Positions 1 to 28,002 of a stretch of DNA of 28,002 nucleotides are shown piece by piece. Both the position numbers and the translations under genes were made by a program. Below the pieces are notes generated by a model. It did not search any database, was not told the DNA's origin, and saw nothing but the letters and a program-made list of their open reading frames with translations. The number at the start of each line of letters is the position of its first letter. The stretch's first letter is position 1. Source of the DNA: a virus; IMG/VR virus record IMGVR_UViG_3300046513_000248, positions 1 through 28,002 of that record; one strand, 5' to 3'.

Positions 1-389
1 AAGGCCGTGCCGCTGGTCGAATACTGGAACTGCAGGGCGGTCTGGGCCGTGTTGAGCGAGAACATCCAGGCGCTGTTGGAGGCGCCGGACGCAGACGACT
101 GCGCCATGATCGCCTGCTGGGCCGTGCCGCCACTGGTGGCCTGCAGGTAGATCCAGGCCTCGACCGTGAACTGGCCGGAGAACAGCCAGTCAGGCGAATC
201 GGCCGTCGTGATGCTGGCGGCGGTGTTGACCCCCGGCAGATTGAACCCCAGCGAACCATACCCGAACTTCGGACTGTCGCCGACCGAGGTGACGGTCGAC
301 TGGACCGTCAGCGTCCTGCCATTGCTGGAGGCGTCGTACGGAAAGTCGGAGCCGGCCGTGACCGTCGGGTCGATGAGGAAGACGGTCAT
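1..389 (-). CDS. LamG/concanavalin A-like phage structural protein, partial (3' end outside window)
   Basis: The reading frame opens with ATG at 389 on the minus strand and runs off the left edge without a stop, so only the N-terminal 129 residues are present. The translation starts MTVFLIDPTVTAGSDFPYD and contains the stretch FTVEAWIYLQ around residues 77-86, a hallmark of LamG/concanavalin A-like beta-sandwich domains, preceded by a predicted strand-rich region. In phages such domains occur in tail or fibre proteins that bind surface glycans. It follows the small structural gene at 408-827 with an 18-bp gap and is in the same late transcription unit. The ribosome-binding site is weak (GGGG upstream). 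The LamG call is fairly secure; the exact virion role is inferred. Confidence 0.7.
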   Translation of the reverse strand, partial: MTVFLIDPTVTAGSDFPYDASSNGRTLTVQSTVTSVGDSPKFGYGSLGFNLPGVNTAASITTADSPDWLFSGQFTVEAWIYLQATSGGTAQQAIMAQSSASGASNSAWMFSLNTAQTALQFQYSTSGTA

Positions 390-407
390 GGCGGCCCCAG
401 CTCAGCC

Positions 408-827
408 TTAAAGGCCTGCCGACGAGTTCAGGACATCATGCGTGAACGACGAGCAGGACACAGTCTGGCCCGAGCTGATGCTGGTCGTGGCGATGATCAT
501 GTTGGCGGCGCTGGTGCCGACCGAGCCGTCCAGCACGACGGTCGTGCCGTCGCTCTTGAAGGCGCGGAAGAAGGTCGCGGTGCCGGTGTTGTCGGCGGAC
601 GAGTCGGCGGTGATCGCGTTGAACGTGATCAGGCCGCCGACAGCGGCCGGCGCGGCGGTGGCGGCAAAGCGCAGCTCGGCCAGCAGCGTGTTGCCGGACA
701 GCGCCGTGTTGGCGTTGGCAGGCTGGGTGCCGCTGTAGATACGCAGGTAGCCGTTGTTCAGGAGGGCCGACAGGGCGTCCGCCTGGGCATTGACGGTGGC
801 GTCGGCAAGCTGGGTGTTCATGGCCAT
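408..827 (-). CDS. Small phage structural-module protein
   Basis: This 139-residue protein begins MAMNTQLADATVNAQADAL and continues through a beta-rich body with ATFFRAFKSDGTTVVLDGSVGTS-type strands, ending in the SFTHDVLN-like tail. This pattern is typical of a family of uncharacterised proteins in the tail/late module of siphophages and podophages. The start at 827 is chosen because GGAG lies 7 bases upstream; an ATG two codons later is possible, and a longer frame reaching 848 lacks a ribosome-binding site. It lies downstream of a minus-strand terminator at 878-904, so it needs either antitermination by the Q-like protein or its own promoter. Role in the virion is unknown. Confidence 0.75.
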   Translation of the reverse strand: MAMNTQLADATVNAQADALSALLNNGYLRIYSGTQPANANTALSGNTLLAELRFAATAAPAAVGGLITFNAITADSSADNTGTATFFRAFKSDGTTVVLDGSVGTSAANMIIATTSISSGQTVSCSSFTHDVLNSSAGL

Positions 828-877
828 GGTAGATCTCCTCGCCAGCATTCACGCCGGACGTACAAGGGGTCGAGACG

Positions 878-904
878 AAAAAAAACCCGCCGGGTGGCGG
901 GTTT
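878..904 (-). terminator. Rho-independent terminator for the minus strand
   Basis: A perfect 9-bp inverted repeat AAACCCGCC / GGCGGGTTT (883-891 and 896-904) encloses a 4-base loop. Read on the minus strand the stem is followed by a run of T, the textbook arrangement. It sits between the genes at 970-1242 and 408-827. A terminator inside a late operon fits a Q-type antiterminated transcript, but it may also simply limit read-through. Confidence 0.85.
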
Positions 905-969
905 GCGTAAAGGGTTGCGGATGACGGGCAGGCGCCAAGCGCCAGGGCGGCCCCGTACCTCCGCAGGAA

Positions 970-1242
970 TCAGTCGGGCGCTTCGGTGAAGGTCACGTAG
1001 TATTTCTTGCCGACGACGAGCTTGTCGACGACGGCCTGGTTCAGGATCGAGGCGTTGAATTCCGCGCAGGGGGTCCAGTGGCCGAAGATGGCGTTCTCGC
1101 TCATCGCCTGCTTCTCGGTGGTGCCTTCCCAGACCGCGCCGAATTTCACATAGGCGCCGGTCAGCTCGCCGCCGGTGTTGCTGCTCGATCGGGCCGGGCT
1201 GGCGCTGTGGAGTTGCAGTTTGCAGACCATGACATCAGACAT
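970..1242 (-). CDS. Conserved small phage virion-module protein
   Basis: The 90-residue product starts MSDVMVCKLQLHSAS and ends KYYVTFTEAPD. The order of elements (an N-terminal KLQLHS strand, an ENAIFGHWTP-like centre, and a terminal G-x-x-YYVxF strand) matches a widespread family of short uncharacterised proteins next to head-tail genes in tailed phages. The start at 1242 has AGAGGAA 6 bases upstream. It is the first structural gene downstream of the Q-like gene, separated from it by 273 bases. A terminator follows its stop codon. I recognise the pattern but not a biochemical function. Confidence 0.65.
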   Translation of the reverse strand: MSDVMVCKLQLHSASPARSSSNTGGELTGAYVKFGAVWEGTTEKQAMSENAIFGHWTPCAEFNASILNQAVVDKLVVGKKYYVTFTEAPD

Positions 1243-1515
1243 GATGTTCCTCTATAGGGTCGGTGACGGGATAGAGGGGCTGGGCCTTACAGTGGTGCAC
1301 CCCGGGGAATGGTAGGGACGAACGGGGGCCAGCAGGGTCGCCGTCCTCGACTGCACGGTTCGTTGCGGAGACCCGGATAACGCCGGGTGTTCGCCCGAGT
1401 TATGCTGTTTCGAAAGGGCCAGTGTTCAGCCATTACAACCCAATCGCCCAGCAGTGCCGCCAGAATACGGATTCCGGCGGACGACTTCAAGCCATTTTTG
1501 CGGGCTGCAACACTT
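1243..1515. other. Non-coding gap between Q-like gene and late genes; probable late promoter region
   Basis: No convincing gene is seen on either strand. It lies where lambdoid phages place the late promoter and the Q utilisation site. On the minus strand it contains a weak promoter-like pair (separate entry) and a 6-bp inverted repeat ACCCGG / CCGGGT (1371-1376 and 1383-1388) without a T-run. The role as a late control region is inferred from gene order alone. Confidence 0.4.
1462..1490 (-). promoter_or_regulatory. Candidate late promoter (minus strand)
   Basis: On the minus strand TTGAAG (1490-1485) and TATTCT (1467-1462) are separated by exactly 17 bases. Each hexamer matches four of six consensus bases. 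Transcription from it would run into the small virion gene at 1242. The match is modest and rests partly on position just after the Q-like gene. Confidence 0.35.
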
Positions 1516-2031
1516 TTACAGTTTGGCCTCGGCGTCTTCGCGGTCGCTGCGCATTTTCTTCTTTGCACGGAAAACGCCGCGGCGCACATACGCTTCCAGT
1601 TCCTCGATCATGTCGCGCACGTAGTCGCGGATCGCGCCGTCGCAGCGCAGCTCGGCCTGGCCGCTGCCGCCGCACAGCGGGCAGTCGCGCTCGGACAGCA
1701 CCGGCGCGCCCAGCTCCTTGACCTTGCCGTGGCTGGTGCAGGCCGGGCACACGGAATTGAGCCAGTAGCGCAGCGAATAATGGGCCACCGCGTCGACCCG
1801 GACATGCTCGGGCCAGGTGCGGCGCACCGCCTTGGTCGAGACCAGCCAGGTCCATTCGTGCAGCACGCGGCGGTAGCTGGGCGCCTCGTTGCCGAATTTC
1901 AGTCGGATGAGCTGGGAACTGAAGCCGCCGGCCAGGGCCACGGCCATCAGCACGTCTGGCGTGTGGTGCAGCTCGTCGTTGCGCAGGTTGCCGGACAGGG
2001 TGGCGCGGGCGTAGCGTTCAGCCAGGATCAT
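1516..2031 (-). CDS. Q-like late antitermination protein with zinc finger
   Basis: The 171-residue protein has a helical N-terminal half (residues 1-90) and then two CxxC pairs: C95/C98 and C117/C120, the latter in the form CPLCGGSG, giving a DnaJ-like zinc finger. A basic helical tail follows (RAKKKMRSDRED, residues 155-166). This layout resembles lambdoid Q antiterminators of the phage 21/82 type, which bind DNA at the late promoter and make RNA polymerase read through terminators. The position supports it: last gene of the early operon, facing the virion genes across a 273-base gap. The start at 2031 lies shortly after the stop of the previous gene, with GAGG upstream. A different zinc-finger regulator cannot be excluded. 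Confidence 0.65.
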   Translation of the reverse strand: MILAERYARATLSGNLRNDELHHTPDVLMAVALAGGFSSQLIRLKFGNEAPSYRRVLHEWTWLVSTKAVRRTWPEHVRVDAVAHYSLRYWLNSVCPACTSHGKVKELGAPVLSERDCPLCGGSGQAELRCDGAIRDYVRDMIEELEAYVRRGVFRAKKKMRSDREDAEAKL

Positions 2032-2038
2032 GGGAACC

Positions 2039-2230
2039 TCAGACGATTTTCAGGGTGGTCAGGACGTGGTCGATGGCGCGGTCGACCAGCTGCGGGGTCG
2101 GGTGATCGCCCAGGATCGGGTCGATCAGGTCCGCGATCTCGTCCAGGCGCTCGTCGCTGGCGCACAGCAGCTCGCGCACCATGCGGTAGCGGCGCGCATC
2201 GCGCTCGTTCTCTTGGGCTTGGGTAATCAC
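2039..2230 (-). CDS. Small helical protein of unknown function
   Basis: A 63-residue product starting from GTG at 2230, overlapping the stop of the DUF1064-type gene in a GTGA junction. It begins MITQAQENERDARRYRMVREL and contains an acidic amphipathic middle (DERLDEIADLIDPILGD). A longer frame extends upstream to 2611, but that part is the shadow of two other genes and has no start signal. I do not recognise the family. Translational coupling to its neighbour indicates it is a real member of the early operon. Confidence 0.5.
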   Translation of the reverse strand: MITQAQENERDARRYRMVRELLCASDERLDEIADLIDPILGDHPTPQLVDRAIDHVLTTLKIV

Positions 2231-2565
2231 TTGGTCTCCAGGATGTCGATATTGAAAATGTGCTTCATCAGGTGGCGCTTGATCTTGTAGACCGGGGTCA
2301 GGAGGCCCTTCACATCCTCGACGATCGTCTTGCCGCCCTGGTCGTAGACGAAGTCGGCGACGTAGCGCAGGGCCGGCGTGGCCCGTTTGCTGCCGAGGAT
2401 GCGCACCGACGGGATCAGCTCGAACTTCACCTGGCGGCGCAGGTTCGAGATCGACCCCATCTGCTCCAGCGCGACCAGGTTCTTCCAGCGGCGGGCCTCG
2501 GCGCGCGAGTCGAACGGGATGCCGTCGACCATCGTCTTGATGTTGTGGAACTTGGGCCGGCGCAT
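2227..2565 (-). CDS. DUF1064-type PD-(D/E)XK nuclease-like phage protein
   Basis: The 112-residue protein shows the DUF1064 layout: an N-terminal PFDSRAEARRW segment (E23 within SRAEARR), a central YVADFVY strand (D71) and a VEDVKG strand with E83, D84 and K86. These match the E...D...ExK arrangement of small PD-(D/E)XK endonuclease-fold proteins. Family members are common in the replication and recombination regions of phages; a Holliday-junction or endonuclease role has been suggested for related folds but activity is not established here. The start overlaps the upstream stop in a TGATG junction, so it is probably translated by coupling. Family assignment is good; function is inferred. Confidence 0.75.
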   Translation of the reverse strand: MRRPKFHNIKTMVDGIPFDSRAEARRWKNLVALEQMGSISNLRRQVKFELIPSVRILGSKRATPALRYVADFVYDQGGKTIVEDVKGLLTPVYKIKRHLMKHIFNIDILETK

Positions 2566-2807
2566 CAGTCGAGCCTCGGGCGGCGACGGTTACTGCGGCG
2601 CAGCGAGGCACGCAGCTCGGCGATCCGGGTGTCGAGGTAGATCACCTCGGCCGGCTGCGGGTTCATCCAGCGCTGCTCGCGCCTGGCGATCGCGGCGATC
2701 GCGCGCACGCGGGCCGCGTAGCGCACCATCGGGTCGCTCGACAGGGATTCGGCCAGGTTGCGGGCGGCGCGCGCGGCGCGCACGTTGGCGAGGTAGATGA
2801 CGCTCAT
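2565..2807 (-). CDS. Small arginine-rich protein, unknown function
   Basis: An 80-residue, strongly basic protein beginning MSVIYLANVRAARAARNLAES and ending RRSNRRRPRLD. The composition (about one residue in five is Arg) could suit nucleic-acid binding, but no domain is recognised. Its start overlaps the preceding gene's stop by a few bases and its own stop overlaps the next start, the arrangement seen all along this operon. Confidence 0.5.
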   Translation of the reverse strand: MSVIYLANVRAARAARNLAESLSSDPMVRYAARVRAIAAIARREQRWMNPQPAEVIYLDTRIAELRASLRRSNRRRPRLD

Positions 2808-3205
2808 GCCGGCACCCCGGACAGCCTGGCGTAGTGACTGGGCTTGTCGCGCATGTCGTTGCTGCCTTCGCGCTGGCCGCGCGAGGACGGCAGGTAGCGG
2901 TTCGACAGCGGCCGGAACGGCGGACGGGTCGGCGGCGGCACCTTCTCGCCCTTTTCCTTTTCCGAGATCTCGTTCAGGCCGTACTTGTCCAGCAGCGCGT
3001 CACTGGCCTCGATGCGCGGGCCGATCTCGCTGACCATGACCGCGCAGCCGCGCACCACCAGCTCGCGGTACAGGTCGCCGATCTCGGCCAGCGTCAGGCG
3101 CAGCGTGCCGTGCAGCAGGATGCCTTCCTCGGGCGTGATCGCTACGCCCGTCAGCAGCAGGTTGGTGATCTTGCGGCCACACGAGTTCGGGTTCGGCATC
3201 TTCAT
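2804..3205 (-). CDS. Hypothetical early-operon protein
   Basis: The 133-residue product starts MKMPNPNSCGRKITNLLL. The first 75 residues are predicted helical; the tail (residues 85-133) is rich in Pro, Arg and Ser and looks disordered. The start at 3205 is chosen over a longer frame reaching 3373 because AAGGAG lies about 8 bases upstream and the longer extension is low-complexity Pro/Arg sequence shadowing the neighbour. No family is recognised. It overlaps genes on both sides by 4 bases. Confidence 0.55.
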   Translation of the reverse strand: MKMPNPNSCGRKITNLLLTGVAITPEEGILLHGTLRLTLAEIGDLYRELVVRGCAVMVSEIGPRIEASDALLDKYGLNEISEKEKGEKVPPPTRPPFRPLSNRYLPSSRGQREGSNDMRDKPSHYARLSGVPA

Positions 3206-3627
3206 CGCACGTCTCCTTCGGAATAGACCGGGTCCAGGCCGTTCTCGGCCAGCCATTCGCCCAGGCGCTGGTGGTTGTTGCCAGGGGTCTGGCGGTAGCC
3301 GTGCTGCAGGGCCATCGCCAGGGTGAGGATGAAATCGCGGTCGGGGCCGGGGTGGCGCAGGGGACTGCGCCACTGTCCCATCTCCTCGACCGTCCAGCCG
3401 TAGTGCCTTGCCACCACCTCCAGCGCCCGGATCACGCGGGCCAGGACCGGGATGTCGTCCATGGCTTCCTGCTTGACGCGGATGCGCGATTTCTCGAAGT
3501 CGATGTCGGCCTTCTCCCAGTCGTAGAACCAGGCGACCTTGTTGAAATCCTTCTCGAACTCGCGCGTCACCCGGATTTTGCGCACCGCGGGCGCGACCGG
3601 CATCGGAGGACGTGGCAGGCGCGGCAT
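3202..3627 (-). CDS. Hypothetical early-operon protein
   Basis: A 141-residue protein, MPRLPRPPMPVAPAVRKIRV at the N-terminus, followed by a charged body with WFYDWEKADIDFEKSRIRV and a Trp/His-rich middle. The start at 3627 is coupled to the stop of the VWA gene (TGATG); a second Met at residue 9 is an alternative start and neither has a clear ribosome-binding site. No known domain is recognised. Its place between the VWA gene and small phage genes says only that it belongs to the early transcript. Confidence 0.55.
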   Translation of the reverse strand: MPRLPRPPMPVAPAVRKIRVTREFEKDFNKVAWFYDWEKADIDFEKSRIRVKQEAMDDIPVLARVIRALEVVARHYGWTVEEMGQWRSPLRHPGPDRDFILTLAMALQHGYRQTPGNNHQRLGEWLAENGLDPVYSEGDVR

Positions 3628-4199
3628 CAGGCGCTGGTGCGGACGCTGGTGGCGAACGCGCTCATGGTCGCGTAGGTATCGGCCACGCCCTGCGCGTTGC
3701 CGGCGAAGGTGCGCAGGTACTTCGGGTCGATGCCCAGGTTCTGGCCGCCCAGCTCTGCCTTCTTGCCGCAGGCGTCGTAGCGCACGATCCAGCCGTTCTC
3801 CTGCTCGACCTCGCGGCGCAGGGCGCGGGTCTTGGCCTCGGTGAAGTCCTTGCTGGCGTTGTCGCCGTCGTCGGTGACGACGTTGACGATCACCTTGTCG
3901 GCCCAGCCTTCGGCGGTAATGCGCGCGCGCTGGCGCAGCAGGGTGCGGCAGATCGCGTCCCAGACCGCCGTGGTGCCGACGGTCTCGTAGTGCACGCTGG
4001 TCAGGTTGCCCAGGTGCGCGATGTTGACACCCTCGTACAGGGTGTCGATCTTGTCGTCGAACAGGACCAGGGTCGCGCGCGCCTGGCCGGGCACGGTCCT
4101 CTGCTCGGACAGGAAGCCGTTGTAGCCGTTGATGGTGTCGTGGCGCAGGTGCGACATCGAGCCGCTGCGGTCCAGGATGCTGATGATCTCGATCTTCAT
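3627..4199 (-). CDS. VWA-domain protein with intact MIDAS motif
   Basis: The 190-residue protein is essentially one von Willebrand factor A domain. It begins MKIEIISILDRSGSM, giving the DxSxS metal-binding motif at D10-S12-S14. The other MIDAS elements are plausible: T76/T77 in VGTTAVWD and T109-D110-D111 in VNVVTDDGDN. VWA domains bind partners through a divalent metal and often work with AAA ATPases, but no ATPase of that kind is next to it. AAGGGGAA precedes the ATG at 4199. It has a 275-base gap upstream, so it may start a separate transcript. The domain call is firm; why a phage early operon carries it is unclear. Confidence 0.85.
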   Translation of the reverse strand: MKIEIISILDRSGSMSHLRHDTINGYNGFLSEQRTVPGQARATLVLFDDKIDTLYEGVNIAHLGNLTSVHYETVGTTAVWDAICRTLLRQRARITAEGWADKVIVNVVTDDGDNASKDFTEAKTRALRREVEQENGWIVRYDACGKKAELGGQNLGIDPKYLRTFAGNAQGVADTYATMSAFATSVRTSA

Positions 4200-4474
4200 G
4201 TGTTCCCCTTGCTGGTTATAGGTACTGCCCGCTTTCCTGCTTCTCTCTGTGCTGCCGCCTGCGCAACCCCGTTTCTCTGATGGTGGGCAGACGTAGCCTT
4301 CCCTGACGCCTGCCTTTACGCACTTCTCCGACGGAGCCGCACGACGCGCCAGCCTTTCGTGTCATGGGTGCTGGCTTCGCCGCCCATCGCTCCTGTTTCA
4401 GACACTTCCCACAGTAGGAGCCTCACCGCACACCGCTGTCGTCTTCTGACCCGACCAGTGCGCTGCCTGTGCGG
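4200..4474. other. Unusual 275-base gap inside the otherwise overlapping early operon
   Basis: All other genes between 1516 and 7878 overlap or nearly touch, so this gap stands out. On the minus strand it holds a 23-codon frame (ATG 4387, stop 4316-4318) with AGGAG close upstream and, overlapping its end, a 35-codon GTG frame rich in Arg and Gln. Neither resembles a known protein. No terminator with a T-run and no convincing promoter was found. It could hold a leader, a small RNA or decayed sequence. Confidence 0.3.
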
Positions 4475-5365
4475 CTACCGGATCACCGGCTTCGCCGCGC
4501 GCATGATCGCCATGCGCAGCCGTCGCGGCCCCTCTTCTCCCCACTCCAGCAGCGCGTCGGCCCAGTCCGAACCGACGATGTTCTCGGGGTAGGCCACGCC
4601 GCAGCCGAGCACCTCGGCCGCCTTGGTGGCCTTCTCGACGCCGGGGTTGAAGCCACGGCGTTCGCAGGTCTCCCAGTCGTTGTCGCCGCACACCACGGCC
4701 AGGCCGGCCACGGTCGAGCGCGAAACCACCTCGACCAGGTTGCCGGCGTCCAGGCAGATCTCGATCTGGCTGTTGGCCAGGGTCTGAAACAGCGCCAGGC
4801 CGGTGGCGAACCCTTCGGCGAAGCCGTGCAGGACGGCGCCGGGGCGGGTCAGCAGCAGCGAGACGCCCTTGGTCGAGCAGCCGGTGTAGTTGCGCTTGGT
4901 GCCGTCCGGCCAGATGCGCTGCACGGTGGCGAGGCGCCCGTCCCTGAACAGCGGCCAGACCAGCACCTCGCCATCGAGGCGCAGCTTGTCGCCGCCGAGC
5001 ATGGACAGGCCCTTGCGGGCCAGGTACGGGTGGCCGTCGTACAGGCGCGGCAGCGACTGGTAGTAGCGGACCATGCCCTGGTAGGCGCGCGCGGCCTTCT
5101 CGCGCTCGCGCTGGCGGCGCTGCGCGTTGTCGCGCTCGATGCGCTTCCTCTCGATCGGCGAGACCGGGGTGTCGTCGGTCCACTCGATCCACTCCTCGTC
5201 GACCGCGTAGTCCTTGTAGTAGCCGCGGCGGCCGTCGACACGCAACATGTAGGCGCCGTTCTTCTTCTTCGGCTTGTCGGCCGTGGCGCAGCGATACCAC
5301 TTGCCGTTCGGGGCGACCTCGCGCGGCAGGAAGCCGGCGGCCAGCAGGGTGTTGTAGAAGTCCAT
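4475..5365 (-). CDS. Toprim-domain DNA primase
   Basis: The 296-residue protein has a basic N-terminal region (residues 1-60), a charged linker rich in Arg/Glu (70-95) and a C-terminal Toprim domain. The Toprim signature residues are visible: E184 in FAEGFATGLAL, D228 and D230 in CGDND, and D267 in GSDWADAL, with an NPGVEKATKAAE helix between them. These bind the metals used in primer synthesis. This is the short phage and plasmid type, lacking the DnaG zinc finger in an obvious form. It is coupled to the helicase gene by a TGATG overlap, suggesting the pair act together at the phage replication fork. The family is secure; the primase activity is inferred. Confidence 0.85.
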   Translation of the reverse strand: MDFYNTLLAAGFLPREVAPNGKWYRCATADKPKKKNGAYMLRVDGRRGYYKDYAVDEEWIEWTDDTPVSPIERKRIERDNAQRRQREREKAARAYQGMVRYYQSLPRLYDGHPYLARKGLSMLGGDKLRLDGEVLVWPLFRDGRLATVQRIWPDGTKRNYTGCSTKGVSLLLTRPGAVLHGFAEGFATGLALFQTLANSQIEICLDAGNLVEVVSRSTVAGLAVVCGDNDWETCERRGFNPGVEKATKAAEVLGCGVAYPENIVGSDWADALLEWGEEGPRRLRMAIMRAAKPVIR

Positions 5366-6876
5366 CAGGCACCGCCCCGCAGGCGCTGGCCGGCCTTCAT
5401 GCGCGCCTTGGCCCAGGCGATGTTGATCGAGCGCAGCTTGCCCTTGACCTCGCGCCCGGCCTCGACCGGCACCACGTCGGCGAACGCCACGCCCGGCGGC
5501 TGGCCGGTGATCTGGGCGTACCTGTCCTTGGCCCAGCTTTCTCCCTTGCCCAGGCGGATCGCCTCGGAGACGATCTGCGGGTACAGCTCGGCCACCATGA
5601 GGCTGGCGTCACGCGTGGCGACCAGCTCGACCAGGCTGCCGGGCTTGTGCAGCAGCGCCGGCTTGGGCGGGTACACGTGGCCGCAGGCCGGGCAGTACGG
5701 CAGCGGGTCGTGCAGGTGCGCGCACGACGGGCATTTCACCGGCTTGATTTCCTTGTCGGCCTTGGCACTGCTGCTGCGGCCCTGCTTGCCCTTGTCCAGT
5801 TCCAGGCAGCCCTCGGCAAAAAAGCGGGTCCAGCGCGCCCAGAACCGTTCCGAGTTGCCGGAGTGGTCCAGCACGATGCAGGCGTCCTTGCCCTCGCTGA
5901 TGCGCAGGCCCCGGCCGAACAGCTGGATGTACTCGGCCAGCGAGTTGCGCAACGGGCGCGCCATGATGACCACGCCGATGTCGGGCACGTCAAAACCCTT
6001 GCTGGCGGCGGTCACGGTGATCAGGCCGCGGATGCTGGAGTCGGGCCGGCGGAATTCCTCGACCACCTCGGCGCGCTCGATGTCGTCCTCGCGGGAGGTG
6101 TAGGCGCGGGTGATGACGCCGGCGGCCATGAACTGGCGCTCCAGCTCCTGCACGTGGGCGGTGTCGACCGCGCTGCAGATGAACTTGCGGCCTTGTCCCA
6201 GCTTCAGGTACTCGGCCACGCAGTCGCCCACCACGGCCAGGGCGCGCTTGCTGGTCTCGCGCACATCCCACTCGCCGCCGATGACCGGCACGCCGGTCAT
6301 GTCCGGCTCGCGCGCGGCATAGATCCGGTACGGCGCCAGGAACCCGGTGTTGATGAGTTCGTTGGTGGTGGCCACGTTGATCATGGCGTCGTACAGCTTG
6401 CCCATGCCCTTCGTGAACGGGGTCGCGGTCAGGCCGACGAAGATGGTGTCGGGTTCGGCCGCCATCTTCTGGGTGACGGTGCGGCTCACCGAGTGGCATT
6501 CGTCGACCAGGACCAGCTGCGCCTCGGGCCACTTGCGCCGGGCCAGGGTCTGCACCGAGCACACCTGCACGCGCTCCCACGGCACCACGCGGTAGTGGTT
6601 GGACTGCATCACGCCGTGCGGGATCTCCTCGGCGTCGAACACGCGGCTGGTCTGGTCGATCAGGTTGATGCGGTCGCACACGAAGGCGACCTTCTTCATC
6701 TTGCGGCGCGCTTCGCGGACCATGAACGCGGCCAGCTTGGTTTTCCCGGAGCCGGTCGGCGCCACCAGGCAGATGCGGCGCTTGCCGGCCGCGATCGCGT
6801 GGCGGATCGCCTCGATGCCGGCGATCTGGTAGCCGCGCAGGCCGGCGTAGATGTCGGGCACGGCCAGCTCGGTCAT
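5365..6876 (-). CDS. Superfamily 2 DNA helicase with C-terminal zinc ribbon
   Basis: The 503-residue protein carries the SF2 motifs in order: Walker A APTGSGKT (39-46), DECH box (125-128), GLTATP motif III (148-153), and motif VI QLFGRGLR (318-325). A four-cysteine zinc ribbon follows, C382/C385 and C395/C398. It resembles phage helicases of the DEAD/UvrB-like group that unwind duplex or branched DNA. The start at 6876 follows the preceding gene's stop with a 4-base ATGA overlap; a longer frame reaching 7425 is a shadow of two other genes. Together with the primase downstream it forms a phage replication module distinct from the plasmid initiator at 21750. Confidence is high for family, moderate for the exact role. 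Confidence 0.9.
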   Translation of the reverse strand: MTELAVPDIYAGLRGYQIAGIEAIRHAIAAGKRRICLVAPTGSGKTKLAAFMVREARRKMKKVAFVCDRINLIDQTSRVFDAEEIPHGVMQSNHYRVVPWERVQVCSVQTLARRKWPEAQLVLVDECHSVSRTVTQKMAAEPDTIFVGLTATPFTKGMGKLYDAMINVATTNELINTGFLAPYRIYAAREPDMTGVPVIGGEWDVRETSKRALAVVGDCVAEYLKLGQGRKFICSAVDTAHVQELERQFMAAGVITRAYTSREDDIERAEVVEEFRRPDSSIRGLITVTAASKGFDVPDIGVVIMARPLRNSLAEYIQLFGRGLRISEGKDACIVLDHSGNSERFWARWTRFFAEGCLELDKGKQGRSSSAKADKEIKPVKCPSCAHLHDPLPYCPACGHVYPPKPALLHKPGSLVELVATRDASLMVAELYPQIVSEAIRLGKGESWAKDRYAQITGQPPGVAFADVVPVEAGREVKGKLRSINIAWAKARMKAGQRLRGGA

Positions 6877-7181
6877 GGACGCGCCTGCAGGGCCATGATG
6901 CGGTCGAGCACGTCGGCGCGGTTGCGGGCGCCCACCAGCGCGCGCACCTTGTCCTGCCATTTTTCGTGACGGCGGATCGTCGCTTCCATCGCCTTGACCT
7001 GTTCCATGCTCTGCTGCAGGCGGCGGTCGATGCCGAAGCGCTTGCGGATCTCGGCTTTCAGCGCCTCGCCATGCTCGCCCGCCTCCAGCGCGGCCAGCTG
7101 GGCCTCCAGCACGTCGATCTCGTCGCGCAGGGAGTCGACCAGCTCGACCAGCTCGGCATCCATCGGCAGGCCGGCGCTCAC
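6873..7181 (-). CDS. Coiled-coil early-operon protein
   Basis: A 102-residue product starting from GTG at 7181, which overlaps the nuclease stop in a GTGA junction. Residues 8-38 (ELVELVDSLRDEIDVLEAQL and onward) and 50-75 show heptad spacing of Leu/Val/Met, so a helical coiled coil is likely. No enzymatic motif is visible. It is sandwiched between the Ref-like nuclease and the helicase and may be an accessory factor for one of them, but that is guesswork. Confidence 0.6.
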   Translation of the reverse strand: MSAGLPMDAELVELVDSLRDEIDVLEAQLAALEAGEHGEALKAEIRKRFGIDRRLQQSMEQVKAMEATIRRHEKWQDKVRALVGARNRADVLDRIMALQARP

Positions 7182-7606
7182 GGCAGCACCTCCAGCAGGT
7201 TGAACGCGTACAGGCGCAGGTATTCCTGGGTGCCGTACAGCTTCTCGAAACGGGCCTTGTTCGGGTGCACGGCCACCAGGCTCTTGTCGTTGCCGGTGCC
7301 CTGCTGGTGATGGCCCGCGCACAAGGGAAGGACGTTGCGGTGGCAACCTTCCTTGGTGCGGCCGTCGATGTGGTGGATCGAGACGTGGTTCGAGGTCGGC
7401 AGGCCGGCCACCAGGCAGGCGACACAGCCGACCTCGTTGGCCAGGCGGTCCCACAAGACCTTTTCCTCGGGCGTGACGGCGCGCTGGCGGGTTTTCAGGC
7501 CCTCCTTCCGGGCGAACGTGACGCGCGGGTACGGCGCCTTGGCCGGCGTGTCGCCGGGCGCCCTGGCCTTGAAGCCGGTGCGTTTCATCGGCGTCGTGCG
7601 CTTCAT
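7178..7606 (-). CDS. Ref-like (RecA-dependent) HNH nuclease
   Basis: The 142-residue protein has a basic N-terminus (MKRTTPMKRTGFKAR) and a compact His/Cys-rich core: C61/C64, HVSIHHIDGRTK (74-85), C88/H89 and NVLPLCAGHHQ (91-101). This matches the Ref family of phage P1, HNH-type endonucleases that cut DNA at RecA filaments and enhance recombination. The closing HPNKARFEKLYG segment (114-125) is also a family feature. The start at 7606 overlaps the YdaS-like gene in an ATGA junction. A RecA-linked nuclease directly after the lytic regulator would act early in lytic growth. Assignment is by motif recall. Confidence 0.75.
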   Translation of the reverse strand: MKRTTPMKRTGFKARAPGDTPAKAPYPRVTFARKEGLKTRQRAVTPEEKVLWDRLANEVGCVACLVAGLPTSNHVSIHHIDGRTKEGCHRNVLPLCAGHHQQGTGNDKSLVAVHPNKARFEKLYGTQEYLRLYAFNLLEVLP

Positions 7607-7878
7607 GCGCGGGCGCCCTTCCTGATGACGCGCACCCACTCGAATTCCTCGCGCAGCTGCTCGCACATGACCTTGCCGCGCGTGAGGCGTTCGATCTGCG
7701 GGCAGCGGCGCGGCGGCACGCCGGTCTCGTTGGTGTACCACTGCCGCACGGCCTGGGGCGACACGCCCAGCAGTCGGGCCAGCTCGGACTGCGAGCCGAC
7801 GTGCTCGATGGCGCGGTCGAGGTGCCTGCGTTCGCGGCGCAGGCGGGCGGCGAGCATCCGTGCGGAAAGTTTTTTCAT
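7603..7878 (-). CDS. YdaS/Cro-like lytic regulator
   Basis: The 91-residue protein contains a helix-turn-helix with the YdaS pattern, GSQSELARLLGVSPQAVRQW (28-47), followed by the typical GVPPRRCPQIERLTRGKV segment and an FEW motif near residues 78-80. YdaS proteins are Cro-like regulators of lambdoid phages and are sometimes called antitoxins. It is divergent from the repressor and first in the leftward operon, exactly the place of cro. The predicted promoter puts the transcript start at the A of the ATG, so the mRNA may be leaderless; there is no Shine-Dalgarno sequence. It probably binds the operators at 7889-7944. Confidence 0.8.
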   Translation of the reverse strand: MKKLSARMLAARLRRERRHLDRAIEHVGSQSELARLLGVSPQAVRQWYTNETGVPPRRCPQIERLTRGKVMCEQLREEFEWVRVIRKGARA

Positions 7879-7884
7879 GGGTGC

Positions 7885-7912
7885 ATTTTACAAGTCCCAC
7901 TTGAAACTTCAA
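7885..7912 (-). promoter_or_regulatory. Leftward lytic promoter (PR-like)
   Basis: On the minus strand TTGAAG (7912-7907) and TAAAAT (7890-7885) lie 16 bases apart; the -10 matches five of six consensus bases. Operator 1 (7889-7905) fills the spacer and operator 2 covers the -35, so bound repressor would block it. The expected start point falls at about 7878, the first base of the YdaS-like gene. Confidence 0.65.
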
Positions 7913-7944
7913 GTAGAACTTTAATGGAACAAGCGCCACTTTAA
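7889..7944. promoter_or_regulatory. Three repressor operators in the divergent switch region
   Basis: Three 17-bp dyads share the form of two 7-bp half-sites around a 3-base spacer. Operator 1 is TACAAGTCCCACTTGAA (7889-7905), operator 2 TTCAAGTAGAACTTTAA (7908-7924), and operator 3, weaker, AACAAGCGCCACTTTAA (7928-7944). Their centres are 19 and 20 bases apart, about two helical turns, as in lambda OR. They lie between the YdaS-like gene and the repressor gene. The same dyad recurs at 8822-8857. Operator identity is inferred from symmetry, recurrence and position. Confidence 0.75.
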
Positions 7945-7999
7945 TGAGCGCTGTGTTATGTTGCTACTCGTGAATACTTCCCAATGACGGAGATTGGCC

Positions 8000-8626
8000 A
8001 TGTCTACCATCGGTGCACGCATCAAACAGAGACGCGAAGAACTCAAGATGAGCCGCAATGACCTCGCCATAGCCTGTGGCGTGACACCGCAGGCGGTCCA
8101 TGCATGGGAGGAAAAAGGGGCGATACCGGCGTACCATCGGTTAAAGAAAATTGCCGAGGTACTAGAAACAACAGTTGAATGGTTGTCAGCTGGAATTAGT
8201 GTTAATGTACCAACTGGCGCTAATTACACACTGGTCCCTCTACTGAGGACAGACAATGAAGGAGGCGGCGACGTGCAATACCACGACGAGGTCGGAGAAC
8301 TCAAGGACGACCGCAACAGCTTCGCCTATCGCCGCGACTTCCTCGAACAGCTCGGTGTGAAACCCGAGTGGTGCCGGGTGGTCCGCGGCGACACCAGTAT
8401 GATGCTCGGCGACCAGCTCCTGGTCGACCTGCAGCAGCATGAAATCGAGAACGGCCGCGTCTATGTGCTCAAATCCCCGAGCGGTCCGATCGTGCGCCGC
8501 CTGTTCGTGCAGCTCGACCAGAAGGTGCGCGTACTGGCCGATCGCCCCGACATCCCGGAGCAGATCGTGCCTCCCGAGGCGGTCCACGTGCTGGGTAGAG
8601 TGGTGGCGTTCCAGGGCACCCTGTAG
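8000..8626 (+). CDS. CI-like prophage repressor with degenerate S24 protease domain
   Basis: The 208-residue protein has an N-terminal XRE helix-turn-helix (about residues 17-45, SRNDLAIACGVTPQAVHAWE) and a C-terminal LexA/S24-like fold (about 105-208). In the fold, the Ser region reads RGDTSMMLGDQLLVD (129-143) instead of the usual GDSM, and the place of the catalytic Lys reads VRR (165-167). No clear Ala-Gly or Cys-Gly cleavage site is seen in the linker. The likely result is a repressor that dimerises but does not self-cleave. The ATG at 8000 is chosen because GGAG lies 7 bases upstream; a TTG at 7994 is unlikely. The first third is more AT-rich than its neighbours. A terminator follows. 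Confidence 0.85.
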   Translation: MSTIGARIKQRREELKMSRNDLAIACGVTPQAVHAWEEKGAIPAYHRLKKIAEVLETTVEWLSAGISVNVPTGANYTLVPLLRTDNEGGGDVQYHDEVGELKDDRNSFAYRRDFLEQLGVKPEWCRVVRGDTSMMLGDQLLVDLQQHEIENGRVYVLKSPSGPIVRRLFVQLDQKVRVLADRPDIPEQIVPPEAVHVLGRVVAFQGTL

Positions 8627-8649
8627 CCAGGGGTCGAACGCCACCGAAG

Positions 8650-8675
8650 AAGCCGGCCATGCGCCGGTTTTTTTT
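8650..8675 (+). terminator. Rho-independent terminator of the repressor gene
   Basis: CCGGC (8653-8657) and GCCGG (8663-8667) form a stem around a 5-base loop, flanked by A and T that extend the pairing, followed by eight T (8668-8675). It lies 24 bases after the repressor stop codon and isolates the repressor transcript from the rightward operon. Confidence 0.85.
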
Positions 8676-8793
8676 CGTCTCGACATCTGGAAGCGGGCCG
8701 CGGACCCGCTGGAGGCGCCCCAAAGCGCCCCGAATCGAGAGATTAGAGTCTTTCCTCTACCAACATTTGCGCAGATGCAACAAGTTCATTGAA

Positions 8794-8822
8794 TTGAAAT
8801 CAAACGGACGCTTAAATATTCT
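8794..8822 (+). promoter_or_regulatory. Promoter of the rightward recombination operon
   Basis: TTGAAA (8794-8799) and TATTCT (8817-8822) are separated by 17 bases, matching five and four of six consensus positions. The -10 touches operator 5 and the start region is covered by operator 4, so the repressor would shut it off. It lies about 75 bases upstream of the TTG start at 8898. Confidence 0.6.
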
Positions 8823-8857
8823 TAAAGTTTCCCTTGTAAATTAAAGTTGGACTTTAA
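8822..8857. promoter_or_regulatory. Two repressor operators at the rightward operon
   Basis: TTAAAGTTGGACTTTAA (8841-8857) is a perfect 7-3-7 dyad. A weaker copy, TTAAAGTTTCCCTTGTA (8822-8838), precedes it with centres 19 bases apart, the same spacing as in the switch region. Both share half-sites with the operators at 7889-7944. They overlap the -10 and initial transcribed region of the promoter above. Confidence 0.7.
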
Positions 8858-8897
8858 TACACTGGTTCCTGTTTCCTCTGGATAAACAGGAGCCGCC

Positions 8898-9308
8898 TTG
8901 GATCACACCTTCCCCTACACCCTGCCGCACCTGGAACTCGAGGTCGGTCCCAACGCCGTGCCGGTGCGCCTGCGCACCTCGGCCCAGCTGCAGGTCGAGT
9001 TCACCCATGATCCGGGCTATCCCGCGATCCCGACGCTGCCCAACGGCGATCCGGGCGAGCCGGGCCTGCCGGAATACTTCGACTTCAAGCGCATCCTCTC
9101 GCCGCACCCGCTGGTGCTGACCGCACCGAGCAACCGCGGCCGTTTCCTGATCGAGGCCGGCGCCGACATCTTCGAGTACCTGTCGGAAGACGCCATCGCC
9201 GACATCGAGCACGCGATGCTGGCGCGCCTGCGCGAGCAGCAGGACGACGACCTGGTCGACCTGATGATCCCGCGCCTGGCCGCGCTCTCGCTGGAGGACC
9301 GCCCATGA
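8898..9308 (+). CDS. First gene of the rightward operon, unknown function
   Basis: A 136-residue product starting from TTG at 8898, with CAGGAG 5 bases upstream; no ATG is available nearby in frame. The sequence begins MDHTFPYTLPHLELEVGPNAVPVRL, has an ordinary globular look and an acidic helical C-terminus (DAIADIEHAMLARLREQQDDDL). I do not recognise it. It is the first gene under the operator-controlled promoter and overlaps the next gene by 4 bases, so it probably belongs to the recombination module. Confidence 0.65.
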   Translation: MDHTFPYTLPHLELEVGPNAVPVRLRTSAQLQVEFTHDPGYPAIPTLPNGDPGEPGLPEYFDFKRILSPHPLVLTAPSNRGRFLIEAGADIFEYLSEDAIADIEHAMLARLREQQDDDLVDLMIPRLAALSLEDRP

Positions 9309-9850
9309 GCGCGCCGCAGGTAAAAACCCACTGGAAGCAGCTGATCGACCCGCGCTTCGTGGGCGTGTACGCGCTGCCCAATGGCGAAGACATGACGGTC
9401 ACGATCAAGTACGTCCAGAAAGAGACCATCACCATGATGGGCGGGAAGAAGGAAGACCATTCGCTGGCCTACCTGGTCGAAACGAAACCCTTGATCCTGA
9501 ACTCGACCAACAGCAAGACGATCGAGAAGCTGTACGGCCCCTACATCGAGGACTGGGCCGGCCGCCGGATCACCCTGTACGCCAGCACGACGAAACTCGG
9601 CGGCGACATGGTCGAGTGCCTGCGCATCCGCGCCAAGATCCCGCAGGACGCGAAAGAGGCGCTGACCGATGCGCGCATGGACAAGGCCCTGGCCGCGGTG
9701 AAGAAGGGCGATTTCGCGGCCGACACGCTGCGCGTGAAATACGCGCTGACCGACGCCCAGGCCGAACGCCTGGCGCAGGTCGAGGCGGAACTGGCGTCCG
9801 GCGTGGAAGCGGCCCCGAACGACCCGGGCGCCGAACCGGAGGCCGCGTGA
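9305..9850 (+). CDS. Conserved phage protein next to the recombination exonuclease
   Basis: The 181-residue protein has the pattern THWKQLIDPRFVGVYALP near the N-terminus, followed by DMTVTIKYV, and later LYGPYIEDWAGRRITLYAS and VECLRIRAK. Phages with PD-(D/E)XK exonucleases often carry this protein directly upstream of the exonuclease, and it is usually annotated as hypothetical. That partnership suggests a role in recombination, perhaps DNA binding or strand annealing, but this is inference. The C-terminal 60 residues are Ala/Glu-rich and probably flexible. GGAGG lies 7 bases before the ATG. The stop overlaps the exonuclease GTG start. Confidence 0.7.
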   Translation: MSAPQVKTHWKQLIDPRFVGVYALPNGEDMTVTIKYVQKETITMMGGKKEDHSLAYLVETKPLILNSTNSKTIEKLYGPYIEDWAGRRITLYASTTKLGGDMVECLRIRAKIPQDAKEALTDARMDKALAAVKKGDFAADTLRVKYALTDAQAERLAQVEAELASGVEAAPNDPGAEPEAA

Positions 9851-10584
9851 TCCCCGACTTCCGCATCCGCTGCTCGGCCCTGTCCACGATCATGACGGAC
9901 CCGAAGGCGATCGACCCGGCCCTGCTCACCACCCCCGAGCTGGCCGCGATCGCGGCGAAAAAGGTCAAGACCGACGAGGACAAGGCGATCCTCGCGCCGC
10001 TGTACGACATGACCCTGTCCAGCGGCGCCAAGACGGTCCTGAACGACATGGCCAAGGAGTACCTGTACGGCTACAACAACGTGGTGTCCAGCAAGTACAC
10101 CCAGAAGGGCATCATCGTCGAGGACCAGTCGATCGCGCTGTACAACGAACTGTTCTTCACCAGCCACAAGAAGAACACGGTCCGCACCGTCAACGCGTGG
10201 CTGACCGGCGAACCCGACATCGACACCGGCGAGGAGATCATCGACATCAAGTCGTCGTGGTCGATGGCCACCTTCCCCGAGGTGCCCGAGGACGGCCACA
10301 AGCCTGAATACGAATGGCAGGTGCGCGGCTACATGATGCTGCGCAACCGCGAGCGCGCCAAGGTCGCCTACTGCCTGGTCGACACGCCCGAGGAACTGAT
10401 CGGCTACGAGAACCCCGAGCTGCACCAGATGGACCGGCTGCCGCTGGAAATGCGCGTCACGATCGTCGAGTACCAGCGCGACCCGCTGCTGGAACAGAAG
10501 ATCATCCGCAAGGTCGAGGCCTCGCGCAGCTACGTGGCCGGCCGCATCGAGCGCGTCGAGATCGCCCACCGCTACCACGCCTGA
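9847..10584 (+). CDS. YqaJ-like PD-(D/E)XK phage exonuclease
   Basis: The 245-residue protein starts at GTG 9847, overlapping the previous stop in a GTGA junction; this adds the family's typical N-terminus FRIRCSALSTIMTDPKA. The nuclease core reads LTGEPDIDTGEEIIDIKSSWS (about residues 118-138), giving the D...(D/E)xK motif as D122 and DIK, followed by a WQVRGYMML helix with the conserved Gln. Such enzymes degrade one strand from double-strand ends to start single-strand annealing recombination, like lambda Exo. A longer frame opening at 9616 only shadows the upstream gene. Assignment is strong by motif order. Confidence 0.85.
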   Translation: MIPDFRIRCSALSTIMTDPKAIDPALLTTPELAAIAAKKVKTDEDKAILAPLYDMTLSSGAKTVLNDMAKEYLYGYNNVVSSKYTQKGIIVEDQSIALYNELFFTSHKKNTVRTVNAWLTGEPDIDTGEEIIDIKSSWSMATFPEVPEDGHKPEYEWQVRGYMMLRNRERAKVAYCLVDTPEELIGYENPELHQMDRLPLEMRVTIVEYQRDPLLEQKIIRKVEASRSYVAGRIERVEIAHRYHA

Positions 10585-10588
10585 ACCC

Positions 10589-10921
10589 ATGGACCTGACC
10601 CTGACCGTCTCCAACGCCGACCAGGCCCGCCAGGCCATCGACATCCTGCAGGCTTTCATGCGCCTGCAGGAACCGGCGCCGCTACGGACGCCGGCGCCCA
10701 GCGAAACGCCGATCGAAGCGCTCGACCTTAGCGTACGCGCCTGCAACTGCCTGCGCGCCGAAGGCATCAAGACCGTCGAGCAGCTGCTGTACTGGAGCCA
10801 CAAGGAACTGAGCCGCGTGCCCAACCTGGGCCGGCGCACGCTGGACGAGATCACCGCCGAACTGGCCCAGCGCGGCATGAAGCTGGGCACGAAGCACCGC
10901 CGCACCTTTACCCAACCCTGA
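10589..10921 (+). CDS. Stand-alone RNA polymerase alpha C-terminal domain homologue
   Basis: The 110-residue protein is an N-terminal helix plus one alpha-CTD (about residues 41-100). Against E. coli alpha the DNA-contact residues are largely kept: R265 is R50, N268 is N53, C269 is C54, N294 is N79, G296 is G81 and E302 is E87; K298 and S299 become Arg and Thr. The D259/E261 determinant that touches sigma is altered (Ala and Asp). It lacks the N-terminal assembly domain, so it cannot join core polymerase as alpha does. It could bind UP-element DNA or activators and compete with, or mimic, host alpha. It sits between the exonuclease and SSB genes. Confidence 0.8.
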
Positions 10922-10940
10922 CCCCAAAGGAATCCCTGAC

Positions 10941-11378
10941 ATGGCATCTGTCAACAAAGTCATCATCGTCGGCAACCTCGGCCGCGACCCGGAAATCCGC
11001 TACATGCCCAGCGGCGATGCGATCGCCAACGTTGCGGTGGCCACCTCGTACAAGTCGAAGGACAAGGCCACCGGCGAAGCCAAGGAGCTGACGGAATGGC
11101 ACCGCATCTCCTTCTTCGGCAAGCTGGCCGAGATCGTCGGCCAGTACCTCAAAAAGGGTTCGAGCGTGTACGTCGAGGGTCGCCTGCAGACCCGCAAGTA
11201 CACGGACAAGGACGGTGTCGAGAAGTACGCCACCGACATCATCGCCGAAAACATGCAGATGCTGGGCGGCCGCAGCGACGGCGCCGGTGCGGGCGGTGGC
11301 GGCTACCAGGCCCCGCCGGCGCGCCCGGCCGCGCGCCCGGCCCAGCCGGACCTGGAATCGTCGGACGTGCCGTTCTGA
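10941..11378 (+). CDS. ssb: Single-stranded DNA-binding protein
   Basis: The 145-residue protein is a standard bacterial SSB: an OB fold from residue 1 to about 110 ([20 protein letters not shown] at the start, [13 protein letters not shown] and [12 protein letters not shown] inside), a Gly/Pro/Ala linker and an acidic tip ending SSDVPF. The tip normally recruits replication and repair enzymes; here it is DVPF rather than DIPF, with fewer acidic residues. AAAGGA precedes the ATG by 8-10 bases. A phage copy next to exonuclease and NinB-type genes fits recombination-dependent replication. Function is secure. Confidence 0.95.
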
Positions 11379-11389
11379 TGGAGGCCGCG

Positions 11390-11965
11390 ATGACCCGCCA
11401 ACGCAACCGCACCGAGCAATACCTGCACGAACGCATGCAGGCCATCTTTGCCGCCAACCCCGACCCGATCATGTTCGAGGTCGCCCTGGCCTACCTGATC
11501 GAGGAAGTCGCCACCGCCTGCGGCCTGTTCGTCGGCGAGATCAGGTCGGCCGAGAAGTTCTCGACCTGGGTCGGCTGCTTCCTCGACAAGGTGGTCGACG
11601 TGCGCGCCGGCAAGCCGCAGGAGGTTCGCATCGGCCCGGACCCGGTGCCGAAGAACGACCTGCCGCCGGCCCCGCCGCAGGACGAGCAGGCGGAAGCGCC
11701 GCCGGCCACCGCCCCCGAGCAGGCGCTGCCGATCAAACCCTGGGTGCGCGGCCTGAACGCCGGCCCGCTGTACATGACCGGCAAGCAGATCATGCAGCAC
11801 CGCAAGCGCCTGCGCATGACCCAGGACGCGCTCGGAGAAAAGTTCGACATGACCGGCACCTGCATCAGCCACTGGGAAACCGGCCGCACCCTGCCCAGCG
11901 CGCAGCAGTACGCCGACCTGCGCGCCATCTTCGGTCTCCCGCCGGAGGGTCCGATTGATGACTGA
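11390..11965 (+). CDS. XRE-type helix-turn-helix protein with variable N-terminal domain
   Basis: The 191-residue protein has a helical N-terminal domain (residues 1-75), a Pro/Ala/Glu linker (85-110) and a C-terminal XRE helix-turn-helix reading KRLRMTQDALGEKFDMTGTC then ISHWETGRTLPS. Placing the DNA-binding domain at the C-terminus is less common for phage regulators. The ATG at 11390 is chosen for GGAGG 6 bases upstream; an ATG at 11378 overlapping the ssb stop would add four residues. It probably regulates a later step of the operon, but no target site is evident. Confidence 0.75.
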   Translation: MTRQRNRTEQYLHERMQAIFAANPDPIMFEVALAYLIEEVATACGLFVGEIRSAEKFSTWVGCFLDKVVDVRAGKPQEVRIGPDPVPKNDLPPAPPQDEQAEAPPATAPEQALPIKPWVRGLNAGPLYMTGKQIMQHRKRLRMTQDALGEKFDMTGTCISHWETGRTLPSAQQYADLRAIFGLPPEGPIDD

Positions 11966-12326
11966 CTACTTCCACGCCGACGAGGACGAGGACGATCCCG
12001 AAGCGCTGATGGCGGACACGGACCTGATCGTGATCGGCCGCGACCGCCATGGCAAACCCTGCTTCGGCTGCTACTTCACGGCGCTGTTCGAGTCGTTCGC
12101 CGACGAGGAACTGGAGCGGATCGACGCCGGCGACGATTTGCCGGACGAGGTCGCCGAGGAGGCGCGCCGCCACGGCGCCGCCGTCTCGGTCGTCACCGAC
12201 GGCCTGGCCTACATCATCACCGACATCGCCGGCGACAACGCGGTCGAAGTGGCCGAGACCATCTGCCAGCGCTTCATGCAGCAGGTGATGCTGCACTCGG
12301 CCAAGCCCGAAGGCCGCCCGAACTGA
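11958..12326 (+). CDS. Acidic protein, paralogue family 1, member A
   Basis: A 122-residue acidic protein beginning MTDYFHADEDEDDPEALMADTD. Its body (about 40-115) shares with the products at 12604 and 12983 the pattern FxxxFxxxxxxELxxI, then LPxEV, a His/Ala-rich helix and a TDGLAYIITDI-like hydrophobic strand, ending in a helix before the C-terminus. The three thus look like duplicates of an unknown small domain. GGAGGG lies 8 bases before the ATG at 11958; the gene overlaps the XRE gene by 8 bases. No function is known to me. Confidence 0.65.
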   Translation: MTDYFHADEDEDDPEALMADTDLIVIGRDRHGKPCFGCYFTALFESFADEELERIDAGDDLPDEVAEEARRHGAAVSVVTDGLAYIITDIAGDNAVEVAETICQRFMQQVMLHSAKPEGRPN

Positions 12327-12339
12327 GCCAGGAGACGCC

Positions 12340-12588
12340 ATGAAAGCAGGACGCCGCAGCAAGGACGACCCGGCGCCGATCGTGCACACGGCCAACCCGC
12401 AGGATCTGCACTGGGCCATGCACGCGATCGTGGCGGCGCGGTCGCGCGAGCAGTACGACCGCATGCCGCTGCCGGACATCCCGAAGGCCCCGGTGCTGAA
12501 GGCCTGGGCCGACAAGCCGGCCCCGCGCTCGTCGCGCCAGCGCCGGGAGATCGAGAACGAGCCGGTGTTCGGCCCGTACCAGAACTGA
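12340..12588 (+). CDS. Small basic protein, unknown function
   Basis: An 82-residue product, MKAGRRSKDDPAPIVHTANP at the start and a Pro/Arg-rich C-terminus ending FGPYQN. The middle (QDLHWAMHAIVAARSREQYDR) could be one amphipathic helix. AGGAG lies 5 bases upstream of the ATG. It separates paralogues A and B of family 1. Not recognised. Confidence 0.55.
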   Translation: MKAGRRSKDDPAPIVHTANPQDLHWAMHAIVAARSREQYDRMPLPDIPKAPVLKAWADKPAPRSSRQRREIENEPVFGPYQN

Positions 12589-12603
12589 AACCATAGGAAA
12601 ACC

Positions 12604-12969
12604 ATGACCGACAAAGACATCAACGCCGCAGCCAACGAGGAATCCAGCGAGCAGTTCATCGCCCCGGTGCCGCTCAACGACATGGGCATGCCGGACTTTC
12701 GCAGCTTCTTCGAGATGGTGGCCGACACCATTCCCGAGGACGTGCTGGCCCAGCTGGCCGGCGACAGCCAGCTGCCGCCCGAGATCGCCGACCGCGCGCA
12801 CCGCCACGCCGCGGCGCTGACCTACGTGATCGACGGCGTGGCCGCCTTCATCGTCGAGGCCTACAGCGGTCCCGAGCTGGTCGCCGACGGCATGTACAAG
12901 CGCATGCAGCGCGCGATCGTCGAGTACGCCGCCGAATTCGCGCAGAAGCCGGCCGCCCATGTCCACTGA
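12604..12969 (+). CDS. Paralogue family 1, member B
   Basis: The 121-residue protein, MTDKDINAAANEESSEQFIAP at the N-terminus, shares its body with members A and C: FRSFFEMVADTIPEDVLAQL, then LPPEIADRAHRHAAALTYVI, DGVAAFIVEAYSG and a C-terminal helix. Identity is moderate, but the order of helices and the LPxE and DGxA positions agree. AGGAAAA precedes the ATG. It is in the middle of the tandem set, with member C starting 14 bases after its stop. Confidence 0.65.
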   Translation: MTDKDINAAANEESSEQFIAPVPLNDMGMPDFRSFFEMVADTIPEDVLAQLAGDSQLPPEIADRAHRHAAALTYVIDGVAAFIVEAYSGPELVADGMYKRMQRAIVEYAAEFAQKPAAHVH

Positions 12970-12982
12970 TCCGGGAGGCTTC

Positions 12983-13327
12983 ATGAGCACCGATCCGCAT
13001 AGCAGCCCACTGGAGATCCACGGCGTCGTCCTGGTGCCCGTCGACGACGACGGCATCCCTTTGGTGGAGCACTTCGTCATGGCCATGCACGACGCGGTCC
13101 CCGACAGCATGCTCGACGAGCTGCAGAAGGATGTCCCGTCCAAGCTGCCAGTGGAGGAGGCCCGGGTCAACGACCGCTTCGCCATCACCTGGGGCTTCCT
13201 GACCGCCGGCATCGCCTCGACGCTGCTGCAGGTCTACCCGAACGACATCGACCAGGCGCTCGACGGCTTCATCGACATGCTGCGCACGATGGTCGCGCAG
13301 CACCAGGTGGAGCAGGAAGCCGAGTGA
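12983..13327 (+). CDS. Paralogue family 1, member C
   Basis: A 114-residue protein, MSTDPHSSPLEIHGVVLVPV at the start. It shares with members A and B the VEHFVMAMHDAVPDSMLDEL helix, a KLPVEEA segment, a FLTAGIASTLLQVYPND strand-helix and the terminal helix. GGGAGG lies 4 bases before the ATG at 12983. An upstream in-frame ATG at 12959, inside member B's coding sequence, would also begin MSTDP, so a small duplication of the start may have occurred. It overlaps the ninB-like gene by 4 bases. Confidence 0.65.
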   Translation: MSTDPHSSPLEIHGVVLVPVDDDGIPLVEHFVMAMHDAVPDSMLDELQKDVPSKLPVEEARVNDRFAITWGFLTAGIASTLLQVYPNDIDQALDGFIDMLRTMVAQHQVEQEAE

Positions 13328-13716
13328 ACCGCCTGTTCGTCCTGCGCGAGGCGGCCCACCTGGCGTCATTGATCTCGTTCCTGTCGGCGAACTGGAAGCA
13401 GTTCGCCGGCGAGGGCAAGTTCCTTGCCGTGACGGTCACGTTATACAAGAGCCGCCGCTCGCTGGAGCAGAACCGGCGCTACTTCGGCCCGGCCGTCCTC
13501 GGCGCGATCGCCGAGCAGGCCTGGGTCGGCGGACGCCAGTACAGCAAGATGGTCTGGCACGAGCAGTTCAAACGCCAGTTCATCGGCGTGATCGACCTGC
13601 CGGACGGCGCGACGATGGCGATGTCGTCGACCGACCTGGGGGTCGAGGAATTCAGCAATTTCATGCAGCAAGTCGAAGCCTACGCCGCGGGCACCCTCGG
13701 CGTGCAGTTTACTTAA
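13324..13716 (+). CDS. ninB: NinB/Orf-like recombination protein
   Basis: The 130-residue product starts at GTG 13324 in a GTGA overlap. The NinB signature is clear: FLAVTVTLYKSRRSLEQNRR (about residues 33-52), the YSKMVWHEQFKR block (58-69), then AMSSTDLGVEEFSNFMQQVE. Lambda NinB (Orf) is a RecFOR-like mediator that helps load recombinase on single-stranded DNA coated with SSB. It appears in the same operon as SSB and the exonuclease, consistent with that role. High confidence in the family. Confidence 0.85.
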   Translation: MNRLFVLREAAHLASLISFLSANWKQFAGEGKFLAVTVTLYKSRRSLEQNRRYFGPAVLGAIAEQAWVGGRQYSKMVWHEQFKRQFIGVIDLPDGATMAMSSTDLGVEEFSNFMQQVEAYAAGTLGVQFT

Positions 13717-13732
13717 CCAGAGGAGCATCACC

Positions 13733-13999
13733 ATGCCGAAACGCATCAACCCGCCGCGCCCGCAGGACCCGAACGGTTTCCTGGATTTCCTGCACGAGCA
13801 CCTGAAGCTCAAGAACGACGCCCAGCTGTCGCGCACCATGGGCGTGCCGCCGCCGGTGCTCTCGAAGTTCCGCCACTTCCGCGTGCCGGTCGGCCCGGCC
13901 TTCCTGATCGCCGCGCACGACTTCACCGGCCTGTCGCTCAACGAGCTGCGCGCGAAGCTGTACCTGCCCGAGGCCGACGGCACCGAGCTGGGCAACTAG
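13733..13999 (+). CDS. Small helix-turn-helix protein of a Burkholderiales prophage family
   Basis: The 88-residue protein starts MPKRINPPRPQDPNGFLDFL and contains a predicted helix-turn-helix, KNDAQLSRTMGVPPPVLSKF (27-46), followed by a helical segment ending SLNELRAKLYLPE. Proteins of this shape occur in Burkholderiales prophages as putative Cro/CI-type regulators. AGAGGAG lies 7 bases before the ATG. The target is not known. Confidence 0.65.
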   Translation: MPKRINPPRPQDPNGFLDFLHEHLKLKNDAQLSRTMGVPPPVLSKFRHFRVPVGPAFLIAAHDFTGLSLNELRAKLYLPEADGTELGN

Positions 14000-14176
14000 A
14001 TGCCGATCATCTTTCCCGCCAACTGCAGGGGGACTACCGCCGGCGCGCTGCAACAGCTCAAGCAGCAGGGCTACACCACCGCGTCGGGCGGTTTGTTCTC
14101 GAAAAAGCTGTTGGACGACATCACGACCAACGGCGGCAAAACCTTTTTTGAACCCATCGAACCCGCAGGCATTTTC

Positions 14177-14488
14177 ATGAGCAAGCTCGACCAAGTGCAA
14201 GACCAGATCAAGGACACCACCGACGCGATCCAGAAGGCCTCGCACACGCTGGTCGAGACCGCGCGGGACGCCAACAAGTCGATGACGGACGTGTCGGGCA
14301 AGATGCGCGACGGTGCCGACAAGCTGGCGTTCGCCATCGACAAGATGATGAAAGTCACCGGCCGCGGCGACTTCGCCCACGTGGTCGCGCTCACCGAAAG
14401 CCTGGTCGACTCGCTCGAACGCCTGGCCGAGCTGGAACAGAAGGGCCTGCTGGAGAAGGTCATGCAGGCGATGCAGGCGCGCGCGTGA
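14177..14488 (+). CDS. Small helical phage protein
   Basis: The 103-residue protein MSKLDQVQDQIKDTTDAIQK and onward is nearly all helix, with a DGADKLAFAIDKMM middle and a final ALTESLVDSLERLAELEQKG helix. Burkholderiales prophages carry similar short proteins with the same last helix. An in-frame ATG at 14000, directly after the previous stop, would add 59 residues, but that stretch has no ribosome-binding site and less biased codon use, so I prefer 14177, which has only a weak GCAGG upstream. Function unknown. Confidence 0.5.
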   Translation: MSKLDQVQDQIKDTTDAIQKASHTLVETARDANKSMTDVSGKMRDGADKLAFAIDKMMKVTGRGDFAHVVALTESLVDSLERLAELEQKGLLEKVMQAMQARA

Positions 14489-14531
14489 GCACGCCGGCGC
14501 GCCGCGCCCACCGCGAGCATGGCTGACCAAG

Positions 14532-14554
14532 GGGTGGACATAGTATGTCCACCC
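14532..14554. repeat. parS-like palindrome, copy 1
   Basis: The sequence is a perfect palindrome with 11-bp arms around one central base; its 19-bp core is GTGGACATAGTATGTCCAC (14534-14552). An identical 23-bp copy is at 15400-15422 and a copy with the other central base is at 16609-16635. Recurrence only around the parAB genes makes it the probable ParB-binding centromere. Confidence 0.75.
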
Positions 14555-14632
14555 TGTCCGGCTACCACATCCGGCGATTTGCGTAAAAAGCCCGTAAAAA
14601 CCGCGCTCGCCGCCACACAGTCGGTTTCAAAC

Positions 14633-14660
14633 ATGCAATACTAGTTGTTCAATATTGCAT
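14633..14660. promoter_or_regulatory. Inverted repeat upstream of the partition-locus gene
   Basis: ATGCAATA (14633-14640) and TATTGCAT (14653-14660) are perfect inverted 8-mers separated by 12 bases, in an AT-rich patch 67 bases before the next start. This is the form of an operator for a dimeric regulator. Its reader is unknown. Confidence 0.4.
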
Positions 14661-14726
14661 CGCCCAACCACGGCATGCCCGATGCGGGCGGGCCTGCCGC
14701 TTCCCCGTCCCGCCAAGGAGTAGGCA

Positions 14727-15389
14727 TTGGTCACGTCCATCACCGCATACCTGTCCGCCGACGGCCAGGTGCACCGCAATCTTGAAGAAGCCGAGTTCTG
14801 CGACTACAACCTGACAGTCCGGCGCGACATCGAACGGTTCATGTCCGAGCACGACATCAGCGATCCCAACGGCACCCTGGGCAACCTGGTCGCCAAGTGG
14901 GAGCTGTGGCGCCTGGGCGGGTACGCCGGCTGGCTGGCCGGCATCAAGGGAGAGGCGCCGGTGCCGGCACCGCACGAGCCGCCGGCCCAGCCCGAACTGC
15001 CGCACCTGTCGATCGTCGAGAACGCCCCGGGTGCGACCGCGACCGAACCGTCGCGCCACCCGCGCACCGCACTGGCCAGTGCCGCCCCGGAGAAGACCAC
15101 CGGGTTCCGGCGCCGCGTGGCCGTGGTCGCGCTGCCGGTGGTCCACCATCGCACGATCGAGAAGGAGTTCGGCAACGAGTTCAAGCTGATGCTGCTCGAC
15201 TACGCCAACGCCATGCCCAAGCTCGAATCGCTCAAGCTGTACCACAAGGTGCTCGTCATGACGCGCCACGCCCATCCCAAGACGGTCCAGCTGCTGCGCG
15301 GGATCGGCCAGGAGCCGATGCTGGTCAACGGCGACATCGACAACCTGCGCGAGACCCTGACCGCGATGTACCTGGCAACCGCGGCCTGA
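14727..15389 (+). CDS. Unknown protein encoded between two parS-like sites; C-terminal domain shared with the origin-adjacent protein
   Basis: The 220-residue protein starts from TTG at 14727 with AAGGAG 6 bases upstream. It has an N-terminal helical domain (about residues 1-75), a Pro/Ala linker (76-125) and a C-terminal alpha/beta domain (129-220). That last domain matches the end of the 584-residue protein at 23329: both run from a RVAVV/MRIGMV strand, through a TRxxxH-type turn (VMTRHAHPKT and LLTRFTSHPM), to a VNG strand (PMLVNGDIDN and LILVNGSVTD). It lies between palindrome copies 1 and 2 and just upstream of parA. A role in plasmid maintenance is plausible but unproven. Confidence 0.75.
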   Translation: MVTSITAYLSADGQVHRNLEEAEFCDYNLTVRRDIERFMSEHDISDPNGTLGNLVAKWELWRLGGYAGWLAGIKGEAPVPAPHEPPAQPELPHLSIVENAPGATATEPSRHPRTALASAAPEKTTGFRRRVAVVALPVVHHRTIEKEFGNEFKLMLLDYANAMPKLESLKLYHKVLVMTRHAHPKTVQLLRGIGQEPMLVNGDIDNLRETLTAMYLATAA

Positions 15390-15399
15390 CCTGCAGCCA

Positions 15400-15422
15400 G
15401 GGTGGACATAGTATGTCCACCC
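15400..15422. repeat. parS-like palindrome, copy 2
   Basis: Identical over 23 bp to copy 1: 11-bp arms around a central G, core GTGGACATAGTATGTCCAC (15402-15420). It lies 10 bases after the stop of the gene at 14727 and about 125 bases before parA, upstream of the parA promoter, so ParB bound here could also influence parAB expression. Confidence 0.8.
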
Positions 15423-15442
15423 GCTGCCCGATCGGCGCCCCT

Positions 15443-15474
15443 GCGTACAAACCGCGTACAAACCGCGTACAAAA
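15443..15474. repeat. Three tandem GCGTACAAACC repeats
   Basis: Copies lie at 15443-15453, 15454-15464 and 15465-15474 (the last ends AA), with a fourth partial GCGTA just after. The 11-bp period matches one helical turn. They sit between palindrome copy 2 and the parA promoter and could bind ParA, ParB or another regulator. Confidence 0.65.
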
Positions 15475-15487
15475 TGCGTATTGCGTT

Positions 15488-15517
15488 TTGTTATCCCTGC
15501 GATTTCCATGAGATAAT
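15488..15517 (+). promoter_or_regulatory. Probable parAB promoter
   Basis: TTGTTA (15488-15493) and GATAAT (15512-15517) are 18 bases apart; the -10 matches five of six consensus bases. It lies just downstream of the 11-bp repeats and about 31 bases before the parA start. Confidence 0.5.
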
Positions 15518-15547
15518 TCCGGGCTTTCCAAAACTCTTCCCTGAATC

Positions 15548-16339
15548 ATGAAAACTATCGCCGTGGCTACCCACAAGGGCGGGGTCGGCAAGACCACGAC
15601 CAGCCTGAACCTGTCCGATGCACTGGCACGCGCCGGCCTGTCGGTGCTGCTGGTCGACCTCGACCCGCAGTTCAACGCCACCCGCATTGCCTATTCCTAT
15701 GAGCGCCCGGCATCCGTGCCGGTCGAGCGCGTGCTGGCGGGCGAGGCGACGATGGCCGAAGCCATCATCACCGAGTGCCGGATCGACGGCGTGCACATGC
15801 TTGGCTCGACACTCAAGCTGAGCAACCTGGAGCGCACCCTGCAGCTGAACCCGTTCACCTCGACGCGCCTGCTGTCGGACAAGCTCAAGCATGTGGCCGG
15901 CACCTACGACGTGGTCGTGATCGACTGCCCGCCGTCGCTGGGCAGCCTGACCGCGAATGCGCTGGCCTCCGCCGACCTGGTGATCGTGCCGATCGACGCC
16001 GGCTCCAAACTGTCGCTGACCGGCAGCGACGACATGATCGACTTCATCGAGCAGGCCAAGAACGTCAACCCGCGCCCGTTGCAGTACGCGGCCCTGCTCA
16101 ACATGTACGACGGCCGCACCACGGTCTGCCGCCTGATCGCCGGCAGCGCGCACCAGTATTTCAAGGACATCTTCTCCATCCACATCCCGGACAGCACCGC
16201 CGTCCAGCAGGCGGAAACGGTCGGCAAGACCATCCTCAAGTTCAACGTGCAGCACCAGGTCTCGCGCGCGATGGTCGAGCTGGCGCGCGAAGTGATGGAC
16301 AAACTCGGCATTGACGCGCCCGTCACGGAAACCGCATGA
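15548..16339 (+). CDS. parA: ParA partition ATPase
   Basis: The 263-residue protein starts MKTIAVATHKGGVGKTTTSL, with the deviant Walker A box KGGVGKTT at 10-17. Other ParA motifs are visible: VLLVDLDPQ (38-46, switch I/A') and VVVIDCPPSLG (122-132, Walker B). It lacks an N-terminal helix-turn-helix, so it is the short type (Soj/type Ib-like), which does not itself bind a specific operator. ParA moves plasmid copies over the nucleoid by ATP-driven cycling with ParB. The gene overlaps parB by 4 bases. Assignment is certain. Confidence 0.95.
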   Translation: MKTIAVATHKGGVGKTTTSLNLSDALARAGLSVLLVDLDPQFNATRIAYSYERPASVPVERVLAGEATMAEAIITECRIDGVHMLGSTLKLSNLERTLQLNPFTSTRLLSDKLKHVAGTYDVVVIDCPPSLGSLTANALASADLVIVPIDAGSKLSLTGSDDMIDFIEQAKNVNPRPLQYAALLNMYDGRTTVCRLIAGSAHQYFKDIFSIHIPDSTAVQQAETVGKTILKFNVQHQVSRAMVELAREVMDKLGIDAPVTETA

Positions 16340-17250
16340 GCAGCAAGCTGAACAAGGAACTGGAAGCCGCGCTGGTGAACCGCCCGCGCCCGAACCTCAA
16401 GAATGACGTGGCTTCCACCATCATCGGGCTGGCCGGCCGCGAGTCGAGCGCGCCGGTCATGCTGCCGCTGTCCCAGCTGGTGCGCTCGCGCTTCCAGTCG
16501 CGCGGCAAGCGCGACGAGGAATACATGGAGAACCTGGTCGAGAGCATCCGCCAGGAGGGCCTGCTCGACCCGGTCATCGTCCGGCCCCTGCCGGTCGAGC
16601 AGGCCGAGCAGAGTGGACATACTATGTCCACTCTGCCGCTGTACGAACTGGTCGCGGGCCACCACCGCGTCGACGCTTTCAAGATCCTGGGCCGGAACGA
16701 GATCCCGGCGACCGTTCGGGTCCTGACCGACGCCGAGGCAGCCCGCGCGCTGACCAGCGAGAACACGACGCGCAAGGGCCTGGGCGACTGGGAGCTGTAC
16801 AAGCACATGCAGATGCTCTACGCGGTCGGCGCCGTGACCAGCCAGCGCACCGCGGCACGCGTGCTGAACGTCTCGCGTGCCGTCGTCCAGGCGCTGGAGG
16901 CCTTCGCGCTGCTGCCCCAGAGCGTTCACGAGCTGCTCGACGATCATCCCGGCCTGGTCGGCTACAACCTGGCCGATGACCTGCGCCCCTACTGTGCGGA
17001 GCACGCGCTGCTGGTGTTCGACGCCCTGTGCCTGCTGGCCAAGAAAAAGCTGACGCAGGCGGCCGTGCCGCGCTGGATCGAGGACAAGGCGACCCCCCAG
17101 GCCAGGAAGCCGAGGAAGGAGCTGGAGCTGGGCAACGGCGTGCGCCTGATCGTCAACGGCGCCGGCGCGCGCGTGTCCGGCAAGCTCGACTACGACCGCC
17201 TGCACAGGCTGATCGAGGCGAACCTGCCCGCGCTGCTGCTGGCCGACTGA
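16336..17250 (+). CDS. parB: ParB centromere-binding protein carrying a parS-like site in its own coding sequence
   Basis: The 304-residue protein has a ParB/Srx-type N-terminal domain with LVESIRQEGLLDPVIVRPLP (67-86) and VAGHHR (106-111, the CTP-binding GxxR-type motif), followed by a helix-turn-helix (about 169-190, SQRTAARVLNVSRAVVQ) and a C-terminal dimerisation region. Between PVIVRPLP and YELVAGHHR is an extra loop, VEQAEQSGHTMSTLP (87-101). The DNA coding for this loop holds a 27-bp palindrome (16609-16635), the third parS-like copy. It overlaps parA by 4 bases (ATGA). Family certain; the loop is the odd feature. Confidence 0.95.
   Translation: MSSKLNKELEAALVNRPRPNLKNDVASTIIGLAGRESSAPVMLPLSQLVRSRFQSRGKRDEEYMENLVESIRQEGLLDPVIVRPLPVEQAEQSGHTMSTLPLYELVAGHHRVDAFKILGRNEIPATVRVLTDAEAARALTSENTTRKGLGDWELYKHMQMLYAVGAVTSQRTAARVLNVSRAVVQALEAFALLPQSVHELLDDHPGLVGYNLADDLRPYCAEHALLVFDALCLLAKKKLTQAAVPRWIEDKATPQARKPRKELELGNGVRLIVNGAGARVSGKLDYDRLHRLIEANLPALLLAD
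16609..16635. repeat. parS-like palindrome, copy 3, inside parB
   Basis: A perfect palindrome with 13-bp arms around a central C. The inner 19 bp, GTGGACATACTATGTCCAC (16613-16631), equal the core of copies 1 and 2 except for the centre. It encodes residues 92-100 of ParB and falls between conserved blocks, so it is tolerated as a loop. Confidence 0.75.
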
Positions 17251-17374
17251 AAAATCACCAAAAGTAACAGGGCGCCGGGGTTGTTTCCACTCAGGGACAC
17301 TCCGGTAACACTGGTTGCATAGATGCACCTTTACGCACTACCATTTAGACCCGTCGTTACATTACAGACAGCCA
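17251..17374. other. Gap between parB and the small-gene chain
   Basis: Contains the palindrome TGCATAGATGCA (17316-17327) and no gene, good terminator or strong promoter. A promoter for the downstream chain would be expected here, but no hexamer pair is convincing. Confidence 0.35.
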
Positions 17375-17746
17375 ATGTTCAAAGTTCCTGAGCGTTTCCG
17401 CGTTACCACCGGCATCTACGGCTCCACCGCCGAGGCCGGGAACAATGGCCACTTCCATGTCAAGCTGGCACGCAACCAGACCCTGCGCGTGATCTGCTCG
17501 GACAAGCTGGGCTGGGAGCACGTGTCCGTCTCTCGGCAGGACCGTTGCCCCGTATGGGAAGAAATGTGTGCGGTCAAGGACCTGTTCTGGGACCACGAGG
17601 ACATGGTGATGCAGCTGCACCCGCCGAAATCGTCGTGGATCAGCAACCACCCGTTCTGCCTCCACCTCTGGCGGCCAGTCGACATCGAGATCCCGCGCCC
17701 GCCGGACATCTTCGTCGGCATCGCAAAACTTGGAACCCTCAAATGA
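17375..17746 (+). CDS. Conserved hypothetical phage protein (DUF7694-like)
   Basis: The 123-residue protein starts MFKVPERFRVTTGIYGSTAE. The middle reads GWEHVSVSRQDRCPVWEEMC, then VKDLFWDHEDMVMQLHPPKS and CLHLWRPV, ending DIFVGI. This WEHVSVS...PxWEEM...HP...HLWRP order recurs in a family of uncharacterised phage and bacterial proteins. The ATG at 17375 fits the family N-terminus; an in-frame ATG at 17315 would add 20 residues. Weak ribosome-binding site. No function is known. Confidence 0.65.
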   Translation: MFKVPERFRVTTGIYGSTAEAGNNGHFHVKLARNQTLRVICSDKLGWEHVSVSRQDRCPVWEEMCAVKDLFWDHEDMVMQLHPPKSSWISNHPFCLHLWRPVDIEIPRPPDIFVGIAKLGTLK

Positions 17747-18066
17747 CTGACGAACAACTGGACCCGGCGCATGCCGAGGCGATGATGCACCTGGCCGCGC
17801 AGCTGACCGACGCGATGAACGCGGCCGGCCGGGCCAACCACGACCTGACCTGGCTGAACGCGGTCACGGCGGCAGCGGTGGCCTGCCGCGGCCTGGCCGC
17901 CGTGGTGATGGCGAACGATCCCACGATCACGCTCGACCTGGCGCGGGTGGCGATGATACGCGCCTTCATCGAGGTGATGGCCCTGCCGGCCGAGCTGGTG
18001 CGCACCATGAACGCCGGCGACGACGAGATCCCGCAGACGATCGTGCTGCCGGTCAGGAGGCACTGA
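17743..18066 (+). CDS. Helical hypothetical protein
   Basis: A 107-residue protein, MTDEQLDPAHAEAMMHLAAQ at the start, rich in Ala, Met and Leu and largely helical, ending PQTIVLPVRRH. The start overlaps the previous stop (ATGA). The hydrophobic helices alternate with charged positions, so it looks soluble rather than membrane. Unknown function, first of a run of coupled small genes. Confidence 0.6.
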   Translation: MTDEQLDPAHAEAMMHLAAQLTDAMNAAGRANHDLTWLNAVTAAAVACRGLAAVVMANDPTITLDLARVAMIRAFIEVMALPAELVRTMNAGDDEIPQTIVLPVRRH

Positions 18067-18218
18067 TGAACATCCCCGAACCCGACGTCGACATGACGCT
18101 GACCATGCCGTGGCCGGTCATCTGCCGGCTCGCGTGCCAGGCGCGCATCCTCGGCTGCTCGCTGGAAGACCTGGTCAACGAGGCACTGGCCGAGCACCTC
18201 GCACGGAGCGGCGCATGA
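18066..18218 (+). CDS. 50-residue ribbon-helix-helix-like protein
   Basis: The frame opens at ATG 18066 in a TGATG overlap and ends at 18216-18218. The product MNIPEPDVDMTLTMPWPVIC... has one predicted strand (MTLTMP), a helix and a C-terminal SLEDLVNEALAEHLARSGA helix, the layout of Arc/MetJ-type DNA-binding proteins. The next gene starts 4 bases before its stop. Too short for certainty, but both overlaps and codon use support it as real. Confidence 0.55.
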   Translation: MNIPEPDVDMTLTMPWPVICRLACQARILGCSLEDLVNEALAEHLARSGA

Positions 18219-18640
18219 GCGACGAACAACTCGACCGCGAGCGCCGGCTGGCCTACCTGGCCGGCGTCATGGCCGTGCTGATCGACGAAATGGACCGGAT
18301 CTACAAGCCGGGCCGCTTCGTCCTCTGGAAGATGCTGGAGCACAATCGCGGCGTCCGCCTGCTGTTCCAGGCCGACGCCGTGCTGGCCGAGATCTGCCGG
18401 CTGCAGGGCGAGCCGCACACGCCGCTGCCGCCGATGCGCAACTTCAAGCTGATCGGGCACCCGCTGTTCTGGTGGTACGGCCAGTGGGCGGTGGGCGCAC
18501 TGAACGCGTTCGCCGTCATCAACTACACCCTCGACGGCCAGTGGGCGCTGGCCGCGATGTCCCTGGCGTGCCTCGGCGTCTGCATCAAGTGGCGCGTCCC
18601 CCCCTACCATATTGCCAAACAAGGAAAGTGGCGAGCATGA
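18215..18640 (+). CDS. Membrane protein with two C-terminal transmembrane helices
   Basis: The 141-residue protein has a soluble N-terminal part (MSDEQLDRERRLAYLAGVMA at the start) and two hydrophobic stretches near the end, WAVGALNAFAVINYTL and WALAAMSLACLGVCIKW, separated by a short DGQ turn. This would make a membrane hairpin with both ends on one side. The start overlaps the previous stop (ATGA). Function not recognised. Confidence 0.6.
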   Translation: MSDEQLDRERRLAYLAGVMAVLIDEMDRIYKPGRFVLWKMLEHNRGVRLLFQADAVLAEICRLQGEPHTPLPPMRNFKLIGHPLFWWYGQWAVGALNAFAVINYTLDGQWALAAMSLACLGVCIKWRVPPYHIAKQGKWRA

Positions 18641-18957
18641 CTGACAACAAGAAAGAACGCACCGAGCACGACACCGCGCTGGCCGCCCAGGAATTCCTGG
18701 AGACGATCGGCCAGGCCATGGCGAAGCTGGAGATCCCTCCGAAGTTCGCCATCACGCTGTTCGGCTTTTTCGCGCGCCGCGTGATCGAGGTCGAGGTCGA
18801 GGCTGGCGCCGACGAAGGCGACATCACCGCGCAGGTGTTCGATGCGTTCGCGGAAGGCCTGGGCCTGAAAACGGCAGTAGCCAAGCTCGAAGGCGAGGCC
18901 GCCGCGCAATTCAAGGCCCAGATCGAGCAGCATAACAGCGACACGCCGCTGCAGTGA
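18637..18957 (+). CDS. Paralogue family 2, member A
   Basis: A 106-residue protein, MTDNKKERTEHDTALAAQEF. The central part FLETIGQAMAKLEIPPKFAI and FGFFARRVIEVEVEAGADEG, followed by a FDAFAEGLG-like helix, is shared with the products at 18965 and 19231. AAGGAAAG lies upstream of the ATG, which overlaps the previous stop. This is the first of the second tandem paralogue set. No function is known. Confidence 0.65.
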   Translation: MTDNKKERTEHDTALAAQEFLETIGQAMAKLEIPPKFAITLFGFFARRVIEVEVEAGADEGDITAQVFDAFAEGLGLKTAVAKLEGEAAAQFKAQIEQHNSDTPLQ

Positions 18958-18964
18958 GGGCGCC

Positions 18965-19231
18965 ATGTTGATGGATCTCCCCAAGGGCACGACGCCGCAG
19001 CCCAACGAGGTCGTGCGCAAGTTCATGCGTGACGCGATCGACCTGGCCGAGCAGTCCGGCATGCCGTTCGGGCAGTGCCTGATCACGTTCGGCCTGATCG
19101 CCAAGAGCATCGCCAAGATGTACACCGACAACGGGACCGACGAGGACGAGGCCATGCACTACGTGGTCGGCTTCCTGATGGAAGGCCTGGGCTTCAGCAT
19201 GCAGGCGGACGACCAGGGACAGGTGCATTGA
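18965..19231 (+). CDS. Paralogue family 2, member B
   Basis: An 88-residue protein, MLMDLPKGTTPQPNEVVRKF, with the same core as its neighbours: a FMRDAIDLAEQSGMPFGQCL helix, ITFGLIAKSIAKMY, TDEDEAMHYVVGFLMEGLGF. GAGGG precedes the ATG at 18965; a second ATG at 18971 is possible. It overlaps member C by one base. Confidence 0.65.
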   Translation: MLMDLPKGTTPQPNEVVRKFMRDAIDLAEQSGMPFGQCLITFGLIAKSIAKMYTDNGTDEDEAMHYVVGFLMEGLGFSMQADDQGQVH

Positions 19232-19491
19232 TGAGCGACGACAAGGAAGAGAAATACACCGAGTTCGTGCGCCGCGTTGCCCTGCTGGGCAAGGAGCTGC
19301 AGGTCTCGCCGGGCGAAGCCCTGTACCTGTTCGGCAGCCTCGCGCGCGGCTTCGTCGAGCACGCCCACCAGCGCGGCGACGGCTCGGTCCAGGAACTGGC
19401 CCAGAAAGCGCTGAACCGCTTCGCCACCGGCTTTGGCGGTGAGGTGTCCGACATCACGGTCAAGCAAACCCCCGACGGAGGCCTGCATTGA
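19231..19491 (+). CDS. Paralogue family 2, member C
   Basis: An 86-residue protein, MSDDKEEKYTEFVRRVALLG, with the shared features LQVSPGEALYLFGSLARGFVE and NRFATGFG. It starts one base before the previous stop ends (TGATG). The start codon of the next gene lies in its own stop region (TTGA). Unknown function. Confidence 0.65.
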   Translation: MSDDKEEKYTEFVRRVALLGKELQVSPGEALYLFGSLARGFVEHAHQRGDGSVQELAQKALNRFATGFGGEVSDITVKQTPDGGLH

Positions 19492-19670
19492 ACCAGGTAC
19501 TTGAAACCGTGCTGCTGCTGGTGATCGTGATCGTGTTTACCTCGCTGGCGATGGCGGCGCGCTGCTGGGCCGACTCGCCGCTGAACGACCTGACCCTGTA
19601 CGGCGCGCCGATGGTGGCCGGCCTCGCCTGCGGCCGGATCACCCGCATCGTGAGACGGGCGACGGCATGA
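19488..19670 (+). CDS. Small membrane protein
   Basis: A 60-residue product starting from TTG at 19488, with CGGAGG 5-6 bases upstream. Residues 5-25 (LETVLLLVIVIVFTSLAMAA) form a transmembrane helix and a second, weaker one may follow (LYGAPMVAGLACGRI). It ends in a basic tail (RITRIVRRATA), so the C-terminus is probably cytoplasmic. Position among phage small genes does not reveal its role. Confidence 0.55.
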   Translation: MNQVLETVLLLVIVIVFTSLAMAARCWADSPLNDLTLYGAPMVAGLACGRITRIVRRATA

Positions 19671-19894
19671 GCGGCGCACTGCCCATGTGGACCGTGTTCG
19701 AGCGGCCCGCCGACTACCGGCAGGGCTTCGTCGCGCGCCGCTTCGAGGCCCGCGCCGACGGCAGCGCCGTGGCCGCGCTCGACGCATTCTACGGCCCCAC
19801 GCTGGAATCGGTGCGCGCCAGGCTCCCCGCCGGCCTGTACCGCATCGAGCGCGACGACGATGACGACCCCTGCATTGTGGAGACCTGGCTGTGA
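19667..19894 (+). CDS. Small hypothetical protein
   Basis: A 75-residue product, MSGALPMWTVFERPADYRQG, ending with an acidic DDDDDPCIVETWL. It contains a plausible strand-helix-strand layout (WTVFERPADY, TLESVRARLPAGLYRIER). The start overlaps the previous stop (ATGA) and its own stop overlaps the next GTG. Not recognised. Confidence 0.55.
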   Translation: MSGALPMWTVFERPADYRQGFVARRFEARADGSAVAALDAFYGPTLESVRARLPAGLYRIERDDDDDPCIVETWL

Positions 19895-20217
19895 ACGACG
19901 AGATCGAATGCCTGCAAAAGAGCGTCATCGCCATGGGCGAGATCCTGGAAGAGAGCGTGAACGCGCTGCGCGGGCGCCCGCCCGAGGACTGTTCCTGGTC
20001 GACCCACGACGTGGCCGCGCTGGCCAGGAAGGCCGCGGCGCTGGCCAACGCGTATGTCGCCGTGACCCTGCCCGGCGCCGACGAGTTCGACTACGAGCGC
20101 CTGCGCGATGCCGCCAACGCCTGGCGAGAGGTGCGGGCCGAGACCCTCGTACAGGGCAGCCAGATGATCGCCTGGTGCGACAACCCCGACAGCTTTCCCG
20201 AAGGAGGCGCCTTATGA
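19891..20217 (+). CDS. Hypothetical protein
   Basis: A 108-residue product from GTG at 19891 in a GTGA overlap. It reads MNDEIECLQKSVIAMGEILE and is mostly helical, ending CDNPDSFPEGGAL. No domain is recognised. It overlaps the next ATG by 4 bases. Confidence 0.55.
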   Translation: MNDEIECLQKSVIAMGEILEESVNALRGRPPEDCSWSTHDVAALARKAAALANAYVAVTLPGADEFDYERLRDAANAWREVRAETLVQGSQMIAWCDNPDSFPEGGAL

Positions 20218-20561
20218 CCCAGCAACCGACCGACGACTACACCAACGCCCTGATCGACGCGGCCGAAGAACACGCGAGCGCGTACGACGACGACGACCGC
20301 GAGTGCATCAAGACCGACGTGATGAACGCCTTCTATGCCGGCACGGCATGGCACGCCGAGCACGGCCTGGACGAAGACCGGCGGCAGCTGCAGGCCAGAC
20401 TGGAGGCGGCGCAGCGCGAACTGGCCGTGTTCCACGCCGAGCAGCCGCGCGTGTGGGAAATCAGCCGCGAACACGGCGAATTCCTGACCACGATCCGCGA
20501 GCAGCAGGCCGCGCTGGCCACCGCCCGCGCCCGCATCGCCGAGCTGGAGCAGAAGACGTGA
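20214..20561 (+). CDS. Hypothetical protein with C-terminal coiled coil
   Basis: A 115-residue product starting at ATG 20214 (AAGGAGG upstream). The N-terminal half is acidic (DDDDRECIKTD) and the C-terminal half is a heptad-like helix, REQQAALATARARIAELEQ. It overlaps neighbours on both sides by 4 bases. Unknown role. Confidence 0.55.
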   Translation: MTQQPTDDYTNALIDAAEEHASAYDDDDRECIKTDVMNAFYAGTAWHAEHGLDEDRRQLQARLEAAQRELAVFHAEQPRVWEISREHGEFLTTIREQQAALATARARIAELEQKT

Positions 20562-20830
20562 CCGCGCCGACCTGCGACTGGTGCGAGGAACCCGTCCTGA
20601 ACGACGACCGCCGCGCCCCGAACTACGCCCGGCCGACCCATTACGAGTGCGGCCTGCGCGCCGCGATCGGCTCGGTCGGACACCAGCAGAAGCGCTGCTT
20701 CTGCTTTGGCGGGGAGGACGAAGATCCGCCCGGCCTGACGAGGCGCCAGGCCGCGATGGCGGCCGCGCTGTATTTCCACCTGGGCACCATACCCGCCCAT
20801 CTCATCAACCCCCAACCTATCGAATCATGA
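20558..20830 (+). CDS. Small zinc-binding phage protein
   Basis: The 90-residue product starts from GTG at 20558. It has CDWCEEPV (C6, C9), THYECGLRAAIGSVGHQ (H28, C31, H42) and RCFCF (C47, C49), enough for one or two zinc sites. The HYECGLRAAIGSVGHQ block recurs in small zinc-finger proteins of phages. Its stop overlaps the first H-NS gene start. Confidence 0.6.
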   Translation: MTAPTCDWCEEPVLNDDRRAPNYARPTHYECGLRAAIGSVGHQQKRCFCFGGEDEDPPGLTRRQAAMAAALYFHLGTIPAHLINPQPIES

Positions 20831-21180
20831 GTCGAACACCCCACAACGCTGCGCTGGCCGACGTACTGCCACTGATCGAGTCCCTCGAACTGCCTTATCT
20901 GGAATCCCTGCAGCAGCTGCTCGCCGAGCACATCGCCAAGCGGCGCGAAGAGGCCATTTCCGAGGCGCGCGCCAAGATCATGAAGATCGCCCTGAGCATC
21001 GGCATGTCACCCGAGGCCGTGCTGGAGCTGGGCGCGCCGGCGCGCAAGACGCCGGCCAATGCCGGCCAGCCGAAGTACCGCGACCCGGAATCGGGCAAGA
21101 CCTGGAGTGGCCTGGGCAAGGTGCCACTCTGGATCAGGGACAAGGATAGGTCGCAGTTCCTGATCGAGGGCAGGGCATGA
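20827..21180 (+). CDS. H-NS family nucleoid protein, first copy
   Basis: The 117-residue protein has an N-terminal helical oligomerisation region (about 1-60), and a C-terminal DNA-binding domain QPKYRDPESGKTWSGLGKVP followed by WI. The typical Burkholderiales motif is TWSGxGxxPxW; here the loop reads GLGK, so AT-hook contact through the usual RGR/GRGR is altered. The ATG overlaps the previous stop. H-NS proteins on mobile elements silence AT-rich DNA and can replace host H-NS. The second copy follows directly, overlapping by 4 bases. Confidence 0.85.
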   Translation: MSRTPHNAALADVLPLIESLELPYLESLQQLLAEHIAKRREEAISEARAKIMKIALSIGMSPEAVLELGAPARKTPANAGQPKYRDPESGKTWSGLGKVPLWIRDKDRSQFLIEGRA

Positions 21181-21695
21181 GCGACCTGCACGCGCACTAC
21201 CAGCAGTACCTGGAGCTGCAGAACCAGATCAAGGCGCTACAGGAAAAAGCCACGCTGCTGATGATGGAGGGCCGCAACCGCGCGATCGAGGACATCCGGG
21301 CGCTCATCAAGGTGTACGAGATCCGCGCCGACGAGGTCGGGTTTGCGGTGGTCCCGGCGGCGGCTTCCCCGAAGCGCGACCGCAGCAAGGAAAGGAAGCG
21401 CGACCGCACCGTCAAGGGCGAGCCGAAGTACCGCGACCCGGAGACGGGCGCCACCTGGCCAGGCACAGGACGCACGCCGAACTGGATTATCGGCAAGAAC
21501 TTCGACGACTACCTGATCTCCAGACCGGCGGCGCAGGAAACGCCTGTGCCGGTGCCCGCGCGCGAGTACGCCCCCACCGCATCGCCGGCCGTGGACGCCA
21601 GCCATGCGGTGCACGGCATGGTGTCGGCCCGCATGCCCGAGCCGGCAGCGGCCTGGCCGGGCGACGGTGCGCCGAACTTCGCGCCACGGCCATAA
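21177..21695 (+). CDS. H-NS family nucleoid protein, second copy
   Basis: A 172-residue protein with a coiled-coil N-terminus (SDLHAHYQQYLELQNQIKAL), a basic linker KRDRSKERKRDRTVKGEP, and the H-NS DNA-binding motif PKYRDPETGATWPGTGRTPN followed by WI. A C-terminal Pro/Ala tail of about 50 residues follows, unusual for the family. The two copies differ enough in the N-terminal half to suggest old divergence or different partners. It ends 54 bases before the initiator gene and may influence that gene or the AT-rich origin. Confidence 0.85.
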   Translation: MSDLHAHYQQYLELQNQIKALQEKATLLMMEGRNRAIEDIRALIKVYEIRADEVGFAVVPAAASPKRDRSKERKRDRTVKGEPKYRDPETGATWPGTGRTPNWIIGKNFDDYLISRPAAQETPVPVPAREYAPTASPAVDASHAVHGMVSARMPEPAAAWPGDGAPNFAPRP

Positions 21696-21701
21696 AGCAT
21701 T

Positions 21702-21723
21702 CCTGGGCGCGATCTCGCCCAGG
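21702..21723. repeat. Strong inverted repeat before the initiator gene
   Basis: CCTGGGCG (21702-21709) and CGCCCAGG (21716-21723) are perfect inverted 8-mers around a 6-base loop. It lies between the second H-NS gene and the initiator start at 21750. There is no T-run directly after, so it could be a weak terminator, an attenuator or an RNA structure limiting initiator expression. Confidence 0.5.
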
Positions 21724-21749
21724 CCCAACGATTTTCGACAGGAAGCGCA

Positions 21750-22769
21750 GTGGAAGATCCGCACTACAAACGACAACTCACCCTTTTCAAGAACTCGGCC
21801 AAAGAGGAAATGAAGAAGGTGGCGCCGACCAAGATGTCAGTCTGGCCGAACAAGTACCGGGCCGTCGCCAACGAGATCGCCCGTTGCTCACTGTTTTCAT
21901 GCCGCAATCCGAAGACGCCGCGGCACCATTACACCAACGAGCGCCTGTTCACGCTCGGCAAATCGGTCATGACCTACAGCGGCGAGGAACTGCGCAGCAA
22001 TGACCAGGACATCTGGCTGGCCCTCGCGCACGCGGTGCGCGACTACCCGGGCGAGAACATCGTCCTGCACATCACCAGTTCGGAGATCTGCCGGCTGGTG
22101 GGCTGGCGCATCGGCCAGGACTACTACACCGAGATCTACAAGTCGATCCAGCGGATGAAGGCGACCGCGCTGACGGTATTCTCGCCGCGCCTCAAGAAAG
22201 CCAGGGCCTACGAGCAGGCACGGCGCACCGGCGCGTCCGACGAGGAACTGGCCAGCCTGTACGCGGCCATGATGCGCACCGACAGCGACGAGGCGGGCGA
22301 GGACGAGGCGGTGTCGGGGATCATGATGTCGATGATTGGCAGCAGGGTCCTGTTCGATGCCGAAGGCGTCGAGGTGATCGACGACATCCCGCAGGGCAAC
22401 CTGAAATGGACGATCCCGCTCGACGCCGAGATCGTGGCCCTGTTCGCCTGGTCGTACCTGACGCTGGTCCCATACGAGCGGCGGCGCAAGCTGCCGCGTG
22501 GCGCGGCGCGCAACCTGCAGGCCTACTTCATGAGCCACCAGCAGCCGTTTCCGGTCAAGATGTCGTCGCTGGCCAAGATGCTGAACCTGGACGGCGAGCT
22601 GCGCGAGAACAAGCGCACCATCGAGAGCGCCCTCAACCAGCTGCAGAAGGAGGGCGTGCTCGAAAGCGTCAAGATCGACAAGGGCAGGGGTGACGTGCTG
22701 GTCCACGTGGTCCGCGCGCCCGAACCGCCCGACGACGAGGGCGAAACCACTACAGCCAGCCCACAATGA
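21750..22769 (+). CDS. trfA: TrfA-family plasmid replication initiator
   Basis: The 339-residue protein starts from GTG at 21750 with CAGGAAG upstream; an ATG at 21810 would give a shorter form, as in RK2 where trfA has two starts. The TrfA pattern is clear: MSVWPNKYRAVANEIARCSL (from about residue 28), FSCRNPKTPRHHYTNERLFT, then SVMTYSGEELRSNDQDIW. Two winged-helix domains are expected, with the second near FPVKMSSLAKMLNLDGELRE. The protein would bind the iterons that begin inside its own last codons (22750) and open the origin with DnaA. Assignment is strong. Confidence 0.9.
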   Translation: MEDPHYKRQLTLFKNSAKEEMKKVAPTKMSVWPNKYRAVANEIARCSLFSCRNPKTPRHHYTNERLFTLGKSVMTYSGEELRSNDQDIWLALAHAVRDYPGENIVLHITSSEICRLVGWRIGQDYYTEIYKSIQRMKATALTVFSPRLKKARAYEQARRTGASDEELASLYAAMMRTDSDEAGEDEAVSGIMMSMIGSRVLFDAEGVEVIDDIPQGNLKWTIPLDAEIVALFAWSYLTLVPYERRRKLPRGAARNLQAYFMSHQQPFPVKMSSLAKMLNLDGELRENKRTIESALNQLQKEGVLESVKIDKGRGDVLVHVVRAPEPPDDEGETTTASPQ

Positions 22770-22903
22770 GCTACAACCAGCCCACAATGCACTACAGCCA
22801 GCCCACAATCGGGGCAAAACGCACTACAGCCAGCCCACAATGCACTACAGCCAGCCCACGTTTTACTCAAACTGGCCCACATTTCGCTACAGCCAGCCCA
22901 CAG
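22750..22903. repeat. Plasmid origin iterons (seven copies, 21-bp period)
   Basis: Copies of CTACAGCCAGCCCACAAT, full or with a few changes, begin at 22750, 22771, 22792, 22824, 22845, 22866 (degenerate, CTCAAACTGGCCCACAT) and 22887. Steps are 21 bases except one of 32 (21+11). All point the same way. The first copy overlaps the end of the initiator gene. DnaA boxes and an AT-rich stretch follow, so this is the initiator-binding part of the vegetative origin. Confidence 0.9.
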
Positions 22904-22907
22904 GGGG

Positions 22908-22954
22908 TGTGGAAAACCGCCAGTGTTATCAACAACTTGCGACACTTGTCCACA
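22908..22954. promoter_or_regulatory. Cluster of DnaA boxes
   Basis: TTTTCCACA on the minus strand (22916-22908), TTATCAACA (22926-22934) and TTGTCCACA (22946-22954). The first fits the TTWTNCACA consensus and the other two differ from TTATCCACA by one base. They lie directly after the iterons, as in other iteron origins, and would recruit host DnaA. Confidence 0.75.
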
Positions 22955-23030
22955 CCCGCTAACCATTCTCTGAACCCTTATTTAATAAATAGACCCGGGC
23001 AATGCCAGCAAACCCCGAGAAGCGCTATGC

Positions 23031-23092
23031 AATGTGGGTCAGTTGTAGCAAGTTGCACTTGTAAAGCGCGCTTGCTACAAATGACACACATT
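23031..23092. repeat. Inverted iteron-like arms at the origin
   Basis: The left arm (23031-23052) and right arm (23071-23092) are inverted repeats of 22 bases with 20 matches, separated by 18 bases. Read in iteron direction each arm resembles an iteron: CTACAACTGACCCACATT (minus strand, 23048-23031) and CTACAAATGACACACATT (23075-23092), sharing CTACA and CACA blocks with the array at 22750. An inverted pair of initiator sites is the usual operator for initiator dimers in iteron plasmids. Here it would face the large gene at 23329. Confidence 0.6.
23047..23063. promoter_or_regulatory. Candidate prophage-repressor operator inside the inverted arms
   Basis: AGCAAGTTGCACTTGTA has the 7-3-7 geometry of the switch-region operators, and its inner CAAGTNNNACTTG equals that of operator 1 (7891-7903). 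It is 14 kb away from the switch region. Single occurrence, so the call is tentative. Confidence 0.4.
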
Positions 23093-23112
23093 AGAGAAAT
23101 TCCACTTCGCCC

Positions 23113-23128
23113 GTAGGAGTGTTCCTAC
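23113..23128. repeat. Short palindrome downstream of the origin
   Basis: GTAGGA (23113-23118) and TCCTAC (23123-23128) are perfect inverted 6-mers around a 4-base loop. It lies about 200 bases upstream of the large gene at 23329 and may be a regulator site or a small hairpin. Confidence 0.4.
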
Positions 23129-23328
23129 AAATTATCACAAATTCTCACGTTGTCATTTTGTAATCATATTTTTATGCTTTCAAATCAGGCGCTTGCAAAT
23201 GTGTATTGATCCAGCAACGCGCGCAAATGTGAAACCCGGCATTTAACGCGCGATTGCATTTGACCGCTTCTTGTTTAAAGACAAGTCAGGTACGATAGAT
23301 AACAAGAAGAAACCAAACACTGACAACC

Positions 23329-25083
23329 ATGAGCAAACGCATTTGGACCGACAGCGAACTTGACGCCCTTGCCCGTGACATCCTGTTCAAGTATCCGGGG
23401 CGTGGCCTTGACCGCGTGACCCAGCCGCACCAGATCGACCTGAACGACCTCGAAGTGACGCCGCTGATCCAGAACGCCATGCCGCCGCACCGCCAGGCCC
23501 TGCGCCCCAAGCTGAACCGCCTCAAACGCGACCTGGTGCCGGCCCTGATCCGCGTGACAGGCCGGGGTGGCCTTACCGTCGAGGCCGCCGCCGCTGTCGC
23601 CCACCTGCAGCCAGTACCGGAGAAGCCCGCCATGACTTCCGATCCGGTTCCCCGGCCCGACCCCCTGGCTGTCCCCGAACAGACGCCTGTGGAGGCTGTG
23701 GTCGCGCCACAGGCCCCTGCGCTACCCGCGCCGGAACCGGCCGCAGTGGCGGCCGCGGTCGCCGATACGGAAGGGGACGAGGATGACGCGACAGACGAGA
23801 CAGAAGCCCCAGGCGGCCGGCGCAAGGGGAACAAGCAACGCCAGTCGAAGATCCGCTGGAGCGACGACGAATGGCGGTTCTGCGCGCTGGCCCTGCACAC
23901 GATGTGCCCGGACCTCAACCTGGTCGAGGCCAAGACGATGGACGGCGTCACGCTGCGCGAGCTGAACATGGCCGCCTCGATGATGGAGCCGGGCCGGCAA
24001 CGCCACTTCAAGTGGCTCAAGGGACCCGCGGCCCGCCTGATGCAGGAGTACGAGCGCGCCCGGCGCGACCGCGATCCGTTTTACTACGGCAACCCGGTCA
24101 AGGTCGAGGCCCCCGTCGAATCGGTGCAGGTAGCAGCCCTGGAGCCTGTGCCGGAGCCGACCCCGCCACTACCGCCACCGGCACCTGCCGCGCTGGCCGG
24201 GAACACGCCCGACCCCGCGCCGGTGGTGCCGAGCGTGGCCACGCCGAAGGAAAAGCCGGCCGGCGCCACCTTCTCGCGGGTCGGCGAGCAGCGGATCTTC
24301 TGGAGCACCGCCGAATGGGTCGAGATCGCACTGGAGATCGACCGCCTTCACCCGCACTCCAAGTACATCGAGCGCAACACCACCGGGGCGCTGACGGTGC
24401 AGGACATCATGCAGGCCCAGCGCGTGCTGCCGCAGGAGCGGCGCCGCCAGCTGCGCACCGCGTTGATGGACAAGCTGCGCGTATGCCTGCTGGACGCCTT
24501 CAAGGAGGTCAAGCGCATGCGCGCCGAGGCCTCCAAGGCCCAGCATGCCCAGGCCGTGCAAGCGTTCGAGGAACGCCGCGCCGCGGCGGCCGAGCCACCC
24601 CCGAATCCCTGGGAAACGGCACTACGCCCGCTGGTCGAGCTGGTCGTGCGCGAACTGGGCGCGCAGCTGGTCCCGATGATCGTGCAGGCGCTGGCCAGCA
24701 GCCAGGCCCAGGCCGCCGGCGCGCCGCCGGCGCACGTCTCCAACGTCGCGTCACTGCCGGGCAGCATCGGACGGGCACCGGAGCCGAAGCCCAAGAAGAT
24801 GCGCATCGGCATGGTCAGCGGCCGCAGCACCTACGCCGACGACCTGGACAAGACCTTCCCCGAAGTCAAGTTCGAGTACATCGAATCCCACAACACACGC
24901 ATGGTCGACAGCGTCAAGAACTGCGACCGCGTGATCCTGCTGACCCGCTTCACCTCGCACCCGATGCAGGACCGCCTCAAGAAGGCGGTCGGCGACCGCC
25001 TGATCCTGGTCAACGGCAGCGTCACCGACGCCAAGCGGGTCATCCATGGCCTGCTCAACACACCCGAACGAAAAACCGCATGA
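23329..25083 (+). CDS. Large unknown protein with three W-x2-E repeats and a C-terminal domain shared with the partition-locus protein
   Basis: The 584-residue protein has three related segments of about 70 residues: RIWTDSELDALARDIL (from 4), IRWSDDEWRFCALALH (from 175) and RIFWSTAEWVEIALEI (from 322). Each shows W-(S/T)-x2-E, an Ala-rich helix, a Pro or Leu turn and a last helix with an Arg-rich (P/Q)xxRxx stretch, recalling Myb/SANT-like DNA-binding folds. Pro/Ala-rich linkers separate them. The C-terminal domain (about 491-584, MRIGMVSGRSTYADDLDK to VNGSVTDAKRVIH) matches that of the protein at 14727. The gene lies directly after the origin. A DNA-binding or replication-control role is possible; the family is unknown to me. 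Confidence 0.8.
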   Translation: MSKRIWTDSELDALARDILFKYPGRGLDRVTQPHQIDLNDLEVTPLIQNAMPPHRQALRPKLNRLKRDLVPALIRVTGRGGLTVEAAAAVAHLQPVPEKPAMTSDPVPRPDPLAVPEQTPVEAVVAPQAPALPAPEPAAVAAAVADTEGDEDDATDETEAPGGRRKGNKQRQSKIRWSDDEWRFCALALHTMCPDLNLVEAKTMDGVTLRELNMAASMMEPGRQRHFKWLKGPAARLMQEYERARRDRDPFYYGNPVKVEAPVESVQVAALEPVPEPTPPLPPPAPAALAGNTPDPAPVVPSVATPKEKPAGATFSRVGEQRIFWSTAEWVEIALEIDRLHPHSKYIERNTTGALTVQDIMQAQRVLPQERRRQLRTALMDKLRVCLLDAFKEVKRMRAEASKAQHAQAVQAFEERRAAAAEPPPNPWETALRPLVELVVRELGAQLVPMIVQALASSQAQAAGAPPAHVSNVASLPGSIGRAPEPKPKKMRIGMVSGRSTYADDLDKTFPEVKFEYIESHNTRMVDSVKNCDRVILLTRFTSHPMQDRLKKAVGDRLILVNGSVTDAKRVIHGLLNTPERKTA

Positions 25084-25454
25084 CGCACTACATCCTGAAC
25101 AAGGACAAGACCCCGGTCGAGGTCGACCTGATGACCTGGGCCGAATGGTTCGGCAACACCGAGCGGCGCCGGGTCGCCCTCACCCGGCTGGGCAAGACCA
25201 GGATCTCGACCGTCTTCCTCGGCCTCGACCACCGCTTCGGGCCGGGCGAGCCATTGCTGTTCGAGACCATGATCTTCGATGACAGGTGGCACGACTACCA
25301 GGACCGCTACTGCACCTACCAGCAGGCGCTGGCCGGCCACCGGCGCGCCGTGTACTACGTCAGCGAGCGGCTGCGTGCCGCCTCGCTGTCCTCGACCAGC
25401 CGCAACGCCCGCGAGGGCCGCTACCTGGTACGCCGCGCGAGGGCGATGGCGTGA
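25080..25454 (+). CDS. Conserved hypothetical phage protein
   Basis: The 124-residue protein reads MTHYILNKDKTPVEVDLMTW, AEWFGNTERRRVA, ISTVFLGLDHRFGPGEPLLF, ETMIFDD and later YQDRYCTYQQALAGH. This HYILD...W..WF...RRVA...STVFLGLDH.FG...PLLFETM order is widespread among tailed phages and always annotated hypothetical. The ATG at 25080 overlaps the previous stop. Family pattern strong; function unknown. Confidence 0.75.
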   Translation: MTHYILNKDKTPVEVDLMTWAEWFGNTERRRVALTRLGKTRISTVFLGLDHRFGPGEPLLFETMIFDDRWHDYQDRYCTYQQALAGHRRAVYYVSERLRAASLSSTSRNAREGRYLVRRARAMA

Positions 25455-25687
25455 ACGCACCGTATTACGTCGCCCTGTACGGCGGCTTCCTGGTGATCGA
25501 GTCGTATGACAGCCCCGACGGCCCGCGCACCAAGACCTACACGATGACCGACGTGCGCCTGGCCACCCCGTACGACACGTTCGAGAAGGCCGACTCGGCC
25601 GCCAAGTGGGCCGTTGGCCACCTGTACCCACCCGACCTGCGCTATTTTGCTATCCTGACGCCGAGTTTTGGAGAGCAAGATGGCTGA
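25451..25687 (+). CDS. Small hypothetical protein
   Basis: A 78-residue product from GTG at 25451 in a GTGA overlap: MNAPYYVALYGGFLVIESYD, ending LTPSFGEQDG. It looks strand-rich, with FAILTPSF near the C-terminus. Its last codons overlap the ribosome-binding site and start of the next gene. Unknown. Confidence 0.55.
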   Translation: MNAPYYVALYGGFLVIESYDSPDGPRTKTYTMTDVRLATPYDTFEKADSAAKWAVGHLYPPDLRYFAILTPSFGEQDG

Positions 25688-26306
25688 CCTGGAAAAGATA
25701 CGACAGCGGGAGAACGACCCGGCGATGTTCGAGCACGCCGAGCGCATGGCAATCGAGATCAACCGGCGCCTGGACACGCCCGGCATGAAGCTGCTGGCCA
25801 ACCAGGCCAAGGCGGCGAAAAGCCCGAAGGCGAAGGTGATCCTGCTGCGGCAGATGGCCGACAAGCTGGGCGAGGCTGCGAAGGGATCGACACCCTGCAG
25901 GAAGGGGTGTTCACACTGCTGCCACATGGCGACCATGGTCCACCTGGACGAGGCCCGCGCGATCGCGGCCGCCACCGGCGCGAAGATGACGATGCCGAAG
26001 GCGTTCAACGTCGACCTCGCCAACATCGAGAAGGTGCGCAACCGCTACGACGGGGTCGCGTGCCGGTTCCTGGTGAACAATGCCTGCTCGATCTACGCCG
26101 AGCGCCCGCTGGCCTGCCGCCTGCACATCATCGTCGACCGCGACGAGACGCTGTGCGAGATCGTGCCGGGCCAGAAGATCCGGGTGCCGATGGTCAACAC
26201 GAAACAGTACGACTGGGCGATCTCGATGGCCTGGGGCGGACCGCTGGAAATGAAATACGCCGACATCCGGGAGTTCTTCCCGCCGAGGCCGAACAAGGAA
26301 AAATGA
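25680..26306 (+). CDS. YkgJ-family cysteine-cluster protein
   Basis: The 208-residue protein has the YkgJ signature: C73-x3-C77-x2-C80-C81 (STPCRKGCSHCCHM) and further Cys at 128, 136 and 146 in VACRFLVNNACSIYAERPLACRLH. Such proteins bind zinc or an iron-sulphur cluster; their role is not firmly established. It begins with an extended helical segment of about 70 residues. The start at 25680 has GGAGAG 4 bases upstream; a TTG-initiated extension from 25668 is unlikely. A YkgJ protein on a phage-plasmid is unusual and may serve in DNA or RNA modification, but this is speculation. Confidence 0.75.
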   Translation: MADLEKIRQRENDPAMFEHAERMAIEINRRLDTPGMKLLANQAKAAKSPKAKVILLRQMADKLGEAAKGSTPCRKGCSHCCHMATMVHLDEARAIAAATGAKMTMPKAFNVDLANIEKVRNRYDGVACRFLVNNACSIYAERPLACRLHIIVDRDETLCEIVPGQKIRVPMVNTKQYDWAISMAWGGPLEMKYADIREFFPPRPNKEK

Positions 26307-26307
26307 C

Positions 26308-26550
26308 ATGAATTCAACCGCGGAACTGATGGACAAGGCCGAGCGCGGCGTGCTGACGCACGAGGAACTGGTCGAGGTGATGATGAACGGCGCGGCCAAG
26401 CACGGCCTGCCGACCCCAAGCCGCGAGACCCTGCTGGCCCAGGTGCGCGAACGCCACCCGACGCCGGCCGACGTGAGCGCCTGGGTGCGCGGCTCGTTCA
26501 AGATGTACTCCTCCTTCATGATGGACAACGCGCCCGGAGGCAACGCATGA
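26308..26550 (+). CDS. Small helical protein
   Basis: An 80-residue product, MNSTAELMDKAERGVLTHEE, with helix-turn-helix-like spacing (VLTHEELVEVMMNGAAKHGL) but no clear recognition helix. AAGGAAAAA precedes the ATG. It overlaps the next gene start by 4 bases. Unknown function. Confidence 0.55.
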   Translation: MNSTAELMDKAERGVLTHEELVEVMMNGAAKHGLPTPSRETLLAQVRERHPTPADVSAWVRGSFKMYSSFMMDNAPGGNA

Positions 26551-26765
26551 TCCATGCCGAACACAATCCGGGCAAGTACGACGATCTCTGTACCGAAGTG
26601 CGCGAGAAGGCCCAGGCGCACGGCGTGGCGATCATCGTCCTGGGCGGCAACAAGGGCCACGGCTTTTCCGTGCAGTGCCCGCCCGAGCTGCTGTCCGCGC
26701 TGCCGGGCATGCTGGAAACGATGGCGGCCGAGATCCGCCGCGACCTGAACAGTCTCATGCCATGA
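26547..26765 (+). CDS. Small hypothetical protein
   Basis: A 72-residue product, MIHAEHNPGKYDDLCTEVRE, with a GVAIIVLGGNKGHGFSVQC core and a C-terminal helix. GGAGG lies upstream of the ATG. Similar small proteins with a hydrophobic VxLGGxxGxGFSV strand occur in phages as unknowns. Confidence 0.6.
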   Translation: MIHAEHNPGKYDDLCTEVREKAQAHGVAIIVLGGNKGHGFSVQCPPELLSALPGMLETMAAEIRRDLNSLMP

Positions 26766-27133
26766 GCGAACGCTACACGATCATCCGCAGCAACGACTGC
26801 ATCGTGATCGAGGGCGCGATCCCGATCGGCGACTTCGTCGCACTGACCCGCGCCTGGGAGAAGCACCGCTTCGAGGACGAGCCGGCGTGGATCGTCGACA
26901 GCCTGCTGTCGGGGCACCTGAATTGCAACATGGTGGTCGGCCCGCCCGAGGCCTGCCAGGCGTGGCGCGAACGGCTCGGCATCGCAGCGGCCGGGCCGCG
27001 ACCGCGCTACCGGCTGGTCGATGAGCCGTTCCCCGGCATCACCTGCACGACGTGCGGCCGCACCTCGTACAACGCGAACGACATCCGGCACCGCTACTGC
27101 GGCAACTGCAACAAGTATCTGGACGACCAATGA
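26762..27133 (+). CDS. Phage protein with C-terminal zinc ribbon
   Basis: The 123-residue protein has an N-terminal domain (MSERYTIIRSNDCIVIEGAI and onward) and a C-terminal zinc ribbon ITCTTCGRTSYNANDIRHRY plus CGNCNKYLDD: C95, C98, C113 and C116, with H110 nearby. This CxxCGRxSYxxxDIxHRYCGxC form is common in phage hypothetical proteins. The start is coupled to the previous gene (ATGA) and the stop overlaps the next start. Confidence 0.65.
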   Translation: MSERYTIIRSNDCIVIEGAIPIGDFVALTRAWEKHRFEDEPAWIVDSLLSGHLNCNMVVGPPEACQAWRERLGIAAAGPRPRYRLVDEPFPGITCTTCGRTSYNANDIRHRYCGNCNKYLDDQ

Positions 27134-27366
27134 TCAAAGCGAGAAGCGGCAACCTGGTGATCTTCGGCCTCGAAGGCAAGAACATCGAGCGCCTGAAAGC
27201 CGGCGACCCCATGCTGTTCAAGATGAGCGAGCTGGGCAAGGCCGGCGCCGACGACGTGGTCGCCATCGTGTACGGGGACACCCAGGACGACATCCTGGCG
27301 GCGATCGAGAAGCAGTTCGGCCTCAAGATGCCGAAGATCGAGCCGGTCAACGAGAGGCCAACATGA
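27130..27366 (+). CDS. Small hypothetical protein
   Basis: A 78-residue product, MIKARSGNLVIFGLEGKNIE, which reads like one compact alpha/beta domain ending in a FGLKMPKIEPV stretch. It starts in an ATGA overlap; a longer frame upstream is a shadow of the zinc-ribbon gene. Function not recognised, though small phage proteins with the same opening strand exist. Confidence 0.6.
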   Translation: MIKARSGNLVIFGLEGKNIERLKAGDPMLFKMSELGKAGADDVVAIVYGDTQDDILAAIEKQFGLKMPKIEPVNERPT

Positions 27367-27602
27367 ACATGCGATCGAAGAAGCGCGCCATGGTGGCGCG
27401 CACGATCCCCGAGCCGGCCGGCTATCCCGAGCCATTGACCAGCGTGCGCCTGGCCCGCGTCGAGCTGCTACGCAGACCCGGCGCACTGCAGGAAGTGCAG
27501 GACCTCATCGGGCGGATGAGAGGCCCCGGCGCGAAGATCCTGCGCGGCATGCTCGCCGCGGATCTGAAACTGATGGACCAGCTGGACCGGAGCCGCGCAT
27601 GA
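27363..27602 (+). CDS. Small basic helical protein
   Basis: A 79-residue product, MNMRSKKRAMVARTIPEPAG, basic at the N-terminus with a helical C-terminal half (QEVQDLIGRMRGPGAKILRG). The ATG overlaps the previous stop; a second ATG is two codons later. It overlaps the next gene by 4 bases. Unknown. Confidence 0.55.
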   Translation: MNMRSKKRAMVARTIPEPAGYPEPLTSVRLARVELLRRPGALQEVQDLIGRMRGPGAKILRGMLAADLKLMDQLDRSRA

Positions 27603-27775
27603 AGAAGATCCCGCCCGAAACACGCGCGGCGATCGTGAGCCGCCGCCGGCGCGAAGGCCTGACCCACGTCGCCCTGGCGGCCGAGTTCAAGGTCAGCAAG
27701 TTCGCGGTCGGGAAGATCCTGCGCCGCGCGCAGGCGCGCGATCAGTCGGCTGCTGCAGATGCCGCCAATCCATAA
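27599..27775 (+). CDS. 58-residue homeodomain-like helix-turn-helix protein
   Basis: The frame opens at ATG 27599 and ends TAA at 27773-27775. The product MKKIPPETRAAIVSRRRREG continues LTHVALAAEFKVSKFAVGKI, giving a compact helix-turn-helix of the kind seen in transposase N-termini and small phage regulators. It is the last gene of the coupled chain before the intergenic palindrome. Not in a longer frame, and supported by its ATGA overlap. Confidence 0.6.
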   Translation: MKKIPPETRAAIVSRRRREGLTHVALAAEFKVSKFAVGKILRRAQARDQSAAADAANP

Positions 27776-27789
27776 CCGTTTCCCCCGCG

Positions 27790-27805
27790 CATAATTAGCA
27801 TTATG
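27790..27805. promoter_or_regulatory. Palindrome before the last gene
   Basis: CATAAT (27790-27795) and ATTATG (27800-27805) are perfect inverted 6-mers around a 4-base centre, in a short AT-rich gap. Probably an operator or part of the promoter for the gene at 27835. Confidence 0.45.
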
Positions 27806-27834
27806 TCAAATTCCACCAATCAAGAAAGCACGAT

Positions 27835-28002
27835 ATGGACGATTTGAAGATTCCCCTGCCAGGTCGTGGCGAACCTGACTTTCAGCTTCCAATCCTGGTC
27901 ACGCTCGATGGCCTGTACGCAGCCAGCCTGTATTTCGACTGGAGCCAGGAGACGGTGGGCTTCGGCCAATGCAGCATTTACATCAAGGACGGCAAGGTGA
28001 TC
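27835..28002 (+). CDS. Hypothetical protein, partial (3' end outside window)
   Basis: The frame starts at ATG 27835 and runs to the window edge: MDDLKIPLPGRGEPDFQLPI and LVTLDGLYAASLYFDWSQET, ending IYIKDGKVI. Only 56 codons are visible. It follows a promoter-like AT-rich gap and so likely begins a new transcript. No family is recognised. Confidence 0.55.
   Translation, partial: MDDLKIPLPGRGEPDFQLPILVTLDGLYAASLYFDWSQETVGFGQCSIYIKDGKVI

Follow-up and report, generated by a model that had tools for sequence, protein, structure and literature searches.

A free-standing homologue of the RNA polymerase alpha C-terminal domain in a phage exonuclease-SSB operon and its possible action in trans

What does an RNA polymerase alpha C-terminal domain (alpha-CTD) do on DNA when no polymerase is attached to it? 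A free alpha-CTD made by a phage would be a ready tool for this question. The known phage routes disable alpha-CTD by modifying or cutting it, and an own, free alpha-CTD would be simpler. In this study, we analysed a virus record of 28,002 bases with 65.5% GC (the window, meaning the whole stretch), in which one ORF encodes a protein of 110 residues followed by a stop codon (Table 1). Residues 39-93 match the Pfam model PF03118 (RNA_pol_A_CTD) with an E-value of 1.5e-19 and 69.9 bits, the cut-off being 23.8 bits, and phmmer matched the protein to about 50 distinct solved RNA polymerase (RNAP) alpha sequences in PDB, the best at 4e-12. An AlphaFold2 model built from six sequences (mean pLDDT 73.7; about 84 in the CTD blocks) was placed by Foldseek at 0.9 A on 1lb2_E, the E. 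coli alpha-CTD in complex with CAP and DNA (61 columns). A weak second match to PF14520 (HHH_5) was also present. Only the CTD is present: the alpha-NTD, the assembly and dimerisation domain, is absent, the NCBIfam RpoA models match by their C-terminal part only and far under cut-off, and the Pfam search gave no sigma match within the protein. These results bear out the initial annotation, which had described a free-standing alpha-CTD homologue without assembly domain. A chance ORF or contaminating host rpoA was ruled out by the gene's own operon, the six alleles and the lack of the NTD.

Residues 1-38, overlooked in that annotation, are not alpha-CTD. The allele alignment revealed a short conserved segment in residues 1-27 (MxLTLTVSNxDQAxQAxxIL), with a helix at residues 10-26 in the model, for which neither Pfam nor PHROGs returned a match and the fetched loci gave matches at chance level only. 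It may serve for oligomerisation or partner docking, and because it is conserved, the protein may be tethered to another phage protein, as originally suggested. The linker that follows (residues 28-39) varies in length among alleles and has pLDDT below 50 at residues 28-36. Net charge is +2 in the window protein and reaches -4 in other alleles.

Loci were gathered by exonuclease-led and phrog_21613-led scans of viral contigs together with one alpha-CTD-led alignment scan; no relative came from scanning viral contigs with the single protein or genome contigs with the alignment. Six distinct alleles were obtained (the window, L002/L003 with the same allele, L004, L005, L007 and L014), the reading frame being preserved in the five further alleles at the same operon slot. 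The gene stands alone and unfused between the exonuclease and SSB genes in 6/6 alleles, so that the constant fusion to another phage protein that the initial annotation had considered is not seen in this family. The gap between exonuclease and SSB measures 332-389 bases with the gene versus at most 31 bases in nearly all relatives without it, and since most gene-less relatives join exonuclease straight to SSB, the gene is an accessory cassette. In another relative (L052, 5105-5620) an HNH-like ORF fills the slot, which therefore accepts different genes. One IMG/VR contig of 118 kb (3300046660_000385, covering L005 and L073) contains a pair of related exonuclease-SSB modules, of which only one has the alpha-CTD gene. 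A distant relative without the gene lies within an Achromobacter genome. A chromosomal family was considered and rejected: a search of 399 Burkholderiales genomes gave a single match per matching genome, the places listed were rpoA-sized frames, and among the matches listed the free-standing family was not seen in the chromosomes. A match in a Clostridioides plasmid and several in 'phage' records were likewise discarded, being full-length rpoA in stretches of chromosomal type where checked. A large protein of one relative (L117, 16917-19856) matches DarB-like antirestriction families.

Table 1. Positions of the alpha-CTD gene, its parts and its neighbours in the window
Feature	Position	Strand	Basis or remark
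Free-standing alpha-CTD protein, 110 aa	10589..10921	+	ORF, PF03118, fold match, five further alleles
Conserved N-terminal segment, residues 1-27	10589..10669	+	Alignment, model
Linker, residues 28-39	10670..10705	+	Low pLDDT, alignment
Alpha-CTD fold, residues 40-100, with R50, N53, N79, G81, E87	10706..10888	+	Pfam, Foldseek, alignment
Phage exonuclease (phrog_5715, E 5.3e-53), GTG start	9886..10584	+	Upstream neighbour in all carriers
SSB (PF00436, E 9.8e-39)	10941..11378	+	Downstream neighbour in all carriers
phrog_21613 protein, function unassigned, same operon, conserved	9305..9850	+	PHROGs match, relatives
CI-like repressor (HTH + S24 peptidase)	7994..8626	+	Pfam, PHROGs
Most AT-rich stretch of the window	8812..8860	+	Likely early promoter, with a UP-like sequence and an inverted repeat; consensus matches only

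An HTH protein gene also lies downstream of the alpha-CTD gene. The most AT-rich stretch, also delimited as 8812-8851, comes after the CI-like repressor gene, and because this repressor and the promoter-like stretch precede the operon, expression of the alpha-CTD gene is putatively early and repressor-controlled. A dedicated UP-like target tied to the gene was rejected, as the AT-rich element occurs equally in relatives without it. Genes for ParA, ParB and a TrfA-like replication initiator were observed at 15548-17250 and 21750-22769 of the window. TrfA was found in 9/9 records searched, and the 8 relatives searched gave no match to a tyrosine integrase; by its gene content the element looks like a phage-plasmid.

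Over 5 kb, the window shares 91.5% identity with L003, while their alpha-CTD proteins are only about 44% identical; identity over the alpha-CTD ORF falls to 0.51-0.59 with edges near the gene ends. The gene is the most divergent of its neighbourhood, a sharp-edged divergent cassette amid near-identical flanks. Its dN/dS ratios were 0.85-1.36 over 15 allele pairs (about 1 in all), compared with 0.16-0.47 for SSB and 0.26-0.85 for the exonuclease in the same phages and 0.10-0.79 for phrog_21613 in the five phages holding it; absolute values are inflated, as third positions are about 90% GC, and only the contrast with neighbours counts. Gene exchange or swapping could also contribute to the raised ratios.

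This divergence is unevenly spread over the surface. The determinant positions are those generally known for E. coli alpha, and the equivalents in the window protein by alignment are R265=R50, N268=N53, C269=C54, N294=N79, G296=G81, K298=R83, S299=T84, E302=E87, D259=A44 and E261=D46. R265, N268, N294 and G296 are unchanged across the six alleles, position 302 is E or D (D in one allele) and position 299 is T or S, so that with these substitutions the 265-determinant set (R265, N268, N294, G296, S299, E302) is present in all six; the five DNA-contact residues named initially (R265, N268, N294, G296 and E302) are indeed kept. The K298 equivalent changes (R, H, R, N, H, G). The alteration of D259, also named initially, holds for the window protein, where it is Ala, but is no family property because D is kept in two of the six alleles, with A, E, T and F once each. 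Ten of the 11 positions for sigma or activator contact vary among the alleles. The 261 and 287 determinants are missing, being variable and unlike Burkholderiales RpoA, and E288 alone is kept in all; the positions that face sigma (257-261) and activators (285-290) are unlike those of Burkholderiales RpoA and change from allele to allele. In permutations, the six DNA-contact positions were less variable than random (p 0.01; p 0.002 among polar positions; p 0.04 for a longer list of eight), and the protein-contact positions were more variable (p 0.04), although this significance was lost among polar ones (0.13). The contrast between frozen DNA-contact and changing protein-contact positions is statistically modest. 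Taken from the residues, the DNA-binding surface looks kept and the contacts to host proteins do not. The original proposal of a mimic that would block UP elements and so lower rRNA or activated transcription is therefore supported in part, by its DNA-contact residues but not by its host-protein contacts. Its further suggestion that the protein occupies host activators is weakened: since the sigma- and activator-facing positions differ and vary, the protein is unlikely to engage host activators by the usual surface.

Alpha-CTD is also found elsewhere in phages. Among 28 other phage alpha-CTD sequences, some of them near-duplicates, R265 is present in 28/28 and N268 in 26/28. Judged from their sequences, alpha-CTD is a mobile, reused phage module that occurs free-standing, joined to sigma region 4 or joined to a MazG-like part, so that in other phage lineages it can be found fused to another phage protein. 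Short or unfused-looking proteins include L021, L097, Microbacterium phage Atraxi gp24 and one of Bacillus phage Goe8. Proteins in which a sigma region 4-like part precedes alpha-CTD were observed in L092, L098, L100, L107, L108, L110-L112 and L114-L116, the sigma part being matched by PHROGs for the L020/L092 protein only and read by eye in the others; this fusion is apparently a recurrent design in clostridial-type phages. In Ruegeria phage vB_RpoS-V16 (L026, 2929-3795) an alpha-CTD-like domain is fused with a MazG-like pyrophosphatase. L096 has separate ORFs, at 110-340 and 2791-3192, for sigma region 4 and for alpha-CTD; the CTD of the latter protein is very like gammaproteobacterial RpoA, and its N-terminal part is similar to the N-terminal parts of both ORFs before it. 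PHROGs version 4 gave no match to the alpha-CTD proteins in the members tried, fusion partners excepted. Phage proteins with the name 'RNA polymerase, alpha subunit, C-terminal' occur in a viral structure library, so that phage alpha-CTD proteins are a kind already known by name; we found no functional study of a free-standing one in the literature.

In the explanation that we favour, to which we give a probability of roughly 0.4, the protein would be a trans-acting, A-tract-binding transcription modulator or competitor from an early lytic operon. The phage-owned alpha-CTD, unlinked to the polymerase body, would be made early after induction, would pair or dock through its N-terminal segment, and would bind AT-rich minor-groove sites (UP elements and similar) by its R265-type surface. 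There it may displace or replace the host alpha-CTD, putatively lowering UP-element-dependent transcription of the host or of early phage genes. The fast change of its other surfaces might come from contact with a partner that itself varies (host sigma, an activator or a defence protein), or from the need to escape such a partner. The retained DNA grip and the missing polymerase are most simply read as trans action on AT-rich minor-groove DNA, and we rank a competitor or modulator first because alpha-CTD-specific residues are frozen, phages attack exactly this contact (T4 Alt and ModA, LUZ19 Rac), and other phages fuse alpha-CTD with sigma region 4, a transcription setting. Against a competitor, the K298 equivalent varies, the net charge is not strongly positive, and the neighbours are recombination rather than transcription genes. 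Isolated alpha-CTD binds DNA weakly, thus competition needs a high dose or oligomerisation, and the equal presence of the AT-rich promoter element in gene-less relatives gives no hint of a phage target dedicated to the protein. It is doubtful that the family consists of soluble competitors of host alpha-CTD, with the DNA grip frozen and the protein-facing surfaces under diversifying pressure. If it did, phages would have a third way, in addition to ADP-ribosylation and cleavage, of taking alpha-CTD control from the host.

The recombination neighbours point to an alternative that we consider unlikely, in which an alpha-CTD of helix-hairpin-helix type would bind duplex DNA and aid the exonuclease or SSB, or protect ends, with no role in transcription. 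The alpha-CTD fold is related to helix-hairpin-helix DNA-binding domains, and the position between exonuclease and SSB in every allele and the weak HHH_5 match are in line with such an accessory. However, the gene is dispensable, most relatives running the exonuclease directly into SSB, the invariant R265 and N268 are specific to alpha-CTD and not general features of helix-hairpin-helix domains, and alpha-CTD is joined to sigma region 4 in other phages. Those fusions, L096 with its separate ORFs, the conserved N-terminal segment and the AT-rich element that precedes the putative early promoter would instead suit a positive factor, docking through the N-terminal segment on a phage activator or RNAP and supplying an extra DNA grip at phage promoters. 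This seems quite improbable, as the AT-rich element is present equally without the gene, and no confident sigma region 4 protein was found in the window or its relatives, which gave below-cut-off matches only. Least credible is a counter-defence decoy that would bait an enzyme or defence system recognising alpha-CTD (e.g. that of a competing phage) and so shield the real RNAP: the presence or absence and swapping at one slot, the fast-changing surfaces and the phages known to modify or cut alpha-CTD agree with it, but host-like surfaces would be expected and are not kept.

Several known systems come close to the window protein. With the C-terminal domain of bacterial RpoA (PF03118; 1lb2, 3n97) it shares the fold, about 40% domain identity and the DNA-contact residues, while it lacks the alpha-NTD, is encoded outside any ribosomal-protein operon, and belongs to a family whose sigma- and activator-facing residues differ and vary by allele. 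Named phage proteins (of uncultured Caudovirales, 111-135 aa; Rhodococcus phage Finch; Mycobacterium phage Mithril) also carry alpha-CTD with a similar predicted fold, at 24-39% identity to the window protein in most structural matches; they were compared by fold and identity only. In the 28 other phage alpha-CTD sequences, protein-contact positions would be fairly judged against the RpoA of their own hosts. In clostridial-type phages (e.g. L098, L107, L112), the sigma region 4 - alpha-CTD fusions keep R265, N268 and G296 as the window protein does, but carry a sigma region 4 that the latter does not have. A paper on T4 Alt and ModA, which ADP-ribosylate Arg265 of host alpha, also states the importance of R265 (PMC2988021). 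Alt modification of this residue leaves E. coli growth unimpaired (PMC2988021), therefore losing the contact need not equal strong host shut-off. LUZ19 Rac causes a cut in the alpha linker that frees alpha-CTD (PMC7552054). The outcome that the window protein is proposed to share with these systems would be the loss of normal alpha-CTD and UP-element function (PMC2988021, PMC7552054); however, Alt, ModA and Rac target the host subunit, whereas the window protein is a homologue of that target.

Follow-up and report, generated by a model that had tools for sequence, protein, structure and literature searches.

Replication and partition functions

The window analysed here, the whole stretch of 28,002 bases of IMG/VR virus record IMGVR_UViG_3300046513_000248 (G000 among the compared contigs), encodes on its plus strand a TrfA-family replication initiator of 339 residues (rep, 21750-22769; PF07042 TrfA, E=1.9e-30). 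This protein is 44% identical to TrfA of a Herbaspirillum huttiense plasmid and, among the matches listed, 29% identical to IncP-type TrfA. The 3' end of rep falls inside the start of an array of seven plus-strand iterons (22750-22902), identified by a repeat search and an iteron matrix, with the core CTACAGCCAGCCCACA and spacings of 21, 21, 32, 21, 21 and 21. The array is followed on the same strand by a DnaA box, TTATCAACA (22926-22934), which is kept in the aligned origin regions, and by a DnaA-box-like sequence, TTGTCCACA (22946-22954), which reads TTATCCACA in more distant relatives, and then by an AT-rich stretch that is the probable melting region (22976-22993). Further downstream lie, in this order, the element at 23031-23092 that is the subject of this analysis, a dyad of the form GTAGGA-N4-TCCTAC (23113-23128) and a plus-strand gene at 23329-25083. 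With a TrfA-family initiator, and with direct-repeat iterons adjoining DnaA boxes and an AT-rich region, the locus has the composition of a TrfA-type iteron replicon.

Two of these downstream features are conserved in their own right. The stem of the GTAGGA-N4-TCCTAC dyad is near-invariant in seven aligned origin regions, and the two TCTCAC-like repeats on its 3' side (onward to about 23150), spaced about 10-12 bp apart, are kept in all seven despite diverging flanks. The gene at 23329-25083 adjoins all these phage-plasmid origins and contains, as judged by eye, three repeated W-containing modules; no convincing match to its product was found in Pfam, PHROG or NCBIfam.

Profile matches identify ParA and ParB genes in the window, together with phage replication and head genes, and the related contig G001 encodes a terminase and major head proteins. 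The ends of the G001 contig are near-identical (5.3 kb shared at 99.9%), and from its sequence the G001-type replicon is probably a circular phage-plasmid of about 99 kb. The combination of virion genes, plasmid replication and partition on one circular element is that of a phage-plasmid. Around and inside parA and parB, three copies of a 23-bp palindrome, GGGTGGACATAGTATGTCCACCC, could be identified (14532-14554, 15400-15422 and 16611-16633, the third inside the parB gene), which are probable parS centromere sites. In addition, 11-bp direct repeats, GCGTACAAACC, of which two copies are exact and one is a variant, lie immediately 5' of parA (15443-15480) and may possibly constitute a parA operator.

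The hosts of these large phage-plasmids are probably Betaproteobacteria. A Betaproteobacteria-1 RNA (RF02932, 94 bits) at 4344-4465 on the minus strand hints at the host group and at a phage-carried RNA; it was the only Rfam match and lies far from the 23031-23092 element, and an RNA element at the latter was rejected. No DNA relatives of the origin were found in PLSDB, no relatives of Rep among INPHARED phages, and none in a first scan of host genomes; a second host-genome scan yielded one Herbaspirillum contig, which has neither CI nor the dyads of the 23031-23092 element.

The immunity region

A CI-like repressor with a helix-turn-helix and an S24 domain is encoded on the plus strand at 7994-8626 (HTH_3, 9e-12; Peptidase_S24, 4e-7; phrog_4 repressor, 1e-26), divergently from a Cro/YdaS-like regulator on the minus strand at 7603-7878 (P22_Cro, 2.4e-14; YdaS, 9e-25). 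Operators of the type AAGY-N3-RCTT are found in two clusters, i.e. three in OR (7892-7902, 7911-7921 and 7931-7941) and two in OL (8825-8835 and 8844-8854), and OR1 sits inside promoter-like hexamers of cro. Divergent CI and Cro genes with several related dyads between them are characteristic of lambda-like immunity regions, and the recognition-helix region is conserved among the CI homologues.

The S24 domain of this CI, and of its homologues in eight other contigs, has an Arg-Arg pair in the motif VRRL (ARRL in G004), at a position where LexA has its catalytic lysine in VKRL. The CI of G006 also lacks the S24 serine. Because Arg-Arg replaces the LexA catalytic lysine, and the serine is absent in G006 as well, the repressor is probably not self-cleaving. 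The CB repressor of N15/phiKO2 likewise lacks the residues of self-cleaving repressors (PMC4997575).

An inverted pair of iteron-like arms with operator-like dyads

The element at 23031-23092 begins 261 bp past the rep stop codon and stops 236 bp short of the next gene. It consists of two inverted arms of 22 nt, a left arm at 23031-23052 on the minus strand (core 23033-23048) and a right arm at 23071-23092 on the plus strand (core 23075-23090), which are complementary at 20 positions (91%) and have 18 nt between them. Simulating the 28-kb window 60 times with an order-1 Markov model gave no inverted repeat as good as this, with 22-nt arms, 20 or more matches and a spacer of no more than 40. 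Scored on the iteron matrix of the window itself, the 16-mers of both arms exceed shuffled sequences (left, 0 of 2000 shuffles; right, p=0.0025). An earlier sequence-only reading of this DNA, in which such a pair of arms with 20 matches and a resemblance to the origin iterons had been described, is confirmed on both points. The same reading had regarded the pair as the usual form of an initiator autoregulation site, and this is not supported: the arms do not abut but are separated by about 40 bp, and the element is not at the rep promoter and overlaps no sigma-70-like promoter. An operator of the rep promoter was rejected on account of the position 3' of rep and the lack of a promoter-like match. 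Scans for sigma-70 promoters and terminators recorded consensus matches only, and in these no sigma-70-like promoter overlapped the element; a promoter drawn over the core by eye (TTGCAC-N17-TACAAA) is not conserved in G002 and G004.

The central core, CAAGTTGCACTTG (23049-23061), fits CAAGTNNNACTTG exactly, a fit shared in the window only by OR1 (7891-7903). The identity with prophage operator 1 that had been proposed is therefore correct, except that the distance is 15.2 kb and not 14 kb. The core was also said to lie between the arms; most of it does, but it overlaps the final 4 nt of the left arm. Within it is an operator-like dyad, AAGTTGCACTT (dyad 1, 23050-23060), with the N3 spacer of OR and OL, which at 15.1 bits is the window's top site outside OR/OL. 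This single operator-like site had been recognized, whereas a second dyad next to the right arm, AAGCGCGCTT (dyad 2, 23064-23073), had been missed. The spacer of dyad 2 (N2) is 1 bp shorter than in OR/OL, and at 13.3 bits it is the window's top N2 site. In some lineages only this shorter-spacer form of the dyad is a good match to the operators.

Covariation of arms and iterons in related contigs

Scans of viral contigs identified nine relatives (G001-G006 and G010-G012) in which a related Rep occurs together with a related CI, so that ten contigs including the window carry this combination. All relatives are metagenomic contigs, some of them fragments, and contig counts are not independent because several relatives are close kin; the roughly independent lines are the window/G001 replicon, G002/G004, G003/G005 and G006/G010-G012. 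The 118-kb contig G012 (IMGVR_UViG_3300046660_000385) contains two non-identical CI genes, each with its own operator cluster, and a second partial rep at the contig end, which suggests two related phages joined together or a tandem element.

The most informative comparison is with G002, which is 95% identical to the window over the first 14 kb, yet has a Rep that is 60% identical; judged by sequence, this is a natural replicon exchange. The iterons of G002 have the core GTGAAACTGACCCACA instead of the CTACAGCCAGCCCACA of the window, and both arms have followed (left core ATGAAACTGACCCACA, right GTGAAAATGACACACA), scoring 23.2 and 21.0 bits with the G002 iteron matrix versus 6.9 and -1.6 bits with that of the window. 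Despite the changed arms, the central core stays CAAGTccgACTTG. In G004, which has yet another iteron (GTGAAACTGACACGGT), the arms again follow, around the core CAAGTcctGCTTG. In G006 the iteron is CCGAAAACGACACACC, and matching arms are found around AAGTTGACTT, with 15.6 and 19.0 bits on its own matrix versus -4.6 and -3.8 on that of the window. A comparison of arms and iterons in relatives had been suggested by the sequence-only reading, and in these three contigs the arms do track their own iterons. Elsewhere the right arm alone is iteron-like, as calculated for G003 (right, p 0.02; left, p 0.29) and G005 (right, p 0.0015; left, p 0.42) and as seen by eye in G010-G012.

The core sequences of the window and G001 are CAAGTtgcACTTG and CAAGTtgaACTTG; together with those of G002 and G004 they show that the AAGY and RCTT half-sites are kept while the spacer bases vary among contigs. 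Loss of conservation in the core had been named in advance as an argument against its significance, but the half-sites are conserved across all ten contigs. Since the arms track their own iterons while the half-sites stay, the arms appear to be initiator sites and the core to be under a separate constraint. Conservation of arms and core by recent ancestry alone was rejected, because G002, with its 60% identical Rep, changes the arms and spacer bases and keeps the half-sites. The covariation supports the assignment of the arms as initiator-type (Rep/TrfA-like) sites, and the way in which iterons and arms covary with the type of rep also supports the predicted binding of the initiator to the iterons.

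Operator-like character of the dyads

In seven contigs (about 440 kb), exact AAGY-N2/3-RCTT sequences in AT-rich DNA (at least 50% A+T) are found only in OR, in OL and in the origin element. With a 19-bp operator matrix trained on the OR/OL sites of other lineages, the origin site outranks everything outside OR/OL in six of the seven contigs. Among N3 sites, the origin is at the top outside OR/OL in the window (15.1 bits; next non-OR/OL site, 10.1), G001 (14.4) and G002 (14.9), and in the latter two it outscores their own OR3 (12.4). The origin site of G004 scores 11.4 bits, and two non-OR/OL sites score higher, one of which is probably a third OL site. Among N2 sites, the origin dyad is the top site of the contig in G003, G005 and G006 (22.4, 23.2 and 18.9 bits), and in G010-G012, which were outside the training set, it is the top site of their 21-kb loci (19.3, 16.2 and 19.3 bits). 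At 15 bits a chance of about 2e-3 per 60 bp is expected, and at 19 bits one of about 2e-4. In G006 and G010-G012 one half-site of the second dyad is mismatched, and the scores listed for this dyad are 5-6 bits. These data support the view that the core carries the half-site vocabulary of CI/Cro operators, conserved in sequence across the ten contigs.

The main weakness of this operator reading is the N2 spacing. An operator-like N3 dyad is present at the origin in G000, G001, G002 and G004, and the best dyad has the N2 spacing in G003, G005, G006 and G010-G012; a 2-bp spacer, compared with 3 in OR/OL, should weaken the binding of a rigid dimer. OL3-like N2 sites (G004, position 4662, 17.5 bits; G001/G002, 13.0 bits) suggest that N2 and N3 spacings may both be tolerated by the same regulators, which possibly answers the objection, though only in part.

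The dyad is absent from four TrfA-type origins for which no CI of this family was detected, i.e. those of G008 and G009, which may be incomplete, and of two Herbaspirillum replicons. At the G008 and G009 origins, nothing clear was found in the way of an operator for a different repressor. In loci L035, L060, L061 and L063 (G006 and G010-G012), a weak operator-like site ending in ACTTAAAA (10-14.6 bits) lies no more than about 120 bp from the start of the homologue of the 23329-25083 gene.

A candidate composite regulatory site

On the right, exactly 1 nt separates dyad and arm core in every one of the ten contigs (the frame in G010-G012 being set by eye), and the same gap is seen on the left wherever a left arm exists (G000, G001, G002, G004 and G006), while the distance between the dyads varies from 3 nt in the window clade to about 12 nt in G006. 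Such a fixed contact would be expected of an initiator and a repressor that touch or are mutually exclusive. We propose, with slightly better than even confidence, that the element is a composite regulatory site in which initiator arms are combined with dyads read by CI/Cro, tying the activity of the origin to lysogeny. The Rep/TrfA-like initiator would bind the two inverted arms, and the phage's own CI and/or Cro would bind the two operator-like dyads between them. A bound repressor should affect initiator binding because dyads and arms abut, and could either help or hinder the initiator; origin activity and copy control would then depend on the lysogenic or lytic state. The sequence features, the covariation of arms and iterons, the conserved and nearly unique half-sites and the fixed spacing are what the data show. 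Binding by CI/Cro, competition or cooperation with Rep, and the effect on replication are what we infer from sequence, and by analogy with N15/phiKO2 the most likely sign of the effect is repression in the lysogen.

Several other explanations have to be weighed against this composite site. The dyads could be read by a different DNA-binding protein, a phage helix-turn-helix protein or a host factor, that shares the AAGY/RCTT half-site by chance. Many lineages have a spacer of 2 where OR/OL have 3, which fits this, as does the presence of other helix-turn-helix proteins in the window (e.g. 11096-11965). We nevertheless think it rather unlikely, as half-sites and flanks (ATTAAAG...CTTGTAA) are the same as in OL/OR and reach up to 23 bits when scored with a matrix derived from other lineages, origins for which this CI family was not detected lack the dyad, and the contigs have no further AT-rich site of this kind. 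CI/Cro could also bind the dyads to control the promoter of the 23329 gene, or a transcript through the origin, rather than access of the initiator. That gene begins 236 bp downstream, a promoter-like pair is present at 23150-23178, and G006 and G010-G012 have their weak operator-like site nearer to the homologous gene. The element itself has no overlapping promoter-like sequence, unlike OR1, and the fixed contact of the dyads is with the initiator arms and not with a promoter, which makes a transcriptional role distinctly unlikely.

It is very improbable that the arms form a replication-inhibiting initiator site (handcuffing or fork-block) for which the dyads merely set the spacing: every relative that carries CI has at least one iteron-like arm, and G008/G009 keep an inverted iteron without dyads, but the varying inter-dyad gap means that arm spacing is not fixed, and the dyads are kept all the same. 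Inverted iteron-like arms are typical of Rep operators in iteron plasmids, and the inverted repeat might then serve the rep promoter as its operator, with the core being a coincidence; with an element downstream of rep, a core that is conserved while the arms change and a low chance of such a core, we give hardly any credence to this classic form of autoregulation.

A more specific form of the composite site is a direct immunity gate, in which CI (or Cro) bound between the initiator sites would turn plasmid initiation down or up by a route other than transcription; we put this forward as a tentative and somewhat doubtful possibility. If true, the lysogeny switch, the copy number of the prophage and the exclusion of an incoming related phage-plasmid would be one decision taken on 60 bp. 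The natural replicon swaps, in which the operator-like core is kept, make the proposal of repressor sites beside initiator sites in the origin directly testable.

Comparison with known systems

The TrfA-oriV system of RK2/IncP has a TrfA-family initiator, iterons, DnaA boxes and an AT-rich region like the origin described here, and RK2 also carries an inverted orphan iteron; no immunity operators are known in it. The plasmids F, pPS10, R6K and pSC101 have inverted-repeat operators at the rep promoter, with two initiator half-sites close together, whereas the inverted initiator sites described here follow rep, are separated by about 40 bp and enclose two foreign dyads. In the phage-plasmid P1, C1 operators are scattered beyond the immunity region, some in front of replication functions; they have an asymmetric sequence and act on promoters (lytic replicon) rather than on initiator sites of the plasmid origin. 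The likeness lies in repressor operators outside the immunity region, which in the present case are predicted in the plasmid origin beside initiator sites.

Coupling of dormancy to replication is known for few phage-plasmids, and the best-studied cases depend on transcription of the initiator gene. For plasmid prophages, control of replication by the repressor is already known from N15 and phiKO2, but via the repA promoter: the prophage repressor CB represses repA and lowers plasmid copy number (PMC4997575, PMC4488713), and its operators overlap the repA promoter and act on transcription (PMC4488713, PMC4997575). The present family resembles N15/phiKO2 in being a plasmid prophage whose CI(CB)/Cro region is lambda-like and contains three OR sites plus additional OL sites, and in having repressor operators, here as sequence matches, at the replication module. 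It differs in its TrfA-type initiator and in a probably circular replicon (G001) with ParAB, as opposed to a hairpin-ended linear plasmid. Moreover, the sites are in the origin, between and against the initiator sites and downstream of rep, instead of on the rep promoter. This uncharacterised phage-plasmid family would offer candidate repressor sites within the origin itself, directly beside those of the initiator.
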